From the NCBI RefSeq assembly GCF_035917235.1, contig NZ_CP108423.1, positions 5,547,501-5,611,500 on the forward strand: 64,000 nt of DNA, in the 5' to 3' direction. The notes under the pieces are model-generated. The model saw nothing but the letters and a program-made list of their open reading frames with translations, made no database searches and was not told the DNA's origin. The DNA is from Streptomyces sp. NBC_01294 (lineage in GTDB: Bacteria; Actinomycetota; Actinomycetes; Streptomycetales; Streptomycetaceae). Below, piece after piece: positions 1 to 64,000 of the stretch (the stretch's first letter is position 1; the number at the start of each line of letters is the position of its first letter). The translations under genes and the position numbers were made by a program.

Positions 1-519
1 CGGTTCGTGGTCGTCGCCGCGGGTGTCTTCATGATCATCCTGGGTCTGCTGCCCAAGGCCGCCGCGATCGTCGCCGCCGTCCCGCACGGAGTCCTCGGCG
101 GCGCCGCGACCGTCATGTTCGGCATGGTCGCCCTGGCCGGCATCCAGACCCTGGCCAAGGTGGACCTCAAGGAGGAGAAGAACGCGCTGATCGTCGGCGT
201 CTCCCTCGCCTTCGCCCTGCTCCCCGCGACCGTCCCGGTCTTCTTCACCAAGCACATGGACGCGGACCTGTCCTCGCTCCTCAACAGCGGTGTCACCCTG
301 GGTGCCACGGCCGCCATCGTCCTCAACCTGATCTTCAACGGCCTGGCCAAGGACGATGCCCACGACACCCCCCGGGCCGACACCCCGGCCGTCGCCGGTG
401 CCGGGGACGACACCCCGGACGACGGCAAGGTCGCCGCGGCGGTGCCCGCCCAGGCGGCGTCCCCCGCACCCGGTGCCGAGAAGGCGGACGACGCGGAGGC
501 GTCCCCGTCCGCTCCCTGA
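1..519 (+). CDS. NCS2-family purine/uracil permease, C-terminal part
   Basis: The reading frame is open from the first base, so this is the 3' end of a gene that starts outside the window. About 172 residues are visible. They hold three or four hydrophobic segments with Gly/Ala-rich turns (HGVLGGAATVMFGMVALAGIQ), typical of the C-terminal half of nucleobase:cation symporter-2 permeases. The last 50 residues are an Ala/Asp/Pro-rich cytoplasmic tail with no recognisable domain, common in Streptomyces members. It would import xanthine, uric acid or uracil across the membrane; the substrate cannot be told from this fragment. A strong terminator follows directly. Confidence 0.8.
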   Translation, partial: RFVVVAAGVFMIILGLLPKAAAIVAAVPHGVLGGAATVMFGMVALAGIQTLAKVDLKEEKNALIVGVSLAFALLPATVPVFFTKHMDADLSSLLNSGVTLGATAAIVLNLIFNGLAKDDAHDTPRADTPAVAGAGDDTPDDGKVAAAVPAQAASPAPGAEKADDAEASPSAP

Positions 520-536
520 TCCTCCCAAGGGGTGGT

Positions 537-572
537 GACCCCTCGCCCGGACCCCGGTCCGGGCGAGGGGTC
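537..572 (+). terminator. Intrinsic terminator after NCS2 permease
   Basis: A perfect 17-bp inverted repeat (537-553 with 556-572) with a 2-nt centre lies 18 bp after the permease stop. There is no T tract, as is usual for GC-rich actinobacterial terminators. Confidence 0.75.
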
Positions 573-602
573 AGCGCTGTCCCTGCGCCGGTCCCCGTAC
601 GG

Positions 603-608
603 GACAAT
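603..608 (+). promoter_or_regulatory. -10 box of leaderless recO promoter
   Basis: GACAAT lies exactly 6 nt before the recO ATG. The placement predicts a transcript that starts at or next to the start codon. The same GACAATGGGCG string precedes dusB. Confidence 0.5.
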
Positions 609-614
609 GGGCGC

Positions 615-1361
615 ATGAGTCTGTTCCGCGACGACGGCATCGTGCTGCGCACCCAGAAGCTGGGTGAGGCGGACCGCATCATCACGCTGCTGACCCGAGG
701 CCACGGCCGGGTGCGGGCCGTCGCCCGCGGGGTCCGGCGTACGAAGTCCAAGTTCGGCGCCGGGCTGGAACCTTTCTCCCACGCCGACGTGCAGTTCTTC
801 GCCCGCGGCAGCGAACTGATCGGCCGCAGCCTCCCGCTCTGCACCCAGACTCAGATCATCGCCCCGTACGGCAACGGCATCGTCACCGACTACGCCCGCT
901 ACACCGCCGGCACCGCCATGCTGGAGACCGCCGAGCGGTTCACCGAGAACGAGGGCGAACCCGCCGTGCAGCAGTACCTGCTGCTCGTCGGAGCCCTGCG
1001 CACCCTCTCCCGCGGCGAGCACGAACCGCATCTGATCCTCGACGCCTTCCTGCTGCGCTCCCTCGCCGTCAACGGCTACGCGCCCAGCTTCGAGAACTGC
1101 GCGAAGTGCGGGATCCACGGCCCCAACCGGCACTTCTCCGTCGCCGCGGGCGGGGTGATATGCGGCGACTGCCGGGTGGCCGGCAGCGTCGTACCCTCAT
1201 CAGAGGCCATCGCCCTGCTCAGCGCCCTGCTGACGGGCGACTGGGGGTATGCCGACGCGTGCGAGGCGCGTCACGTGCGGGAGGGCAGCGGGCTGGTCTC
1301 CGCCTATTTGCACTGGCATCTGGAGCGCGGGCTACGCTCCCTGCGATACGTCGAGAAATAG
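615..1361 (+). CDS. recO: DNA repair protein RecO
   Basis: RecO binds single-stranded DNA and, with RecR, loads RecA in the RecF recombination pathway. The 248-residue product has the N-terminal OB-fold opening ([20 protein letters not shown]) followed by the helical domain. A zinc site is visible: Cys162 and Cys165 pair with Cys183 and Cys186. Length is normal for the family. The ATG at 615 has no Shine-Dalgarno but has a -10 hexamer six bases upstream, so translation is probably leaderless. uppS follows after a 10-bp gap, and recO-uppS is the conserved actinobacterial order. Confidence 0.95.
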
Positions 1362-1371
1362 GAGCTGGGCA

Positions 1372-2199
1372 ATGGCACGACGCGGGATTCTGGGACGCTC
1401 TCGCCGCGAGTACAAGGTTCCCGAGCCGCACCCGTCCGGTGCGCGCCCGCCGAAGATCCCCGGCGAGCTGGTCCCGAACCACGTGGCCGTCGTCATGGAC
1501 GGCAACGGCCGCTGGGCCAAGGAGCGCGGCCTGCCGCGCACCGAGGGCCACAAGGTCGGCGAGGGAGTCGTGCTCGACGTGCTCAAGGGCTGCCTGGAGA
1601 TGGGCGTCAAGAACCTCTCCCTGTACGCCTTCTCGACGGAGAACTGGAAGCGCTCGCCCGACGAGGTCCGCTTCCTGATGAACTTCAACCGCGACGTCAT
1701 CCGCCGCCGCCGCGACGAGATGAACGAGCTGGGCATCCGCATCCGCTGGGTCGGCCGCATGCCGAAGATGTGGAAGTCGGTCGTCCAGGAGCTCCAGGTC
1801 GCACAGGAGCAGACCGTCGACAACGACGCCATGACCCTGTACTTCTGCGTGAACTACGGCGGCCGCGCGGAGATCGCGGACGCGGCGCAGGCGATCGCCC
1901 GCGATGTGGCGGCCGGCCGGCTGGACCCGTCGAAGGTCAACGAGAAGACCCTCGCGAAGTACATGTACTACCCGGACATGCCGGACGTGGACCTGTTCCT
2001 GCGCCCCAGCGGCGAGCAGCGCACCTCCAACTACCTGCTCTGGCAGAGCGCGTACGCCGAGATGGTCTTCCAGGACGTCCTGTGGCCGGACTTCGACCGC
2101 CGCAACCTGTGGGCGGCCTGCCTGGAGTACGCCCAGCGCGACCGCCGCTTCGGCGGGGCCGTCCCCAACCAGGCGGAGGGCTCCGGAACCACGGGCTGA
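1372..2199 (+). CDS. uppS: Isoprenyl transferase (undecaprenyl/polyprenyl diphosphate synthase)
   Basis: A cis-prenyltransferase that extends farnesyl diphosphate with isopentenyl units to make the lipid carrier for cell-wall synthesis. The 275-residue protein carries the Mg-binding start of the family, MDGNGRW, with catalytic Asp43, then FSTENWKRS, and the C-terminal [10 protein letters not shown] block with Arg211 that binds the pyrophosphate. The frame is open further upstream, but the ATG at 1372 has an AGGAG seven bases before it and matches the family N-terminus, so it is preferred. It is co-transcribed with recO. Streptomyces usually carry more than one such enzyme, so chain length is not assigned. 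Confidence 0.95.
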
Positions 2200-2207
2200 G
2201 CTGCCGT

Positions 2208-2213
2208 TATCCT
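2208..2213 (+). promoter_or_regulatory. -10 box of leaderless promoter
   Basis: TATCCT followed by six bases and the ATG at 2220, which has no Shine-Dalgarno. This is the pattern of a leaderless transcript. Confidence 0.45.
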
Positions 2214-2219
2214 CACCCG

Positions 2220-2810
2220 ATGAACACGGGTGAGGATCACAGAGTGCGGCAGGCGGAGCAGACCGGGCAGGGCGGGGCGGCGGCGGAGCAGGCCGGGCAG
2301 GAGCCCGAGCAGGTCTCCCTCGTCTACCGGCTGGCGCTCGACGACATACGGGGGGCGGTCCGGGCGCGGGCCCGCCGGACGAGCGCAGGGCGGGCGGAGA
2401 CGCTGCTCCTCCCGCTGCTGTCGGTCGCCGCCGTCGTGGGGTTGTGCCTGCTCCAGGGGACCCTGTCGATCGTGACCGCGGTCTCGGCGGCGGTGGCCCT
2501 GGTCGTCGCGACCTGCGGTGTCTTCTCGCTCCGGCGCGGCATGGCCCGCCAGGTGTACTCCGTGGTGGAGCAGTACGGGGAGTGCCGCACGGTGGCCGGC
2601 GAACGGGGCACCGCGACCACGGGCGAGACCATGTCGTACACGATGGACTGGAAGCTCTTCCCCCAGTACACCGAGACGCCGGAGCTGTTCGTCCTCGTCG
2701 GGGGCACGCGCGCGGCCGCGATCGGCGTGCTGCCGAAGCGGGGCGCCCAGCACCCCGCCGACATCGACCGCCTGCGCGCGATCCTGGACCGGAACCTGCG
2801 CCGGGTCTAG
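2220..2810 (+). CDS. YcxB-like membrane protein
   Basis: The 196-residue product has a charged Gln/Glu-rich N-terminus, then two adjacent transmembrane segments (roughly residues 66-105, LLLPLLSVAAVVGL and AVALVVATCGVFSL). A C-terminal cytoplasmic domain of about 85 residues contains the PELFVLVGG and VLPKRG signatures of the YcxB-like family. Function in that family is unknown. The start is set by an ATG with a -10 hexamer 6 nt upstream. It is probably an independent unit, transcribed toward the convergent zur gene. Confidence 0.7.
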   Translation: MNTGEDHRVRQAEQTGQGGAAAEQAGQEPEQVSLVYRLALDDIRGAVRARARRTSAGRAETLLLPLLSVAAVVGLCLLQGTLSIVTAVSAAVALVVATCGVFSLRRGMARQVYSVVEQYGECRTVAGERGTATTGETMSYTMDWKLFPQYTETPELFVLVGGTRAAAIGVLPKRGAQHPADIDRLRAILDRNLRRV

Positions 2811-2826
2811 CCCGCCGGTCGGCGGG
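2811..2826. terminator. Bidirectional terminator between YcxB-like gene and zur
   Basis: CCCGCC, a 4-nt loop and GGCGGG start immediately after the stop at 2810, in the 40-bp gap between two convergent genes. Confidence 0.5.
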
Positions 2827-2850
2827 TCCAGGCGCGGGCGCCAGGCGGCT

Positions 2851-3279
2851 CTAGGCCGCGGCCGCGCAGTCCGCGCAGGTGCCGAAGATCTCCACCGTGT
2901 GGGCCACGTTCACGTAGCCGTGCTCGGCCGCGATGGACTCCGCCCACTTCTCCACGGCCGGGCCCTCCACCTCGACGGCCTTGCCGCACTTGCGGCAGAC
3001 CAGGTGGTGGTGGTGGTCCCCGGTGGAGCAGCGGCGGTAGACGGACTCGCCGTCGCTGGTGCGCAGGACGTCGACCTCGCCGGCGTCCGCGAGCGACTGG
3101 AGGGTGCGGTAGACGGTGGTCAGGCCCACGGAATCACCACGGTGCTTGAGCATGTCGTGGAGTTCCTGGGCGCTGCGGAACTCGTCCACCTCGTCCAGCG
3201 CCGCCGCCACTGCGGCCCGCTGCCGGGTGGATCGTCCTCGTACTGGCGCGGTATTCATCTCGCCAGGCGCAGTCGCCAC
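2851..3279 (-). CDS. zur: Zinc uptake regulator Zur (Fur family)
   Basis: A Zn-dependent repressor of zinc import. The 142-residue protein has the Fur winged helix (VGLTTVYRTLQSLADAGEV), the histidine run HHHH at 89-92, CRKC at 95-98 and CADC at 135-138 for the structural zinc. The length and the tight match to the Streptomyces Zur pattern separate it from iron- or peroxide-sensing paralogues. The GTG at 3279 is chosen because AGGAGG lies five to six bases before it; an in-frame ATG at 3258 (MNTAPVR) is the alternative. It is the last gene of znuACB-zur, 92 bp after znuB, so Zur probably represses its own operon. Confidence 0.93.
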   Translation of the reverse strand: MATAPGEMNTAPVRGRSTRQRAAVAAALDEVDEFRSAQELHDMLKHRGDSVGLTTVYRTLQSLADAGEVDVLRTSDGESVYRRCSTGDHHHHLVCRKCGKAVEVEGPAVEKWAESIAAEHGYVNVAHTVEIFGTCADCAAAA

Positions 3280-3371
3280 CGGTTCCTCCTCGTATCGGCC
3301 TGCGGCCATTGTGCCAGGCGGCCGAGCACCCCAGGAGTGTCCGGCGGCTCTGCCCGGCCCCGGCCCTCCTC

Positions 3372-4235
3372 CTAGACCTTGACGTCGTCCCGCGTGCACA
3401 CCTCTTGCGCTGCCCGGGCCGCCTTCGCGCGGCGCCGGGCCAGGGGGGTCGACAAGGCCGTCATCACCATGAAGACGCCGATGGCGAGCAGCACGATGGT
3501 CGCGCCGGACGGCGCGTCGACGTAGTACGTGGAGACCGTGCCGGTCAGGGAGACGAGCAGGGAGATCAGCATCGCCAGCGACAGGGTCGCGGTGAACCCG
3601 CGGGTGACGCGCTGGGCGGCCGCGACCGGGATCACCATCATGGCGCTGACCAGCAGCAGGCCCACGATGCGCATGGCGACGGTGACGGTGACCGCGGCGG
3701 TCACGGCGATCAGCAGGTTCAGTGCGCGCACCGGCAGGCCGGTGACCCGGGCGAACTCCTCGTCCTGACAGACGGCGAAGAGCTGCCGGCGCAGGCCGAG
3801 GGTGACGGCGAGGACGAACGCCGCGAGGATCACGACGGCGGTGACGTCCTCGGGCGCGACGGTGGTGATCGAGCCGAACATGGCGCTCAGCAGATCGGTC
3901 GTGGTGCCGCCCCCCACGTTGATGATCATGACGCCGCCCGCCAGGCCGCCGTAGAACAGGATGGAGAGCGCGACGTCGCCGCTGGTCTTGCCGCGGGAGC
4001 GGATCATCTCCATGCCGACCGCGCCGACGACGGCGACCAGCGTGGCCATCCACACGGGGCTGGTGTGGAGCACGAAGCCCAGCGCGACACCGGTCATGGC
4101 GACGTGGCCGAGGCCGTCGCCCATGACCGCCTGGCGGCGCTGGACGAGGTACGTGCCGATCGCGGGCGCGGTGATGCCCACCAGCACGGCGGCGATCAGC
4201 GCGCGCACCATCAGGGGGGAGTCCAGGAGGTCCAT
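3372..4235 (-). CDS. znuB: Zinc ABC transporter permease
   Basis: A membrane permease of the metal-chelate ABC-3 family. The 287 residues hold about eight hydrophobic segments, and the conserved N-terminal block (YLVQRRQAVMGDGLGHVAMTG) of manganese/zinc permeases is plain. The C-terminus is basic. Its ATG at 4235 overlaps the stop of znuC by one base (TGATG), so the two are translationally coupled. With ZnuA and ZnuC it completes a high-affinity zinc importer. Zinc rather than manganese is inferred from the linked zur and the His-rich ZnuA. Confidence 0.93.
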   Translation of the reverse strand: MDLLDSPLMVRALIAAVLVGITAPAIGTYLVQRRQAVMGDGLGHVAMTGVALGFVLHTSPVWMATLVAVVGAVGMEMIRSRGKTSGDVALSILFYGGLAGGVMIINVGGGTTTDLLSAMFGSITTVAPEDVTAVVILAAFVLAVTLGLRRQLFAVCQDEEFARVTGLPVRALNLLIAVTAAVTVTVAMRIVGLLLVSAMMVIPVAAAQRVTRGFTATLSLAMLISLLVSLTGTVSTYYVDAPSGATIVLLAIGVFMVMTALSTPLARRRAKAARAAQEVCTRDDVKV

Positions 4236-5026
4236 CAGCTCAGCAGTCCCGTCCGCAGGGGCTCGGCGTCGTGCGCCGCGTGGGGGTGTACGTGGTCGTG
4301 GCCGGGCAGGGCGTGCTGCCCGACGGCCTCCGGAGGCGGGCCGTCGTGGACGACGCAGCCGTCGCGCAGGACGACGGCGCGGTCGATCAGGGGCTCCAGC
4401 GGGCCCAGCTCGTGCAGGACGAGCAGGACGGTGGTGCCGGCGGCGACCTGCTCGCGCACGGCGCCTGCGAGGACCTCCTGGTTGGCGAGGTCGATGCCGG
4501 CCATCGGCTCGTCCATGATCAGCAGTTCGGGTTCGACGGCGAGCGCCCGGGCTATCAGGACGCGCTGGTGCTGGCCGCCGGAGAGGGCGTTGACCGAGGC
4601 GTCGGCGTAGGACTCCATGCCGACGAGGACGAGGGCCCGCTCGACGGCGGCCCGGTCGGCCTTGCGCAGGAGACCGAAACGGGAGCGGGCCAGCCGGCCG
4701 GAGGAGACGATCTCGCGGACGGTGGCCGGGACGCCGCTGGCGGCGGTGGTGCGCTGCGGGACGTACCCGATGCGCGACCAGTCGCGGAAGCGCTTGAAGT
4801 CGGTCCCGAAGAGGGACAGGGAGCCGTCGGTCAGGGGGACCTGGCCGACCACGGCACGCACGGCGGTGGACTTGCCGGAGCCGTTGGCGCCGAGCAGGGC
4901 GACGACCTCACCGCGGCGGACGGTGAGGTCGACCCCGCGCAGCACGGGGCGCGAGCCGAGCGAGGCCGTGGCCCCGCGCAGGGATATGACGGGCTGGTCA
5001 TCCGCCTGTCGGGGCGAGGACTGCAT
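4235..5026 (-). CDS. znuC: Zinc ABC transporter ATP-binding protein
   Basis: The cytoplasmic ATPase of the importer. The sequence shows Walker A GANGSGKST, the Q loop at YVPQRT, signature LSGGQHQR and Walker B LLIMDEP. A C-terminal His-rich tail (HALPGHDHVHPHAAHD) could bind zinc. The frame extends to a GTG at 5059 or an ATG at 5056 that would overlap the znuA stop. The ATG at 5026 is preferred because a GGAGG sits eight bases upstream; it leaves 29 bp after znuA and gives 263 residues. Regulation is with the operon. Confidence 0.9.
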   Translation of the reverse strand: MQSSPRQADDQPVISLRGATASLGSRPVLRGVDLTVRRGEVVALLGANGSGKSTAVRAVVGQVPLTDGSLSLFGTDFKRFRDWSRIGYVPQRTTAASGVPATVREIVSSGRLARSRFGLLRKADRAAVERALVLVGMESYADASVNALSGGQHQRVLIARALAVEPELLIMDEPMAGIDLANQEVLAGAVREQVAAGTTVLLVLHELGPLEPLIDRAVVLRDGCVVHDGPPPEAVGQHALPGHDHVHPHAAHDAEPLRTGLLS

Positions 5027-5055
5027 GGCGCGCGCCTCCGTTGCTGCTACTGCCA

Positions 5056-6069
5056 TCACTTGCTACCGAGTGCCTTCTGGAGGTTCTTCAGGTTGGACCG
5101 CATGACCTCGAAGTAGTCAGCGCCCTGGGACTTGTCGGTGATTCCCTCGAGCGGGTCGAGGACGTCCGTCTTCAGGCCGGTGTCGGCGGCGAGGACCTTG
5201 GCGGTCTTGTCGCTGGCCAGGGTCTCGAAGAACACGGTGGAGACGTTCTCCTGCTTCGCGAAGGCCTGGAGCTCCTTCATCCGCGCCGGGCTGGGCTCGG
5301 ACTGGGGGTCGACCCCGGAGATGCTCTCCTGGTCCAGGCCGTAGCGCTCGGCGAGGTAGCCGAAGGCGGCGTGGGTGGTGATGAAGGTCTTGGAGGCCGT
5401 GTTGGTCAGGCCGTCCTTGAACTCCGTGTCCAGTGCGGCCAGTTTGGCGACCAGCTCGTCGGTGTTCTTCCTGTAGTCCGCGGCGTGGTCGGGGTCGGCC
5501 TTCTCCAGGGCCGCGCCGACGCCCTTGGCGATCTCCGCGTACTTGGCGGGGTCGAGCCAGACGTGCGGGTCCTGGCCGGCCTCGCCGTGGCTGTGGCCGT
5601 GCGCCTCCTCGGCGTGCTCGTCGCCCTCCTTGTGGGCGTGGCCCTCCTCGTCGTGACCCGGCTCGGCGCCGTGGTCGTGGCCGGAAGCGCCGTGCGATGC
5701 GAGCGTGGTGAGGGTCGCGGCGTCGACGGTGTTCTTCACGCCGGCCTGGGCGACGGCCTTGTCGACGGCGGGCTGCAGGCTCTTGAGGTAGAGGACGACA
5801 TCGGCGCCGGAGAGCCGGACGGCCTGCTTCGGGGTGATCTCCAGGTCGTGCGGTTCGACGCCGGGCTTGGTCAGCGTGTCGACCTTCACGTGGTCCTTGC
5901 CGATCTGCTCGGCCAGGTACTGCAGTGGGTAGAACGACGCCGTCACGCCGACCTTGCCGTCCTTGGAGCCGGTGCCGGCGGCCGCCCCGGAGCAGGCGGT
6001 CAGGGCCGTGGCCCCGAGGGCGACGGCTCCGGCGAGGGCGGCGGTGGGTATGAGGCGTCGTACGTTCAT
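5056..6069 (-). CDS. znuA: Zinc-binding lipoprotein of ABC transporter
   Basis: The extracytoplasmic zinc-capture subunit. A lipoprotein signal peptide ends in LTAC with lipidated Cys26. Metal ligands of the cluster A-I family are in EPHDLE (His74), DPHVWLDP (His169) and HAAFGYLA. Residues 126-161 form a His/Asp/Glu-rich loop with about a dozen histidines, the hallmark of zinc-specific ZnuA. The ATG at 6069 gives a normal signal peptide; upstream in-frame starts at 6084-6087 would add MMKMDV-type residues and run into the operator. It is the first gene of znuACB-zur. Confidence 0.93.
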   Translation of the reverse strand: MNVRRLIPTAALAGAVALGATALTACSGAAAGTGSKDGKVGVTASFYPLQYLAEQIGKDHVKVDTLTKPGVEPHDLEITPKQAVRLSGADVVLYLKSLQPAVDKAVAQAGVKNTVDAATLTTLASHGASGHDHGAEPGHDEEGHAHKEGDEHAEEAHGHSHGEAGQDPHVWLDPAKYAEIAKGVGAALEKADPDHAADYRKNTDELVAKLAALDTEFKDGLTNTASKTFITTHAAFGYLAERYGLDQESISGVDPQSEPSPARMKELQAFAKQENVSTVFFETLASDKTAKVLAADTGLKTDVLDPLEGITDKSQGADYFEVMRSNLKNLQKALGSK

Positions 6070-6090
6070 GACATCCATTTTCATCAAAGA

Positions 6091-6105
6091 TGGAAACGAT
6101 TGTCA
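6091..6105 (-). promoter_or_regulatory. Putative Zur box
   Basis: TGGAAACGATTGTCA matches the 7-1-7 Fur/Zur palindrome TGAAAATGATTTTCA at 12 of 15 positions. It lies 22 bp before the chosen znuA start, in the znuA/glyS divergent gap. Binding is inferred. Confidence 0.65.
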
Positions 6106-6224
6106 AAAACCCAGGTGGGAGGGCCCTGCGGGCGGCCGTGAAGGGGTATCCGATTTGAAAGGGGGGGTGCGGGCGCCGGTAACCTGAGGCATTCGCCGTT
6201 CGTCCTCGTAATGAAGAGAGCACC

Positions 6225-7603
<1,379 letters not shown>

Positions 7604-7607
<4 letters not shown>

Positions 7608-8251
7608 GTCCCGCCGCAGAAAGACCGGTGGCCCGGTGCGCTGACAGCGCACCGGGCCACCGGTCTTTCTGCGGTGCTCAGGCCGGCCGGGCCGCCGCGC
7701 CGTCCTCGGCGGCGGCCGCCGCCGAGGACGGCGCGGCGCTCGCCCTCGGCCTGCGAGCGCTTGCCGTGGCGGGCGGTCCACACGCCGAGGGCGGCCAGCA
7801 CGCCGTAGATCATGAACGGGCTGACGGTCACCATGGTCTTGGTGTCCAGGTTGTATGCCAGGACGATCCGGACCAGGGCTTCGACGACATAGGCCACACC
7901 CCACACCAGCGTCATCCGGTTCATGGTGGTGCGGAAGCCCTCGTACTGCCACAGGCCGTTCCACCAGGCGGTGCTCGCAGGGGTGCCGTCGGTGGCGAAC
8001 TTGCGGCCGAAGTAGAACATCAGCGGGCGCGGCGCGAGCAGCGTCGCGAGGCACAGCAGCCCGAACAGCCCGGTCACGCCGGAGTCCTTGATCAGCAGGG
8101 TCCTCGCCGAGTGGTCGCCGACGAGCGAGACGACGGCCGTGATCACCAGGAACACCAGGGTGACGACGGCGAACTCGTCGAGCTCGCGGCGCCAGGCCAG
8201 GCTGATGACGCTGTCGAGCGTCGTGGGTGGACATGGTCCCCCCTGAAACAT
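7604..8251 (-). CDS. VC0807-family membrane protein, probably decayed at both ends
   Basis: Residues such as [39 protein letters not shown] and MTLVWGVAY identify a VC0807-type membrane protein of unknown function. Family members begin with about 45-60 residues carrying one or two membrane segments, which are absent here. The best start is an ATG at 8251 in a G-run. The frame reads across the 44-bp palindrome at 7694 and the glyS terminator, adding a C-tail (HGKRSQ onward) that looks like noise. In another frame a natural TGA lies at 7678-7680. I read this as a truncated, frameshifted copy, perhaps a pseudogene. Confidence 0.55.
7614..7674. terminator. Bidirectional terminator: 30-bp perfect inverted repeat
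   Basis: Positions 7614-7643 and 7645-7674 are perfect reverse complements around a single A. They start 7 bp after the glyS stop, and A/T-rich tracts in the stem give a U run on either strand. The opposing membrane-protein frame reads right through it, which suggests that gene has lost its own stop. Confidence 0.85.
7694..7737. repeat. 44-bp perfect palindrome with no spacer
   Basis: The 22-bp arm 7694-7715 is followed directly by its exact reverse complement 7716-7737. It lies in the 3' end of the VC0807-like gene, 20 bp from the terminator palindrome, and probably explains the frameshift there. Confidence 0.8.
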
Positions 8252-8369
8252 GCCGGATGAGTGCGGTAGGGGGGACCGTAGGGCACTTGATGGCATGAGC
8301 AAGCCAAATGCGCCCAAGATGATCATCAAATGTCCGGACCGGAGCGTTCCGGACGGACCGGGCTCCGCG

Positions 8370-8963
8370 TCAGGCGCGCAGGCCCCGGACGACCAGGGAG
8401 GTGACCGCCTCGAACTCCGTGAAGATGGTCGGCGAGAGCCATTCGGCCGCGTACTGCGGGTCGTGGAAGCGGCCGGTTGCGTCGAAGACCGCGCGCGCGG
8501 CGGCCGGCACGTCGTCGGCGGCGAGCGAGCCGGCCGCGACGCCCTCGGAGATGATCCGGGCCAGCTGGTCGATCAGCTCGGTCAGGTGCGCGTCCACCAC
8601 GTCGCTGTTCTCGGCGAGCAGCACGGTGTAGGTGGCGAACAGTTCGGGTTCCGCCCCCGCCTTGTGCCGCTTGGCCTCGAAGAGGGCCTCCAGCCACGCC
8701 TCCAGCTTGGAGGGCGCGCTCTCGCCCGGGGCGGAGGTGATCTCCTCCAGCATGACGACGCTCTTGGCGAGCCAGCGGTCCGTGACGGCCTCGCGCAGGG
8801 CCGCCTTCGACGGGAAGTGCCGGTACACGCTGCCGTGGCTGACTCCCAGGGCACGGGCCACGTCCACCACGGTCGCCTTGGTGGGGCCGAAGCGGCGCAG
8901 CACCTCCTCGGTGGTTTCGAGGATGCGCTCGGGTGTCAGGGGCTCGGCAGCAGCAGGTGGCAT
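8370..8963 (-). CDS. TetR-family transcriptional regulator
   Basis: A 197-residue one-component repressor. The N-terminal helix-turn-helix is clear (RFGPTKATVVDVARALGVSHGSVYRHFPSKAAL), followed by a ligand-binding domain with no recognisable specificity. It lies 21 bp downstream of the aldo/keto reductase gene on the same strand, so the two are probably one transcript and the regulator probably controls that enzyme. A 15-bp inverted repeat upstream of the reductase (10065-10100) is a candidate operator. A GTCCGG/CCGGAC hairpin near 8332-8355 may end the transcript. Confidence 0.88.
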   Translation of the reverse strand: MPPAAAEPLTPERILETTEEVLRRFGPTKATVVDVARALGVSHGSVYRHFPSKAALREAVTDRWLAKSVVMLEEITSAPGESAPSKLEAWLEALFEAKRHKAGAEPELFATYTVLLAENSDVVDAHLTELIDQLARIISEGVAAGSLAADDVPAAARAVFDATGRFHDPQYAAEWLSPTIFTEFEAVTSLVVRGLRA

Positions 8964-8984
8964 GGGTACGACCGTACCGCCGGT

Positions 8985-10049
8985 TCAGTGCTCGCTGTCG
9001 AGGTGGGCCATCTGGGCGGCCGGGTACCGCTCGCCGGCCGCGGAGCCGGCGGGCACGGCCGCCTCGATGGCGGCCAGGTCGGCGCCGCTGAGGGTGACGT
9101 CCATGGCACCCAGTGCCTCGGAGAGCCGGTCCCGGCGGCGGGCGCCCACCAGCGGCACGATGTCGACGTCGTGCCGGGGGCCCTGCGCGAGAACCCAGGC
9201 GATGGCGGTCTGGGCGACGCTCACGCCCTTGTCGTCGGCGACCTTGCGCAGCGCGTCGACCAGGTCGAGGTTCCGGTCGAGGTTGTCGCCCTGGAAGCGC
9301 GGGCTCATGCCGCGGAAGTCGCCGGGGGCCAGCGCGCGGTCGCGGGTGAAGTGGCCGCTGATCAGGCCGCGGGACAGCACTCCGTACGCCGTGACGCCGA
9401 TGCCGAGCTCGCGGGCGGCCGGCAGGATCTCGTCCTCGATGCCGCGGGAGATCAGCGAGTACTCGATCTGGAGGTCGGAGATCGGGGCCACGGCGGCGGC
9501 ACGGCGCAGGGTGTCCGCGCCGACCTCGGAGAGGCCGATGTGGCGCACGTGTCCGGCCTGGACCGCCTCGGCGATGGCCCCGACGGTCTCCTCGATCGGC
9601 ACGTCCGGGTCCACGCGGGCGATCCGGTAGATGTCGATGTGGTCCCGGCCGAGCCGCTGGAGGGAGTAGGCCAGGAAGTTCTTCACGGCCTCGGGCCGGC
9701 CGTCGTACCCGGTGAAGCCGCCCTCCACCGTGCGCAGGGCGCCGAACTTGACGCTGGTCAGCGCCTGCTCGCGGGCCGCGGCGGGGGCGGTGCGCAGGGC
9801 TTCGTTGATCAGCAGTTCGTTGTGGCCCATGCCGTAGAAGTCGCCGGTGTCGAGCAGTGCGTGGGTGCCGTCGGGGACGGCGTCCAGGTAGGCGTGGATC
9901 GTCGCGATGGACTCGGCGCGGTCGGCCTCCCCGTAGAGGGCGGACATCCCCATGCAGCCCAGCCCCAGCGGGAAGACGGAGGGGCCGGTGCTGCCGAGGG
10001 TGCGGCGGGCCGCGGTCGCGGTTGCGTGGATGCTCTCGTTCTTCGTCAT
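8985..10049 (-). CDS. Aldo/keto reductase
   Basis: An NADPH-dependent (alpha/beta)8-barrel oxidoreductase of 354 residues. Visible signatures are LGLGCMGMS near the N-terminus, the active-site DTGDFYGMGHNE with catalytic Asp and Tyr, and the cofactor-binding LVGARRRDRL near the C-terminus, the arrangement of the AKR11/AKR13-type group. The substrate is unknown; a role in aldehyde detoxification is only inferred. The start is the ATG at 10049 (MTKNES); an upstream ATG at 10094 would run into the inverted repeat. The tetR gene follows in the same operon. Confidence 0.9.
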   Translation of the reverse strand: MTKNESIHATATAARRTLGSTGPSVFPLGLGCMGMSALYGEADRAESIATIHAYLDAVPDGTHALLDTGDFYGMGHNELLINEALRTAPAAAREQALTSVKFGALRTVEGGFTGYDGRPEAVKNFLAYSLQRLGRDHIDIYRIARVDPDVPIEETVGAIAEAVQAGHVRHIGLSEVGADTLRRAAAVAPISDLQIEYSLISRGIEDEILPAARELGIGVTAYGVLSRGLISGHFTRDRALAPGDFRGMSPRFQGDNLDRNLDLVDALRKVADDKGVSVAQTAIAWVLAQGPRHDVDIVPLVGARRRDRLSEALGAMDVTLSGADLAAIEAAVPAGSAAGERYPAAQMAHLDSEH

Positions 10050-10064
10050 GGAACGAGAATGACA

Positions 10065-10100
10065 TGACGAGTGACAGATTTCAATATCTGTCACTCGTCA
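10065..10100. promoter_or_regulatory. 15-6-15 inverted repeat, candidate TetR operator
   Basis: TGACGAGTGACAGAT, six A/T-rich bases and its exact reverse complement lie 15 bp before the aldo/keto reductase start and just after the DoxX stop. The low-GC centre argues for an operator more than a terminator. Confidence 0.5.
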
Positions 10101-10103
10101 GGG

Positions 10104-10448
10104 TCAAGAGAGGATCCGCAGGGCCAGGGCCGCCGCCGCGACCAGGGCGAGCACGGCCGCCGGTGCGAGCTCGTAGTCCTTGACCCGGAGGTGGCTGATG
10201 ACGGCGCCGATGAAGTAGAGGGTCACGCCGGCGGCGGCGGCCACGCCCAGCGGAGTCACCCACAGGCCTGCGACCAGGCCGATCGCCCCGGCGGCCTTGA
10301 GGCCGGCCAGGCGCGGCAGCCAGGAGTCCGGGACCTGGACCCTCTGCATGTTCGCGACGATCTGGTCGTTGCGCTGGAGGGTGAAGGTGGCGGAGGCGGT
10401 GAGGGCGAGGGCGAGCAGGGTGCCGACGACGGCGTAGGCGATGAACAT
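10104..10448 (-). CDS. DoxX-family membrane protein
   Basis: A 114-residue protein with four predicted transmembrane helices (AYAVVGTLLALALTASATF, GAIGLVAGLWVTPLG, AGVTLYFIGAVISHL, LALVAAAALALRIL), the size and layout of the DoxX/DoxD-like group. Biochemical role is uncertain; relatives are linked to redox or thiol stress. The start is the ATG at 10448, with GGAG eight bases upstream; the frame is open to 10481. It is divergent from a MarR gene, which is likely its regulator. Confidence 0.8.
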   Translation of the reverse strand: MFIAYAVVGTLLALALTASATFTLQRNDQIVANMQRVQVPDSWLPRLAGLKAAGAIGLVAGLWVTPLGVAAAAGVTLYFIGAVISHLRVKDYELAPAAVLALVAAAALALRILS

Positions 10449-10478
10449 GGAAATCTCCAACGGTAGAAGTTGTGAAAC

Positions 10479-10525
10479 CATTGAATAGCATCAACGATAT
10501 GAGAGATGCAATCGTTTCCCGGTTG
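10479..10525. promoter_or_regulatory. DoxX/marR divergent operator-promoter region
   Basis: This A/T-rich gap contains nested inverted half sites: GCATC with GATGC, and AACGAT with ATCGTT. They sit between the two divergent starts, where a MarR dimer would be expected to bind. Confidence 0.35.
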
Positions 10526-10526
10526 T

Positions 10527-10532
10527 TACGAT
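10527..10532 (+). promoter_or_regulatory. -10 box of leaderless marR promoter
   Basis: TACGAT, seven bases, then ATG at 10540. It supports that ATG over the one at 10531, which lies inside the hexamer. Confidence 0.45.
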
Positions 10533-10539
10533 GTGGACC

Positions 10540-10995
10540 ATGACGGCAGACCAGGACGGATCGCACCCTCCGCAGCGGCTGGGCCTGTTGCTGGCCTGGC
10601 ACGGGTCGGTCACCCAGACCCGGATGAAGCGGGCGCTCGGCGCGGCCGGGCTCACCCCGAGGCACGCGATGACGCTGATGCACCTGGAGGACGGCCCCAT
10701 CAGCCAGCGGGCCCTCGCCGAGCGGCTGGAGGTGGACCCGAGCGTCCTCGTCGGGATCCTGAACGACCTGGAGGGCGAGGGCCTGGCCGAACGCCGCCGG
10801 GACCAGGCCGACCGCCGTCGCCACAACGTGGCCATCACCAGTGCGGGGGAGGCCGTCCTCGGCAAGACGAACGCCGCCCTCGACGAGGTCGAGAGCGTCA
10901 TCTTCGCGGGCCTGTCGGCCCAGGAGTGCGACCTCCTGCGCGGCCTCCTCGGCCGGGTGAACACCTCGGCCGAGGACTTCAACTGCGACGAGTAG
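10540..10995 (+). CDS. MarR-family transcriptional regulator
   Basis: A 151-residue winged-helix regulator. The recognition region (ISQRALAERLEVDPSVLVGILNDLEGEGL) and the wing (ERRRDQADRRRHNVAIT) are plain. A single Cys lies in the C-terminal helix (EECDLL-like context), and another ends the protein, so thiol sensing cannot be excluded. It is divergent from the DoxX gene and probably represses it and itself. The ATG at 10540 is chosen from the -10 box spacing; the ATG at 10531 would add three residues. Confidence 0.87.
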   Translation: MTADQDGSHPPQRLGLLLAWHGSVTQTRMKRALGAAGLTPRHAMTLMHLEDGPISQRALAERLEVDPSVLVGILNDLEGEGLAERRRDQADRRRHNVAITSAGEAVLGKTNAALDEVESVIFAGLSAQECDLLRGLLGRVNTSAEDFNCDE

Positions 10996-11038
10996 ACGCG
11001 TAGACGCGTAGACGACTGGGCGAGTAGACGACCAGGCG
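10996..11038. repeat. Short GTAGACG tandem repeat
   Basis: Four copies of GTAGACG, two of them in an 8-bp register, fill the short gap between the convergent marR and MFS genes. No function is evident. Confidence 0.4.
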
Positions 11039-11041
11039 CGG

Positions 11042-12490
11042 TCAGGCGCGCGGGGACCCCGCCGCCGCGGAAGGGCTGACGGGCTCCTCCAGGGTGCGGG
11101 CCGTGCGCTCCGCCGTCGCGCGGGCCCAGCTGCCGCTCGTCGCCGCGCCCACGACCAGGACGAGCGCGCCGCAGACCGTGATGATCCACCAGGCCGGCTG
11201 GGCCGCCGCGGAGAAGTCGGCACCGCCCGCCAGCCCGGCCGCCAGGACGGAGCCGATGACCGCGACGCCCAGCGTGCCGCCGGTCTGCCGGCTGGTGGAG
11301 GCGATGGCGGCCGCGACGCCCGCCTGGGAGCGCGGCATCCCGGACACCGCCGTATTGGTGATCGGCGCGTTCACCATGCCGAAGCCGAGCCCGAACAGCA
11401 CGTACCCCGTGAACAGCAGCGGGGTGGACGTCTCGGCCTCGAACAGGGCGAACAGCAGCCCGCTGCCCGCCATCGCGACGCCCGCGATCAGCAGGCAGAT
11501 CCTGGGTCCCCGGCTGCCCACCAGCCGCCCCGCCAGCGGAGCGAACAGGACGGTCAGCGCCGCCATCGGCAGCATGTAGAGCCCGGCGTTCAGGGCGCTG
11601 AGCCCCAGTACGTCCTGGAGGTAGAGAGTGTTCAGGAAGAGGAAGCCGGCCAGCCCGGCGAACGCGCTGATCGCGATCACGGTCGCCCCGCTGAAGGGCG
11701 CGCTCCGGAAGAACCGCAGATCGATCAGCGGCTCCTCGCGCCGGGGCTCGTAGACCAGCAGCCCCACGAGCGAGCCGACGGCCACCACGGCGCATCCCAG
11801 GATCAGCGGCGAGCGCCAGCCGGCGGTCGGGGCCTCGATGATCCCGTACGTCAGGCTGCCGAGCAGGCCCATGACCAGCACCTGCCCCACCGGGTCCGGG
11901 CGCCGCGGCCGGGCCGCCCGAGACTCGGGGATGTGGCGCAGGGTCAGGAAGAGCGCCGCCAGCCCGATCGGCAGGTTGATCAGGAAGATCGAGCGCCAGC
12001 CCACGGTGTCCACCAGGACCCCGCCGATCAGGGGGCCCGCGGCCATGGAGACACCGCCGACCGCGCCCCACACGCCGATCGCCCGGGCCCGCTGGGCGGG
12101 ATCGGTGAAGGTGTTGGTGATGATCGACATCGCCACCGGGTTGAGCATCGCGCCGCCGACGGCCTGGACCATCCGGAAGACGATGAGCCAGTTCAGGCTG
12201 GGGGCGAGCGAGCACAGCAGGGAACCGGCGGTGAAGGCCACCAGGCCCGCCACGAACACCTTGCGGCGGCCGATCCGGTCGGCCGTGGAGCCCGCGAGCA
12301 TCAGCAGCGAGGCCAGCACGAGGGTGTACGCGTCGATGGTCCACTGCAGCCCCGCGACCGAGGCGTCGAGATCCCGGCGCATCGAGGGCAGCGCGACGTT
12401 GAGCACGGTGTTGTCGAGGCTGACGATCAGCAGGCTCATGCAGCAGATCGCCAGGACGAGCATGCGCTGCCGGTGACTCGGCTCGATCAT
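11042..12490 (-). CDS. MFS transporter, DHA2 (14-TM) drug exporter type
   Basis: A 482-residue proton-driven exporter. It has motif A-like GSTADRIGRRKVFVAG, the early SLDNTVLNVALPSM typical of EmrB/QacA relatives, and about 14 hydrophobic segments. The C-terminus is Ala/Ser-rich. The start MIEPSHRQ at 12490 is preferred: TAGCAT lies seven bases upstream on the minus strand, and longer in-frame starts would run into the divergent dusB gene. Substrates are unknown. No linked regulator is adjacent except the convergent marR. Confidence 0.9.
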   Translation of the reverse strand: MIEPSHRQRMLVLAICCMSLLIVSLDNTVLNVALPSMRRDLDASVAGLQWTIDAYTLVLASLLMLAGSTADRIGRRKVFVAGLVAFTAGSLLCSLAPSLNWLIVFRMVQAVGGAMLNPVAMSIITNTFTDPAQRARAIGVWGAVGGVSMAAGPLIGGVLVDTVGWRSIFLINLPIGLAALFLTLRHIPESRAARPRRPDPVGQVLVMGLLGSLTYGIIEAPTAGWRSPLILGCAVVAVGSLVGLLVYEPRREEPLIDLRFFRSAPFSGATVIAISAFAGLAGFLFLNTLYLQDVLGLSALNAGLYMLPMAALTVLFAPLAGRLVGSRGPRICLLIAGVAMAGSGLLFALFEAETSTPLLFTGYVLFGLGFGMVNAPITNTAVSGMPRSQAGVAAAIASTSRQTGGTLGVAVIGSVLAAGLAGGADFSAAAQPAWWIITVCGALVLVVGAATSGSWARATAERTARTLEEPVSPSAAAGSPRA

Positions 12491-12497
12491 GCCGCCG

Positions 12498-12503
12498 ATG
12501 CTA
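12498..12503 (-). promoter_or_regulatory. -10 box of leaderless MFS promoter
   Basis: TAGCAT on the minus strand, seven bases before the ATG at 12490 and 28 bp from the divergent dusB -10. Confidence 0.4.
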
Positions 12504-12530
12504 CGTCCGCCCCACCCCCTCGGCATGCGG

Positions 12531-12536
12531 GACAAT
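12531..12536 (+). promoter_or_regulatory. -10 box of leaderless dusB promoter
   Basis: GACAAT six bases before the ATG at 12543, in the same context as at recO. Confidence 0.5.
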
Positions 12537-12542
12537 GGGCGG

Positions 12543-13685
12543 ATGACCACGCTCCCCCCGCCCCTTGCGATCGGCCCGCACACCGTGCAGCCCCCGGTGG
12601 TGCTCGCACCCATGGCCGGCATCACCAATGCCCCGTTCCGTACCCTGTGCCGCGAGTTCTCGGGCGGCAAGGGGCTGTTCGTGAGCGAGATGATCACGAC
12701 GCGCGCCCTGGTCGAGCGCAACGAGAAGACCATGCAGCTGATCCACTTCGACGCGACCGAGAAGCCCCGCTCGATTCAGCTGTACGGGGTCGACCCGGCG
12801 ACGGTCGGCAAGGCGGTCCGCATGATCGTCGAAGAGGACCGCGCCGACCACATCGACCTCAACTTCGGCTGCCCGGTCCCCAAGGTGACCCGCAAGGGCG
12901 GCGGATCGGCCCTCCCGTACAAGCGCAACCTGCTGCGCGCGATCCTCCGCGAGGCCGTCGCCGGCGCCGGCGACCTGCCGGTGACCATGAAGATGCGCAA
13001 GGGCATCAACGACGACCACCTCACCTACCTCGACGCCGGCCGGATCGCCGTCGAGGAGGGGGTCACGGCCATAGCCCTGCACGGCCGCACCACCGCCCAG
13101 CACTACGGCGGCACCGCCGACTGGGACGCCATCGCGCGGCTCAAGGAGCACGTGCCGGAGATCCCCGTGCTCGGCAACGGCGACATCTGGTGCGCCGAGG
13201 ACGCGCTGCGCATGGTCCGCGAGACCGGCTGCGACGGCGTGGTCGTGGGCCGGGGCTGCCTGGGGCGGCCGTGGCTGTTCAACGACCTGGTGGCGGCCTT
13301 CGAGGGGCGCCCGGAGGACTTCCACAAGCCCACGCTGCGCGAGGTCTCGGCCACGATGCTCCGCCATGCACAGCTGCTGGGGGAGTGGATCGGTGACGAG
13401 GCGCGCGGGGTGATCGACTTCCGTAAGCACGTGGCCTGGTACCTCAAGGGCTTCGCCGTCGGGTCCGAGATGCGGGGCAAGCTCGCGGTCACCTCTTCGC
13501 TGGCCGAGCTGGACGCTCATCTGAGCGAGCTGGATTTGGATCAGGGATGGCCCGAGAGCGCGGACGGCCCGCGGGGCCGGACGTCCGGAAACAACCGAGT
13601 TGTCCTGCCGGACGGCTGGTTGAAGGACCCGTACGACTGCGCGGGCGTGAGCGAGGACGCAGAACTGGACACCTCCGGAGGCTGA
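12543..13685 (+). CDS. dusB: tRNA-dihydrouridine synthase (DusB type)
   Basis: An FMN enzyme that reduces uridines in tRNA D loops with NADPH. The 380-residue protein has the barrel start LAPMAGITNAPFRTL, the active-site block DLNFGCPVPKVTRKGGGSAL with catalytic Cys, MKMRKGI, the FMN-phosphate HGRT and GNGDIW motifs, and the C-terminal helical RNA-binding domain. The start is the leaderless ATG at 12543; the frame is open to 12489. A hairpin terminator lies 86 bp downstream. Confidence 0.93.
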   Translation: MTTLPPPLAIGPHTVQPPVVLAPMAGITNAPFRTLCREFSGGKGLFVSEMITTRALVERNEKTMQLIHFDATEKPRSIQLYGVDPATVGKAVRMIVEEDRADHIDLNFGCPVPKVTRKGGGSALPYKRNLLRAILREAVAGAGDLPVTMKMRKGINDDHLTYLDAGRIAVEEGVTAIALHGRTTAQHYGGTADWDAIARLKEHVPEIPVLGNGDIWCAEDALRMVRETGCDGVVVGRGCLGRPWLFNDLVAAFEGRPEDFHKPTLREVSATMLRHAQLLGEWIGDEARGVIDFRKHVAWYLKGFAVGSEMRGKLAVTSSLAELDAHLSELDLDQGWPESADGPRGRTSGNNRVVLPDGWLKDPYDCAGVSEDAELDTSGG

Positions 13686-13770
13686 CAAATCGCCCTCCGT
13701 TGTGCGTGATATACGCCACGCATGGGAAGGGTTTCGCTCAGATGAGCACCGAAGTCACGGGTAAGACTTT

Positions 13771-13799
13771 CAAAGGGTGGCACTGGGTGCCACCCTTTG
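13771..13799 (+). terminator. dusB terminator
   Basis: A perfect 12-bp stem, CAAAGGGTGGCA with TGCCACCCTTTG, and loop CTGGG, followed by T-rich sequence. Confidence 0.85.
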
Positions 13800-13976
13800 T
13801 GTGTTCAAGTCTTGAAGGCAAATGTATCGATGATCGCTCATCCGGGCGTGATCAGGCCTCAAAGCGACCCTCACCCTTCGGGGTGTGAAGGCTCATCCGG
13901 GTTTCTGACTACCCATGAGTTACTTTCGATCTGCTGGCGCACGGGTGGTTACAGCCGTATGACGACCAAGTGGACG

Positions 13977-14001
13977 TACCCAGAAGCCTTCGATCTGGGT
14001 A
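13977..14001 (+). ncRNA. Hairpin in the ppdK 5' leader
   Basis: TACCCAGA and TCTGGGTA form a perfect 8-bp stem with a 9-nt loop, 48 bp before the ppdK start. A related string, CTTTCGATCTGCTGG, occurs 60 bp upstream at 13923. The hairpin could serve in control of ppdK expression; the function is inferred. Confidence 0.4.
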
Positions 14002-14049
14002 TGTTCCTGGCCGTCAGGGCAGCCACCGAGCCTCGAGGAGTCGAGACCC

Positions 14050-16758
<2,709 letters not shown>

Positions 16759-16814
16759 CACCCCGGCCCCACCAAGGGCCCCATAGACCGCGCCTGCCCC
16801 CGGGTTCCCTGACT

Positions 16815-16841
16815 GCCCGGTGGCGGGCGCGCCTATTTTTT
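16815..16841 (+). terminator. ppdK intrinsic terminator with T tract
   Basis: GCCCG-GTGG-CGGGC is followed within seven bases by a run of six T, unusual in this genome and close to a classical rho-independent terminator. Confidence 0.65.
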
Positions 16842-16867
16842 GTGTTCAACAAATCTTTACGCCAGCA

Positions 16868-16899
16868 GGCGGTGGACGGATCCCCACCCGTCCACCGCC
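16868..16899. terminator. Second hairpin downstream of ppdK
   Basis: A perfect 12-bp stem (GGCGGTGGACGG with its complement) and an 8-nt loop. There is no T tract. Confidence 0.55.
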
Positions 16900-16910
16900 G
16901 CTGTCATTCT

Positions 16911-17011
16911 GCCGGGCACGTCGGCGCTTCCCGGTGCGACCGACCGCCAGGCCCCGCAAAGCCCCCCACGGCCTTCGCGGAGCGTTTCGGTCGCACCGGA
17001 GTGTGCCCGGC
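16911..17011. repeat. Long interrupted inverted repeat
   Basis: GCCGGGCAC (16911-16919) plus CCGGTGCGACCGA (16931-16943) are matched by TCGGTCGCACCGG (16987-16999) plus GTGCCCGGC (17003-17011), enclosing about 43 bp. It lies upstream of the ArsR-like gene. Confidence 0.6.
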
Positions 17012-17144
17012 GGAGTACAGGATTTCGGTTGTCACGCCCCTGCCGAAAGGGGTTTCAACTGTGGCCGAAAGGGCGTGGTGACCACGTGTGACGGCGTGCA
17101 TACTCATGGAGCGGGGGGATTGCGGTTGCACAGGTGGGGGTTCG

Positions 17145-18143
17145 GTGCTGCGTATCCATTTCACTGGAGTGGACCTGGCACGCGTACGGATGGCAGGGCG
17201 TCCCGATGCGTTGTGGGAAACGATTCTCAGCTTTCACCGCTTAAGAGACCGGCGCGATGCCCGGTTGTTCGGTGAATGGCGGACGGAAACCCGGAGCAGG
17301 TTGAATAGTGAAACACGCACGCTCGGTATGCTCATACCGAGTCGTGGTTATTTCCCCGATTTCCTGACCCCCGTGGAGGGGCAGTACGGGTGGGACGTGG
17401 GCCTCGACGCGCTGCGCGGGATCCGTCCCGAGCGGATGCGGCGCGAGCTGCAGCTGCTGGGCGCCGGTGCGCCGATGACGCCGCGGCTCCGGGAGTTCAT
17501 GGACGACGGCGGCAAGCAGCTGCCGCGGCTCATGGGCGAGCTGCGCGCGTACCACCGGGCGGCCGTGGAGCCGTACTGGACGCACATCCAGGCCCAGATC
17601 GAGGCCGAGCGGGCCGCGCGCGGCCGGGCCCTGCTGGACGGGGGCGCGGACGAGCTGCTGGCCTCGCTGCCGCCGATGCTGCGCTGGCGGGCTCCGGTGC
17701 TGGAGTGCGACTACCCGGTGGACCGGGACGTACGGCTGCGGGGGCGCGGGCTGCTGCTCCAGCCGTCCTTCTTCTGCCGGCGCACCGCGGTGACCCTGCA
17801 CGACCCGGAGCTGCCGCCGGTGCTGGTCTATCCGGCCGCCGCGCAGCTCGCCTCGGCGCCCGCGGGGGGCGAGGGGGGCCGGCCGGTGGAGGAGCAGCGC
17901 CAGCGCACCCTGGGCAGGCTGGTCGGGCACACCCGGTCGGTCGTGCTGCGGGCCATAGGGGACGGGGCGACCACCAGTGAGCTGGCCCGCCGGGCCGGTG
18001 TCTCGCTGGCCTCCGCGAGTCAGCACGCGTGCGTGATGCGGGAGGCGGGGCTGGTGACCACGTTGCGCCGGGGGAACGCGGTGCTGCACACCGTGACGCC
18101 GTTGGGGGCTGCGCTGCTCAAGGGGGGTGCGGTGGCCTCGTGA
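17145..18143 (+). CDS. ArsR-like winged-helix transcriptional regulator
   Basis: A 332-residue protein of a Streptomyces-rich regulator group. The long N-terminal part (LRIHFTGVDLARVRMAG, then PDALWETILSFHRL) resembles the DUF5937 domain, and the last 80 residues are an ArsR-type winged helix (TTSELARRAGVSLASASQHACVMREAGLV). The frame is open to 17088, but a GTG at 17145 behind GGTGGGGG gives the family N-terminus. No metal-binding Cys pair is seen, so it is not an obvious metal sensor. The target is unknown. Confidence 0.78.
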   Translation: MLRIHFTGVDLARVRMAGRPDALWETILSFHRLRDRRDARLFGEWRTETRSRLNSETRTLGMLIPSRGYFPDFLTPVEGQYGWDVGLDALRGIRPERMRRELQLLGAGAPMTPRLREFMDDGGKQLPRLMGELRAYHRAAVEPYWTHIQAQIEAERAARGRALLDGGADELLASLPPMLRWRAPVLECDYPVDRDVRLRGRGLLLQPSFFCRRTAVTLHDPELPPVLVYPAAAQLASAPAGGEGGRPVEEQRQRTLGRLVGHTRSVVLRAIGDGATTSELARRAGVSLASASQHACVMREAGLVTTLRRGNAVLHTVTPLGAALLKGGAVAS

Positions 18144-18242
18144 ACGTGCCGCACCCCGGCGGGGTTGACTCCCGTCGGGGTGCGGTGCGGTCCCGGTGGT
18201 GCGGTGCGGCGCCGTTGCGGGGGCGCTGCCCCCGGGCCCCCG

Positions 18243-18455
18243 CGCCTCAAACGCCGGCGAGGCTGAAAGATCGCCTCAAACGCCGGCGAGGCTGAAAGAT
18301 CGCCTCAAACGCCGGCGAGGCTGAAAGATCGCCTCAAACGCCGGCGAGGCTGAAAGATCGCCTCAAGCGCCGGCGAGGCTGAATGTGGCCCGGCGGGGCT
18401 GAATGTGGCCCGGTGGGGCTGAGGGTGGCCCGGTGGGGCTGAGAGTGGCCCGGGG
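18243..18455. repeat. Tandem array of a dispersed Streptomyces palindromic repeat
   Basis: Five units of 29 bp start at 18243, 18272, 18301, 18330 and 18359. Each contains CGCCTCAAACGCCGGCGAG plus GCTGAAAGAT and can fold through GCCTC/GAGGC around CGCCGGCG. The array then passes into four roughly 20-bp units (GCTGAATGTGGCCCGG-like, 18378-18455). It fills the gap between the ArsR-like gene and the PhoX-like gene. Related units lie near 24931, 55470 and 57311. Confidence 0.9.
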
Positions 18456-18461
18456 TGGATT

Positions 18462-19622
18462 TCAGGTGCGGAAGGGGCCCGTCACCTCGTAGGTGATGCC
18501 GCCGGACGAGCTGCCCGTCGTGCCGCGCTGGCTGGAGAAGTAGAGGCGGTTGCCGGCGGGGGAGAAGGCGGGGCCGCAGATCTCCGAGGAGGACTGGCCG
18601 GTGATCCGCAGGAAGGGGGCCACCACGTCGTCCGGGGTGATCACGCAGATCTCCATGTTGCCGCCGTCCTCGGCGACGTAGAGGTCGCCGTACGAGGAGC
18701 CGGTGACGTTGTCGACGCCGGTCAGCGGGGCCGCGCCGCCGGGCACGAGCGAGTCGTCGTAGGCCAGCTCGTAGGTGTTGTTCGTGAGGTTGAGCTGCCA
18801 GACCCGGTTGTCGCCCTTGGTGGTGAACCAGACCGTGTTGTTGGCGTAGTGGCAGCCCTCGCCGCCGTTGAACTTCTTCGAGCCGGAGACCTGGCTGCGG
18901 GTCGCGGTCGGCGAGCCGTCCGGGTCGGGGACGTTGGCCCAGGTGAAGGAGCCCGAGGTGGCGGTGCCGGCCTTGAGGACCTGGAGGGTGCCGGAGGAGA
19001 GGTTGCCCCAGGTGGTGGGGATGAACCGGTAGAAGCAGCCGCTCGACTCGTCCTCGGTCAGGTAGATCACCTGGCGCACCGGGTCGGCGGCGGCCGCCTC
19101 GTGCTTGAAACGGCCCATCGCGGGGCGCTGTACGGACGCGTTCACGCCGTACGGGTCGGTCTCGTAGACGAAGCCGCGGTCGACCTCCTCGCAGGACAGC
19201 CAGGTGTTCCACGGGGTCTTGCCGCCCGCGCAGTTCTGCCGGGTGTTGGAGAGGATCCGGTAGGCGCCGGTGACGGTGCCGGAGGAGTTGAACTTCACCG
19301 CGCTCGCGCCGCCGGAGGGGTTGATCTCCGAGTTGGACACATAGATCCAGCCCGAGCCGTCGACGAAACACGCACCGCCGTCGGGGGCGTTGTGCCAGGT
19401 GTACGAGGTACCGCTGACGGTCTGGCCCGAGCGGGCGATCACCCGGCTGGTGAAGCCGCTGGGCAGCATGATGCCGTTGGAGTCCGCCGAGCCGAGCGCC
19501 CCGTAGGGTCCGGCACCGGGCTGGGCGGGCGCCGCGTAGGCCGCCCCGTGCATCAACGTGCCGCCGAAGGCGGCGGCCGACGAACCGATCACTGCGCCGC
19601 GCAGGAAGGTACGACGTTCCAC
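18462..19622 (-). CDS. Tat-exported PhoX-like (DUF839) phosphatase-family protein
   Basis: A 386-residue secreted protein. The N-terminus has a twin-arginine signal (RRTFLRG), a hydrophobic core and an AYA-AP-type cleavage region. The mature part holds beta-propeller-like repeats and the PhoX markers PWNTWLSCEE and TEDESSGCFYRF, plausibly Ca/Fe-binding acid residues and Cys. It would hydrolyse phosphate esters outside the membrane; activity is inferred from family only. The GTG at 19622 is chosen for AGGAG six bases upstream; a longer frame to 19751 has no support. Confidence 0.85.
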   Translation of the reverse strand: MERRTFLRGAVIGSSAAAFGGTLMHGAAYAAPAQPGAGPYGALGSADSNGIMLPSGFTSRVIARSGQTVSGTSYTWHNAPDGGACFVDGSGWIYVSNSEINPSGGASAVKFNSSGTVTGAYRILSNTRQNCAGGKTPWNTWLSCEEVDRGFVYETDPYGVNASVQRPAMGRFKHEAAAADPVRQVIYLTEDESSGCFYRFIPTTWGNLSSGTLQVLKAGTATSGSFTWANVPDPDGSPTATRSQVSGSKKFNGGEGCHYANNTVWFTTKGDNRVWQLNLTNNTYELAYDDSLVPGGAAPLTGVDNVTGSSYGDLYVAEDGGNMEICVITPDDVVAPFLRITGQSSSEICGPAFSPAGNRLYFSSQRGTTGSSSGGITYEVTGPFRT

Positions 19623-19747
19623 GGTCACTCCTGTGGGAGGAAGGCCCCGCGGCCGGTCGGACGCGGGGTCGCATGCGTCGAGGAACCTAGGGGGCGCCAG
19701 TTGACGTGGCGCCAACTCCTCATTACGCACGAGCGACCGCTCGACGT

Positions 19748-20305
19748 TCAATCCTCAAGCAGAGACTTCAGTGCCTGGAGGCGCTCCTTCCAGAACGCCT
19801 TGTAGACCTCGACGGCATCGGCGTCGGCCAGTTTCGTGTGGCCGAGCCCCACTTGCGTACGGTCTGCGCCCTTGGGGGTGAGGTAGACGGAGACGCGGCT
19901 GCTGCCGCCGTCCCAGTCGGCGGTGACGGACTTGCCGGGCCGGTGGGTGCGCAGGGTGAAGTCCTCGTGCGGCAGCCAGCGTTCGCGCAGCGCCGCGTCG
20001 GCGAACGCCGCCGTGACCCGTTCGGCGCCGGCGCCCACGGTGCGGCTCGCACTGGCCTGCCAGTCGCCGTCGCAGGACTGCCCGACCTCGCGCATCCCGC
20101 GCTCCTGCTCGTAGCCGACGGTGACCGACTGGGCGTACCAGCCGCTGACCCCGTACGCGTCCACCAGGCGGCGGGCGATCTCGGTGTGCGTCCGCCCGGT
20201 CGCGCCCCATCCGTCGAGCTCGGCGAACCAGGCGGACCAGTCCCGGCCGGTCTCGGCGGCCAGGGTTTCGTCCGACAGTTTCTCGGTGATCTTCTTGACG
20301 GCCAT
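19748..20305 (-). CDS. DUF4287/SRPBCC-domain protein
   Basis: A 185-residue cytoplasmic protein in two parts. Residues 1-75 match DUF4287 (TGRDWSAWFAELD, THTEIARRLVDAYGVSGWYAQSVTVGYEQERG). Residues 80-185 look like a START/SRPBCC (AHSA1-like) lipid- or ligand-binding fold (WLPHEDFTLRTHRPGKSVTADW). No enzymatic residues are evident. It is divergent from the truncated haemoglobin gene and may share its promoter region. Confidence 0.75.
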   Translation of the reverse strand: MAVKKITEKLSDETLAAETGRDWSAWFAELDGWGATGRTHTEIARRLVDAYGVSGWYAQSVTVGYEQERGMREVGQSCDGDWQASASRTVGAGAERVTAAFADAALRERWLPHEDFTLRTHRPGKSVTADWDGGSSRVSVYLTPKGADRTQVGLGHTKLADADAVEVYKAFWKERLQALKSLLED

Positions 20306-20413
20306 GCTCCGACGCTACTGCGCGGCGGGCGGACCGGCACGGTGTGACGTATCACGGGACTTACGGGACTTTCTGCCCTGGGAAGGCCTCCGGCGGGAGA
20401 GGAGGGTGGAACC

Positions 20414-20875
20414 ATGAACCGCTCCGCTGCCGCCGGCGACATCTCGGGCCGCGCCGACCTCGACGTCGTGCTGCGCCGCTTCTACACGGCCGCCTTCGCC
20501 GACCCGCGGATCGGACCGTTCTTCACCGAGATCGCGGGCACGGACCTCGACGTCCACCTGCCCCGGATCACCGACTTCTGGGAACGGTCCCTCTTCCGCA
20601 CCGCCGCGTACCGGCGCAACGCCTACGCCCCGCACGCCGCGCTGCACTCGGTGCGCGCACTGACCGCCGCCGACTTCGGCCGCTGGGTCCAGCTGTGGAA
20701 CGCGACGATCGACGGACTGCACCGCGGGCCGAACGCCGAGCGGGCCAAGGCGCAGGGCGAGCGGATCGCACTGACCCTGCTCAAGCGCCTGGCCGGCCCG
20801 GACGCCCCGCTGCGGAGCGAGGACGGGCTCGGCTTCATCCCGCTGGCCGCGCTGGAACTGCGCTCAGCGGCCTGA
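20414..20875 (+). CDS. Group III truncated haemoglobin
   Basis: A 153-residue haem protein of the 2-over-2 globin fold. It shows VLRRFYTAAFADPRIGPFF around the B10 Tyr, HLPRITDFWERSLF in the E helix and APHAALHSV with the likely proximal His, which is the group III pattern. These proteins bind oxygen or NO; a role in nitrosative stress is inferred, and the nearby nitrite reductase genes make it plausible. The ATG at 20414 has GGAGGG eight bases upstream. The stop codon lies inside a terminator hairpin. Confidence 0.82.
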   Translation: MNRSAAAGDISGRADLDVVLRRFYTAAFADPRIGPFFTEIAGTDLDVHLPRITDFWERSLFRTAAYRRNAYAPHAALHSVRALTAADFGRWVQLWNATIDGLHRGPNAERAKAQGERIALTLLKRLAGPDAPLRSEDGLGFIPLAALELRSAA

Positions 20876-20896
20876 CCTGCGGTTTCGCAGGTCAGG
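20871..20896 (+). terminator. Terminator overlapping the haemoglobin stop
   Basis: A perfect 11-bp stem, CCTGACCTGCG with its complement, and a GTTT loop. The TGA stop is part of the 5' arm. Confidence 0.75.
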
Positions 20897-21033
20897 CAGG
20901 AATCTCGAAAAAACTTCGCGGGGAGCGATGAGTTTCCCGGGACCCCGCGGTCTACCTCTCGAAAGCGCCGAAGTGCGGAAGTGCCGAAGCGCAGAAGCAC
21001 CGAGCACCGCCATCCGAGAGAAGAGGGACCTCG

Positions 21034-21447
21034 ATGTCCGCCACCATGATCTTCGTCAACCTGCCGGTCAAGGACCTGGAGGCCGCCAAGGCCTTCTGGA
21101 GCAAGCTGGGCTACTCCTTCAACGCCCAGTTCAGCGACGAGAACTGCGCCTCGATGGTCATCAGCGACACCATCGTCGCGATGCTCCTGACCGAGGCCCG
21201 CTACAAGGACTTCACCCACAAGGAGATCGCGGACGCGACGAAGACCTCCGAGGTGCTGCTCTGTCTGAGCGCGGCCGGCCGCACCGAGGTCGACGAGCTG
21301 GTGGACGGGGCCCTGGCGGCCGGCGCCACCGAGCCCCGCCCGGCCCAGGACCACGGCTCCATGTACGGCCGCGCCTTCGACGACCTGGACGGCCACACCT
21401 GGGAGATCATGTGGATGGACCCGGCCGTGATCCAGAACCAGGGCTGA
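21034..21447 (+). CDS. VOC-superfamily protein
   Basis: A 137-residue glyoxalase/bleomycin-resistance fold protein. It has the paired beta-alpha-beta modules (IFVNLPVKDLEAAKAFWSKLGY and HGSMYGRAFDDLDGHTWEIMW) of the VOC superfamily, with possible metal ligands His and Glu in the second. The substrate is unknown. The ATG at 21034 follows AGAGGGA at a good distance. The 100-bp leader contains four short GAAGYGC-like repeats of no obvious role. Confidence 0.82.
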   Translation: MSATMIFVNLPVKDLEAAKAFWSKLGYSFNAQFSDENCASMVISDTIVAMLLTEARYKDFTHKEIADATKTSEVLLCLSAAGRTEVDELVDGALAAGATEPRPAQDHGSMYGRAFDDLDGHTWEIMWMDPAVIQNQG

Positions 21448-21460
21448 CCTCCCGCCGCGG

Positions 21461-21793
21461 TCAGGAGGTCACGGCGGTCCGCACCGGGTAGGTCCGGACC
21501 GCCACCTCCTCGTCGTCCAGACAGCGCCCCGACTCCAGGTCGAAGCGCTGCTTCAGCAGCGGCGAGGCCACGAAGGGCCGGCCCTCCACGGTCCCGAGCA
21601 GTCCGCGCGAGAGCACGTGCGCCCCGGTGAAGGGGTCCTGGTTGCCGATGGCGTACGGGCGCCCCGCGCGGTCGACGAAGACCGCGGCCTGGCTCCCGTC
21701 GGGCAGCAGCGCCGCGACCCCGCGACCGGGGATCAGCGCGGACAGCTCGCACACCGTCAGCCAGCCCTGCGCCACTTGCAGTTCCACGGTCAT
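21461..21793 (-). CDS. nirD: Nitrite reductase small subunit
   Basis: A 110-residue NirD subunit of assimilatory NADH-dependent nitrite reductase. It has a Rieske-type fold (AVFVDRAGRPYAIGNQDPFTGAHVLSRG and ASPLLKQRFDLESGRCLDD) but lacks the Cys/His iron-sulfur ligands, which is normal for NirD. Its ATG overlaps the nirB stop by 4 nt (ATGA), so translation is coupled. It is the last gene of the FAD oxidoreductase-nirB-nirD operon. Confidence 0.92.
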   Translation of the reverse strand: MTVELQVAQGWLTVCELSALIPGRGVAALLPDGSQAAVFVDRAGRPYAIGNQDPFTGAHVLSRGLLGTVEGRPFVASPLLKQRFDLESGRCLDDEEVAVRTYPVRTAVTS

Positions 21794-24315
21794 CGGACGG
21801 CACCTCCTATGGTCAGGACGGCCAGGTCGGGCTTGACCTGGTCGCGTTCGGGGACGAACTTCACGGTCGGGTCGGGGGCGCCGGGCGCGTTGACGAAGGA
21901 CACGAACCGGCGCAGCCGCTCCGGGTCCTCCAGCGTCTCGGCCCACTCGTCCCGGTAGTGCGCCACGTGGTCGGCCATCAGGGACTCCAGCTCCGCACAC
22001 AGCCCGAGCGAGTCGTGCACGACCACGTCCCGCAGGTGCGCCAGGCCCCCCTCCAGCCGCTCCAGCCAGGTGGAGGTCCGCTCCAGCCGGTCGGCGGTGC
22101 GAATGTAGAACATCAGGAACCGGTCGATCAGGCGGACCAGTTCCGCGTCCGACAGGTCCTGGGCCAGCAGGTCGGCGTGGCGCGGGGTGGCCCCGCCGTT
22201 GCCGCCCACGTAGAGGTTCCAGCCGCTCGCCGTCGCGATGACCCCGAAGTCCTTGCTCTGCGCCTCCGCGCACTCGCGGGCGCAGCCGGAGACCGCCGAC
22301 TTGAGCTTGTGCGGGGCGCGCAGGCCCCGGTAGCGCAGCTCCAGGTCGATGGCCATCCTGACGCTGTCCTGGACGCCGTAGCGGCACCAGGTCTGCCCCA
22401 CGCAGGACTTCACCGTCCGCAGGGCCTTCCCGTACGCGTGCCCGGACTCGAATCCGGCGTCGACGAGGCGTGCCCAGATCCGCGGGAGCTGGTCCACACT
22501 CGCTCCGAAGAGGTCGATCCGCTGCCCGCCGGTGATCTTCGTGTAGAGGCCGAAGTCCCGGGCCACCTCGCCGATCACGATCAGCTTGTCGGGGGTGATC
22601 TCACCGCCGGGGATGCGCGGCACGACCGAGTACGAGCCGTTGCGCTGCAGGTTCGCGAGGAAGTGGTCGTTGGTGTCCTGGAGGGCGGCCTGCTCCCCGT
22701 CGAGGACGTAGCCGCTCGCGCCGAGGGTCGGGGCGAGCGAGGCGATGATCGAGCCGACGGTGGGCTTGCAGACCTCGCAGCCGTTGCCGCCGCGGGCCTC
22801 CGGGCGGCCGTGGCCGTCGAGGAGCTGCTCGAACGAGGTCAGCCGGCGGGTGCGGACGATCTCGTAGAGCTCGGCCCGGGTGAAGGGGAAGCAGCCGCAC
22901 AGGCCCTTGTCCGCGGCGGCGGGCAGCAGCTGCCCGATCACCTTGACGCAGCTGCCGCAGCCCGTGCCCGCCTTGGTGCACTTCTTGACCTCGGTGAGGG
23001 TCGCGCAGGCGGCGATGGCCTTCTTCGTGACGTTGTGGCAGGAGCAGATCACCGCGTGGTCGGGGAGCGAGGACGGGCCGAGCGCGACGGGCGCGCCCAG
23101 CCCGGCGGGCAGGACCAGCTGCTCGGGGGAGACGGGCGGGACGCTGCCGGTGAGCGGGCGCAGCAGGCCGTACGAGTCCGCGTCGCCGACCAGGACCCCG
23201 CCGAGGAGGACCCCGTCGGGGGAGACGACCAGCTTCTTGTACACGCCGGAGCGGGAGTCGGACCAGACGACGTCCAGGCTGCCGGGCGTGGCTCCGTGGG
23301 CGTCGCCGAAGGAGGCCACGTCCACGCCGAGCAGCTTGAGCTTGGTGGAGAGATCGGCTCCGGTGAACTCCTTCTCGCGGCCCAGCAGGTCGTCGGCGGC
23401 CGTCTCGGCCATCTCGTAGCCGGGGGCGACCAGACCGTAGACGCGGCCGTCGACGGCGAGCGCGCACTCGCCGATGGCGTAGACGTACGGGTCGGAGGTG
23501 CGGCAGCGGGCGTCGACGGAGATGCCGCCGCGCTCGCCGACGTCCAGCCCCGCGTCACGGGCCAGCTGGTCGCGGGGGCGGACGCCGGCGGAGAAGACGA
23601 CCAGTTCGGTGTCGACGGTGGAGCCGTCGGACAGCTTCATGCCGCTGACGCGGCCGTCCTCGCCGGTCACCACCTCCTGGGTGCCGACGCCGGTGTGGAC
23701 GGTCAGGCCCATGGACTCGATGGTGCGCAGCAGGGCGGCGCCGCCGCCCTCGTCGACCTGGACCGGCATCAGGCGCGGGGCGAACTCGACGATGCGGGTG
23801 GCGAGGCCGAGACCCTGCAGGGCGCCGGCCGCCTCCAGCCCGAGGAGACCGCCGCCGACGACCGCGCCGTGGCTGCGGTCCTTGGCGTACTCCTCGATCG
23901 CGAGGAGGTCCTCGATGGTGCGGTAGACGAAACAGCCCGGGGCGTCCTTGCCGGGGACGGGCGGCACGAAGGGGAAGCTGCCGGTGGCCAGGACCAGGAC
24001 GTCGTACGGGAACACCTGCCCGGAACGGGAGGTGACCGTGCGGGCGGCCCGGTCGATGCGCTCGGCGGGGTCGCCGAGGTGCAGGCTGATGCCGTGCTCC
24101 TCCATGAACCCGGCGGGCGTCATCGACAGGTCCTCGGCGGTGCTGCCGGAGAAGTACGAGGTCAGGTGCACGCGGTCGTAGGCGGGCCGGGGCTCCTCGC
24201 AGAGCACGGTGATCCGGTGCGTGGCGGTGACCCCGCGCTCGGCGAGTGCCTCCAGGTAGCGCTGGCCGACCATGCCGTGCCCGATGAGCACGATCGTGGG
24301 CAGGGGCTCGGGCAT
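21790..24315 (-). CDS. nirB: Nitrite reductase large subunit
   Basis: Reduces nitrite to ammonium with NAD(P)H using FAD, 2Fe-2S, 4Fe-4S and sirohaem. The 841 residues run in the expected order: FAD domain (VLIGHGMVGQRYLEAL), NAD domain (GGGLLGLEAAGAL), a BFD-type 2Fe-2S domain (CSCHNVTKK and GTGCGSCV), and the sulfite/nitrite reductase domain with the cluster cysteines in SCVGQTWCRYG and SGCARECAEAQ. The start at 24315 has GGAGG eight bases upstream and lies one base after the stop of the preceding gene. A GlnR-like site lies before the operon. Confidence 0.95.
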   Translation of the reverse strand: MPEPLPTIVLIGHGMVGQRYLEALAERGVTATHRITVLCEEPRPAYDRVHLTSYFSGSTAEDLSMTPAGFMEEHGISLHLGDPAERIDRAARTVTSRSGQVFPYDVLVLATGSFPFVPPVPGKDAPGCFVYRTIEDLLAIEEYAKDRSHGAVVGGGLLGLEAAGALQGLGLATRIVEFAPRLMPVQVDEGGGAALLRTIESMGLTVHTGVGTQEVVTGEDGRVSGMKLSDGSTVDTELVVFSAGVRPRDQLARDAGLDVGERGGISVDARCRTSDPYVYAIGECALAVDGRVYGLVAPGYEMAETAADDLLGREKEFTGADLSTKLKLLGVDVASFGDAHGATPGSLDVVWSDSRSGVYKKLVVSPDGVLLGGVLVGDADSYGLLRPLTGSVPPVSPEQLVLPAGLGAPVALGPSSLPDHAVICSCHNVTKKAIAACATLTEVKKCTKAGTGCGSCVKVIGQLLPAAADKGLCGCFPFTRAELYEIVRTRRLTSFEQLLDGHGRPEARGGNGCEVCKPTVGSIIASLAPTLGASGYVLDGEQAALQDTNDHFLANLQRNGSYSVVPRIPGGEITPDKLIVIGEVARDFGLYTKITGGQRIDLFGASVDQLPRIWARLVDAGFESGHAYGKALRTVKSCVGQTWCRYGVQDSVRMAIDLELRYRGLRAPHKLKSAVSGCARECAEAQSKDFGVIATASGWNLYVGGNGGATPRHADLLAQDLSDAELVRLIDRFLMFYIRTADRLERTSTWLERLEGGLAHLRDVVVHDSLGLCAELESLMADHVAHYRDEWAETLEDPERLRRFVSFVNAPGAPDPTVKFVPERDQVKPDLAVLTIGGAVR

Positions 24316-24316
24316 G

Positions 24317-25717
24317 TCAGTGGCCTCCGTCGTCGGTGAGCAGGTGGAACAGGTCGTGCGGGGATTCCCCGCCCTCCCAGGTGCGGGCGAGGGCCCCCAC
24401 GGTGGAGAGTTCGCCGAGCAGGACCCCGCCGACGAGGTCGCCGCCGCGCAGGACGACCTTGCGGTAGGTCCGGCGGGTGGCGTCGGCGAGGCGGACCACG
24501 TCGTCGCCGGGGCGGGGGGTGGTCTCGCCGAAGGCGGCGAGGTCGAGGGAGCCGTGCTCGGTTCCGCCGAGGGTGAGGCGGGTGAGGGCGCGGGTGCCGG
24601 TGTAGCGAGCGGGGCCGCCTCCGGTGAGGACCGCGGCGAGGGCGTCGGCCTGCTCCAGGGCTGCGCCCGCCAGGCCGTACACCTGGCCGGCGTGCTCGGC
24701 GCAGTCGCCGATGGCGTGGATGCGGGGGTCGCTGGTGCGGAGCCGGTCGTCGACCACGATGCCCTTGCGGATCTCCAGGCCGGCGGCCTGGGCGAGGCCC
24801 GTGCGGGGGCGTACGCCGCAGGCGAGCACGACGAGGTCGGCGTCGAGCCGGTACCCGTCGGCGAGCTCGACCCCGGTGACCTTGCGCGGAGTGTCCCCGC
24901 CCCGCCGCCTCCCGGGCTCTGCCCGGACCCGCGCCTCAAACGCCGGCGGGGCTGAAAGACCGGGGCTCCGCCCCGCACCCCGTGCCTCAAACGGCGGCGG
25001 GGCTGAAAGACCGGGGCTCCGCCCCCGACCCCGCGCCTCAAACGCCGGCGGGGCTGGATTCAGCGGAGCTGTGGACGACGTGATCAGGCCGCGGACCCGG
25101 CATTCTGTGTGGATCTCCACGCCGAGGTCGGTCAGGTGCGTGGCCAGCAGGGCGGAGGCGTCGGCGTCGAGTTGGCGTTCCATCAGGCGCTCGCCCTGCT
25201 GGGCCAGGACCACCACCGCCCCCCGCGCGGCGAGCGCACGGGCCGCCGAGACGCCCAGCAGGCCCCCGCCGATCACCACCACCCGCACTCCGGGGCGTAC
25301 TGCCGCCGAGAGCGCCAGGCAGTCGTCCATCGTGCGGAACGCGTGGACCCCGTCCGGGAGGTCCCGCCCTTCGGGCTCGAACAGCCCGCGCAGCGGCGGG
25401 AGCACCGCGTTCGAGCCGGTGGCCAGCACCAGCGTGTCGTACCGCTCCACCGTGCCGTCGTCGCCGTGCACGGCCCGCTCCGCGCGGTCGATGCGCACCG
25501 CGCGCACCCCCCGCCGCAGCGCGGGGCCGGGCGCCGGGAGGGCGGTCACCTCGGGCGCGTAGCGGCCCGCGAGGACCTCGGCGAGCAGGACCCGGTTGTA
25601 CGGAACGTGGGACTCCTCGCCGAGCACGGTCACCGCCGCGGCCGGGCCGAGCCGCTGCGCGAGCCGCAGGCCCGCGAGGCCGCCGCCGATCACCACCACA
25701 CGCTGTTCCGAGGTCAT
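24317..25717 (-). CDS. FAD-dependent NAD(P)H oxidoreductase (NasB/NirB N-terminal type) with repeat insert
   Basis: The 466-residue flavoprotein resembles the N-terminal half of NirB. It has an FAD site (VVVIGGGLAGLRLAQRL), an NAD site (VVVIGGGLLGVSAAR), ACGVRPRTGLA and the second FAD motif HAIGDCAEH. In this setting it probably feeds electrons to assimilatory nitrate reductase NasA. Residues about 214-278 are an extra segment made of 17-residue repeats (PAFEARGRGRSPGLSAP-like) encoded by a dispersed DNA repeat. Removing it would join VRGLI to KVTGVELADGY as in relatives. First gene of the nirBD operon. Confidence 0.85.
   Translation of the reverse strand: MTSEQRVVVIGGGLAGLRLAQRLGPAAAVTVLGEESHVPYNRVLLAEVLAGRYAPEVTALPAPGPALRRGVRAVRIDRAERAVHGDDGTVERYDTLVLATGSNAVLPPLRGLFEPEGRDLPDGVHAFRTMDDCLALSAAVRPGVRVVVIGGGLLGVSAARALAARGAVVVLAQQGERLMERQLDADASALLATHLTDLGVEIHTECRVRGLITSSTAPLNPAPPAFEARGRGRSPGLSAPPPFEARGAGRSPGLSAPPAFEARVRAEPGRRRGGDTPRKVTGVELADGYRLDADLVVLACGVRPRTGLAQAAGLEIRKGIVVDDRLRTSDPRIHAIGDCAEHAGQVYGLAGAALEQADALAAVLTGGGPARYTGTRALTRLTLGGTEHGSLDLAAFGETTPRPGDDVVRLADATRRTYRKVVLRGGDLVGGVLLGELSTVGALARTWEGGESPHDLFHLLTDDGGH
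24931..25058. repeat. In-frame dispersed repeat array (51-bp period) within a flavoprotein gene
   Basis: Three copies of GCCTCAAACGSCGGCGGGGCTG begin near 24933, 24984 and 25035. They are spaced 51 bp, with GGGGCTCCGCCCC hairpin sequence between them. The period is 17 codons, so the reading frame is kept. Confidence 0.9.
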
Positions 25718-25739
25718 GCCCTGAGCGTGCGCCGCCGCT

Positions 25740-25766
25740 GTTTCCCCTCGGCATCGCTCCTGTTAC
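25740..25766 (-). promoter_or_regulatory. Putative GlnR box upstream of the nir operon
   Basis: On the minus strand: GTAAC-n6-GATGC-n6-GAAAC, fitting the gTnAc-n6-GaAAc style spacing of GlnR sites. It lies 23-49 bp before the operon's first ATG. GlnR control of nirB is known in S. coelicolor; this site is inferred. Confidence 0.45.
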
Positions 25767-25861
25767 CCGGACGGAACGCCGACCTCAGCGCCCGGGTTAA
25801 GGGCCCGTGAGGCCATCCTCAAGGCCGCCTTAAGCGCCGTCGGCGCCGCCGCGGCGGCCCG

Positions 25862-25867
25862 TAGCGT
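25862..25867 (+). promoter_or_regulatory. -10 box of leaderless flavin reductase promoter
   Basis: TAGCGT lies seven bases before the ATG at 25875. It overlaps the alternative GTG at 25866, which argues against that start. Confidence 0.4.
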
Positions 25868-25874
25868 GATCCGC

Positions 25875-27170
25875 ATGCGAGATGCGGCAGTGCGGGTCAG
25901 GGGCGGGATGCTGGGCGGTGCGGGGGTGGTGACCCTGCTCTGGGCGGCGCAGGTACGGCCCTCGGCCCGGCCCGACGCGCTGTTCGCCACCGCCGCGCAC
26001 CTGACCGGCCTGCTCGCCGGATACGGGGTGCTGGTGCTGCTGTTCCTGATGGCCCGGGTGCCCGCAGTCGAGCACGGCGTCGGCGCCGACCGGCTCGCGC
26101 GCTGGCACGCGTTCGGCGGCCGGTACGTGCTCCTCCTCTGCTTCGGGCACGGGCTCTTCGCCCTGCTCGGATATGCCGTGCACGAGGGTGTCGACGTGGT
26201 CTCCGCCGTCCGGGAGCTGCTCGCCTACCCCGCGCTCGCCGCCGCCGCGGCCGGGACCGTCCTCCTGGCCGCGGTCGGTGTGACCTCCGCCCGATCGGTA
26301 CGCCGCAGGGTGTCGCACGAAACCTGGCGCGGGGCGCACCTGCTGGTCTACCTCGCCGCCGCCCTCGCCTTCGGGCACCAGCTCGCCGGGCCCGACCTCG
26401 CCGTGGCCGGCTGGTTCTGGGCGCTCGCCCACACCGCGGTGGCCGTCCTGCTGGTCTGGTACCGCGCCGTGGTCCCCGTACGACAGGCCCTGCGGCACGC
26501 GCTGCGGGTCGCGGACGTCCGGGTCGAGGGGCCCGGGGTGGTCTCCGTCGTCGTCTACGGGGAGCACCTGGCGGAACTGCGCGCCGAGCCGGGCCAGTTC
26601 CTGCGCTGGCGGTTCCTGGAGCGGCGGCTGTGGCACACCGCCCTGCCGTTCTCGCTGTCCGCGCCGGTCCGCGGGAACGCCCTGCGGATCACCGTGAAGG
26701 GACTCGGCGGGCACTCGCGCCGGATCCGCCGGCTGCGCCCCGGCACGAGGGTCCTGGCCACCGGGCCGTTCGGCGCGCTCACCGCCGCCCGGCGGACCCG
26801 GCCCAAGGTGCTGCTGATCGCGGGCGGGGTCGGGATCACCCCGATGCGGGCCCTGTTCGAAACGCTGCCGGGCGGTCCCGGGGACATCACCCTGCTCTAC
26901 CGGGCCGGGGCCGAGGAGCACCTGGTCCTGCGCGCCGAGCTGGAGGCCATCGCCGCCGAGCGGCAGGCCGGGCTGCACTACCTGCTCGGGCCGTCCGGGG
27001 CGGCATACAATCCGCTGGCCCCGCAGGCGCTGAGCGGGCTGGTGCCGGACCTGGCGGAGCACGACGTGTACCTGTGCGGGCCGCCGGGGATGGCCGAGGC
27101 GACCCGGGGCGCGCTGCTGCGGGCCGGGGTGCCGGCCGGGCGGATCCATTCCGAGTGCTTCAGCTTCTGA
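25875..27170 (+). CDS. Ferric-reductase-like transmembrane flavin oxidoreductase
   Basis: A 431-residue membrane protein. About six N-terminal helices hold histidines suited to haem binding (RWHAFGGRYVLLLCFGHGLF, RGAHLLVYLAAALAFGHQLAG). The C-terminal half is a ferredoxin-NADP reductase module: FAD-binding LPFSLSAP, LRITVKGLGGHS, NAD-binding GGVGITPMRALFE and the end motif YLCGPPGMAE. It resembles NOX/FRE-type ferric reductases that move electrons across the membrane; the acceptor is unknown. It is divergent from the nir operon. Confidence 0.85.
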   Translation: MRDAAVRVRGGMLGGAGVVTLLWAAQVRPSARPDALFATAAHLTGLLAGYGVLVLLFLMARVPAVEHGVGADRLARWHAFGGRYVLLLCFGHGLFALLGYAVHEGVDVVSAVRELLAYPALAAAAAGTVLLAAVGVTSARSVRRRVSHETWRGAHLLVYLAAALAFGHQLAGPDLAVAGWFWALAHTAVAVLLVWYRAVVPVRQALRHALRVADVRVEGPGVVSVVVYGEHLAELRAEPGQFLRWRFLERRLWHTALPFSLSAPVRGNALRITVKGLGGHSRRIRRLRPGTRVLATGPFGALTAARRTRPKVLLIAGGVGITPMRALFETLPGGPGDITLLYRAGAEEHLVLRAELEAIAAERQAGLHYLLGPSGAAYNPLAPQALSGLVPDLAEHDVYLCGPPGMAEATRGALLRAGVPAGRIHSECFSF

Positions 27171-27375
27171 GCCCCGCTCCGCGCGCTGCGCCCTGCTCGC
27201 GTTCCCTGAGTCGCCCTGGTCCCAGTGCCCCGGGTTCCGTGCGTTCCCGCGTTCCGTGCGCCCGCCGCGTTCCCCCCCCCGTTCCCCCCCCGTTCCCCCC
27301 GTTCCCCGCGTTCCCGCGTTCCGTGCGCCCGCCGCCTTCCCCGCGTTTCCCGCGTTTCCGAGGAGTCACCGCCCC
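27171..27375. repeat. Low-complexity CGTTCC(C) tract
   Basis: Dense runs of GTTCCCC, CGTTCCGTGCGCCCGCCG and CCGCGTTTCC, including homopolymer C runs up to ten, fill the gap (core 27215-27356). It looks like slippage-prone simple sequence, and no gene is visible. Confidence 0.75.
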
Positions 27376-27660
27376 ATGCGTCACCCGCTGCACGTCGCCC
27401 TGTCCGTCCCCGTCCCCGCCGGCGCCACGGCTCCGTCGGCCGCCCGCCACCGCAAGCCGCGCAGGCCCTCGGCGGTGCGGGCCGGGCTGGCCGCACTGGC
27501 CGCCGTACCGCCCGCGCGGCGGCTGGCGGCGGGGCTGGGGGCGGCCAGCGTGCTGGCCGCGACCGTGCTCACGGCGGTCGTGGACCCGGCGGCTCCGGTC
27601 GCCCCGGACCGGGTGCCGGCCCGGCAAAGCTCAACCTTTGCGCAAGTTTCCGGAGATTGA
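27376..27660 (+). CDS. Small basic, Ala/Arg-rich hypothetical protein
   Basis: A 94-codon frame with ATG at 27376 and GAGGAG ten bases upstream. The product has an Arg/Lys-rich centre (RHRKPRRPSAVRAG) followed by a possible membrane segment (RLAAGLGAASVLAATVLTAVV). No family is recognised. It could be a small membrane protein or a chance frame in GC-rich DNA. It is followed 37 bp later by the TauE gene, which has its own promoter. Confidence 0.4.
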   Translation: MRHPLHVALSVPVPAGATAPSAARHRKPRRPSAVRAGLAALAAVPPARRLAAGLGAASVLAATVLTAVVDPAAPVAPDRVPARQSSTFAQVSGD

Positions 27661-27684
27661 TGGCTCCTGCACCCAACTGGTCCA

Positions 27685-27690
27685 TAGGGT
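27685..27690 (+). promoter_or_regulatory. -10 box of leaderless TauE/SafE promoter
   Basis: TAGGGT seven bases before the GTG at 27698, in a locally AT-richer stretch. Confidence 0.4.
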
Positions 27691-27697
27691 CGACTCC

Positions 27698-28474
27698 GTG
27701 CCTGAGATATCAACGACCATGATCATCGTGTTGTGCGTGGCGGCCGCGGCGGCCGGCTGGATCGACGCGGTGGTGGGCGGCGGCGGCCTGCTGCTCCTGC
27801 CCGCGCTCCTCCTCGGCCTGCCGAACGCCCACCCGGCCACCGTCCTCGGCACCAACAAGGCCGTGGCCATCGTCGGCACCGCCGGCGCCGCCGTGACGTA
27901 CGTGCGCAAGGCCCCGGTGGACGTGAAGCTCGCCGTCCGCATCGGCGCGGCCGCGCTGCTCGGCTCGATGGGCGGCGCCGCCCTCGCCGGCGGCATCAGC
28001 AAGGACGCGCTCCGCCCGCTGATCATGGTGGTCCTCGTGGTCGTCGCCGGCTTCGTGCTCTTCCGGCCCGCCTTCGGCGCCGCCCCCTCCGCCTCGCCCG
28101 TCAGCCGGCAGCGGGTGCTGCTCGCCATCGGGCTCGCCGGCCTCGGCATCGGCTTCTACGACGGCCTCATCGGGCCCGGTACCGGCACCTTCCTGGTGAT
28201 CGCGCTCACGGCGCTGCTCCACCTCGACCTGGTGACCGCCTCCGCCACCGCCAAGATCGTCAACTGCTGCACCAACGCCGGGGCGCTCGCGATGTTCGCC
28301 TACCAGGGCATGGTGCTGTGGCAGCTGGCCGCGCTGATGGCGGTGTTCAACCTGGCCGGCGGCATGATCGGCGCGGGCATGGCCCTCAAGAAGGGCAGCG
28401 GCTTCGTCCGCGGCGTGCTGCTGACGGTGGTGGGCGCGCTGGTCATCAAGCTCGGCTTCGAGCAGTGGGGCTGA
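27698..28474 (+). CDS. TauE/SafE-family sulfite exporter/anion permease
   Basis: A 258-residue protein with eight predicted helices arranged as two similar halves. The signatures GWIDAVVGGGGLLLLPALL and GFYDGLIGPGTGTFLVIAL are the paired TauE/SafE motifs. Family members move sulfite, sulfoacetate or related anions; the substrate here is unknown. The GTG at 27698 (VPEISTT) is chosen over the ATG at 27719 because the -10 hexamer spacing fits a leaderless start. It ends 28 bp from the convergent sortase gene. Confidence 0.88.
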   Translation: MPEISTTMIIVLCVAAAAAGWIDAVVGGGGLLLLPALLLGLPNAHPATVLGTNKAVAIVGTAGAAVTYVRKAPVDVKLAVRIGAAALLGSMGGAALAGGISKDALRPLIMVVLVVVAGFVLFRPAFGAAPSASPVSRQRVLLAIGLAGLGIGFYDGLIGPGTGTFLVIALTALLHLDLVTASATAKIVNCCTNAGALAMFAYQGMVLWQLAALMAVFNLAGGMIGAGMALKKGSGFVRGVLLTVVGALVIKLGFEQWG

Positions 28475-28502
28475 CCGTCCCCCGTTCCGCCTCCGGGACG
28501 CA

Positions 28503-29222
28503 CTAGTACGTGCCGGTGAGGTGCGCGAAGACGACCACGTTGCCGCGGTAGCCCGTGCGCGGCGAGAAGCCGCCGCCGCAGGTGATCACCCGCAGCTCGG
28601 CCTGCGTCGAAGGGCCGTACACGCGGGTGTCGGGGAAGGCCTTCGCGTCGTAGACCTCGACCGCGTGGACCGTGAACACGGCGGTACGGCCGTCCGCCCG
28701 CGGGATCTCGATCGCGGCCCCGCGGCGCAGTGCGCCCAGGTCGTAGAAGACCCCCGGCCCCGCGGAGTCGTCCACGTGCCCGGCGATGACGGCGGTACCG
28801 GTGGCGCCCGGGGTGACGCCCTCGCGGTACCAGCCGGCCAGGTCGGGCCGGTCGGGCGGAGGCACTTCGAGGCTGCCGTCCCGCGCCAGTCCGAGCCCCG
28901 TCAGCGGGGCGTCGACCCGGATGGAGGGGATCCGGATCCGGCCGGGCGGGGAGCCGGGCAGCGGGGCGATGCCGGGTCCCACGGCGCCCGCGGCACTCAG
29001 GGCCTCGGCGGGGGAGGGCAGCGGCGGCCCGACCGGCTCGCGCGAACCGCTGGTGACGAGCCAGAAGCCGATGCATGCGGCGAGGACGACGAGTCCCCCG
29101 TGGCGGGCGGTCGGGGTGCGGGCGGCCCGCGCCGGGGAGCGCGCACCGGATCCGGGGCGGTCGGCGGCCGTGGGCCAGGGCTGCCGGTCGGAGCCCCGGA
29201 CGCGACCGAAGTCGCCACCCAT
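28503..29222 (-). CDS. Class F sortase
   Basis: A membrane-anchored transpeptidase of 239 residues. One transmembrane segment lies near residues 43-58 (GLVVLAACIGFWLVTSG), followed by the sortase beta-barrel. The catalytic triad is visible: His in AGHVDDS, Cys in RVITCGGGFS and Arg in GYRGNVVVF. The short RIRIPSIRVDAPLTGLGL block fits class F/D of Actinobacteria. The ATG at 29222 follows a G-rich GAGGGGG. Its substrate is probably the next gene upstream, which encodes a secreted membrane-anchored protein, though no LPXTG is seen there. Confidence 0.9.
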   Translation of the reverse strand: MGGDFGRVRGSDRQPWPTAADRPGSGARSPARAARTPTARHGGLVVLAACIGFWLVTSGSREPVGPPLPSPAEALSAAGAVGPGIAPLPGSPPGRIRIPSIRVDAPLTGLGLARDGSLEVPPPDRPDLAGWYREGVTPGATGTAVIAGHVDDSAGPGVFYDLGALRRGAAIEIPRADGRTAVFTVHAVEVYDAKAFPDTRVYGPSTQAELRVITCGGGFSPRTGYRGNVVVFAHLTGTY

Positions 29223-29352
29223 GCGTACCCCCTCGGCTTCGATGTCGGGGTGACTGGCCGTCGCCCGGCCCCGCGAACGGGGGGGACCTCGCGGGGCGGG
29301 CGACGGGGGACGGTACCGGTCGGACCGCGGCCGGGGCCGCGGTGGGCGTCCG

Positions 29353-29895
29353 TCAGCTCCGCGTGCCGCTCGCCCGGCGACGCAGGAGCCAGGTACCGCC
29401 GACGGCGGCAGCGGCCAGCACGGCCGCTCCCACCGCGATCTTGGCGGGGTCGGTGGTGGTGGTCGTGCCACCGCCCATCCCCGTGTTGACGTGGCCCTGC
29501 GGGCCGCGGTCGGTGACGACCAGGTCGCCGGTGGCGAACTTGCCGTTCGCGCAGGTCGCGCCGATGGAGTAGGTGCCGGCGCGGGTGCCGCGGGCCACCT
29601 GGAACTGACCCACGACCACCTCCTTGTGGGTGCCGGGGACCAGCTTGAACCGGCCCCCGCCGACCGTGGTGGCATCGCCCTCGGCGTGGCTGCCGCGGCC
29701 GCAGGCGGTGGTGTTCACGGTGACGGTGGCACCGGGGGCGGCGGACTTGGGCCACACCTCCAGCGGGGCGAAGTCCCCGGGCGCGAAGCTCACCATGCCG
29801 ATCTCCGCGGCGGCGACCGCGCCGGCGACCGGCCCGGTGAACGCGGCGGCGGTCAGCGCGGTCGCGGTCAGCGCGTGTGCGGTACGTCGGCGCAT
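29353..29895 (-). CDS. Secreted, C-terminally membrane-anchored surface protein
   Basis: A 180-residue protein with a Sec signal peptide (MRRRTAHALTATALTAAAF to AVAAAE). An Ig-like region follows (LEVWPKSAAPGATVTVNTTACGRG, GTYSIGATCANGKFATGDLVV) with a likely Cys pair. It then has a Thr-rich linker, a transmembrane helix (IAVGAAVLAAAAVGGTWLL) and RRRASGTRS. No LPXTG/LAXTG motif is present, so cell-wall sorting by the adjacent sortase is uncertain. The start has GAGGAG seven bases upstream, but that site sits in a hairpin. Function unknown. Confidence 0.75.
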   Translation of the reverse strand: MRRRTAHALTATALTAAAFTGPVAGAVAAAEIGMVSFAPGDFAPLEVWPKSAAPGATVTVNTTACGRGSHAEGDATTVGGGRFKLVPGTHKEVVVGQFQVARGTRAGTYSIGATCANGKFATGDLVVTDRGPQGHVNTGMGGGTTTTTDPAKIAVGAAVLAAAAVGGTWLLRRRASGTRS

Positions 29896-29935
29896 GAGGA
29901 CACTCCTCGTAGACACGGGGTCGTGTCTACGAGGA
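29896..29935 (-). promoter_or_regulatory. Hairpin covering the ribosome-binding site
   Basis: 29904-29916 and 29923-29935 are a perfect 13-bp inverted repeat with a 6-nt loop. In the mRNA its 3' arm ends in GAGGA, the Shine-Dalgarno of the surface-protein gene. The same GAGGA can alternatively pair with TCCTC at 29896-29900. Confidence 0.6.
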
Positions 29936-30200
29936 AACCCGGCCCGCCCGCCGCCCGCCTGCTGATGTCCCGTCAGCTCCGCCCATGCGCGCTCCTCCGG
30001 GGGCCGTTCCCGCAGTTCAAGGCCAGGGTGCGGCCATCCGGGCGGGCCGGTCCGTCCGGGTGACCGAGGGCCGGGGCATGCGAGGGTCCCGGGCACCGCG
30101 AGGTTGCGCGGCAGCGGTGCGTACGGTGGTGGGGCGCAGGGAAAGCCGGGACCTTCGGCCCGGCCGGCGGGCCGCTGCGCCTGATCCGAGGGAGGGCCCC

Positions 30201-30662
30201 GTGACACCGGTCGAACGGCCACAAGATCCGACCGCTCCGCTCCCGTTCTTCGTCTACGGGACCCTGCGCCCGGGGGAGGTCAACCACGACCTGTTCCTGC
30301 GCGGCCGCACGGCCGCCGAGGAGCCCGCCGTCCTCCTGGACGCCGCGCTCTACGACGGCCCCGGATACCCGTTCGCGGTCCACCGCCCCGGCTCGGCCGT
30401 CGTCGGGGAGCTGATCACGGCGGCGCCGCGCGCGTACGGGGAACTGCTGGCCGCGCTCGACCGGCTGGAAGAGTACGGGGGCCCGGGCCGCCCGGGGAAC
30501 ATCTACGACCGGATCGCCCGCCCGGCCCTGCTGCCGGACGGCACCCCGGTCCGTGCCTGGGTCTACCTGGCGGCCCCGCTGATCGCCCGCGACCTGCGGG
30601 AATCCGGGACCGAGATAGCCGGCGGCGACTGGTTCAAGCGCCGGAACGCGCCCGCCGAGTAG
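30201..30662 (+). CDS. Gamma-glutamylcyclotransferase-like (AIG2/GGCT fold) protein
   Basis: A 153-residue protein with the fold's glycine-rich substrate loop FVYGTLRPGEVNH, a likely catalytic Glu in LDRLEEYGG, and the closing VRAWVYLA strand. Members cleave gamma-glutamyl-amine or peptide bonds to 5-oxoproline; the exact substrate is not known. The GTG at 30201 has GAGGGAGGG seven bases upstream; the frame upstream to 29985 is not used. It ends 6 bp from the convergent dnaG stop. Confidence 0.85.
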   Translation: MTPVERPQDPTAPLPFFVYGTLRPGEVNHDLFLRGRTAAEEPAVLLDAALYDGPGYPFAVHRPGSAVVGELITAAPRAYGELLAALDRLEEYGGPGRPGNIYDRIARPALLPDGTPVRAWVYLAAPLIARDLRESGTEIAGGDWFKRRNAPAE

Positions 30663-30668
30663 CGGCGG

Positions 30669-32567
30669 TCACAGGCCCTCGGCGCCGCGGTTGCGCAGCC
30701 GCCGGCCGTACTGCTGGAGCACCCACAGCTCCTCCTGGACCGCGGCGTGCTGCTCCGGCGGGGCCTGTGGGCTCAGGCGGGTCATGGTGCCCTGGATCTC
30801 GAGGACCCGGCGATCGACGGCACGCAGGCGGACCTGGACCAGCTGGACGCCGGCGTAGATCTCGTCCACCGTCTTCGCGTGGATGGCCTCCACCGCCAGC
30901 TCCGTGACCATCGCGCGGACGGTGTCGTTCGGGGCGGCGTCGCGGACCCGGGCCAGGTAGTCGTCGGCGGCCTGCGAGGCACCGCCCGCGTCCAGGATCG
31001 CCTGGCGCACGGCCGCGTAGGGCGGGGCGGTGAACTCGTCCATCCCGTACGCGTCGAACGCGGGGGAGACCAGCGCAGGCCGCTGGAGCGCCAGCTTGAG
31101 CAGCTCCCGCTCGGTGCGGTGGGCGGGGCTGCGCAGGTTCAGGGCGGGTCCGCCGCCGACCGGCGGCGGCGTGGCGGGGGCCGCCTCCTGGGGGCGGCCC
31201 CGGCCCTGCTGCTGCGGCTGGTTGCCGCGCTCCCGGGCCCACCGCGCCAGCTGCGCGACCCGCTTGACGACGAACGGCTCGTCGAGGATGCCCAGCATCC
31301 CCGCCAGCTGGACCGCCGACTCGTGCTGGATCGAGAGGTCCTTGATGCTCGCTACGACCGGCGCTGCCTCGGCCAGCGCGGCCGCCCGCCCCGCCGGGTT
31401 CTCCAGGTTGTGCCGCGACACGATGTGCCGCAGGGCGAACTCGAACAGCGGTGTCCGGGCCTCCACCAGGCCGGACACGGCCGCGTCCCCCTGCGCGAGG
31501 CGGAGGTCGCACGGGTCCATCCCGCCGGGGGCGATGGTGATCGAGGTCTCCGCGGCGAACTTCTGGTCGTCCTCGAAGGCGCGCAGGGCCGCCTTCTGCC
31601 CGGCCGCGTCGCCGTCGAAGGTGAAGATCACCTCGGCGGTGGCGTTGTCCATGAGCAGCCGGCGCAGGATCTTGATGTGGTCCCCGCCGAAGGCGGTGCC
31701 ACAGGTGGCGATCGCGGTGGTGACCCCGGCCATGTGGCAGGCCATCACGTCCGTGTAGCCCTCGACCACCACGGCCCGGGACGTCTTCGCGATCTCCTTC
31801 TTCGCCAGGTCGATGCCGTACAGCACCTGGGACTTCTTGTAGATCGCAGTCTCGGGCGTGTTCAGGTACTTCGGGCCGTTGTCGTCGTCGCGCAGCTTGC
31901 GAGCGCCGAAGCCGACCACCTCGCCGCTGATGTCGCGGATCGGCCACATCAGCCGGCCGCGGAAGCGGTCGATGGGCTTGCCGCTGCGGCTGTCCTGGGC
32001 GAGCCCGGAGGTGATGAGTTCCTTGTCGGTGAAGCCCTTGCCGCGCAGGAAGCGGGTCAGGTGGTCCCAGCCGGCCGGGCTGTAGCCCACGCTGAAGTGC
32101 GCGGCCGCGGCCTGGTCGAAGCCGCGCTCCGCGAGGAACTTGCGGCCGATCTCCGCCTCGGGGCTGCCGAGCTGGTCGACGTAGAACAGGGCGGCGGCCT
32201 TGTGCGCCTCGACCAGCCGGATGCGGTCACCGCGGCCGCTGGTGCCGGCGGTGTAGCCGCCCTCCTCGTACCGCAGGGTGATGCCGGCCAGGCCGGCCAG
32301 GCGCTCGACGGCCTCCGAGAAGGAGAGGTGGTCGATCTTCATGACGAAGTCGAGGGTGTCCCCGCCCGCCTGGCAGCCGAAGCAGTGGTACAGGCCCTTG
32401 CTGGGGCTGACCTGGAAGGACGGGGACTTCTCGTCGTGGAAGGGGCACAGGCCCTTGAGGTTGCCGCCGCCCGCGTTGCGCAGCTGGAGGTACTCGGAGA
32501 CCACGGCGTCGATCGGGACCGCGTCCCGTACCGCCTTCACGTCGTCGTCGTTGATCCGTCCTGCCAC
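30669..32567 (-). CDS. dnaG: DNA primase
   Basis: Makes RNA primers for chromosome replication. The 632-residue protein has the CHC2 zinc finger (CPFHDEKSPSFQ, then YHCFGCQAGG), the TOPRIM core with VVEGYTDVMA and FDGDAAGQKAAL, and a C-terminal helicase-interaction domain of about 150 residues. All catalytic acids are present. The GTG start at 32567 gives the usual MAGRINDDDVKAVRD opening. It ends near the convergent GGCT-like gene. Confidence 0.97.
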   Translation of the reverse strand: MAGRINDDDVKAVRDAVPIDAVVSEYLQLRNAGGGNLKGLCPFHDEKSPSFQVSPSKGLYHCFGCQAGGDTLDFVMKIDHLSFSEAVERLAGLAGITLRYEEGGYTAGTSGRGDRIRLVEAHKAAALFYVDQLGSPEAEIGRKFLAERGFDQAAAAHFSVGYSPAGWDHLTRFLRGKGFTDKELITSGLAQDSRSGKPIDRFRGRLMWPIRDISGEVVGFGARKLRDDDNGPKYLNTPETAIYKKSQVLYGIDLAKKEIAKTSRAVVVEGYTDVMACHMAGVTTAIATCGTAFGGDHIKILRRLLMDNATAEVIFTFDGDAAGQKAALRAFEDDQKFAAETSITIAPGGMDPCDLRLAQGDAAVSGLVEARTPLFEFALRHIVSRHNLENPAGRAAALAEAAPVVASIKDLSIQHESAVQLAGMLGILDEPFVVKRVAQLARWARERGNQPQQQGRGRPQEAAPATPPPVGGGPALNLRSPAHRTERELLKLALQRPALVSPAFDAYGMDEFTAPPYAAVRQAILDAGGASQAADDYLARVRDAAPNDTVRAMVTELAVEAIHAKTVDEIYAGVQLVQVRLRAVDRRVLEIQGTMTRLSPQAPPEQHAAVQEELWVLQQYGRRLRNRGAEGL

Positions 32568-32679
32568 CCGTGAAGTCTACGGCCGGGCGTACGCAAACCC
32601 GTCAGGCACCCCTGCGGTCCGTCCCGCCGGTCAGGCCGGGCCCGTGGCCCGGCCTGAGGGGACCCGCAGGGACCCGCCG

Positions 32680-33945
32680 TCAGCCCTCGATCAGCGAGGA
32701 AAGCGGAATCGAAGGATCCGCCAGGGCCTCGCGGTCCACCGGCTTCTTCGACCTGATCAGGGCCTGGATGTGCTCCGTGACATCCCACACGTTCACGTTC
32801 ATCCCGGCCAGCACCCGCCCCTCCGACAGCCAGAACGCGATGAACTCCCGCTTGCCCGCGTCCCCGCGGATCAGCACCTGGTCGTAGCCGCCCGGCGGCG
32901 CGTACCCCGAGTACTCCAGACCCACGTCGTACTGGTCGGAGAAGAAGTACGGCACCCGGTCGTAGCTGACCGGCTGTCCCAGCATCGCCCGCGCGGCCGC
33001 CGGGCCGCCGTTGAGCGCGTTGGCCCAGTGCTCGACCCGCAGCCGGGTCCCGAGCACCGGGTGGTGGGCGGCGGCCACGTCCCCGACCGCGTAGACGTCC
33101 GGGTCCGAGGTGCGCAGGGACTCGTCCACCGCGATCCCGCCGCCGTGCTCCCGGTCGACCAGGGCGAGCCCCGAGGTCTCGGCGAGCGCCGTCCGCGGCG
33201 CGGCCCCGATCGCGGCGAGCACCGCGTGCGCCGGGTGCTCCTCCCCGTCGTCGGTACGGGCGGCCAGCACCATCCCGTCGTGCCCCACGATCTCGGTCAG
33301 CCGCGCCCCGAAGTGGAACCGCACCCCGTGATCGGCGTGCAGGTCCCCGAAGAGCCGGCCGATCTCGGGGCCGAGCACCGCGTGCAGCGGTGTGGCCTCC
33401 GGCTCGACGACCGTGACCTCGGCGCCGTACCCGCGGGCCGCGGCGGCGACCTCCAGGCCGATCCACCCGGCGCCCGCGATGAGCAGGTGGCCGTTGTCCC
33501 GGCCGAGTCCGGCGAGGACCCCCTTCAGCCGCTCGGCATGCGCGAGGCGCCGCAGGTGGTGCACCCCGGCCAGACCGGTGCCGGGGATGTCCAGGCGGCG
33601 CGGCTCGGCGCCGGTGGCCAGCAGCACCTTGTCGTAGTGCAGGACCGTGCCGTCGCCCAGGACCACCTTCTTGGCGTCCCGGTCGAGGTGGACCGCCGGC
33701 TGGCCCAGGTGCAGCTCCACGTCGGCGGCCGCGTACCAGGACGGCTCGTGGACGAAGACGCTCTCGCGGTCGTCCTTGCCCATCAGGTAGCCCTTGGACA
33801 GCGGGGGCCGTTCGTACGGATGGTCGCGCTCGTCGCCGATCAGGATCACCCGCCCCGTGAACCCCTCGGACCTCAGCGTTTCGGCCGCCTTTGCCCCGGC
33901 AAGCCCCGCGCCGACGATGACGAATGTCCGGTGTGCGTCGACCAC
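32680..33945 (-). CDS. Ferredoxin/rubredoxin-reductase-type FAD oxidoreductase
   Basis: A 421-residue flavoprotein of the NAD(P)H-dependent class that serves ferredoxins or monooxygenases. It has the FAD motif FVIVGAGLAGAKAAETL, the PYERPPLSKGYL block, the NAD motif LLIAGAGWIGLEVAAAARG, and the second FAD motif VYAVGDVAA. The C-terminal reductase domain (FFSDQYDVGLEYSG) follows. The GTG at 33945 has GAGGAGG six bases upstream and is preferred to the ATG at 33984. The partner ferredoxin is not encoded nearby. Confidence 0.9.
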   Translation of the reverse strand: MVDAHRTFVIVGAGLAGAKAAETLRSEGFTGRVILIGDERDHPYERPPLSKGYLMGKDDRESVFVHEPSWYAAADVELHLGQPAVHLDRDAKKVVLGDGTVLHYDKVLLATGAEPRRLDIPGTGLAGVHHLRRLAHAERLKGVLAGLGRDNGHLLIAGAGWIGLEVAAAARGYGAEVTVVEPEATPLHAVLGPEIGRLFGDLHADHGVRFHFGARLTEIVGHDGMVLAARTDDGEEHPAHAVLAAIGAAPRTALAETSGLALVDREHGGGIAVDESLRTSDPDVYAVGDVAAAHHPVLGTRLRVEHWANALNGGPAAARAMLGQPVSYDRVPYFFSDQYDVGLEYSGYAPPGGYDQVLIRGDAGKREFIAFWLSEGRVLAGMNVNVWDVTEHIQALIRSKKPVDREALADPSIPLSSLIEG

Positions 33946-34038
33946 CTGATGCCTCCTCATAACCTCTCCGCCACATGCGACCACATGCGAGCGTCCCGCA
34001 CTGAGCCTGCCGCGTGAAGGGGGAGTGGCTCGATCGGC

Positions 34039-35355
34039 TCACCCTTCGGCGCGTCGGGCGCGACGGGTGAGACGTGCGTGCAGGGAACGGGCGGATGCGT
34101 CGGTGAGGCACGCGATCTGGTCGATGACCGCCCGCTTCCTGGCCCGGTCGTCCTCAGCCGTGTCGAAGATCGCCCGGAACTGGGGGTCCAGCCCCTCCGG
34201 GGCGCGGGCCATGAGCGCCTCCGCGACTTCGGCCAGGACGATGCGCTGGTCGGCGCGGATCCGCTCCTGCTCGTCGCGCTGCATGACGTACAGGTCGGCG
34301 ACCGCCTTGAGCACCGCGCACTCGTTGCGCGCCTCGCGCGGGATCACGAGTTCGGCGCCGTACCGGGTGAGCCGGCCCGAGCCGTACGCCTCCCGGGTGG
34401 CGCCCTCGGCCGCCAGGCAGAAACGGCCGATCAGCTGGCTCGTGGCGTCCTTCAGCCGGGCCTGCGCAACGGCCGAACCGTCGTACCCGTGCGGCCACCA
34501 CTCCTGCTCCATCAGCCGGTCGAGGGCGGCCCGCAGCTCCTCGGGCGCGGTGTCGGCGGGAACGTACCGGCCGATGGCGACGCGCCAGATCGCCGTGCGC
34601 TCGGGCTCGGAGAAGAGGAGGTTGGGGTCGAGGTGGCCGGCGTGCAGGCCGTCCTCGAAGTCGTGGACGGAGTACGCGACGTCGTCCGCCCAGTCCATGA
34701 CCTGCGCCTCGAAGCACTTGCGGTCCGCGGGCGCGCCGCGGCGCAGCCACTCGAAGACCGGCAGGTCGTCCTCGTACGCGCCGAACTTCACCGAGCCGGG
34801 ATCGGTGGGGTGGTCCCCGCGGGCCCACGGGTACTTGGTGGCGGCGTCCAGGCACGCCCGGGTGAGGTTGAGGCCGACGCTGACGAGCTCGCCGCTCACC
34901 GGGTCGGGCACGAACCGCTTGGGCTCCAGGCGGGTCAGCAGGCGCAGCGACTGCGCGTTGCCCTCGAAGCCCCCGCAGTCCTTGGCGAACTCGTTGAGCG
35001 CCTCCTCGCCGTTGTGGCCGAAGGGCGGGTGGCCCATGTCGTGCGAGAGGCACGCGGCCTCGACGAGGTCGGGATCACAGCCGAGCGCGGCGCCGAGCTC
35101 CCGCCCGACCTGGGCGCACTCCAGGGAATGGGTGAGCCGGGTACGGGGACTGGCGTCCCAGTCGTACGAGCGGCTGCCGGGGGTGACGACCTGGGTCTTC
35201 CCGGAGAGGCGGCGCAGCGCGGCGGAGTGCAGCACCCGGGCGCGATCGCGCTGGAAGGCGGTCCGGCCGGGCCGCTTGTCGGGCTCGGCGGCCCAGCGCT
35301 CGGTGTCGGCTGCGTCGTAGAGGTCGTCTGCCAGAGCGTGCGTGGTGCCTTCCAT
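34039..35355 (-). CDS. dgt: Deoxyguanosinetriphosphate triphosphohydrolase-like protein
   Basis: An HD-domain dNTPase that splits dNTPs into nucleoside and tripolyphosphate. The 438 residues include [20 protein letters not shown], the metal site [14 protein letters not shown] and the second helix block [18 protein letters not shown]. All HD residues are present. The start ATG at 35355 has ACGGTA on the plus strand (TACCGT on the coding strand) six bases upstream, so the transcript is probably leaderless. Next to dnaG, as in other Streptomyces. Confidence 0.93.
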
Positions 35356-35361
35356 GCAGAG

Positions 35362-35367
35362 ACGGTA
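35362..35367 (-). promoter_or_regulatory. -10 box of leaderless dgt promoter
   Basis: TACCGT on the minus strand, six bases before the ATG at 35355. Confidence 0.4.
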
Positions 35368-35391
35368 ACCGGAACAACTGACAAACCGGGA

Positions 35392-36111
35392 TCAGGCGGA
35401 GACGAGTTCCGGCCGCGCGGTGCCGGCGGGCCGGGCGCAGGCCGTGTCGTAGCGGTGCAGCAGGAGCCGGGCCAGGGCCGGGTGGTCGCCCAGGGGGGCG
35501 GCCGCGAGGGCGGGCGACGCCGCGGCGGTCTGGGCGGCGAAGCGGCCGGGAGCGGCGAAGTACGAGGCCACGGCGGTCCGGTGGTGGCCGCGGGCGGCCA
35601 GCGCGCGGACCGCCTCGGGGGCGCTCGGCGCGGCGGCGGAGGCGTAGGCCGGGACCACCGGGACGCCGCCGAGGCGGTCGGCGAGCAGGACGGCGGTGCG
35701 GCGGGTGTCGGCCGCGGAGTCGGGGTCGCGGGAGCCGGCGGCGGCGAGGACCACGGCGGTGCCGGGGGTCCAGCCCGCCTCCAGGAGCCGTTCGTACAGG
35801 GCCTCGACGAGCAGCGGGTGCGGGCCCAGCGGGGCGGCGACGCGGGTGCGCAGATGGGCGGCGCGGGCGGCGGCCGCGGGGAGGTCGTGCTTGACGTGGT
35901 GGCCCCGGCCGAGGAGCAGCGGGACGAGCACCGCCGATCCGTGCAGCTCGCCGAGGACGGCGTCGAGCGGCGGCTCGTTCAGCTCGATGTGGCCGAGTCG
36001 GACGTCGAGGCGGGGGCGGAGCTCCCGGACCCGTTCGAGGAGGGCGAGGGCGGTGTGCAGGGCTCGGGGGTCACGGCTGCCGTGGGCCACGGCGACGAGG
36101 GTGGGCTGCAT
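35392..36111 (-). CDS. Sirohydrochlorin chelatase-like (CbiX) protein
   Basis: A 239-residue protein with two repeated CbiX halves. The first opens VAVAHGSRDP with the metal-binding His, and GSAVLVPLLLGRGHHVKHDLP supplies further histidines. The second half (VVLAAAGSRDPDSAADT) has lost the His, as in the double-domain chelatases. It probably inserts iron into sirohydrochlorin to give sirohaem, the cofactor of NirB. The ATG at 36111 has GGAG eight bases upstream. Convergence with the nitrate/nitrite genes in this window fits that role. Confidence 0.85.
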   Translation of the reverse strand: MQPTLVAVAHGSRDPRALHTALALLERVRELRPRLDVRLGHIELNEPPLDAVLGELHGSAVLVPLLLGRGHHVKHDLPAAAARAAHLRTRVAAPLGPHPLLVEALYERLLEAGWTPGTAVVLAAAGSRDPDSAADTRRTAVLLADRLGGVPVVPAYASAAAPSAPEAVRALAARGHHRTAVASYFAAPGRFAAQTAAASPALAAAPLGDHPALARLLLHRYDTACARPAGTARPELVSA

Positions 36112-36432
36112 GGGCGGACTCCGGGTCGGCGCAGGCCGCTGAGCTGGGTGCCCAGCTGGACGGTGATGCGGCCGAGCAGCTCGGCCGTACTGTCGAAGGG
36201 GAGGGCGGGGGACTCGGGAGGCTGCACCGGCTCCGTCATGAACCGATCCTGCGCGCCGGAGATTGCCGCCGCGTTGCGCGGGGGTGACGGGTCTTTGCCG
36301 GGTGCTCACAGGCCGGTCGGCGCCGCTGTCGGTGGCCGCGCCCGCCGTCCACCCGGGCGGCCCGGTGAACCATGCGGTCCCCGGACGCGTCCTGACCAGC
36401 GGACCAGCAACCGAGACACCAGGGGATGGATG
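36112..36432. other. Divergent gap between CbiX-like and SanA-like genes
   Basis: About 320 bp without a firm gene. A minus-strand frame starting at 36239 (MTEPVQPPESPALPFDST) runs 43 codons before it enters the chelatase gene in another frame and could be a short upstream ORF, but support is thin. No strong hairpin is seen. Confidence 0.4.
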
Positions 36433-37975
<1,543 letters not shown>

Positions 37976-38038
37976 GCCCTGCGCCGTGCCCGGCGCCCAC
38001 CGGCGCACATGCGCGTGCCTCCGCAGGGGCCGCCGGGC

Positions 38039-38044
38039 TACGGT
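38039..38044 (+). promoter_or_regulatory. -10 box of leaderless promoter
   Basis: TACGGT six bases before the ATG at 38051. Confidence 0.4.
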
Positions 38045-38050
38045 CCGCGC

Positions 38051-38410
38051 ATGGAACAGGACGCACCCCTCGTACGTGACGTCTTCCCTGATCTGACGGC
38101 CGAGCTCGTGCGCCTGCTGGAGGAGGAAGGGGAGCGCGAGCTCGCCATCAGCGCGCACGACCTCCGCATGGTCGGGGTCTGCGGCTGCGGGGACGACTTC
38201 TGCCAGAGCATCCGCACCGATCCGCACCCGCCGGGCACGCCCTACGGACCCGGCCACCGCAACGTGCCCCTCCTGCCAGAGCGGGGCATGCTGATCCTCG
38301 ACGTTGTCGACGGCCGGATCGTGTACGTCGAGATCCTCGACCGGCCCCCGATGCACCGGGCCTCACGGGCGGCGCCGGGCGGCGCTGAGGCAGAGCACCC
38401 GGACTTGTAA
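38051..38410 (+). CDS. Small conserved-looking hypothetical protein
   Basis: A 119-residue acidic protein. Its N-terminal helix is amphipathic (LTAELVRLLEEEGERELA), then MVGVCGCGDDFCQSIRT carries three closely spaced cysteines plus a fourth nearby that might bind metal. A C-terminal beta hairpin follows (GMLILDVVDGRIVYVEILDRPP). I do not recognise a named family. The leaderless -10 spacing sets the start. It ends 46 bp before nasA, inside that gene's likely regulatory region. Confidence 0.7.
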   Translation: MEQDAPLVRDVFPDLTAELVRLLEEEGERELAISAHDLRMVGVCGCGDDFCQSIRTDPHPPGTPYGPGHRNVPLLPERGMLILDVVDGRIVYVEILDRPPMHRASRAAPGGAEAEHPDL

Positions 38411-38444
38411 CGCGAGGCGGCGGCCGGTGTAACACCGCGGACGC
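38407..38444 (+). promoter_or_regulatory. Putative GlnR box upstream of nasA
   Basis: GTAAC-n17-GTAAC-n6-GACGC: two perfect a-type half sites 22 bp apart, and a weak b-type site, 13 bp before the nasA start. The spacing fits a four-half-site GlnR operator with degenerate b sites. Confidence 0.4.
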
Positions 38445-38456
38445 ACGCTGGCGTAC

Positions 38457-40532
38457 ATGCACACCTCGGACTCCGTCACCGCCACGCACTGCCCGTACTG
38501 CGCGCTGCAGTGCGGGATGAACCTGCGGCCCGAGCCGGGCGGCGCGGGCGTGGTGGTGGAGGAGCGCGCCGACTTCCCCGTCAACCGGGGTGCGCTGTGC
38601 GGCAAGGGCCGCACCGCCCCCGCCGTGCTCTCCTCCCGGGTGCGCCTCACCGAGCCGCTCGTCCGCACCCACGCCGGGCAGCTGGAGCCGGCCACCTGGG
38701 AGGAGGCCCTCGACGCCGTCGCCGGGGGCCTCGCCCGCACGGGCCGCGCGCACGGCCCGGACGCGGTCGGGGTCTTCGGCGGCGGCGGGCTCACCAACGA
38801 GAAGGCGTACGCGCTCGGCAAGTTCGCCCGCGTCGCCCTGCGCACCTCGCAGATCGACTACAACGGCCGCTTCTGCATGTCCTCGGCCGCCGCCGCGCAC
38901 CAGCGGGCCTTCGGGCTCGACCGCGGGCTGCCCTTCCCGCTGGAGGACATCCCGCGCACCGGCTGCGTGATCCTCGTCGGCTCGAACCTGGCCGAGACCA
39001 TGCCCCCCGCCCTGCGCTACCTCACCGAGCTCAAGGCCAACGGCGGCACCTTGATCGTCATCGACCCGCGCCGCACCCGCACCGCCGACCAGGCGGACCT
39101 GCACCTGGCCCCGCGCCCGGGCACCGACCTCGCCCTCGCCCTCGGCCTGCTGCACCTCGTGGTCGCGGAAGGCCGTACGGACGAGGAGTTCATCGCCTCC
39201 CGCACCACGGGCTGGGAGGAGGCCCGGGCGGCCGCGATGGCCCACTGGCCGGAGCTGGTGGAACGCATCACCGGCGTGCCGGTCCCCAGGCTCCGCGAGG
39301 CGGTGGCGATGTTCTGCGCCCCGGAATCCGCCATGGTCCTCACCGCCCGCGGCCCGGAGCAGCAGTCCAAGGGCACCGACACCGTCGGCGCCTGGATCAA
39401 CCTGTGCCTGGCCACCGGCCGGGCCGGCCGCCCGCTCTCCGGGTACGGCTGCCTCACCGGGCAGGGCAACGGCCAGGGCGGCCGCGAGCACGGCCAGAAG
39501 GCCGACCAGCTCCCCGGCTACCGCAAGCTGACCGACCCGGCGGCCCGCGCCCACGTCGCCGGGGTCTGGGGCGTCGACCCCGCCGACCTCCCCGGCCCGG
39601 GCCGCAGCGCCTACGAACTCCTCGATGCCCTCGGCACGGACGTGAAGGCCCTCCTCCTCATGGGCTCCAACCCGGTCGTCTCGGCCCCCCGCGCCGCCCA
39701 CATCGAGGACCGCATCCGCTCCCTGGACTTCCTCGCGGTCGCCGACGTCGTCCTCTCCGAGACGGCGGCGCTCGCCGATGTCGTCCTCCCGGTGACCCAG
39801 TGGGCGGAGGAGACCGGCACCACCACCAACCTGGAGGGCCGCGTCCTGCTCCGCCGCCGGGCCCTGACCCCGCCGCCGGGGGTCCGCAGCGACCTGGACG
39901 TCCTGCACGGACTCGCCGCCCGCCTGGGTATCGAGAAGGGCTTCCCGGCCTCCCCGGAGGAGGTCTTCGAGGAGCTGCGCCGCGCCTCGGCCGGCGGCCC
40001 GGCGGACTACTCGGGCATCTCCTACGCCCGCATCGAGGCCGAACAGGGCGTCTTCTGGCCCTGCCCCGAGGGCTCCCCGGGAACCGAACGCCTCTTCCTG
40101 GACCGCTTCGCCACCGACGACGGCCGGGCCCGGTTCGTCCCCGTCTCCCACCGCGACGCGGCCGAGGTCCCCGACGCGGACTACCCGCTCCTGCTCACCA
40201 CCGGGCGCGTGGTCGCCCAGTACCAGTCCGGCGCACAGACCCGCCGGGTGGACGAGCTCAACGAGGCCGCCCCCGGCCCCTTCGTGGAACTCCACCCCCG
40301 CCTCGCCGCCCGCATCGGCGCGGTCGACGGCAGCCCCCTGGCGGTGACCTCCCGCCGCGGCCGCGCGGTGGCCCCGGCCCGCATCACCGACACCATCCGC
40401 GCGGACACCGTCTTCATGCCCTTCCACTGGCCGGGCGAGGGCCGCGCCAACACCCTGACGAACCCGGCCCTCGACCCGGTCTCCCGGATGCCGGAGTTCA
40501 AGGTCTGCGCGGTCCGCGTCGAGCCGGCCTGA
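38457..40532 (+). CDS. nasA: Assimilatory nitrate reductase catalytic subunit
   Basis: A bis-MGD molybdopterin enzyme that reduces nitrate to nitrite in the cytoplasm. The 691 residues open with a 4Fe-4S site: Cys12, Cys15, Cys19 and Cys48 (HCPYCALQCGM and GALCGKG). The Mo ligand is probably Cys140 in NGRFCMSSAA. Further signatures are MGSNPVVSAP and the C-terminal molydopterin-binding TTGRVVAQYQSG. There is no C-terminal 2Fe-2S domain. Nitrite would pass to NirBD; electrons probably come from the FAD oxidoreductase of the nir operon. A GlnR-like site precedes it. Confidence 0.93.
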   Translation: MHTSDSVTATHCPYCALQCGMNLRPEPGGAGVVVEERADFPVNRGALCGKGRTAPAVLSSRVRLTEPLVRTHAGQLEPATWEEALDAVAGGLARTGRAHGPDAVGVFGGGGLTNEKAYALGKFARVALRTSQIDYNGRFCMSSAAAAHQRAFGLDRGLPFPLEDIPRTGCVILVGSNLAETMPPALRYLTELKANGGTLIVIDPRRTRTADQADLHLAPRPGTDLALALGLLHLVVAEGRTDEEFIASRTTGWEEARAAAMAHWPELVERITGVPVPRLREAVAMFCAPESAMVLTARGPEQQSKGTDTVGAWINLCLATGRAGRPLSGYGCLTGQGNGQGGREHGQKADQLPGYRKLTDPAARAHVAGVWGVDPADLPGPGRSAYELLDALGTDVKALLLMGSNPVVSAPRAAHIEDRIRSLDFLAVADVVLSETAALADVVLPVTQWAEETGTTTNLEGRVLLRRRALTPPPGVRSDLDVLHGLAARLGIEKGFPASPEEVFEELRRASAGGPADYSGISYARIEAEQGVFWPCPEGSPGTERLFLDRFATDDGRARFVPVSHRDAAEVPDADYPLLLTTGRVVAQYQSGAQTRRVDELNEAAPGPFVELHPRLAARIGAVDGSPLAVTSRRGRAVAPARITDTIRADTVFMPFHWPGEGRANTLTNPALDPVSRMPEFKVCAVRVEPA

Positions 40533-41513
40533 TCAGCGGGCCTCCTGGAAGGTCGGGCGCAGGGCCTCGGCCAGGCGCGCGACGAACGCCTCCTCACCGG
40601 GCCCGGCCAGGTGCGGGTACTCCGCCTCGAAGTGCTCCCACTCGGCGCCGACGTAGCCGCTCGGGACCAGGTCCTCGATGTGCGCCAGGTCCAGCTCCGC
40701 GTTCGGGTAGGGCCACTCCCCGGCCTCCCGGAACACCTCCTGCACCAGCGCGTTCGGCAGGTGGCAGTGCTCCGCCAGCAGCACGGCGTCGTACAGGTCC
40801 TTGCCCTGCGGATGCCGGTCGCTGACGAGCCACAGCACCTTCCACGCCAGCGACAGGGCCGGCGTCGCCGCCAGGACCACCGCCCCGCAGGCGAGTTCGA
40901 CCGGCTCGGGCGGCTCCGGGAGCTGCTCGTTGAAGACGAAGTCCAGCTGCACCTGCCCGGCCGGCAGGCCCGGCACCGACCACGGCAGGACCATCCGGCG
41001 CCCCGGCACCCGGTCGTACGTCCAGATGTCCTCGCACACCGCCCCCGAGGCCTTGATCCCGGCCCGCCCGGCGGCCGCCGCCGCGATGCCGTCCAGCATC
41101 TCCGCCGTCCGCCGGCCCTCCATCGGCCAGGTGTGCGGCGCCACCACGAAGTCCAGGTCGCCCGGCTCCCGCGCGGCCTCCCCGAACCGGTCCGCCAGCA
41201 GCACGCTCCCGCGCAGCACGAGCGAACCGGCCCACTCGGAGCCCGAGACCGCCAGCAGCACGGCGTCCATCGCGGCCCGCCGCGCCCGCGCCCAGGCGAC
41301 CGTCCTCTCCGGATCGTCGAAGACCGGGTCGCCCGCCCGGTAGGCCTGGAAGTTGTGCCGCAGCGACGGATCGAAGACGGCCCGCTGCCGCACGTCGTCC
41401 CCGGCCACCGGGCGCAGCGTCAGCGGCAGGTGCCGCGCCGCCCGCGTCGCGTCGTCCAGCGGCTCCTGCGGCAGGTGCGTGCTCCGCATCCCGAACTCCT
41501 GCCACGAGCTCAT
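40533..41513 (-). CDS. AbiEii/AbiGii-like nucleotidyltransferase, copy 2
   Basis: A 326-residue cytoplasmic protein. It has a nucleotidyltransferase-like core: SLVLRGSVLLADRFGEAAREPGDLDFVV, where the Gly-Ser and the Asp-x-Asp pair fit the catalytic motif of the AbiEii/DUF1814 group. A second conserved stretch GRRMVLPW--GQVQLDFVFNE and a late QGKDLYDAVLLAEH block follow. It is clearly paralogous to the gene just upstream, whose stop overlaps this ATG by 4 nt. The protein target is unknown. It ends directly against the convergent nasA stop. Confidence 0.7.
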   Translation of the reverse strand: MSSWQEFGMRSTHLPQEPLDDATRAARHLPLTLRPVAGDDVRQRAVFDPSLRHNFQAYRAGDPVFDDPERTVAWARARRAAMDAVLLAVSGSEWAGSLVLRGSVLLADRFGEAAREPGDLDFVVAPHTWPMEGRRTAEMLDGIAAAAAGRAGIKASGAVCEDIWTYDRVPGRRMVLPWSVPGLPAGQVQLDFVFNEQLPEPPEPVELACGAVVLAATPALSLAWKVLWLVSDRHPQGKDLYDAVLLAEHCHLPNALVQEVFREAGEWPYPNAELDLAHIEDLVPSGYVGAEWEHFEAEYPHLAGPGEEAFVARLAEALRPTFQEAR

Positions 41514-42508
41514 CGCGCAGCCTCCTCGAAAGTCGGCGCCAGCAGTTCCAGCAGGCGCCGGGCGTAGCGGTCCCCCGAGGTGTCGATCCCGGGGTACTCC
41601 TGCTCGAACGTGCTCCAGTCGGTCCCCCGGAAGCCGTCGAAGACCTCCAAGACGGGCGGCTCGTGAACACCTTCTCCGCAGTCCCATTCCCCCGACTGCC
41701 GGAACACCTCCTCCAGCAGCGGGTACGGCAGGACGAGGTCCTCGGCCAGCAGCACCGCGTCGTACAGGTCCTTGCCCTGCGGGTACATGTCGCCGGCCAG
41801 CCACATCAGCTTCCAGGCCAGGGAGAGTTCCCGGCCGGCGCCCAGCAGCGGGACCCCCGCCACCTCCACCGGCTCGGGCGGCGCCGGCAGCGGCTCGTTG
41901 AAGACGAAGTCCAACTGGACCTGCCCGCCCGGCAGTCCCGGCGCCGCCCAGGGCAGCACCAGCCGGCGCCCCGGGACGCGCTCGTACGTCCAGATGTACT
42001 CGGAGACCGCCTGCTCGGAGGGCATGTCCAGGCCCCCGGCCAGTTCCCCGGCCAGCTCCCCGGCCGCCGCCGCGACGGCGTCGAGCATCCGCCCGGTCCG
42101 CTCCTCCTCGATCCGCCAGTCCGCCGGGACCACCACGAAGTCCAGGTCGTGCGGCTCCCGCGCGGCCGGGCCGAACCAGTGCCGCATCAGCATGCTGCCG
42201 CGCAGCACGAGCGAGTCAGCCCAGCCCGAGGCGCCCACGGCGCGCAGGGCGACCTCCATCGCGGCGCGCCGGGCCCGCAGCCAGGCCTCTCGCACCCGCT
42301 CGTCGGGAATCACCGGGTCCAGCGGGCGGTAGGCCTCGGCGAAGTGCTTCAGCGCCGGGTCGAAGGTTTCCCGGGCGGGGGCGTGCGGGCCCGGACCCGT
42401 GGCCATCGTGCGCGGTTTCCCGCCCGTGCGCCGCCGCCGTTCGACCGCCGGTTCCGCCGGGTCGTCCGGCCCGCCCGGGATCGACGGCCTCCACTCCGTG
42501 CCGCTCAT
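41510..42508 (-). CDS. AbiEii/AbiGii-like nucleotidyltransferase, copy 1
   Basis: A 332-residue paralogue of the downstream gene. The core is SLVLRGSMLMRHWFGPAAREPHDLDFVV, followed by IWTYERVPGRRLVLPW, GQVQLDFVFNEPLP and QGKDLYDAVLLAEDLVLP in the same order. A basic N-terminal arm of about 45 residues (RRRRTGGKPRT) is extra. Its ATG overlaps the stop of the first gene of the operon by 4 nt, and its own stop overlaps the next ATG, so the three products are translationally coupled. Toxin-like or tRNA/protein-modifying roles are only inferred from the fold. Confidence 0.7.
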   Translation of the reverse strand: MSGTEWRPSIPGGPDDPAEPAVERRRRTGGKPRTMATGPGPHAPARETFDPALKHFAEAYRPLDPVIPDERVREAWLRARRAAMEVALRAVGASGWADSLVLRGSMLMRHWFGPAAREPHDLDFVVVPADWRIEEERTGRMLDAVAAAAGELAGELAGGLDMPSEQAVSEYIWTYERVPGRRLVLPWAAPGLPGGQVQLDFVFNEPLPAPPEPVEVAGVPLLGAGRELSLAWKLMWLAGDMYPQGKDLYDAVLLAEDLVLPYPLLEEVFRQSGEWDCGEGVHEPPVLEVFDGFRGTDWSTFEQEYPGIDTSGDRYARRLLELLAPTFEEAAR

Positions 42509-43086
42509 CCGTCCGCCCCCTCCTCGATCCATCCGTCGTCCACCGACAGGTCACTGTCGTACAGGACGAACTCCCGCTCCTCCGAGCGGATTTCGTACCC
42601 GGCCGAGCCGAGCGCGGCGACCAGCGCGTCGCAGGCCTGTGTCGCCCCCGCCGCCGTTCCCCGCCACCGCTGGGTCACGAACCGCTCGTGCGCGCCCCCG
42701 GTCAGGGCCCGGCGGGCGTTCCACGACAGGTGGGCGCCGTGCGGGGTCACCAGGGACTCCAGGGCCGTGCGGTCGAAGTCCGCCGACAGCCGCAGCTTGA
42801 GGTGGTGTTCGAAGTAGCCGCCGCCCGGGCCTGGTGCCTGCGTGGTCCAGGGAACCGTCTCCACCTTCACGCGGACCGGGTCGAAGCCGGCCGCCCGCAG
42901 CTGCGGAACCAGGTGCTCGTGGCTCGCGTGGTCCCGCAGCGTCAGCATCGGCTGGGACACCATCCGGCCCCGCGCCAGCACGATGTGCGTGACCTTCAAC
43001 TCCCGTGCCCGGGACCATGCTTCGAGCCGGTCCAGCTCCGCCTCGTCCGCACAGCGCACCGTCACATGGGTTTCGTACTCAGACAT
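42505..43086 (-). CDS. Unrecognised protein with internal duplication, first gene of nucleotidyltransferase operon
   Basis: A 193-residue acidic protein. I do not recognise a family. The two halves resemble each other. YETHVTV aligns with [28 protein letters not shown] aligns with [35 protein letters not shown] aligns with [15 protein letters not shown]. The predicted beta-alpha-beta pattern suggests tandem ferredoxin-like folds. The ATG at 43086 is chosen ([12 protein letters not shown]); starts at 43095 and 43107 are possible. It heads a three-gene coupled operon and is divergent from hrdA. Confidence 0.65.
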
Positions 43087-43259
43087 GGAAACGATCATCT
43101 CGGACATGCGTCCGATCCGCATCGGGGTTCCGGGCGGGGGGTAACCATGCGTCACGCAGGGGACTCAGAAAGTGCTCGCACGCCCCTCGTGGCCGCGATG
43201 TGTCGTACCCCACACTGAGGTGCGGTGCCCCCGTCCTCGGAGCCCTGGAGGTCGCCCCC

Positions 43260-44312
43260 GTGCAGACCCGGACCCTGACCGTGAACGTGAGCGAGTCCTC
43301 GGAGGCCAAGGCCGTGGACGAAGAGCCCGAGGTACTGGAGCTGATCGAGCCGGTGCCCGTGCAGCGCAGGCGGAGCAGCAGCGACAGCGGGGGCGGAGCG
43401 GGACCTTCCGCGGATCTGTTCCGGCAGTACCTCCGCGAGATAGGCAGGATCCCGCTGCTCACCGCCGCAGAGGAGGTGGACCTCGCCCGGCGCGTCGAGG
43501 CGGGGCTGTTCGCCGAGGAGAAACTCGGCAGCACACCGGACCTCGACTCCCAGCTCGCCCTCGACCTCGACAAGCTCGTCGTCATGGGGCGGATGGCCAA
43601 GCGCCGTCTCATCGAGTCGAACCTGCGGCTCGTCGTCTCCGTCGCGAAGCGGTACGTGGGCCGCGGGCTCACCATGCTCGACCTCGTGCAGGAGGGCAAC
43701 CTCGGGCTCATCCGGGCCGTGGAGAAGTTCGACTACGCCCGCGGGTACAAGTTCTCCACCTACGCCACCTGGTGGATCCGGCAGGCGATGTCCCGGGCCC
43801 TCGCCGACCAGGCCCGGACCATCCGCGTACCCGTCCACGTGGTCGAGCTGATCAACCGCGTCGTCCGCGTCCAGCGCCGCATGCTCCAGGAGCGCGGCTA
43901 CGAGCCCACCGCCGAAGAGGTCGCCGTCCACCTGGAGCTGACCCCCGAGCGGGTCCTGGAGGTGCTCCGCCTCGCCCAGGAGCCGGTCTCCCTGCACGCC
44001 CCGGTGGGCGAGGAGGACGACGTCGCGCTCGGCGACCTCATCGAGGACGGTGACGCCACCTCACCCGTGGAGTCGGCCGCCTTCTTCCTGCTGCGCGAGC
44101 ACCTGGAAGCCGTGCTGTCGACGCTCGGCGAACGCGAGCGCAAGGTCGTGCAGCTGCGGTACGGCCTCGCCGACGGGCGGCCGCGCACCCTGGAGGAGAT
44201 CGGCCGGATCTTCGGCGTGACGCGCGAGCGGATCCGCCAGATCGAGTCCAAGACCCTCAACAAGCTCCGCGACCACGCCTTCGCCGACCAGCTCCGCGGC
44301 TACCTGGACTGA
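43260..44312 (+). CDS. hrdA: RNA polymerase sigma factor, HrdA-type principal-like
   Basis: A group 1/2 sigma-70 factor of 350 residues. Region 1.2 ([16 protein letters not shown]), region 2 with the -10 recognition helix ([19 protein letters not shown]), region 3 and region 4.2 ([20 protein letters not shown]) are complete. The N-terminal arm is short, unlike HrdB. The name HrdA rests on the conserved neighbourhood (nasA, dnaG and the ABC pair) as recalled for S. coelicolor; HrdC or HrdD cannot be excluded by sequence reading alone. The GTG at 43260 has GGAGG about eight bases upstream. Confidence 0.88.
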
Positions 44313-44317
44313 ACGGC

Positions 44318-44346
44318 GGCGGGGCGCCCCGCAAGGCGTCCCCGCC
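44318..44346. terminator. Terminator between hrdA and ABC exporter genes
   Basis: GGCGGGGCGCC pairs with GGCGTCCCCGCC with one bulge, six bases after the hrdA stop, between convergent genes. Confidence 0.6.
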
Positions 44347-44369
44347 CCCACCCAGCCCCCGCCGCGCCC

Positions 44370-46292
44370 CTAGTCGACCTCGGCGACCGCCTGCGCGAAC
44401 TGCGCCGCGTACAGCCGCGCGTACGCGCCGCCCGACGCCAGCAGCTCCTCGTGCGTGCCCTGCTCCACGATCGAGCCGCTCTCCATCACCAGGATCACGT
44501 CCGCGTCGCGGATCGTGGAGAGCCGGTGCGCGATCACGAAGGACGTACGGCCGTGCGCGAGCCGCGCCATCGCCTTCTGGATCAGCACCTCGGTACGGGT
44601 GTCCACCGAGCTCGTCGCCTCGTCGAGCACCAGGATCACCGGGTCCGACAGGAACGCCCGGGCGATGGTGATCAGCTGCTTCTCGCCCGCGCTGACCCCC
44701 GCGCCCTCGTCGTCCAGGACGGTGTCGTAGCCGTCCGGCAGCGTGCGGATGAAGCGGTCCGCGTGCGCGGCCCGCGCCGCCTCCTCGATCTCGGCGCGCG
44801 TGACTTCGCGCGAGGCACCGTAGGCGATGTTCTCGGCGATCGTGCCGCCGAACAGCCAGGTGTCCTGGAGCACCATGCCGATGCCGGCGCGCAGTTCCTC
44901 GCGCGTCATCTTCGCGATGTCCACCCCGTCGAGGCCGATCTCGCCGCCCGTGACCTCGTAGAACCGCATCAGCAGGTTCACCAGCGTCGTCTTGCCGGCG
45001 CCCGTCGGGCCGACGATCGCGACCGTGTGGCCCGGCTCGACCGACAGCGAGAGGTTCTCGATCAGCGGCTTGTCCGGCTCGTAGCGGAAGGCCACCTTGT
45101 CGAAGGTCACCTGGCCGCGCAGCTCCCGCGGCCGCTCCGGAACCTCGGCGTCCGGCTCTTGCTCGGCCGCGTCCAGCAGCTCGTAGACCCGCTCCGCCGA
45201 GGCGACACCGGACTGCACGAGGTTCGCCATCGACGCCACCTGCGTCAGCGGCATCGAGAACTGCCGCGAGTACTGGATGAAGGCCTGCACGTCACCGATC
45301 GACAGGGTGCCGGAGGCGACCCGGAGCCCGCCGACCACGGCTATCAGCACGTAGTTGATGTTCGAGATGAAGAGCATCACGGGCTGCATGATGCCGCTGA
45401 CCAGCTGCGCCTTGAAGGACGCCCGGTACAGCGCCTCGTTCTGCTCGGCGAAGAGCGCCGCGGACTCCTTCTGCCGGCCGAAGACCTTGACCAGGTTGTG
45501 CCCCGAGTACATCTCCTCGATGTGGGCGTTCAGCGCACCGGTCGTCTTCCACTGCGCCACGAACTGCGGCTGCGACTTCTTGCCGATCTTCGCCGCGACG
45601 AAGACCGAGAGCGGCACGGTCGCCAGCGCGACCAGCGCCAGCAGCGGCGAGATCCAGAACATCATCGCGAGCACGCCGAGGATGGTCAGCAGCGAGTTCA
45701 GCAGCTGACCCATCGTCTGCTGCAGCGTCTGGCCGATGTTGTCGATGTCGTTCGTGGCCCGGCTCAGCACCTCGCCGCGCTTCTGCTGGTCGAAGTACGA
45801 CAGCGGCAGCCGCGACAGCTTCGCCTGGAGCTCCTCGCGCATCCGGTAGACGGTGCCGTTCATGATGTGGTTCGACAGCCGGGTCGCGACCAGCATCAGC
45901 AGGCCGGCCAGGGTGAAGACCACCAGCGCCCAGATCGCCACCACCCCGACGGCGCCGAAGTCGATGCCCTGCCCCGGGGTGAAGTCGGTCCCGGAGAGCA
46001 TGTCCGCCATGCCGTCGTGGCCGTCGGCGCGCAACCCGTCCAGGGCCTGCTGCTTGGTCGTCCCTGCGGGCATCTCCCGGCCCACGATCCCCGCGAACAC
46101 CAGGTCGGTGGCCTCGCCCAGGATCTTCGGCCCGACCACCGCGCAGCCGACGCTGGCGACGACGGCCGCGACCATGCCCCAGATCCTGGCCCGGTCGTGC
46201 GCGAGCTGGCCCAGCAGCCGCTTGCCCGATCCCTTGAAGTCCATGGAGCGCGTCGCCGGCCCCATCATCATCCGTCCTCCGGGTCCGCTCAT
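44370..46292 (-). CDS. ABC exporter subunit, fused permease-ATPase (catalytic-site partner)
   Basis: A 640-residue half-transporter with six membrane helices and a C-terminal ATPase. Walker A is GPTGAGKTT, Walker B VILVLDEATSS with catalytic Glu, while the signature reads VSAGEKQL instead of LSGGQ. The ATG overlaps the stop of the preceding ABC gene by 4 nt, so the pair is made together as a heterodimer. An extra extracytoplasmic loop of about 70 residues lies between helices 1 and 2. The substrate is unknown; multidrug or peptide export is inferred. Confidence 0.9.
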   Translation of the reverse strand: MSGPGGRMMMGPATRSMDFKGSGKRLLGQLAHDRARIWGMVAAVVASVGCAVVGPKILGEATDLVFAGIVGREMPAGTTKQQALDGLRADGHDGMADMLSGTDFTPGQGIDFGAVGVVAIWALVVFTLAGLLMLVATRLSNHIMNGTVYRMREELQAKLSRLPLSYFDQQKRGEVLSRATNDIDNIGQTLQQTMGQLLNSLLTILGVLAMMFWISPLLALVALATVPLSVFVAAKIGKKSQPQFVAQWKTTGALNAHIEEMYSGHNLVKVFGRQKESAALFAEQNEALYRASFKAQLVSGIMQPVMLFISNINYVLIAVVGGLRVASGTLSIGDVQAFIQYSRQFSMPLTQVASMANLVQSGVASAERVYELLDAAEQEPDAEVPERPRELRGQVTFDKVAFRYEPDKPLIENLSLSVEPGHTVAIVGPTGAGKTTLVNLLMRFYEVTGGEIGLDGVDIAKMTREELRAGIGMVLQDTWLFGGTIAENIAYGASREVTRAEIEEAARAAHADRFIRTLPDGYDTVLDDEGAGVSAGEKQLITIARAFLSDPVILVLDEATSSVDTRTEVLIQKAMARLAHGRTSFVIAHRLSTIRDADVILVMESGSIVEQGTHEELLASGGAYARLYAAQFAQAVAEVD

Positions 46293-48022
46293 GCGGCCTC
46301 CGCCTCCGTCAGCTGGGAGAGCACGATCTCCCGGTAGGTCTCGTTGCCGGCCATCAGCTCGTGGTGGCGCCCCTCGCCCACCACCTGGCCCTCGTCCAGG
46401 ACGATGATCCGGTCGGCGTCGCGGATCGTGGCGACCCGCTGGGCGACGATGACCACGGTCGCGTCCTCCGTCTCGCGGGCGAGCGCCGCGCGCAGCGCCG
46501 CGTCCGTCGCGTAGTCCAGGGCCGAGAAGGAGTCGTCGAAGAGGTAGATCTCCGGGCGCTGCACGAGCGTGCGGGCGATCGCCAGACGCTGGCGCTGGCC
46601 GCCGGAGACATTGGTTCCGCCCTGTGTGACGGGAGCCTCCAGGCCGCCTTCCAGCGCGGAGACGAACTCCTTGGCCTGGGCCACCTCCAGGGCCTGCCAC
46701 AGCTCTTCGTCGCTCGCGTCCGGGCGCCCGTAGCGCAGGTTGGAAGCGACGGTTCCGGAGAACAGGTACGGCTTCTGCGGAACCATGCCGACCGTCCTGG
46801 CCAGCAGGTCGGGGTCGAGCCCGCGGACGTCCTCCCCGTCGACGAGCACCGCGCCCCCGGTCGCGTCGAACAGGCGCGGAACCAGGCCGAGCAGCGTGGA
46901 CTTGCCGCTTCCGGTGGAGCCGATCACCGCCGTGGTCTCGCCGGGGCGGGCCACCAGGTCCACCCCGCGCAGCACCGGGGCCTCCGCGCCCGGGTAGCGG
47001 AAGTCGGCGCCGCGCAGCTCCAGCAGGCCGCGGCGGGCGAGTTCGCGCACCGGGTCCTTGGGCGGGACCACGCTGGAGTCGGTGTCCAGGACCTCCTGGA
47101 TGCGCTCCCCGCAGACCTCGGCGCGCGGCACAATCATGAACATGAAGGTGGCCATCATCACGGCCATGACGATCTGCATCAGGTAGGCGAGGAAGGCGGT
47201 CAGCTGGCCGATCTCCATGCCGCCGCTGTCGACGCGCATCGCACCGAACCAGATGACGGCGACGCTGGAGATGTTCACGACCACGATGACCGTGGGGAAC
47301 ATGTAGGCCAGGAGCTTGCCGGAGGCCAGCGAGATGCCGGTGAGGTCGGCGTTGGCGTCGCGGAAACGGTCCTTCTCGTAGTCGTCGCGGACGAAGGCAC
47401 GGATCACGCGGTTGCCGGTGATCTGCTCGCGCAGGACCCGGTTCACGGTGTCCAGACGGTCCTGCATCTGGCGGAACAGCGGCCGCGTCCTGAAGACGAT
47501 GGCGCCGACCGAGATCCCGAGCACGGGCACCACGGCGAGCAGGACGCCGGAAAGCCGCACGTCGAGCGAGAGCGCCATGGCGATGCCGCCGACGCACATG
47601 ATCGGGGCCGAGACCATCAGGGTGAAGGTCATCAGCACCAGCATCTGGACCTGCTGGACGTCGTTCGTCGTACGGGTGATCAGCGACGGGGCGCCGAACT
47701 GGCCGAGCTCCCGCGCGGAGAAGCTCTGCACGCGGTCGAAGACGGCGGCGCGGACGTCCCGGCCGAAGGCCGCCGCCGTGCGGGCGCCGTAGTAGACCGC
47801 GCCGGCGTTGCAGACGAGCTGGACGAGCGAGACGCCGAGCATCAGCGCGCCGAAGCGCAGGATGTAGCCGGTGTCACCGGTCACGACACCGTTGTCAATG
47901 ATGTCCGCGTTGAGCGTGGGCAGGTAGAGGCTCGCGCTGGTCTGCAGCAGCTGCAGCAGGACCAGCACGGCGACGGGTTTCCGGTACGGCCCCAGATGGG
48001 TCCGCAGAAGTCGTATGAGCAC
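46289..48022 (-). CDS. ABC exporter subunit, fused permease-ATPase (degenerate-site partner)
   Basis: A 577-residue half-transporter: six helices, then Walker A GSTGSGKST, signature VSGGQRQRLAIAR and Walker B IYLFDDSFSALD. The usual catalytic Glu after Walker B is Asp, the mark of the degenerate site in heterodimeric exporters such as TM287/288 and BmrCD. The intact LSGGQ-like signature of this subunit complements the altered one of its partner. The GTG at 48022 has GGAG eight bases upstream. The cupin gene at 48245 is divergent. Confidence 0.9.
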   Translation of the reverse strand: MLIRLLRTHLGPYRKPVAVLVLLQLLQTSASLYLPTLNADIIDNGVVTGDTGYILRFGALMLGVSLVQLVCNAGAVYYGARTAAAFGRDVRAAVFDRVQSFSARELGQFGAPSLITRTTNDVQQVQMLVLMTFTLMVSAPIMCVGGIAMALSLDVRLSGVLLAVVPVLGISVGAIVFRTRPLFRQMQDRLDTVNRVLREQITGNRVIRAFVRDDYEKDRFRDANADLTGISLASGKLLAYMFPTVIVVVNISSVAVIWFGAMRVDSGGMEIGQLTAFLAYLMQIVMAVMMATFMFMIVPRAEVCGERIQEVLDTDSSVVPPKDPVRELARRGLLELRGADFRYPGAEAPVLRGVDLVARPGETTAVIGSTGSGKSTLLGLVPRLFDATGGAVLVDGEDVRGLDPDLLARTVGMVPQKPYLFSGTVASNLRYGRPDASDEELWQALEVAQAKEFVSALEGGLEAPVTQGGTNVSGGQRQRLAIARTLVQRPEIYLFDDSFSALDYATDAALRAALARETEDATVVIVAQRVATIRDADRIIVLDEGQVVGEGRHHELMAGNETYREIVLSQLTEAEAA

Positions 48023-48244
48023 GCGCAGGCTCCGGTCGGCAAGATCGAGGGGTTCGACCCATCTTCGGCCAAACGGCCCTGCGATCCCCACCGGATTTCG
48101 CAAAGGCCGGTCAAAAGGAGTACCCGGGCGCCCCGGGACCTGGGTCCGTGCACCGGGCGGCGGGGCCGGGCCGGGCGGAGACTGGGAAGACGGGGGCCAG
48201 GGGGAAGGCTCCGGACCACCGGAGCAGATCACCGTGGAGGAGTC

Positions 48245-48610
48245 ATGACGGCCACGACACGGGAGCAGGCGCCCGTCGCCTTCGACACCGACGGAGCGGA
48301 ACTGCGCACGCGCGAGATCGGCGGGGACTTCACCGTCGCGTTCGTGCGGTTCGACAAGGGCGTGGACATGAGCCCGGCGTTCAAGGGGCTGCCGGACGAT
48401 CTGTGCACGTGCCCGCACTGGGGCTACGTACTCAAGGGCAAGGTCAAGATGCACACCAGGGACGGCGACACGCTCTACTCGGCCGGCGAGGCCTTCTACT
48501 GGGCACCCGGCCACGCCCCGGAGGCCGTCGAGGACACCGAGTACATCGACTTCTCGCCGACGGCGGAGTTCGACGCGGTGGTCAAGCACGTGGCGGCCCA
48601 GCTGGCCTGA
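48245..48610 (+). CDS. Cupin-domain protein
   Basis: A 121-residue single-domain cupin. The beta-barrel motifs are CPHWGYVLKGKVKMHTRDGD and AGEAFYWAPGHAPEAVEDTEYIDFSP. The first motif keeps one His and the second has another, so a metal site is possible. No enzymatic assignment can be made. GGAGGAG is placed five bases before the ATG. It is convergent with the kinase gene, with a GGACGG/CCGTCC hairpin at 48621-48641 between them. Confidence 0.8.
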   Translation: MTATTREQAPVAFDTDGAELRTREIGGDFTVAFVRFDKGVDMSPAFKGLPDDLCTCPHWGYVLKGKVKMHTRDGDTLYSAGEAFYWAPGHAPEAVEDTEYIDFSPTAEFDAVVKHVAAQLA

Positions 48611-48620
48611 ACCGCCACCC

Positions 48621-48641
48621 GGACGGTGCCCCCGCCCGTCC
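48621..48641. terminator. Bidirectional terminator between cupin and kinase genes
   Basis: GGACGG and CCGTCC with a 9-nt loop in the short gap between two convergent stop codons. Confidence 0.5.
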
Positions 48642-50090
48642 CTAGAACGCCCCGGGGTGGATCTGCTCGCGCGTCGCGATGTACTGCTGGCGCACCGCCT
48701 GCCAGGCCGGGAACTCCTCGCCGGGCTCGAAGACCTGCGCCGCGGGGGCCGGCCAGTGCGGCGGCGTGTGCGGAGCGTGCGTGCCCTGCGCCACGCCGAG
48801 CGCCCAGGCCGCCTGACGGGCCGCGCCCAGCGCCGCGTAGTCGGCCGGCGCCGGTACGACGATCTGCGTCCCGAACAGCCCCGGTGCGGCGGCTTGTACG
48901 GCGGGCAGCTCGGCCGCCGCGCCCAGCAGGAACACCCGGCGGATCTCGACCCCGCGCGAGCGCAGCACGTCCAGCGCGTCCACCAGCCCGCACAGCATGC
49001 CCTCGAAGGCGGCCCGGGCCACGTGCTCCGGCTTCATCGAGTCCCGGCGCAGCCCCGTCAGGGTCCCGGCGGCGTGCGGCAGGTTCGGCGTCCGCTCACC
49101 CTCCAGGTAGGGCAGGAGTACGAGGCCGTGCGCCCCCGGCGTCGACTTCAGCGCGAGCGCGGACAGCCCCTCCAGATCGGTGCCGAGCAGCTCGGCGGTG
49201 CCGCGCAGGGCCCGTACGGCATTGGAGGTGTTCACGACCGGCAGGTGCATGCCGGTGGCGTCGGCCAGGGAGGTGATCAGCCCGCCCGGCTCCGACAGCG
49301 CCTCGTGGTGCACCGCCATCACCGAACCGGAGGCACCGAGCGAGACCACCGCGTCGCCGGGGCCCAGCCCCAGCCCGAGCGCGGCGGCCATCGTCTCGCC
49401 GGTGCCGGCGGATATCAGCAGCCCCTCGGGCGTGGTCCCGGCGGCGTCGGCCGGGCCGAGCACCTCGGGCAGCAGCGCCCGGTGCCCGAGCGCCAGCTCG
49501 ACCAGGTCGGGCCGCCAGGCTCCGGCGGCGGCCGACCAGTAGCCGGTACCGGAGGCGCCACCGCGGTCGGTGGTCCGCCGGGCCGGGCGGCCCAGCAGCT
49601 GCCAGACCAGCCAGTCGTGCGGGGACATCAGCACGGCCACCCGGCGGGCCGCCTCGGGCTCGGTGCGGGCCAGCCAGGCCAGCTTCGCGATCGGCTGAGA
49701 GGCCTGCGGGACCGAGCCCACCGCCTCGGCCCACGCCTGCCGGCCGCCGAACGCCTCGATCAGGTCGGCGGCGGCGACCTGCCCGCGCTTGTCGTTGCCG
49801 ACCAGGGCCGGACGCACCAGCCCGCCCTGCGGGTCCAGCGGCAGCAGGCCGTGCTGCTGTGCGGAGACCCCTATGGCCTGGACCCCTTCGAGGAGCCCGC
49901 CGCCGGCGGCCTCGCCGAGCGAGAGCAGCCAGGCCTGTGGATCGGTCTCGTGGGGGTGCGCGCCGTCGGGTTCGCCCGTGGGCTGCGGATGGGGTGCGTA
50001 CCCCTGGCGCAGCACGGCGCCGGTCTCGGTGTCACAGACGACTATGCGTGTGAAGGCGGAAGAACTGTCCAGCCCGGCGACTATCCCCAT
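48642..50090 (-). CDS. FGGY-family carbohydrate kinase (xylulokinase-like)
   Basis: A 482-residue sugar kinase with the actin/hexokinase fold. Features are GLDSSSAFTRIVVCDTETG near the start, GVSAQQHGLLPLD, the adenosine/phosphate loops SLGASGSVMAV and FLLGAAAELPAVQ, and the C-terminal YAALGAARQAAWALG. The pattern fits D-xylulose or related ketose kinases, but substrate choice is not certain. The ATG at 50090 is selected (MGIVAGLD); an upstream start at 50126 lacks support. Promoter CAGAAT lies seven bases before it. Confidence 0.87.
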   Translation of the reverse strand: MGIVAGLDSSSAFTRIVVCDTETGAVLRQGYAPHPQPTGEPDGAHPHETDPQAWLLSLGEAAGGGLLEGVQAIGVSAQQHGLLPLDPQGGLVRPALVGNDKRGQVAAADLIEAFGGRQAWAEAVGSVPQASQPIAKLAWLARTEPEAARRVAVLMSPHDWLVWQLLGRPARRTTDRGGASGTGYWSAAAGAWRPDLVELALGHRALLPEVLGPADAAGTTPEGLLISAGTGETMAAALGLGLGPGDAVVSLGASGSVMAVHHEALSEPGGLITSLADATGMHLPVVNTSNAVRALRGTAELLGTDLEGLSALALKSTPGAHGLVLLPYLEGERTPNLPHAAGTLTGLRRDSMKPEHVARAAFEGMLCGLVDALDVLRSRGVEIRRVFLLGAAAELPAVQAAAPGLFGTQIVVPAPADYAALGAARQAAWALGVAQGTHAPHTPPHWPAPAAQVFEPGEEFPAWQAVRQQYIATREQIHPGAF

Positions 50091-50187
50091 GTGGTGAATT
50101 CTGCCGCACGCGGGGCCGGTATCCACCGCTCCGGAGCCCCCGGAACCTCACAGGTCCCGTGGGCCCCATCGCGCGGACCTGTGTGCC

Positions 50188-50490
50188 TCAGGTGTTGCTG
50201 GTGCCCCATTCGTCGTCGGCGCCGCCGCCGACCCGGCCGCGCAGCCCCCGGACCCGCCCGGCGAGCGAGTCCGGTACGGCGTCGCCGACCTTCGCGCTCA
50301 CGACGGCGAAGGCCTTCCCGGCGTACTCGCGCCCGGTGTGGCCCGCGGTCTCGGCGGCGTTGCGCACCGCAGGGTTCTGCGCGATCTCCCGCGCGGACTT
50401 CTTCAGCTTCTCGTAGCGCTCGCGTCCGGCCCGGGTTCCGAGCACGTACCCGAGGGCCAGTCCGACCACGAACGTGACCTTGTACCGCAT
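50188..50490 (-). CDS. YtxH-like small membrane protein
   Basis: A 100-residue protein with one N-terminal membrane segment (VTFVVGLALGYVLGTRAG) followed by a Lys/Arg/Glu-rich helical stretch (RERYEKLKKSAREIAQNP), which matches the YtxH-like layout. The C-terminal part is Gly/Arg-rich. The role is unknown; relatives are stress-induced. The ATG at 50490 has AAGGGTGG ahead; a GTG at 50499 would add three residues. Confidence 0.75.
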   Translation of the reverse strand: MRYKVTFVVGLALGYVLGTRAGRERYEKLKKSAREIAQNPAVRNAAETAGHTGREYAGKAFAVVSAKVGDAVPDSLAGRVRGLRGRVGGGADDEWGTSNT

Positions 50491-50635
50491 GCCTGCCACC
50501 CTTCGTCGTGTGGTGCCCGGCCTGCTGGCGATACCGATTGGCGGAGCACCCCCCTGCTTGCGCTAATCTATGACTCGCAACGGGCACTCGCCCCCCGGCA
50601 AGGCCGGAGGTGGGCTGTTCGATGCACCGCAGCAA

Positions 50636-50708
50636 TCCCCTGTAGCTCAATTGGCAGAGCAGCCGGCTGTTAACCGGCAGGTTACTGGTTCGAGTCCAGT
50701 CGGGGGAG
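50636..50708 (+). tRNA. tRNA-Asn (GUU)
   Basis: A 73-nt cloverleaf: acceptor TCCCCTG with CGGGGGA, D arm TAGCTCAATTGGCAGAGCA, anticodon stem GCCGG with loop CTGTTAA giving GTT, and T arm around TGGTTCGAGTCCA. No encoded CCA. Confidence 0.97.
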
Positions 50709-50713
50709 CGCGG

Positions 50714-50786
50714 TCCCCTGTAGCTCAATTGGCAGAGCATTCGGCTGTTAACCGGAGGGTTGCTGGTTCGAGTCCAGCCGGGGGAG
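50714..50786 (+). tRNA. tRNA-Asn (GUU), second copy
   Basis: Five bases after the first copy. It has the same acceptor, D and anticodon loop, but the anticodon stem (TTCGG/CCGGA) and T stem (GCTGG/CCAGC) differ by several bases. Transcribed in tandem and ended by a hairpin. Confidence 0.97.
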
Positions 50787-50796
50787 CAAGGAAGAG

Positions 50797-50830
50797 GAAG
50801 AGGGCCCCTACGGGGTCCTCTTCTTTTCTT
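50797..50830 (+). terminator. Terminator after the tRNA-Asn pair
   Basis: GAAGAGGGCCCC pairs with GGGGTCCTCTTC (one G-T) around TAC, followed by TTTTCTTT, a classical rho-independent shape. Confidence 0.9.
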
Positions 50831-50977
50831 TGCCGCCTCTTCCGGGAACCGGGCAGCCCTCAGCGCGGTCTCTCTGAACAGGCGAAGCCGATCATGCGAG
50901 GCATCCGAGGCAGGAGATCGTATGAGCGGCTATGCTGCGGCAGACGGCGCGCACACGTGTACGCGCCACGCCGTGAA

Positions 50978-51051
50978 GGGGCGGTAGCTCAGCCGGTTAG
51001 AGCAGCGGACTCATAATCCGTCGGCCGTGGGTTCGAGTCCCACCCGCCCCA
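50978..51051 (+). tRNA. tRNA with CAU anticodon (tRNA-Ile2 or elongator tRNA-Met)
   Basis: A 74-nt cloverleaf: acceptor GGGGCGG with CCGCCCC, discriminator A, anticodon loop CTCATAA, T loop TTCGAGT. CAT can be elongator Met or the lysidine-modified Ile2; the identity depends on modification by TilS. No initiator features (the GGG/CCC anticodon stem pairs) are present. Confidence 0.93.
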
Positions 51052-51055
51052 CTGC

Positions 51056-51091
51056 AAGCCGCAGGTGCAGAAACGATCGCACCTGCGGCTT
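51056..51091 (+). terminator. Terminator after the CAU tRNA
   Basis: A perfect 13-bp stem AAGCCGCAGGTGC with its complement, 10-nt loop and a short T run. It also lies at the 3' side of the convergent YbdK-type gene. Confidence 0.85.
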
Positions 51092-51117
51092 TGGCGTGTT
51101 CCGGATCACTTGCGGGC

Positions 51118-52275
51118 TTAGAAGTCCTCCGTTTCGTCCGCGAGATGGCGCAGTACGTCCGTCAGGTCCTGGCGGCGGGCGTACGCCACGCGCTGGCGGT
51201 GGGCGCCCGAGCCGTCGCGCAGCAGGCGGGCCAGGTTCTTGGCCGCGTGGTCCAGGTCGCCCGAGGCGGCCAGTTCCGGGGCGACCAGGTCCAGCAGGGC
51301 CTCCGCGAGGTCCGCCGCGGGGAGCTCCGCCCCCGTGTACGGGTCCAGCCCGAAGCCCTCCAGCCCGTCGTGGGCCGCCCGCCAGCGCGCGAGGCGCAGT
51401 ACCTCGTCCCGTACGGCCGGCTCCGGGCGCTGCTCCTCGATCTCGTGCAGGGCCGTGGCCACCAGTGCGCGGGCCAGTTCGGCCTGGAGGATGGCCGAGT
51501 CGATGTCCGGGGACATGTCGGGCGCCCGGATCTCGAGCGTCGGCCAGTGCCCGGAGGGGCGCAGGTCCCAATAGACCATCTTGGTGTCCAGGGCCGCCCC
51601 GGAGCCGAGCAGGGTCTGCACCGAGCGCCGGAAGTGGGCCGTGGACGCGTGGTGCGGAGGCAGACCCGCCGAGGGCCAGCCCGACCAGGCCATCGCCCGC
51701 CAGCTGGCATGACCGGTGTCACGGCCGCCCCAGAACGGCGAGTTGGCGGCCAGCGCGATCAGCGTGGGCAGCCAGGGTCTGATCCGGTTGGACACGGCCA
51801 CCGCCGTGTCCACGTCGAGCGTGCCGATGTGGATGTGGCGGCCGCAGCTGACCAGCGTGTCGGTGAGCGCGCCGAAGCGGCGGTGCTGCTCGCGCTGGCG
51901 CGGCTCGTCGTCGGTCAGGTGCAGCGGCCCCTCCACGGCGACGACCGGCGAGGGCGCGGCCAGCAGCCGGCAGCCGTGGGCGCGGGCCGCCCGGCCGAGG
52001 GTGCGCCGCAGGGCGGCGAGCTCCGTGCGCAGCGAAGCCGCCGAGTGGGCTATCGGGGTGGAAATCTCCACCTGGTAGCGGGTGCCCTCGGGGTGCAGCT
52101 CGCCCGGCAGGCCGCCGGCCGTCGCGAGGACCAGCGGGGCGGCGGGGGACACCCGGAAGGTGCGGGCGTCGACGAGCAGGAACTCCTCCTCGACGCCGAC
52201 GGTGAGGGGGACGGTGGTGTGCACCGTTTTCTGCGTGGTGCCGGTGCTCGTGGTGCTGTTGCCAGGTTCGATCAC
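51118..52275 (-). CDS. YbdK-family carboxylate-amine ligase (glutamate-cysteine ligase type 2)
   Basis: A 385-residue ATP-dependent ligase of the GCS2 group. It shows LTVGVEEEFLLVDARTF at the ATP/Mg site, YQVEISTPI, CGRHIHIGTLD and the YWDLRPSGHWPTLEIRAPDM block. Family members ligate glutamate to cysteine or to unknown amines. The GTG at 52275 is preceded by GGAGG at six bases. It is transcribed away from an MFS gene. Confidence 0.85.
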   Translation of the reverse strand: MIEPGNSTTSTGTTQKTVHTTVPLTVGVEEEFLLVDARTFRVSPAAPLVLATAGGLPGELHPEGTRYQVEISTPIAHSAASLRTELAALRRTLGRAARAHGCRLLAAPSPVVAVEGPLHLTDDEPRQREQHRRFGALTDTLVSCGRHIHIGTLDVDTAVAVSNRIRPWLPTLIALAANSPFWGGRDTGHASWRAMAWSGWPSAGLPPHHASTAHFRRSVQTLLGSGAALDTKMVYWDLRPSGHWPTLEIRAPDMSPDIDSAILQAELARALVATALHEIEEQRPEPAVRDEVLRLARWRAAHDGLEGFGLDPYTGAELPAADLAEALLDLVAPELAASGDLDHAAKNLARLLRDGSGAHRQRVAYARRQDLTDVLRHLADETEDF

Positions 52276-52518
52276 TACGCCTCCCTGGACATACGAGTCT
52301 TTTCATCATGAGCTGAACACGAGGTGAGGAGCGCACGTCGAATCAGTCAAATGTCCGGTGATAGTGGCGAGTTACCGGCAAAGGGCCACCCGCGGCGCGA
52401 TCCCCGGGCCGCATGGGGCGAGTGGTGCGGGAGGGGGGAGCCGCGGACCGGGACGGCCGGCGGGGCGGACCGCCGCAGGGCCGTCGGGGCGGGCCCCGGC
52501 CGCCGGAGGGCCGGTGGT

Positions 52519-52524
52519 TATCAT
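52519..52524 (+). promoter_or_regulatory. -10 box of leaderless MFS promoter
   Basis: TATCAT five bases before the GTG at 52530. Confidence 0.4.
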
Positions 52525-52529
52525 CCGGG

Positions 52530-53789
52530 GTGACCCGTACCGCCGAGCCCACCCGACCCAAGCGGCGCATATTCGCCGACCTCACGCCGCTCGCCTCCGT
52601 GGACTACCGGCGGCTGTGGATCGGCGGCACCATCTCCTGGGTCGGCCAGGCGATGACCGCCCTCGCGATCTCGCTCCAGGTCTACGACATCACCCGGTCC
52701 AGCTTCTCCGTCGGGCTCGTCGGCCTCTTCTCGCTCGTCCCGCTCGTCGTCTTCGGGCTCTACGGCGGTGCCATCGCCGACACCGTGGACCGGCGCAAGC
52801 TTGGCCTCTACAGCTCCCTCGGCGCCGCCGCGCTGTCGGTCGCGCTCGCCGGGGCCGCACTGCTCGACTACCACCGGGTCTGGTTCCTGTACGCCATCGT
52901 CGCGCTCCAGGCGGTGTGCGGGGCGCTCACCGGGCCGGCGCGGTCCGCCATGATCCCCAGGCTGCTGCCGGCCGAGCAGCTGCCCGCCGCCAACGCCCTG
53001 AACTCCGTGACCATGACCTTCGGGACGATGGTCGGCCCCGCACTGGGCGGGCTGATCGTCGCCCTCGGGGGCTACCAGGCGGCGTACCTGATCGACGCGG
53101 TGACCTTCTCCGCCGCCCTCTACGCGATGTGGCGGCTGCCGTCGATGAAACCCGACCGCGCCGACGAGGCGCGGGGCCGGGCCTCCGTCGTCGACGGGCT
53201 GCGCTTCCTCGGGACCCGGCCCAACATCCGGATGACCTTCTTCACCGACATGGCCGCCATGGTGCTGGCGCAGCCCAAGGCGCTGTTCCCGGCCATCGCC
53301 GTGCTCTGGTACGGCGGCGACGCGAAGACGGTCGGCCTGATGGTGGCCGCGATCGCCGCCGGGGCGCTGCTGGGCGGGCTGTTCTCCGGCTGGCAGGGCC
53401 GCATCCGGCGGCACGGGCTGGCGATCCTGCTCTCCGTGGCCGGCTGGGGAGCGGCCATGGCCGCGTTCGGACTCACCCGGAACCTGTGGCTCGGGTTGTT
53501 CTTCCTGGCCCTGGCCGGGTGCGCGGACACCGTCTCGATGGTGTTCCGCACCACCATGCTCCAGGCCGCCACCCCCGACGAGATGCGCGGCCGCCTACAG
53601 GGCGTCTTCATCGTGGTCGTCGCGGGCGGGCCCCGGCTCGGCGACTTCCTCGCCGGGACCGCCGCCGACCTGACCTCCCCGGGCGTGGCCGTCACGGGCG
53701 GCGGGCTGGCCTGTGTGCTCGTGCTGTGCCTGCTCGCGCTGCGGTGGCGGAACTTCGCCCGGTACGACGCGCGGTCCCCGCAGGCGTAG
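52530..53789 (+). CDS. MFS transporter, EntS/MFS_3-like
   Basis: A 419-residue permease with 12 predicted helices. The family blocks LWIGGTISWVGQAMTALAI, YGGAIADTVDRRKLGLYSS (motif A), VCGALTGPARSAMIPRLLP and TTMLQAATPDEMRGRLQGV are those of enterobactin-exporter-like MFS_3 proteins. The substrate is unknown. The GTG start (VTRTAEPTRPKRR) follows a TATCAT -10 box and agrees with family N-termini; the frame is open to 52413. Confidence 0.88.
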   Translation: MTRTAEPTRPKRRIFADLTPLASVDYRRLWIGGTISWVGQAMTALAISLQVYDITRSSFSVGLVGLFSLVPLVVFGLYGGAIADTVDRRKLGLYSSLGAAALSVALAGAALLDYHRVWFLYAIVALQAVCGALTGPARSAMIPRLLPAEQLPAANALNSVTMTFGTMVGPALGGLIVALGGYQAAYLIDAVTFSAALYAMWRLPSMKPDRADEARGRASVVDGLRFLGTRPNIRMTFFTDMAAMVLAQPKALFPAIAVLWYGGDAKTVGLMVAAIAAGALLGGLFSGWQGRIRRHGLAILLSVAGWGAAMAAFGLTRNLWLGLFFLALAGCADTVSMVFRTTMLQAATPDEMRGRLQGVFIVVVAGGPRLGDFLAGTAADLTSPGVAVTGGGLACVLVLCLLALRWRNFARYDARSPQA

Positions 53790-53960
53790 CCGCCGGGACC
53801 GCTGGGCAGGGCCGGTTGGCTGCGCCGCTCGGTCCGGGCCGGGGGGACGATCGCGCCGCGCCCGGGCGCGCGCCGGGGGCCGGAGGACCGGGCCTCGTTG
53901 CGTTCGGCACCCTGCGGGGATCACCCCGACACACACCCGCCCCGGTCGCAATCGGCCCGG

Positions 53961-54323
53961 CTACGCCTCCACCGGCTCCCGGGTGCGGTCGCCGCCCGCG
54001 GAGCCGGTGTTGACGGTGCCGGCCGGCTCGAACAGCAGGATCTGCGCCTCCTCGTCCGCCGACGGGCAGTGCTCCACCCCGCGGGGGACGACGTACATCT
54101 CGCCCGGGCCCAGGACCACGTCCCCGTCGCGCAGGCCGATCGTCAGCGTGCCGCCGACGACCAGGAACAGCTCGTCGGTGTCCTCGTGGGTGTGCCAGAC
54201 GAACTCGCCCTGCAGCCGGGCGAGCTTGACCTCGTAGTCGTTCACGCGGGCGATGCGGCGAGGGGCCCACTGCTCGGTGAAGCCGGCCAGCTTGTCGGAG
54301 ATGTTGACCTTGTGTGTCGTCAT
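53961..54323 (-). CDS. Cupin-domain protein
   Basis: A 120-residue cupin. Motif 1 is VWHTHEDTDELFLVVGGTLTIGLRDG with two His and a Glu, motif 2 PGEMYVVPRGVEHCPSADEEA with a further His, so a metal ion is probably bound. It is divergent from the AraC gene 48 bp away, which probably regulates it. Function otherwise unknown. Confidence 0.85.
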   Translation of the reverse strand: MTTHKVNISDKLAGFTEQWAPRRIARVNDYEVKLARLQGEFVWHTHEDTDELFLVVGGTLTIGLRDGDVVLGPGEMYVVPRGVEHCPSADEEAQILLFEPAGTVNTGSAGGDRTREPVEA

Positions 54324-54359
54324 GTGGACAGCCTGGCGGCCCGCCCGCGGATGGTCTTG

Positions 54360-54365
54360 TACGTT
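54360..54365 (+). promoter_or_regulatory. -10 box of leaderless araC-type promoter
   Basis: TACGTT six bases before the ATG at 54372. Confidence 0.4.
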
Positions 54366-54371
54366 CCTGAC

Positions 54372-55208
54372 ATGGCCGCGATACGTCCGCGCAGCACCGT
54401 CTCCGCCTGGAAGCCGTCGGTGCCGGGCATCGCCGAGGTCTTCCACGCCCGCTTCACCGAGCACGCGTACCCGGCCCATGTGCACGACACCTGGGCACTG
54501 ATGATCGTGGACGGCGGGCGGGTGGACTTCGCGCTCGACCGGGAACGGCACGGCGCCGGGGTGTCGGACCAGGTCATCCTGCTGCCGCCCGGGGTGGTCC
54601 ACGACGGGCGGACCGTGACCGAGGCGGGTTTCCGCAAGCGCGTGCTGTACCTGGACACCTCGGTCCTGCCGGAGCGGCTCACCGGAGCCGCCGTCGACGC
54701 CCCGCTGCTGGCCGATCCCGTGCTGCGCGAGCGCGTGCACGGACTGCATCTGGCGCTCGCGCTCGGGGAGGGGGATTCCCTCGAGGCCCAGTCGCGGCTG
54801 GCCTTCGTACGGGAGCGGCTGCACCGGTGGCTGACGGGACGTGAGGCGCCGGCGGACGGCCCGTCGGGCCGGGAGGCCGCCGTACGGCTGCGGGAGCTGC
54901 TCGACGCGCGGGTGACCGAGGGGATCACGCTGGAGGAGGCGTCGGCCGAGCTGGGGCGCGCACTCGGGGGCCGCGCCCATCCCACGCAGCTGATCCGGAG
55001 CTTCCGGACGGCGTACGGGCTGCCGCCGCACGCCTACCTCACCGGGCGCCGGGTCGAGACGGCGCGGCGGCTGCTGCTGACGGGGGTCCGGCCGGCCGAG
55101 GCGGCCGTGGCGGCGGGGTTCTACGACCAGGCGCACCTGACCCGGCACTTCGGGCGGCACGTCGGGATCAGCCCGGCGCGGTACGCCCGGTCGGGCTGTA
55201 CTCGCTGA
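54372..55208 (+). CDS. AraC-family transcriptional regulator
   Basis: A 278-residue activator-type regulator. The N-terminal half is an AraC-ligand/cupin-like sensor domain (HAYPAHVHDTWALMIVDGG, VILLPPGVVHDG), and the C-terminal 110 residues hold two helix-turn-helices ending in AAVAAGFYDQAHLTRHFGRHVGISPARYAR. Unusually, the first HTH is weak (TLEEASAELGRALGGRAHPTQL). It is divergent from the cupin gene. Confidence 0.88.
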   Translation: MAAIRPRSTVSAWKPSVPGIAEVFHARFTEHAYPAHVHDTWALMIVDGGRVDFALDRERHGAGVSDQVILLPPGVVHDGRTVTEAGFRKRVLYLDTSVLPERLTGAAVDAPLLADPVLRERVHGLHLALALGEGDSLEAQSRLAFVRERLHRWLTGREAPADGPSGREAAVRLRELLDARVTEGITLEEASAELGRALGGRAHPTQLIRSFRTAYGLPPHAYLTGRRVETARRLLLTGVRPAEAAVAAGFYDQAHLTRHFGRHVGISPARYARSGCTR

Positions 55209-55476
55209 AGGTGGGGCGCGGGGACACTCCGACGGCCGGGGCCGTCGCGCGGCTGCCGCTGCTGACGGACGGCGCCGGCGCAGCAGGTGACGCGGCTGTA
55301 CCGGGTGGATGTGAGGGTGCCTGCGCGGGTGCCTGCGGGGCGGCGTTAGAGGGCCGGGGCCGGGGCCGGGCGGGGCCTGGGCCGAGTTGGGCCTGGGCCG
55401 AGTCGGGTCCGGGTCGGGTGAGGCGCGGGGGTGAGGTGCGGCGCCGTAGCCGGGGCGCTGCCCCGGACCCCGCGCC
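55209..55476. other. Gap after AraC gene with dispersed repeat copy
   Basis: Contains a G-rich tract (GGCCGGGGC/GGGCCTGGGCCGAG repeats, 55350-55410) and the first bases of a dispersed repeat copy, GCGCTGCCCCGGACCCCGC then GCCTCAAACGCC from 55469. No gene is evident. Confidence 0.5.
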
Positions 55477-55550
55477 TCAAACGCCGGCGGGGCTGGATGG
55501 GGCGGCCGGGCTGGGTGTGGTGGGAGGGCTGGGTGTGGTGGGAGGGACGA
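55469..55550. repeat. Dispersed repeat copy plus 18-bp tandem at 3' end of carboxyl transferase gene
   Basis: One copy of GCCTCAAACGCCGGCGGGGCTG is followed by two GCTGGGTGTGGTGGGAGG units (18 bp). They encode PPTTPS twice in the gene's C-terminal tail. Confidence 0.75.
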
Positions 55551-56877
55551 TGCCGCGGGCTACGCCCAGGGAGACCAGGTCCTGGGGGCGGATGCGGAGT
55601 TGGTCCGCCGTGGCCGGGGCGGCCGACGGGGGGCGCTTGAGGATGGCCGCCGCCAGTTCCGGGGCGATGACCGAGAAGTAGCTGTCCGGGGTGACCCAGG
55701 TGTTCCCCGGCGCGGCCAGCGCGAGGGCGCCGCCCGAGCCGCCCTCGCCGATCAGCAGGGTGGTGACGGGGACGGCCGCCCCGGCCACCGCCGCGAAGGT
55801 GTCCGCGATGGCCGCGCCCGCGCCCGCGTGTTCGGCGGCGGCGTCGTTGGCCGCGCCGGGGGTGTCCACCAGGGTGAGCACGGGGATGCCGAGCCGGTCC
55901 GCGAGGCGGATGACGCGGGCGGCCGTACGGTAGCCCGCCGGGCGGGTGGCCGTGCCGCACTGGGCGGCGTACGCCACGGCCCGGCCCTCGCGCAGCCCGA
56001 ATCCGCACAGCATGCCGGGGTCGGTGCCGCCCGCCCGGTCACCGGAGAGGTGCAGGCGCAGCTCGAAGTACGCGTCCAGGTACGCCTCGGCGCGCGGCCG
56101 GTCCGGGTGGCGGGCCTGACGGACGGCGTCCCAGCCGGTGGCCGGAGGCCGTACGTCGGCCAGCGCGGCCGGGGGCTCGACGGGCCCGGCCGGCCGGGGC
56201 GCGGCCAGCACGCGGAGCCAGTCGGCGAGGGTGCCGGGCAGGTGCGCGGCGGGGGCCACGGCGTCCACGTGGCCGGCGGCGTACTGGCCCTCGGCGCAGT
56301 AGGCCGCCGGGTCCGCGTCCGCCGGGCGCACCCGGGAGCCGGCGAACCCGACCTGGGCTCCGGGCAGCGCGAGGACGACGTCGGCCCCGGCCCCGAGGGT
56401 GGCCCAGCCGCCGCCGGTGGTCGGATCGCGCAGGACGGCGACCTGGGGGAGCCCCGCGGCCCGGGTCAGGACGCTCTGGCGGGCCACGCGCTGAAGCTGG
56501 GTCAGCGCGAGCATGCCCTCCTGCATCCGGGAGCCGCCGGTGGCGATCAGCGAGACGAGGGGGAGGCGCTGCTCGCGGGCGTGCGTGTACGCGGCTTCGA
56601 GCCGGTCGCCGGTGCGCCGGCCGAGCGAGCCTCCGAGGAAACCGAACTCGAAGGAGATCACGGCGGCTTCGCGGCCGCCGATGCGGGCGGTGCCGGTGAC
56701 GACGGACTCCTGCTCGCCGGTGCGTTCGGCGGCGCGGGCGCGGGAGGCGTCGTAGCCGGTCCAGGCGAGGGGGCCGTCGGGGGTGGACTCCCGTTGGGGG
56801 GTGGGGAGTTCGGTGAAGCTGCCGGGGTCGGTCACGGAGGCGATGGCCGCGCGGGCCGAGAGGCGGGTCGTCGTCAC
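55477..56877 (-). CDS. Acyl-CoA carboxyl transferase (AccD/AccA-fused type)
   Basis: A 466-residue protein with both halves of the biotin-dependent carboxyl transferase fold. The N-half has FEFGFLGGSLGRRTGDRLEAA and SLIATGGSRMQEG; the C-half has VLTLVDTPGAANDAAAEHAG and LIGEGGSGGALALA, the oxyanion Gly pair. It would transfer CO2 from biotin to acetyl- or propionyl-CoA. There is no zinc ribbon as in E. coli AccD. The last 25 residues (PPTTPSPPTTPSPAAPSS) come from repeat DNA. Confidence 0.87.
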   Translation of the reverse strand: MTTTRLSARAAIASVTDPGSFTELPTPQRESTPDGPLAWTGYDASRARAAERTGEQESVVTGTARIGGREAAVISFEFGFLGGSLGRRTGDRLEAAYTHAREQRLPLVSLIATGGSRMQEGMLALTQLQRVARQSVLTRAAGLPQVAVLRDPTTGGGWATLGAGADVVLALPGAQVGFAGSRVRPADADPAAYCAEGQYAAGHVDAVAPAAHLPGTLADWLRVLAAPRPAGPVEPPAALADVRPPATGWDAVRQARHPDRPRAEAYLDAYFELRLHLSGDRAGGTDPGMLCGFGLREGRAVAYAAQCGTATRPAGYRTAARVIRLADRLGIPVLTLVDTPGAANDAAAEHAGAGAAIADTFAAVAGAAVPVTTLLIGEGGSGGALALAAPGNTWVTPDSYFSVIAPELAAAILKRPPSAAPATADQLRIRPQDLVSLGVARGIVPPTTPSPPTTPSPAAPSSPAGV

Positions 56878-56957
56878 GGGGTCACCCTAGGGGGTGTCGT
56901 GCCGGGCGGGCAGGGCGGTGTGGGTGGGCGGGGGAGGGCCGGGGAGGGCGTGGCGGG

Positions 56958-57860
56958 TCAGCCGAGGGAGGGGAGGGGGAAGGCGATCTTGAGGGCGTAG
57001 GCGGCGACCAGGCCGTAGCCGAGGCGGAAGGTCCAGACGCGGGCGGTGTCGGAGATGCGGGCGCCGGCGAGGGAGCCGAGGACGGCGAGCGTCTGCTGCC
57101 AGAGGAGTGAGGCGAGGCCTACGCCGAGGAGGAAGGCGGCTCCGGCCGGGCCGGTGCGGAGGGTGGCGCCCTGGGCGGTGGTGAGGGCGGCGAAGTAGAG
57201 GGCGGTGGTGGGGTTGAGGGCGGTGAGGCCGACGTAGCGGGCGAAGGCCTTTGCCGCGGGGCGCGTGCCGGTGCCGGTGCCGGACGCGGGGCTCCGCCCC
57301 GGGCCCCGCGCCTCAAACGCCGGCGGGGCTGGATTTGGTGCCGGCCGGGCTGGGGGTGCCTGTGCGGCTGAAAGATCGGGGCTCCGCCCCGGACCCCGCG
57401 CCTCAAACGCCGGCGAGGCTGGGTTTGGTGCCGGCCGGGCTGGGGGTGCCTGTGCGGCTGAAAGATCGGGGCTCCGCCCCGGGCCCCGCGCCTCAAGCGC
57501 CGGCGAAGCTGGGTTTGGCGCCGGTGGGGCTGGATTTGGTGTCAGTGAGGTGGGGTGGGCCTTGGAGAGGCCGTGGGCTGCGATCGTGAGGAGGATGGCC
57601 GCCGAGGCCAGGCGGACCCAGGCTTCGACCGGGGAGATGTGGGAGGCCACCCAGGGGCCCGTGGCCGTGGCGAGGGCCGCGTAGCCGAGGTCGACCGCCG
57701 CGATGCCCGCGGCCGCGGCCACCGCCGTCCGGCGGCTCCGCATCGCCTCCTGGAGCAGCAGCACGCTCATCGCGCCCATCGGCATCGCCACGCCCAGCCC
57801 CGCGACCGCGCCCGCCAGGGCCGGTGTCATCAGTTCGCTCGTGCTCATGCTCATGGTCAT
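56958..57860 (-). CDS. LysE-family amino acid exporter with large repeat insert
   Basis: A 300-residue member of a family usually about 200-210 residues. The N-part (GAVAGLGVAMPMGAMSVLLLQEA, AGIAAVDLGYAALATATGP) and the C-part (ALNPTTALYFAAL, LLGVGLASLLWQQTLAVL) are typical. Between them, residues about 106-199 are an insert made of three 30-residue units (PASPAFEARGPGRSPDLSAA-like) encoded by a dispersed DNA repeat. The insert falls in the central cytoplasmic loop, so export may survive. It is divergent from an Lrp/AsnC gene, its likely regulator. The start is the ATG at 57860; 57854 and 57848 are alternatives. Confidence 0.85.
   Translation of the reverse strand: MTMSMSTSELMTPALAGAVAGLGVAMPMGAMSVLLLQEAMRSRRTAVAAAAGIAAVDLGYAALATATGPWVASHISPVEAWVRLASAAILLTIAAHGLSKAHPTSLTPNPAPPAPNPASPALEARGPGRSPDLSAAQAPPARPAPNPASPAFEARGPGRSPDLSAAQAPPARPAPNPAPPAFEARGPGRSPASGTGTGTRPAAKAFARYVGLTALNPTTALYFAALTTAQGATLRTGPAGAAFLLGVGLASLLWQQTLAVLGSLAGARISDTARVWTFRLGYGLVAAYALKIAFPLPSLG
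57290..57520. repeat. In-frame dispersed repeat array (90-bp period) within lysE-type gene
   Basis: CCTCAAACGCCGGCGGGGCTG-type cores begin at 57311, 57401 and 57491, each with GGGGCTCCGCCCC hairpin sequence and a GGTGCCGGCCGGGCTGGGGG segment. A 90-bp period equals 30 codons. Confidence 0.9.
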
Positions 57861-57917
57861 AGGGCGAGGGTCGGCCTCCGGCCCCGAGGGATGAGCGCGA
57901 ATAACGGGCCCGGCTGC

Positions 57918-57923
57918 GACAAT
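57918..57923 (+). promoter_or_regulatory. -10 box of leaderless lrp-type promoter
   Basis: GACAAT six bases before the ATG at 57930, as at recO and dusB. Confidence 0.45.
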
Positions 57924-57929
57924 CGCGGT

Positions 57930-58370
57930 ATGGACCGCCTCGACAGGGAAATCCTCGGCATCCTGCAGCAGGATGCGCGGATCTCGTACCGGGACCTCGG
58001 CGTCCGCGTCGGCCTCAGCGCCAACGCCACTGCCGACCGGGTGCGACGGATGCGCCGGGACGGGGTGATCCGCGGGTTCACCGTCGTGGTGGATCCGGCG
58101 GCCGACACCGCCGGCGGGCTCGTCGTCTTCATCGACGTCACCCTGCGCCAGGACACCACCAACGAGGAGTTCGAACGGCAGGTCGCCAAGCTGTCCGGGA
58201 TCACCGAGGTCGTGCACGTGACCGGCGAGCACGACTACCTCGTACGCGCCCGGGCCGCCGACCCCGCCGCCCTCGACGCGCTGCTGCGCCGGCTGAAACG
58301 GGAGGCGGGGGTGGCCCAGTCCAACACCCGGATCGCCCTGCGCGCGGCCACCCGGCCCGGCCAGCCCTGA
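57930..58370 (+). CDS. Lrp/AsnC-family regulator
   Basis: A 146-residue feast/famine regulator. The helix-turn-helix (DARISYRDLGVRVGLSANATADRVRRMRRDGVI) is N-terminal, and the C-terminal RAM domain (VVHVTGEHDYLVRARAADPAALDALL) binds amino acids. It is divergent from the LysE-type exporter with 69 bp between the starts, the usual arrangement for amino-acid-induced export. Confidence 0.9.
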   Translation: MDRLDREILGILQQDARISYRDLGVRVGLSANATADRVRRMRRDGVIRGFTVVVDPAADTAGGLVVFIDVTLRQDTTNEEFERQVAKLSGITEVVHVTGEHDYLVRARAADPAALDALLRRLKREAGVAQSNTRIALRAATRPGQP

Positions 58371-58382
58371 GGCACCGGCCGC

Positions 58383-59996
58383 CTACAGCGCCGACTCCCA
58401 CGTCACCGTCGTGCCCCGGGGCCCCGCCGCGGTGCGGCCGTCGTCCGCCACGGTGAGGCGGACCCGGGAGGAGGTCGCCTCCACCACCACCTCCATGGAG
58501 GTGGCCTCGCCCCGGCGGTGCGCCGCGGCCAGGGCGGTGCGCAGGGCGGAGAACAGGGCGACGGCCACCGGCTCCGGAAGCAGGGCGTCCACCGCGCCCG
58601 CGAAGTGCACCGACGGCTGGAAGCCGAGCAGGACCGCGGCCCCGCTCGTCTCGCGCAGGACCCGCCCCCGGAAGGTGGTCGGGGCGTCGGTCGGCGGCTG
58701 CTGGAGGGCGAAGATGGCCGTCCGGACCTCCTGGATGGTGGAGTCCAGCTCGTCGACGGCGCGGCTGAGTTCGTCGCCCACCGTGTCTCCGGACGGGGCG
58801 TTCGAGGCGCGCCGCCGGGTGCTTTCGAGCATCATCTCGGTGGCGAAGAGCCGCTGGACCACCAGGTCGTGCAGGTCCCGCGCGATCCGGTCGCGGTCCT
58901 CGTACACCGCGAGCTGCTCCCGGTCGTGCTGGGCGTCCGCCAGGACGAGGGCCAGCGCGGCGTGCGTGGCGAACTGTGAGGCGAGCAGCTGGTCCACCGC
59001 GTCGTACGGGGGTCCGCCGCGGGCGCGCGGCAGGGCCAGGGTGCCGATCAGCCGGCCGCCGCTCTGCAGCGGAAGCATCATGCTCGGCCCGAACCGTTCC
59101 CGGACGTGCGTGGTCATCCGCGGATCCGTCGCCGAGTCCTCGATGAAGACGGGTTCGCCGCCGAGGAGTTGTTCCAGGACCGGCGAGCCGGGGGCGATCG
59201 CCGTGCCGACCAGGTCCCCGGGGTCCGCGTGCGTGGAGGCGGCCACGATCTCCATGCCGCCCTCGGGGGTCGGCTGGAGCACCACGCCGGCCGCGGCGTC
59301 CGCCAGTACCCGGGCCCGTTCGGCCACGCACTTCAGGGCGTCCGCCGCGGGGGCTCCGGCCAGCAGGGCCGTGGTCACGGCGGCGGCGCCGTCGATCCAG
59401 CGCTCCCGGCGGCGCGCGGTCTCGTAGAGCCGGGCGTTGCCGATCGCGATGCCCGCCTGCGTGGCGAGGACGCGCACCAGGGCGAGGTCCTCGTCCGTGA
59501 AGGGGCCGCCGCCGCGCTTCTCGGTGAGGTAGAGGTTGCCGAAGACCTCGGTGTGCACCCGGATCGGGACGCCCAGGAAGCTGCGCATCGGAGGGTGGCC
59601 CGGCGGGAGGCCGACGGCCCGGGGGTCCTGGGTGAGGTCGTCCAGCAGGAGCGGGCGCGGGTCCTTGAGGAGGACCCCGAGCAGGCCGGAGCGCCCGTCC
59701 GGCAGGTGGGGGATGGCGGCCCGCTGCGCCTCGGTGAGCCCGGACGTGAACAGCTCGGTCAGCCGGACGCGCTCGGGGTCGACGACCCCGAGCGCTCCGT
59801 ACCGGGCTGCGCTCAGCTCGGTCGCCGATTCCACGATGTGCTGGAGGGTGGCGCGCAGCTCCAGTTCGGAGCCGACGCTGAGGACGGCTTCCAGCAGGAC
59901 GGGGAGGCTCGCCCCGTCCTCCTCGGGCTGCTCGCGGGGTTGCTCGCCGGCTTCCCCGCCGGGCCGCCGTTCGGGCTCGTGCCCGGCGTCGGTCAT
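58383..59996 (-). CDS. Dual-GAF sensor histidine kinase with degenerate ATPase domain
   Basis: A 537-residue cytoplasmic protein of the DevS/DosS layout. GAF1 (about 40-180) carries YGALGVVDPERVRLTELFTSG and FLGVPIRVHTEVFGNLYLTEK. GAF2 (about 200-340) follows. The dimerisation helix has RIARDLHDLVVQRLFA, with the phospho-acceptor His. The ATPase part is odd: no clear N box (RTALAAAHRRGEA), one G1-like VADDGR, then GPRGTTVTWESAL and no GLGL block. Its ATG overlaps the stop of the MreB-like gene by 4 nt. Whether it autophosphorylates is doubtful. Confidence 0.85.
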   Translation of the reverse strand: MTDAGHEPERRPGGEAGEQPREQPEEDGASLPVLLEAVLSVGSELELRATLQHIVESATELSAARYGALGVVDPERVRLTELFTSGLTEAQRAAIPHLPDGRSGLLGVLLKDPRPLLLDDLTQDPRAVGLPPGHPPMRSFLGVPIRVHTEVFGNLYLTEKRGGGPFTDEDLALVRVLATQAGIAIGNARLYETARRRERWIDGAAAVTTALLAGAPAADALKCVAERARVLADAAAGVVLQPTPEGGMEIVAASTHADPGDLVGTAIAPGSPVLEQLLGGEPVFIEDSATDPRMTTHVRERFGPSMMLPLQSGGRLIGTLALPRARGGPPYDAVDQLLASQFATHAALALVLADAQHDREQLAVYEDRDRIARDLHDLVVQRLFATEMMLESTRRRASNAPSGDTVGDELSRAVDELDSTIQEVRTAIFALQQPPTDAPTTFRGRVLRETSGAAVLLGFQPSVHFAGAVDALLPEPVAVALFSALRTALAAAHRRGEATSMEVVVEATSSRVRLTVADDGRTAAGPRGTTVTWESAL

Positions 59997-61030
59997 TCGG
60001 ACAGCGGGTTGAGGACCATGGGGGCGATCTTCCCTTCGAGCATCGCGCCGAGACCGAGTACGGCGCACACGTCCGGCCGTTCCGCGATGGCGACGGGCAT
60101 TCCGGTGGCGTCCCGCAGCATCTGGTCCAGGCCCGGCAGCAGGGCGCTGCCGCCCACCATCATGATTCCCCGGTCCGTCAGGTCCGCCACCAGGTCCGGC
60201 GGGCAGTCCCGCAGCACCTTGCCGATGCCGTCGAGGACGGCGGTCAGCGGGGTGTGGATGGCGTCCCGCACGGCCGCGGTGTCCACGTGGACGGAACGGG
60301 CCAGTCCGGTGGCCACGTCGCGGCCGTGGATCAGGGTGGAGGCCGGTCCCTCGGCGGTGAGGCCGTTGCCGTGCAGGGCCAGTTGGAGCGGCCGGACGGC
60401 CTGGCTGGGCAGCATCAGCTCGTGCGCGTGGCGCAGGTGCTGGACGACCGCGTGGTCGATGGCCTCGCCGCCGACCGGGATCCGCTCGGCGGTGACGATC
60501 GAGCCGAGGGAGAGGACGGCCACCTGGGTGGCGGCGGCCCCGCACACCATGATCATCGTCGCGGTCGGCTGCTCCACGGGCAGTCCGCAGCCGACGGCCG
60601 CCGCGATCAGGGTGTCGACCAGTTCGACGCGCCGGGCGCCGAGTCCGACGAGGGTCTCCACCGTCGCCCGCTGGGCGAGCGGGTCCGCGTCGTGCGGGGT
60701 GCAGGCGGCGGCCCGCAGCCGCGGCTTGCGGCGCAGGGCGCGCCGCAGCTTCTCGCCGAGGAGGTGGCGCAGCATCCGCTGGGCCATCTCGATGTCGACG
60801 ACGGTGCCGCCGGAGACGGGGCGCACGACCCGGATGTAGTCGGGCGTGCGGCCGGTCATCCGTTCGGCGAAGGTGCCGACGGCGATGAGTGCGCCGGTGC
60901 GCGTGTTGACCGCGGCGACGCTGGGCTCGTCGACCACGAGGCCGGCGCCCTTGACGTACACGCGGGTCCGGGCCGCCCCCAGGTCGACGGCGACGTGGCA
61001 GCGGCGCAACTGCTCAAGACTGACGGTCAC
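59993..61030 (-). CDS. MreB/Mbl-like actin-fold protein
   Basis: A 345-residue bacterial actin homologue. Phosphate-1 VDLGAARTRVYVKG, GTFAERMTGRTPDYIRVVRPV, IPVGGEAIDHAVVQHL and the C-terminal VGGSALLPGLDQML give the MreB order. Several positions usually acidic in MreB are changed, and the second phosphate loop reads VCGAAATQVAVLSLG. A third MreB-like gene of this sort is known in S. coelicolor; its role is not cell elongation as in rods. The GTG at 61030 has GGAGG seven bases upstream. Coupled to the GAF kinase gene. Confidence 0.87.
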   Translation of the reverse strand: MTVSLEQLRRCHVAVDLGAARTRVYVKGAGLVVDEPSVAAVNTRTGALIAVGTFAERMTGRTPDYIRVVRPVSGGTVVDIEMAQRMLRHLLGEKLRRALRRKPRLRAAACTPHDADPLAQRATVETLVGLGARRVELVDTLIAAAVGCGLPVEQPTATMIMVCGAAATQVAVLSLGSIVTAERIPVGGEAIDHAVVQHLRHAHELMLPSQAVRPLQLALHGNGLTAEGPASTLIHGRDVATGLARSVHVDTAAVRDAIHTPLTAVLDGIGKVLRDCPPDLVADLTDRGIMMVGGSALLPGLDQMLRDATGMPVAIAERPDVCAVLGLGAMLEGKIAPMVLNPLSE

Positions 61031-61242
61031 GGCAGATCCTCCCGAGGGCACGGACGCAAGAGAACCGGCGGAAATGCCGGTCACATTCCATATCATCTCG
61101 GACATTCACGGCTGACCGCCCGTTGGGATGCTCCGGCCGGGGGGTGCCTCGCGGCTGCATGGGGGTGGATTTCTGTACCGACAGGCAGCACCATGCCCGC
61201 ACTGCACGCGCTACTCACGCGTAACAAGGTAAAGGGGACTCG

Positions 61243-61953
61243 ATGCTGACGGCCCGACAGGCCCTGCCGGCACTTCTGACGCTCTGCCTGACGCTGACGG
61301 CGCCCCTCGCGGCCCACGCCGCCGACCGGGGCCCGGCCGGGTCGTCCGAGCAGGTGTCAGCACGCAATCCGGTGGTCTTCGTGCACGGTTACAACGCCGA
61401 TCCGGGCGTCTGGGGAGCCCTGCGCGCGGACCTGCGGGCCGCCGGGTACGCCGACTCGGAGCTCCACTCCTTCGGCTACGACACCCACCAGTCCGTCAAC
61501 GAGGTCCTCACCGGACGGCTCGCCGCCTACGTCGACCAGGTCCGCCGCGAGACCGGCGCCGCCAAGGTCGACGTCGTCGCGCACTCCTTCGGCTCGCTGG
61601 TGAGCCGCTGGTACGTGAAGTTCGGCGGCGGCGCGGCCACCGTCGGCCACTGGGTCTCGCTGGCCGGACCCAACCGCGGCACCTCCACCGCGTGGGCCTG
61701 CGCCCTGTGGGACCAGGCGTGCCGGGACATGACGCCCGGTTCGTACGTGGTGAAGAACCTGAACGGCGGGGACGAGACCCCGGGCGCGGTGAAGTACGCG
61801 ACCTTCTGGTCCCACTGCGACGAGATCGTCAACCCGGACGACAGCGTGCCGCTGACCGGGGCCGCCAACACGCAGGTCGGCTGCCTCGAGCACAACGACC
61901 TGCTCGGGGACGACGGGACCTCGGCGGGCGTACGCGCCTTCCTCGCCTCGTGA
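61243..61953 (+). CDS. Secreted alpha/beta-hydrolase lipase
   Basis: A 236-residue esterase/lipase with a Sec signal peptide cleaved near AHA-AD (residue 27). VVFVHGYN gives the oxyanion region, VAHSFGSL the nucleophile Ser115 (an AHSxG variant of GHSxG), and DDSVPL and EHNDLL supply Asp and His. Four cysteines (WACALWDQAC, SHCDE, GCLEH) can form disulfides. It resembles the EstB/LipA small lipases. AAAGGGGA lies before the ATG. It is a separate unit, divergent from the MreB-like gene. Confidence 0.88.
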   Translation: MLTARQALPALLTLCLTLTAPLAAHAADRGPAGSSEQVSARNPVVFVHGYNADPGVWGALRADLRAAGYADSELHSFGYDTHQSVNEVLTGRLAAYVDQVRRETGAAKVDVVAHSFGSLVSRWYVKFGGGAATVGHWVSLAGPNRGTSTAWACALWDQACRDMTPGSYVVKNLNGGDETPGAVKYATFWSHCDEIVNPDDSVPLTGAANTQVGCLEHNDLLGDDGTSAGVRAFLAS

Positions 61954-61978
61954 CCCCTGAACCCCGCAGCCCCGCCTC

Positions 61979-62596
61979 CTAACTCCTGGCGGCCGCGCCC
62001 CCGGCGGGGTCCGCGGCGTCCCCGACGGCGACCCGCTGGAGCAGGCCGTACGTGAACTCCGCGACGCAGGGGCGCCCCTGAGCGGCGAATGCCAGGCGCC
62101 AGCGGGTCGGCGCGGTGCCCTCCATCGGCCGTACGGGGGCGAAGGCCAGTGCCACCTCGTCCACCGTCGCCGACCAGGGCAGCAGGTCGTCCGGCGACTC
62201 CAGTACGGGGCCCCGCGCGCCCGGCGCCCGGACGAGCCACTCGTTCCACACCGCCCCGTCCGGCGCCGCCAGCACCTCGAAGCGCAGGGCCGGCCAGAGC
62301 GGCAGCGGCCACAGCAGGGCCTCGCACTCCAGATCGCCGATCGTGCGGCGCTCGGCGGACTCGGGCGGGCCGAGCACCGAGCGGTACCGGGCCAGCGCGC
62401 CGCGGGAGCGGGACTGGGGGTCCCCCCGGACGGAGTCTGGGGGATGGACCATCGCCTGCCAGCGCCTGTTCGCCTCGCGCTGGTCCGCGAGCGAGGCGCC
62501 CAGCCGGCGGCGGGCCTCGTCGGCAAGCTCCGGCTGGAAGTCCGCCATCCGCCGCAACAACACCAACTGGAAGGAGACCGGCCCGTAAGTTGTCAT
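61979..62596 (-). CDS. Conserved-type hypothetical protein with repeat insert
   Basis: A 205-residue cytoplasmic protein of unknown function. The N-terminal 30 residues are helical and basic (FQLVLLRRMADFQPELADEARRRLG). The body holds alternating strands (LLWPLPLWPALRFEVLAAPDGAVWNEWLVR). Residues about 51-61 (HPPDSVRGDPQ) are encoded by a dispersed palindromic DNA element at 62413-62444. I do not recognise a family. The start ATG at 62596 has no clear Shine-Dalgarno. Confidence 0.7.
   Translation of the reverse strand: MTTYGPVSFQLVLLRRMADFQPELADEARRRLGASLADQREANRRWQAMVHPPDSVRGDPQSRSRGALARYRSVLGPPESAERRTIGDLECEALLWPLPLWPALRFEVLAAPDGAVWNEWLVRAPGARGPVLESPDDLLPWSATVDEVALAFAPVRPMEGTAPTRWRLAFAAQGRPCVAEFTYGLLQRVAVGDAADPAGGAAARS
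62413..62444. repeat. Dispersed G/C-tract palindromic element inside a coding sequence
   Basis: The element contains GGGGGTCCCCC followed by CGGACGGAGTCTGGGGG. I recall similar strings repeated in other Streptomyces genomes; here it adds 11 codons without a frame change. Confidence 0.55.
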
Positions 62597-62674
62597 GGAG
62601 GAAACGATTCCACACAGGATCCTTACGTTCTCGGGATACGGATGTTGCCGCAGACCACGTAGCCTGCGGGCGCC

Positions 62675-63397
62675 ATGAACTACTGCCACGCGTGCCGGAG
62701 GCATCTCAACGGCGCACTCGCGTGCGCCGGATGCGGAACCCCGGCTGAGTACCTGATACCCGCCGCGCCCGTCGCCGCGTCCGTCCCCGGACCCGCCGTC
62801 GAGGCGCCGGTCGCCGAGGCGCCGACCGCGCTGGCCGACGTGTACGCCGACTCGCTGGTCGTGCTGTCCGCGCCGAACGAGCGAAGAGCCGGTACGCGCC
62901 GCCGGGCCACGCACCGGCGGCGCCGCCGGACCGTGCTGACCATCGCGCTCGGGCTGCTGATCGCGCTCGGGGGCTCGCTGGCGGTGGCCCGGATGACCGC
63001 CGAAGGCGAGGGCACCGACCGCGCCGCGAAGGTGGTGCTGACCGACGACGGCCCCCAGCAGCCGGCCCCGCTGCCGGACCTGCCGACGGCCGCGCCCACG
63101 GGGTCCGGCAAGGCCACCACGAAGGCGGCCGCGAGCACGAAGAAGGCCGGGTCCGGGGCGCCGACCGGGGGCGTCGCCCAGCCGGGGCTGACACCCTCCG
63201 CGCCCGCTCCCGTCACGTCGGGGCAGGAGTCCGGTACCCCCGGCCCGGGGAAGACCGTGCAGGGAGGGTCGGGTCAGCCCTCCGAGAGCGTTTCCAGCGG
63301 TGCGCCGACGTCGCCCACACCCGCGCCCCCGCCCCCGCCGAAGCCCACGCCGACCAAGGACTGCGGCTTCCTGGGCATGCTGTGCTGGGGCGACTGA
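62675..63397 (+). CDS. SCO2400-type zinc-ribbon membrane protein
   Basis: A 240-residue protein. A zinc ribbon opens it: Cys4, Cys7, Cys17 and Cys20 in CHACRRHLNGALACAGC. After an Ala/Pro-rich linker and an Arg cluster (RRRATHRRRRR) comes one membrane helix (TVLTIALGLLIALGGSLAVA). The rest is a long Pro/Thr/Ser/Ala-rich extracytoplasmic tail ending in CGFLGMLCWGD. Its architecture recalls a Streptomyces-specific family typified by SCO2400; the function is unknown. Confidence 0.7.
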   Translation: MNYCHACRRHLNGALACAGCGTPAEYLIPAAPVAASVPGPAVEAPVAEAPTALADVYADSLVVLSAPNERRAGTRRRATHRRRRRTVLTIALGLLIALGGSLAVARMTAEGEGTDRAAKVVLTDDGPQQPAPLPDLPTAAPTGSGKATTKAAASTKKAGSGAPTGGVAQPGLTPSAPAPVTSGQESGTPGPGKTVQGGSGQPSESVSSGAPTSPTPAPPPPPKPTPTKDCGFLGMLCWGD

Positions 63398-63823
63398 CTA
63401 GCCTCCCAGCATCCGCTTGAGCAGGTCCCGCAGCACCGCCCGCTCCGCCGGGGACAGCCCTGCCAGCGGTTCGCGCGCGAAGTCCAGCGACTCGCGCAGC
63501 CGCTCCGCCGTCTGCAGCCCCTCCTCGGTGGGGGCGGCCAGCTTGACCCGCCGGTCGGCGGGGTCCGGGCGGCGCTCGACCAGGCCGCCCCGCTCCAGCC
63601 GGTCGACGATCCCGGTCACGTTCGAGGGCTCGCACCTCAGCTTCTGCGCGATGCGGCGCATCGGCATGGGCTCCAGGGAGAGCAGGTTCAGCACCTTGGC
63701 CTGGGCGCCGGTCAGCTGATGGCTGGCGGCCGCGTGCTCGTACTCCATGTGGTACCGGGCCACGACATCGCCGATGAGTTCGACGACCTCGACGGTCACT
63801 GGGTCTACGCGACGACTGGGCAT
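63398..63823 (-). CDS. MarR-family transcriptional regulator
   Basis: A 141-residue winged-helix repressor. The recognition helix region MRRIAQKLRCEPSNVTGIVDRLERGGLV and the wing ERRPDPADRRVKLAAPTEEG are clear. It is divergent from the NADPH-type oxidoreductase gene, and a near-perfect 21-bp palindrome between them (63874-63894) is a likely operator. The ATG at 63823 with TACGCT six bases upstream sets the start; the frame is open to 63871. Confidence 0.88.
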   Translation of the reverse strand: MPSRRVDPVTVEVVELIGDVVARYHMEYEHAAASHQLTGAQAKVLNLLSLEPMPMRRIAQKLRCEPSNVTGIVDRLERGGLVERRPDPADRRVKLAAPTEEGLQTAERLRESLDFAREPLAGLSPAERAVLRDLLKRMLGG

Positions 63824-63829
63824 GGAACC

Positions 63830-63835
63830 AGCGTA
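63830..63835 (-). promoter_or_regulatory. -10 box of leaderless marR promoter
   Basis: TACGCT on the minus strand six bases before the ATG at 63823. Confidence 0.4.
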
Positions 63836-63873
63836 CCCATTTACTTGACAACATGAAATATCCAGGCGCATGG

Positions 63874-63894
63874 TTGTTTCACCTAGTGAAGCAA
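63874..63894. promoter_or_regulatory. Candidate MarR operator
   Basis: TTGTTTCAC-CTA-GTGAAGCAA: 9-bp arms matching at eight of nine positions, 25 bp before the oxidoreductase start, in an AT-rich island between divergent genes. Confidence 0.6.
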
Positions 63895-63918
63895 TTTCGT
63901 TCTGACCAGGAGCGCCGC

Positions 63919-64000
63919 ATGTCTGAGATCCCCGCCGTCAGCCGCGAGTGGCACCTCGTCCGTCGCCCGCAGGGCTGGCCCGTCGCCGAGGACTTCGCCC
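63919..64000 (+). CDS. NADP-dependent oxidoreductase, N-terminal fragment
   Basis: The first 27 codons (SEIPAVSREWHLVRRP, then GWPVAEDFA) match the start of zinc-less medium-chain NADPH-dependent oxidoreductases (curcumin/quinone-reductase type). AGGAG lies seven bases before the ATG. The gene runs out of the window. It is probably controlled by the divergent MarR protein. Confidence 0.7.
   Translation, partial: MSEIPAVSREWHLVRRPQGWPVAEDFA

Follow-up and report, generated by a model that had tools for sequence, protein, structure and literature searches.

A dispersed repeat carried in frame in a variable loop of a NirB-like oxidoreductase in Streptomyces

The oxidoreductase gene and the repeat array within it

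The window considered here, a 64,000-nucleotide stretch of the genome of Streptomyces sp. NBC_01294, contains a flavoprotein gene followed by nirB and nirD, and an array of a dispersed repeat was found in frame inside this gene. The features at the locus are as follows:

24317..25717, minus strand, NirB-like FAD/NAD(P) oxidoreductase gene with the insert, 466 aa (open reading frame, PF07992, TIGR02374, fold match)
21790..24315, minus strand, nirB, nitrite reductase large subunit, directly downstream (TIGR02374, 1009.5 bits, cut-off 578)
21461..21793, minus strand, nirD, nitrite reductase small subunit (TIGR02378, 86.6 bits, cut-off 74.65)
24866..25090, minus strand, variable loop of 75 residues (210-284), flanked by two strands (ortholog alignment, AlphaFold2)
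24928..25057, plus strand, dispersed-repeat array of two full 51-nt units and one partial unit, read in frame from the opposite strand
24900..24927, plus strand, additional, diverged arm of the element (GGGCTCTGCCCGGACCC variant), recognized by eye from the sequence and the consensus

The oxidoreductase gene lies directly upstream of nirB, its stop codon and the nirB start being one base apart. The 466-aa protein passed the Pyr_redox_2 model (PF07992) with 187.3 bits (cut-off, 26.1), the match falling into two stretches of which the best ends at residue 213, just ahead of the repeat-coded part, and the nearest solved folds of its structural model are those of BphA4 and putidaredoxin reductase. 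With the NirB equivalog model TIGR02374, the same protein reached 258 bits, below the cut-off of 578.35. All named sequences among the 120 close homologues listed belong to Streptomyces, and the search of the window against Rfam at the gathering threshold returned three tRNAs only.

The array comprises two full copies of 51 nt each (24928-24978 and 24979-25029), which are 92% alike, and a third, partial copy that starts at 25030, contains about 28 nt of the repeat and departs from the consensus near 25057. It lies antisense within the open reading frame, whose frame is stop-free at this place, and encodes the peptide PAPPAFEARGRGRSPGLSAPPPFEARGAGRSPGLSAPPAFEARV inside the 75-residue loop. Across 58 nt, units 2 and 3 were 93-95% identical to other genomic copies of the element. 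In the AlphaFold2 model, obtained with an alignment of 48 sequences (mean pLDDT, 75.9; pTM, 0.74), residues 217-274 are predicted to be unstructured (pLDDT below 50), with flanking strands at residues 208-213 and 279-285. The original prediction had placed three copies of a dispersed repeat, with a 51-bp period and in frame, inside an FAD oxidoreductase gene of the nitrite pathway with normal protein on both flanks. The period, the frame, the dispersal and the pathway were borne out, as were the flanks, which gave the Pfam domain match and the enzyme fold match; the third copy turned out to be partial.

The dispersed element and its other occurrences in genes

The element is about 49 bp long. 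Allowing up to 2 mismatches, its core occurs in 488 copies genome-wide (267 forward and 221 reverse), versus 7 for a reversed control, and the consensus obtained from 653 kb of the own genome reads cGGGGCTCCGCCCCGGACCCC-GCGCCTCAAACGCCGGCG-GGGCTGgA. In the window, 13 core matches were found with up to 2 mismatches, versus a mean of 1.72 and a largest value of 6 after shuffling. Outside the oxidoreductase gene, the following features were recognized:

18243..18387, plus strand, core array with a 29-bp period, intergenic according to the list of open reading frames
55475..55489, plus strand, core copy supplying the stop codon by antisense reading (..PSSPAGV*) to an ACCA-like carboxyltransferase gene (55477-56877, minus strand)
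56958..57857, minus strand, LysE-family transporter gene (PF01810), second in-frame carrier in the window, start codon provisional
57307..57505, plus strand, three element copies in the LysE gene with 90-bp spacing (57311, 57401 and 57491), read as in the oxidoreductase

The first of these is the second site that had been foreseen for the core, at 18243 and with a 29-bp period; it is adjoined by an array with a 20-bp period (18370-18449). Among the 145 same-strand spacings of up to 150 bp in the 653 kb, 51 bp was the commonest (58 cases), the next being 29 bp (14 cases) and 52 bp (13 cases). Thus, the in-frame period comes with the element, without need of frame selection, and a frame-selected 51-bp expansion, as originally proposed in the form of growth by frame-preserving steps only, was rejected as stated. 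All 7 intragenic spacings, which were hand-picked, are divisible by 3, versus 78 of the 138 others (p ~0.018, the spacings not being independent), and the frame preservation of intragenic spacings is regarded as a weak signal.

The repeat had also been described as palindromic, a description that applies only weakly. The 49-nt unit folds as two small hairpins with a fold energy that is ordinary for its composition (z ~-1 or nearer zero on either strand), and the idea of a strong RNA structure was rejected for this reason. With regard to the terminal inverted repeats and target-site duplications that mark MITEs, the fold showed only these two inner hairpins, and a five-sequence alignment gave no clear borders of the insert. 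The Y1 transposase (PF01797) was absent from the genome (0/1) and present in 5 of 14 controls; given its absence here, REP-type mobility was set aside. In the tandem unit, 4 of the 6 frames are open, fewer than the mean of 5.74 for 1000 shuffled units. The notion of an element evolved to be translatable is therefore unsupported, and the smaller number of open frames speaks for passive survival in open frames and not for shaping for translation. Regarding orientation, 59 of the 84 unmixed clusters point away from dnaA (4.055 Mb; p ~1e-4, gene orientation not separated), and 22 of 106 clusters are mixed. At the sampled loci, coding frames ending inside an array or its 45-nt margin read the array antisense in 19 cases and sense in 4, with 11 mixed.

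Coding potential was screened around 106 clusters, a non-random sample that comprised the first 100 listed places of the genome-wide core search, other match places, four arbitrary 20-kb stretches and the window, itself chosen for the finding. In the strict screen, no signal was detected on either side of 57 clusters, 46 had a signal on one side, one had signals on both sides in different frames, and only two lay in one open coding frame, both being the window's genes. A relaxed ranking read by eye added five further open frames, so that 7 of the 106 clusters lie in frame inside genes; since the screen required the absence of stops, the stop-free frames of these intragenic copies are partly built in. 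Pfam backed 6 of the 7 in-frame clusters, and four of the five outside the window are flanked by domains on either side, with the element between the following pairs:

AtuA and AtuA_ferredoxin
Helicase_C and HrpB_C
two ABC ATPase domains
acyltransferase and KR

The fifth open frame outside the window (L193) had no Pfam match at 1e-5 and is kept as uncertain, which leaves four or five carrier genes elsewhere. Two other candidates were dropped, one (L171) as a chance core match within a real gene and the other (L168) for want of a coding signal. The reading PAPPAFEARGxGRSP, or one close to it, is found in the oxidoreductase, in the LysE transporter and in the open frames L193, L174 and L157. The unrelated genes at L174:2522 and L157:2529 have a longer stretch in common ahead of the repeat (TPPLPETVGSAPSPP.RGSAPDPAGAVFSA), suggesting that the element may also have a longer form. 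The 120 LysE homologues listed range from 209 to 367 residues, and many of them have identical or similar PAPPAFEARGPGRSP units in the corresponding loop.

The loop in relatives and its relation to copy number

The ortholog sample comprised 110 best-match loci (L009-L118, with L009 being the window's own gene), of which 109 were readable and 104 distinct, L092 being missing. In the comparison with relatives, the check originally proposed, the insert site is a 13-residue turn in 59 of the 109 loci; in the remainder, the loop measures 14 to 79 residues. Close relatives have longer loops, some of them with the element in either orientation, and the homologues share no single conserved, unrelated segment at this place. 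The longest loop, 96 residues in genome G047, contains no core match and belongs to a genome without any core copy, indicating that the loop lengthens by other routes too. The loops of L055, L057, L200 (G047), P0101, P0104, P0107, P0109, P0110 and P0113 are extended by sequence unrelated to the element, partly short tandem peptides, so that extensions of other kinds are tolerated at the site too. The SPSYRWEVPPGG stretch in the loop inserts of P0004, P0007 and P0057 may stem from a second dispersed repeat; related DNA gave 2-3 matches in 653 kb of the own genome versus 0-1 in the control.

Allowing up to 3 mismatches, 16 core matches were found in 11 of the 109 ortholog loops, three of them being the window's own, whereas 200 rounds of codon shuffling of the loops yielded 0.8 matches on average and 5 at most. 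The 16 matches lie in 7,101 loop bases, versus 5 in the 138,861 bases that make up the rest of these open frames. They comprise 12 antisense (PAFEAR) and 4 sense (ASNAGG) copies and have one codon phase in common, although they are related by descent and not independent. When protein templates were used, 71 of 229 sequences scored above the 99.9% level obtained with shuffled loops; 31 of them have the antisense unit alone, 29 the sense unit alone and 11 both.

The strongest evidence for turnover of the loop comes from the two nearest sequences. P0001 differs from the window in 1 of 391 flank residues and in 4 of 75 loop residues. P0002, from Streptomyces sp. NBC_01310, matches the window at 99.0% identity over the 391 aa of the flanks; its loop, which has 70 residues and contains a sense unit, is a different one. 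A tree of the 229 flank sequences, built by a quick search on ~400 residues and not distinguishing gain from loss, requires at least 28 changes in the presence of the element.

Core copies were counted in 36 genomes, with a backwards control of 0-3 per genome and strand. A paired loop was available for 35, as G014 (15 core copies) was left out because its best match (E 1.3e-23) yielded no ortholog locus. Among the genomes counted, only those rich in core copies have the element in the loop: it was found in that of 9 of the 16 genomes with at least 15 copies and in none of the 19 with fewer than 15. The nine carriers have 32-439 core copies each, and the loops of the 19 low-copy genomes measure 13-32 residues, save that of G047 with its 96. 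Seven genomes with 19-225 core copies, including that of L052 (225 copies), lack a core match in the loop. The association between presence in the loop and copy number gave a Mann-Whitney p ~8e-5 (kinship not corrected), and loop length correlated with copy number at 0.83 without G047 and at 0.71 with it.

Explanations for the inserts and comparison with known repeats

In-frame copies of the element, a short turn in many orthologs and other arrangements in the loops of some relatives are thus directly observed. To judge from these sequence comparisons, they are probably the outcome of a clade-limited dispersed repeat, located mostly outside genes, that has found its way repeatedly into tolerant loops and linkers, where it is translated. 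According to this explanation, the ~49-bp element would have been amplified in some Streptomyces relatives, mostly outside genes, and would have reached many places by insertion or by recombination with other copies, one of them being a hairpin tip in the second nucleotide-binding part of the NirB-like oxidoreductase. Most arrivals within genes would be lost through breaking the protein, while those in floppy loops or linkers and in a stop-free frame could survive as a neutral, disordered peptide, in this case translated as part of a presumably working enzyme. From then on, tandem gain and loss, decay and exchange with other copies would continue to alter the loop. With a period of 51 bp, the one most frequent in the element's arrays, copy number could change here without a frame break, and the gene immediately downstream, nirB, might be disturbed as well by out-of-frame events.

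Among the alternatives, a single ancient insertion of a composite in two orientations, followed by losses only and giving rise to all present forms, is unlikely, although many losses from such a composite would yield part of the observed pattern. Both sense and antisense units are present in 11 of the 229 rows, and a composite was seen in L039 and L010. However, L052, L014 and L015 have short loops without visible remnants, though their genomes contain the element; the window and P0002 differ over most of the loop despite their 99.0% flank identity; and several of P0096-P0112 appear, by eye, to use another antisense frame (QPLRRLRSGG).

It is still less probable that the peptide encoded by the insert has acquired a function, with the loop tuning the enzyme or binding a partner and its variation being selected. 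The recurrence of one reading in five open frames (the oxidoreductase, LysE, L193, L174 and L157) and the several copies in some relatives would fit such a role, but the consensus has only two antisense frames without stops, and this reading is one of them. Moreover, the loop differs between proteins with 99% identical flanks, looks decayed by eye in many relatives, is predicted to be disordered, and lacks the element in a genome with 225 copies.

A role at the DNA or RNA level, as a terminator or as a replication or nucleoid mark that keeps the element in the gene, is slightly more doubtful than use of the peptide. Both the orientation away from dnaA of 59 of the 84 unmixed clusters and the predominance of antisense reading among frames ending in an array or its margin (19 versus 4 sense, with 11 mixed) point in that direction, but the in-gene array is not conserved among relatives and its fold energy is ordinary for its composition. 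Finally, a chance likeness of Pro/Ala/Gly/Arg-rich loops in very GC-rich DNA, or an assembly error, is scarcely credible, since, although element-free loops are likewise rich in these residues and variable in length (up to 96 residues), the 16 core matches contrast with the codon-shuffled mean of 0.8, units 2 and 3 are 93-95% identical to other genomic copies, and P0001, a slightly different second sequence from a contig of another length and so probably from a separate assembly, shows these three units as well, with substitutions.

Recurrent entry of the dispersed repeat into tolerant loops and linkers, the preferred explanation, has parallels in other bacteria. Rickettsia palindromic elements (RPEs) are described, in the excerpts of the papers considered, as in-frame insertions in unrelated genes (Ogata et al., 2000, 2002, via PMC10969869, PMC6649704 and PMC3733652). 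As excerpted there, they resemble the present case as short dispersed repeats translated in frame in several unrelated proteins, here in 7 of 106 clusters. RPEs are, in the same excerpts, ~150 bp long and comprise ten families with a conserved peptide open reading frame, whereas the Streptomyces unit is ~49 bp long, often tandem with 51 bp as its commonest period, and weakly palindromic, its two small hairpins having a z of ~-1; its host is GC-rich, and one loop shows different arrangements in many relatives. The GTAG/CGTC REPs, as portrayed in the excerpts of PMC3733652, are mostly intergenic, with some in genes and some termini supplying stop codons. The Streptomyces element is likewise mostly intergenic, is sometimes in genes and can supply a stop codon, but neither a GTAG nor a CGTC tag was seen in its consensus (by eye, both strands), and the genome has no Y1 transposase. 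The same excerpts report no obvious correlation between Y1 transposase genes and repeat families, and Streptomyces is not mentioned in the main text of that paper. The enterobacterial RU small mobile sequences, intergenic repeats with open reading frames that occur within genes as well, differ in being MITE-like units of 103-168 bp, according to the excerpts of PMC2759123.

As the size and palindrome of RPEs and the tag and transposase of REPs are lacking, the Streptomyces element is filed under neither family, the comparison with RPEs being by description only. By analogy, it appears to work like RPEs and intragenic REPs. Among open-licence PMC papers, the element's sequence strings gave a match on a virus only and none on Streptomyces, and no report of the element was present among the matches listed for papers naming Streptomyces.

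The best-known dispersed repeats in reading frames are those of Rickettsia, commonly explained by reduced genomes and weak selection. We tentatively propose, as a possibility well short of the preferred explanation in likelihood, that in this part of Streptomyces the dispersed element provides a permanent supply of 51-bp units, translatable and neutral to the frame, which keep rewriting disordered loops and linkers in many proteins, so that protein loop diversity would be partly repeat-driven and not due to point mutation. Large Streptomyces genomes, with near-identical strains having different inserts at one site, would represent a natural experiment on the entry of repeats into proteins, the speed of their turnover and their importance, if any. 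Repeat-derived loops also call for caution in annotation and protein clustering in these genomes.
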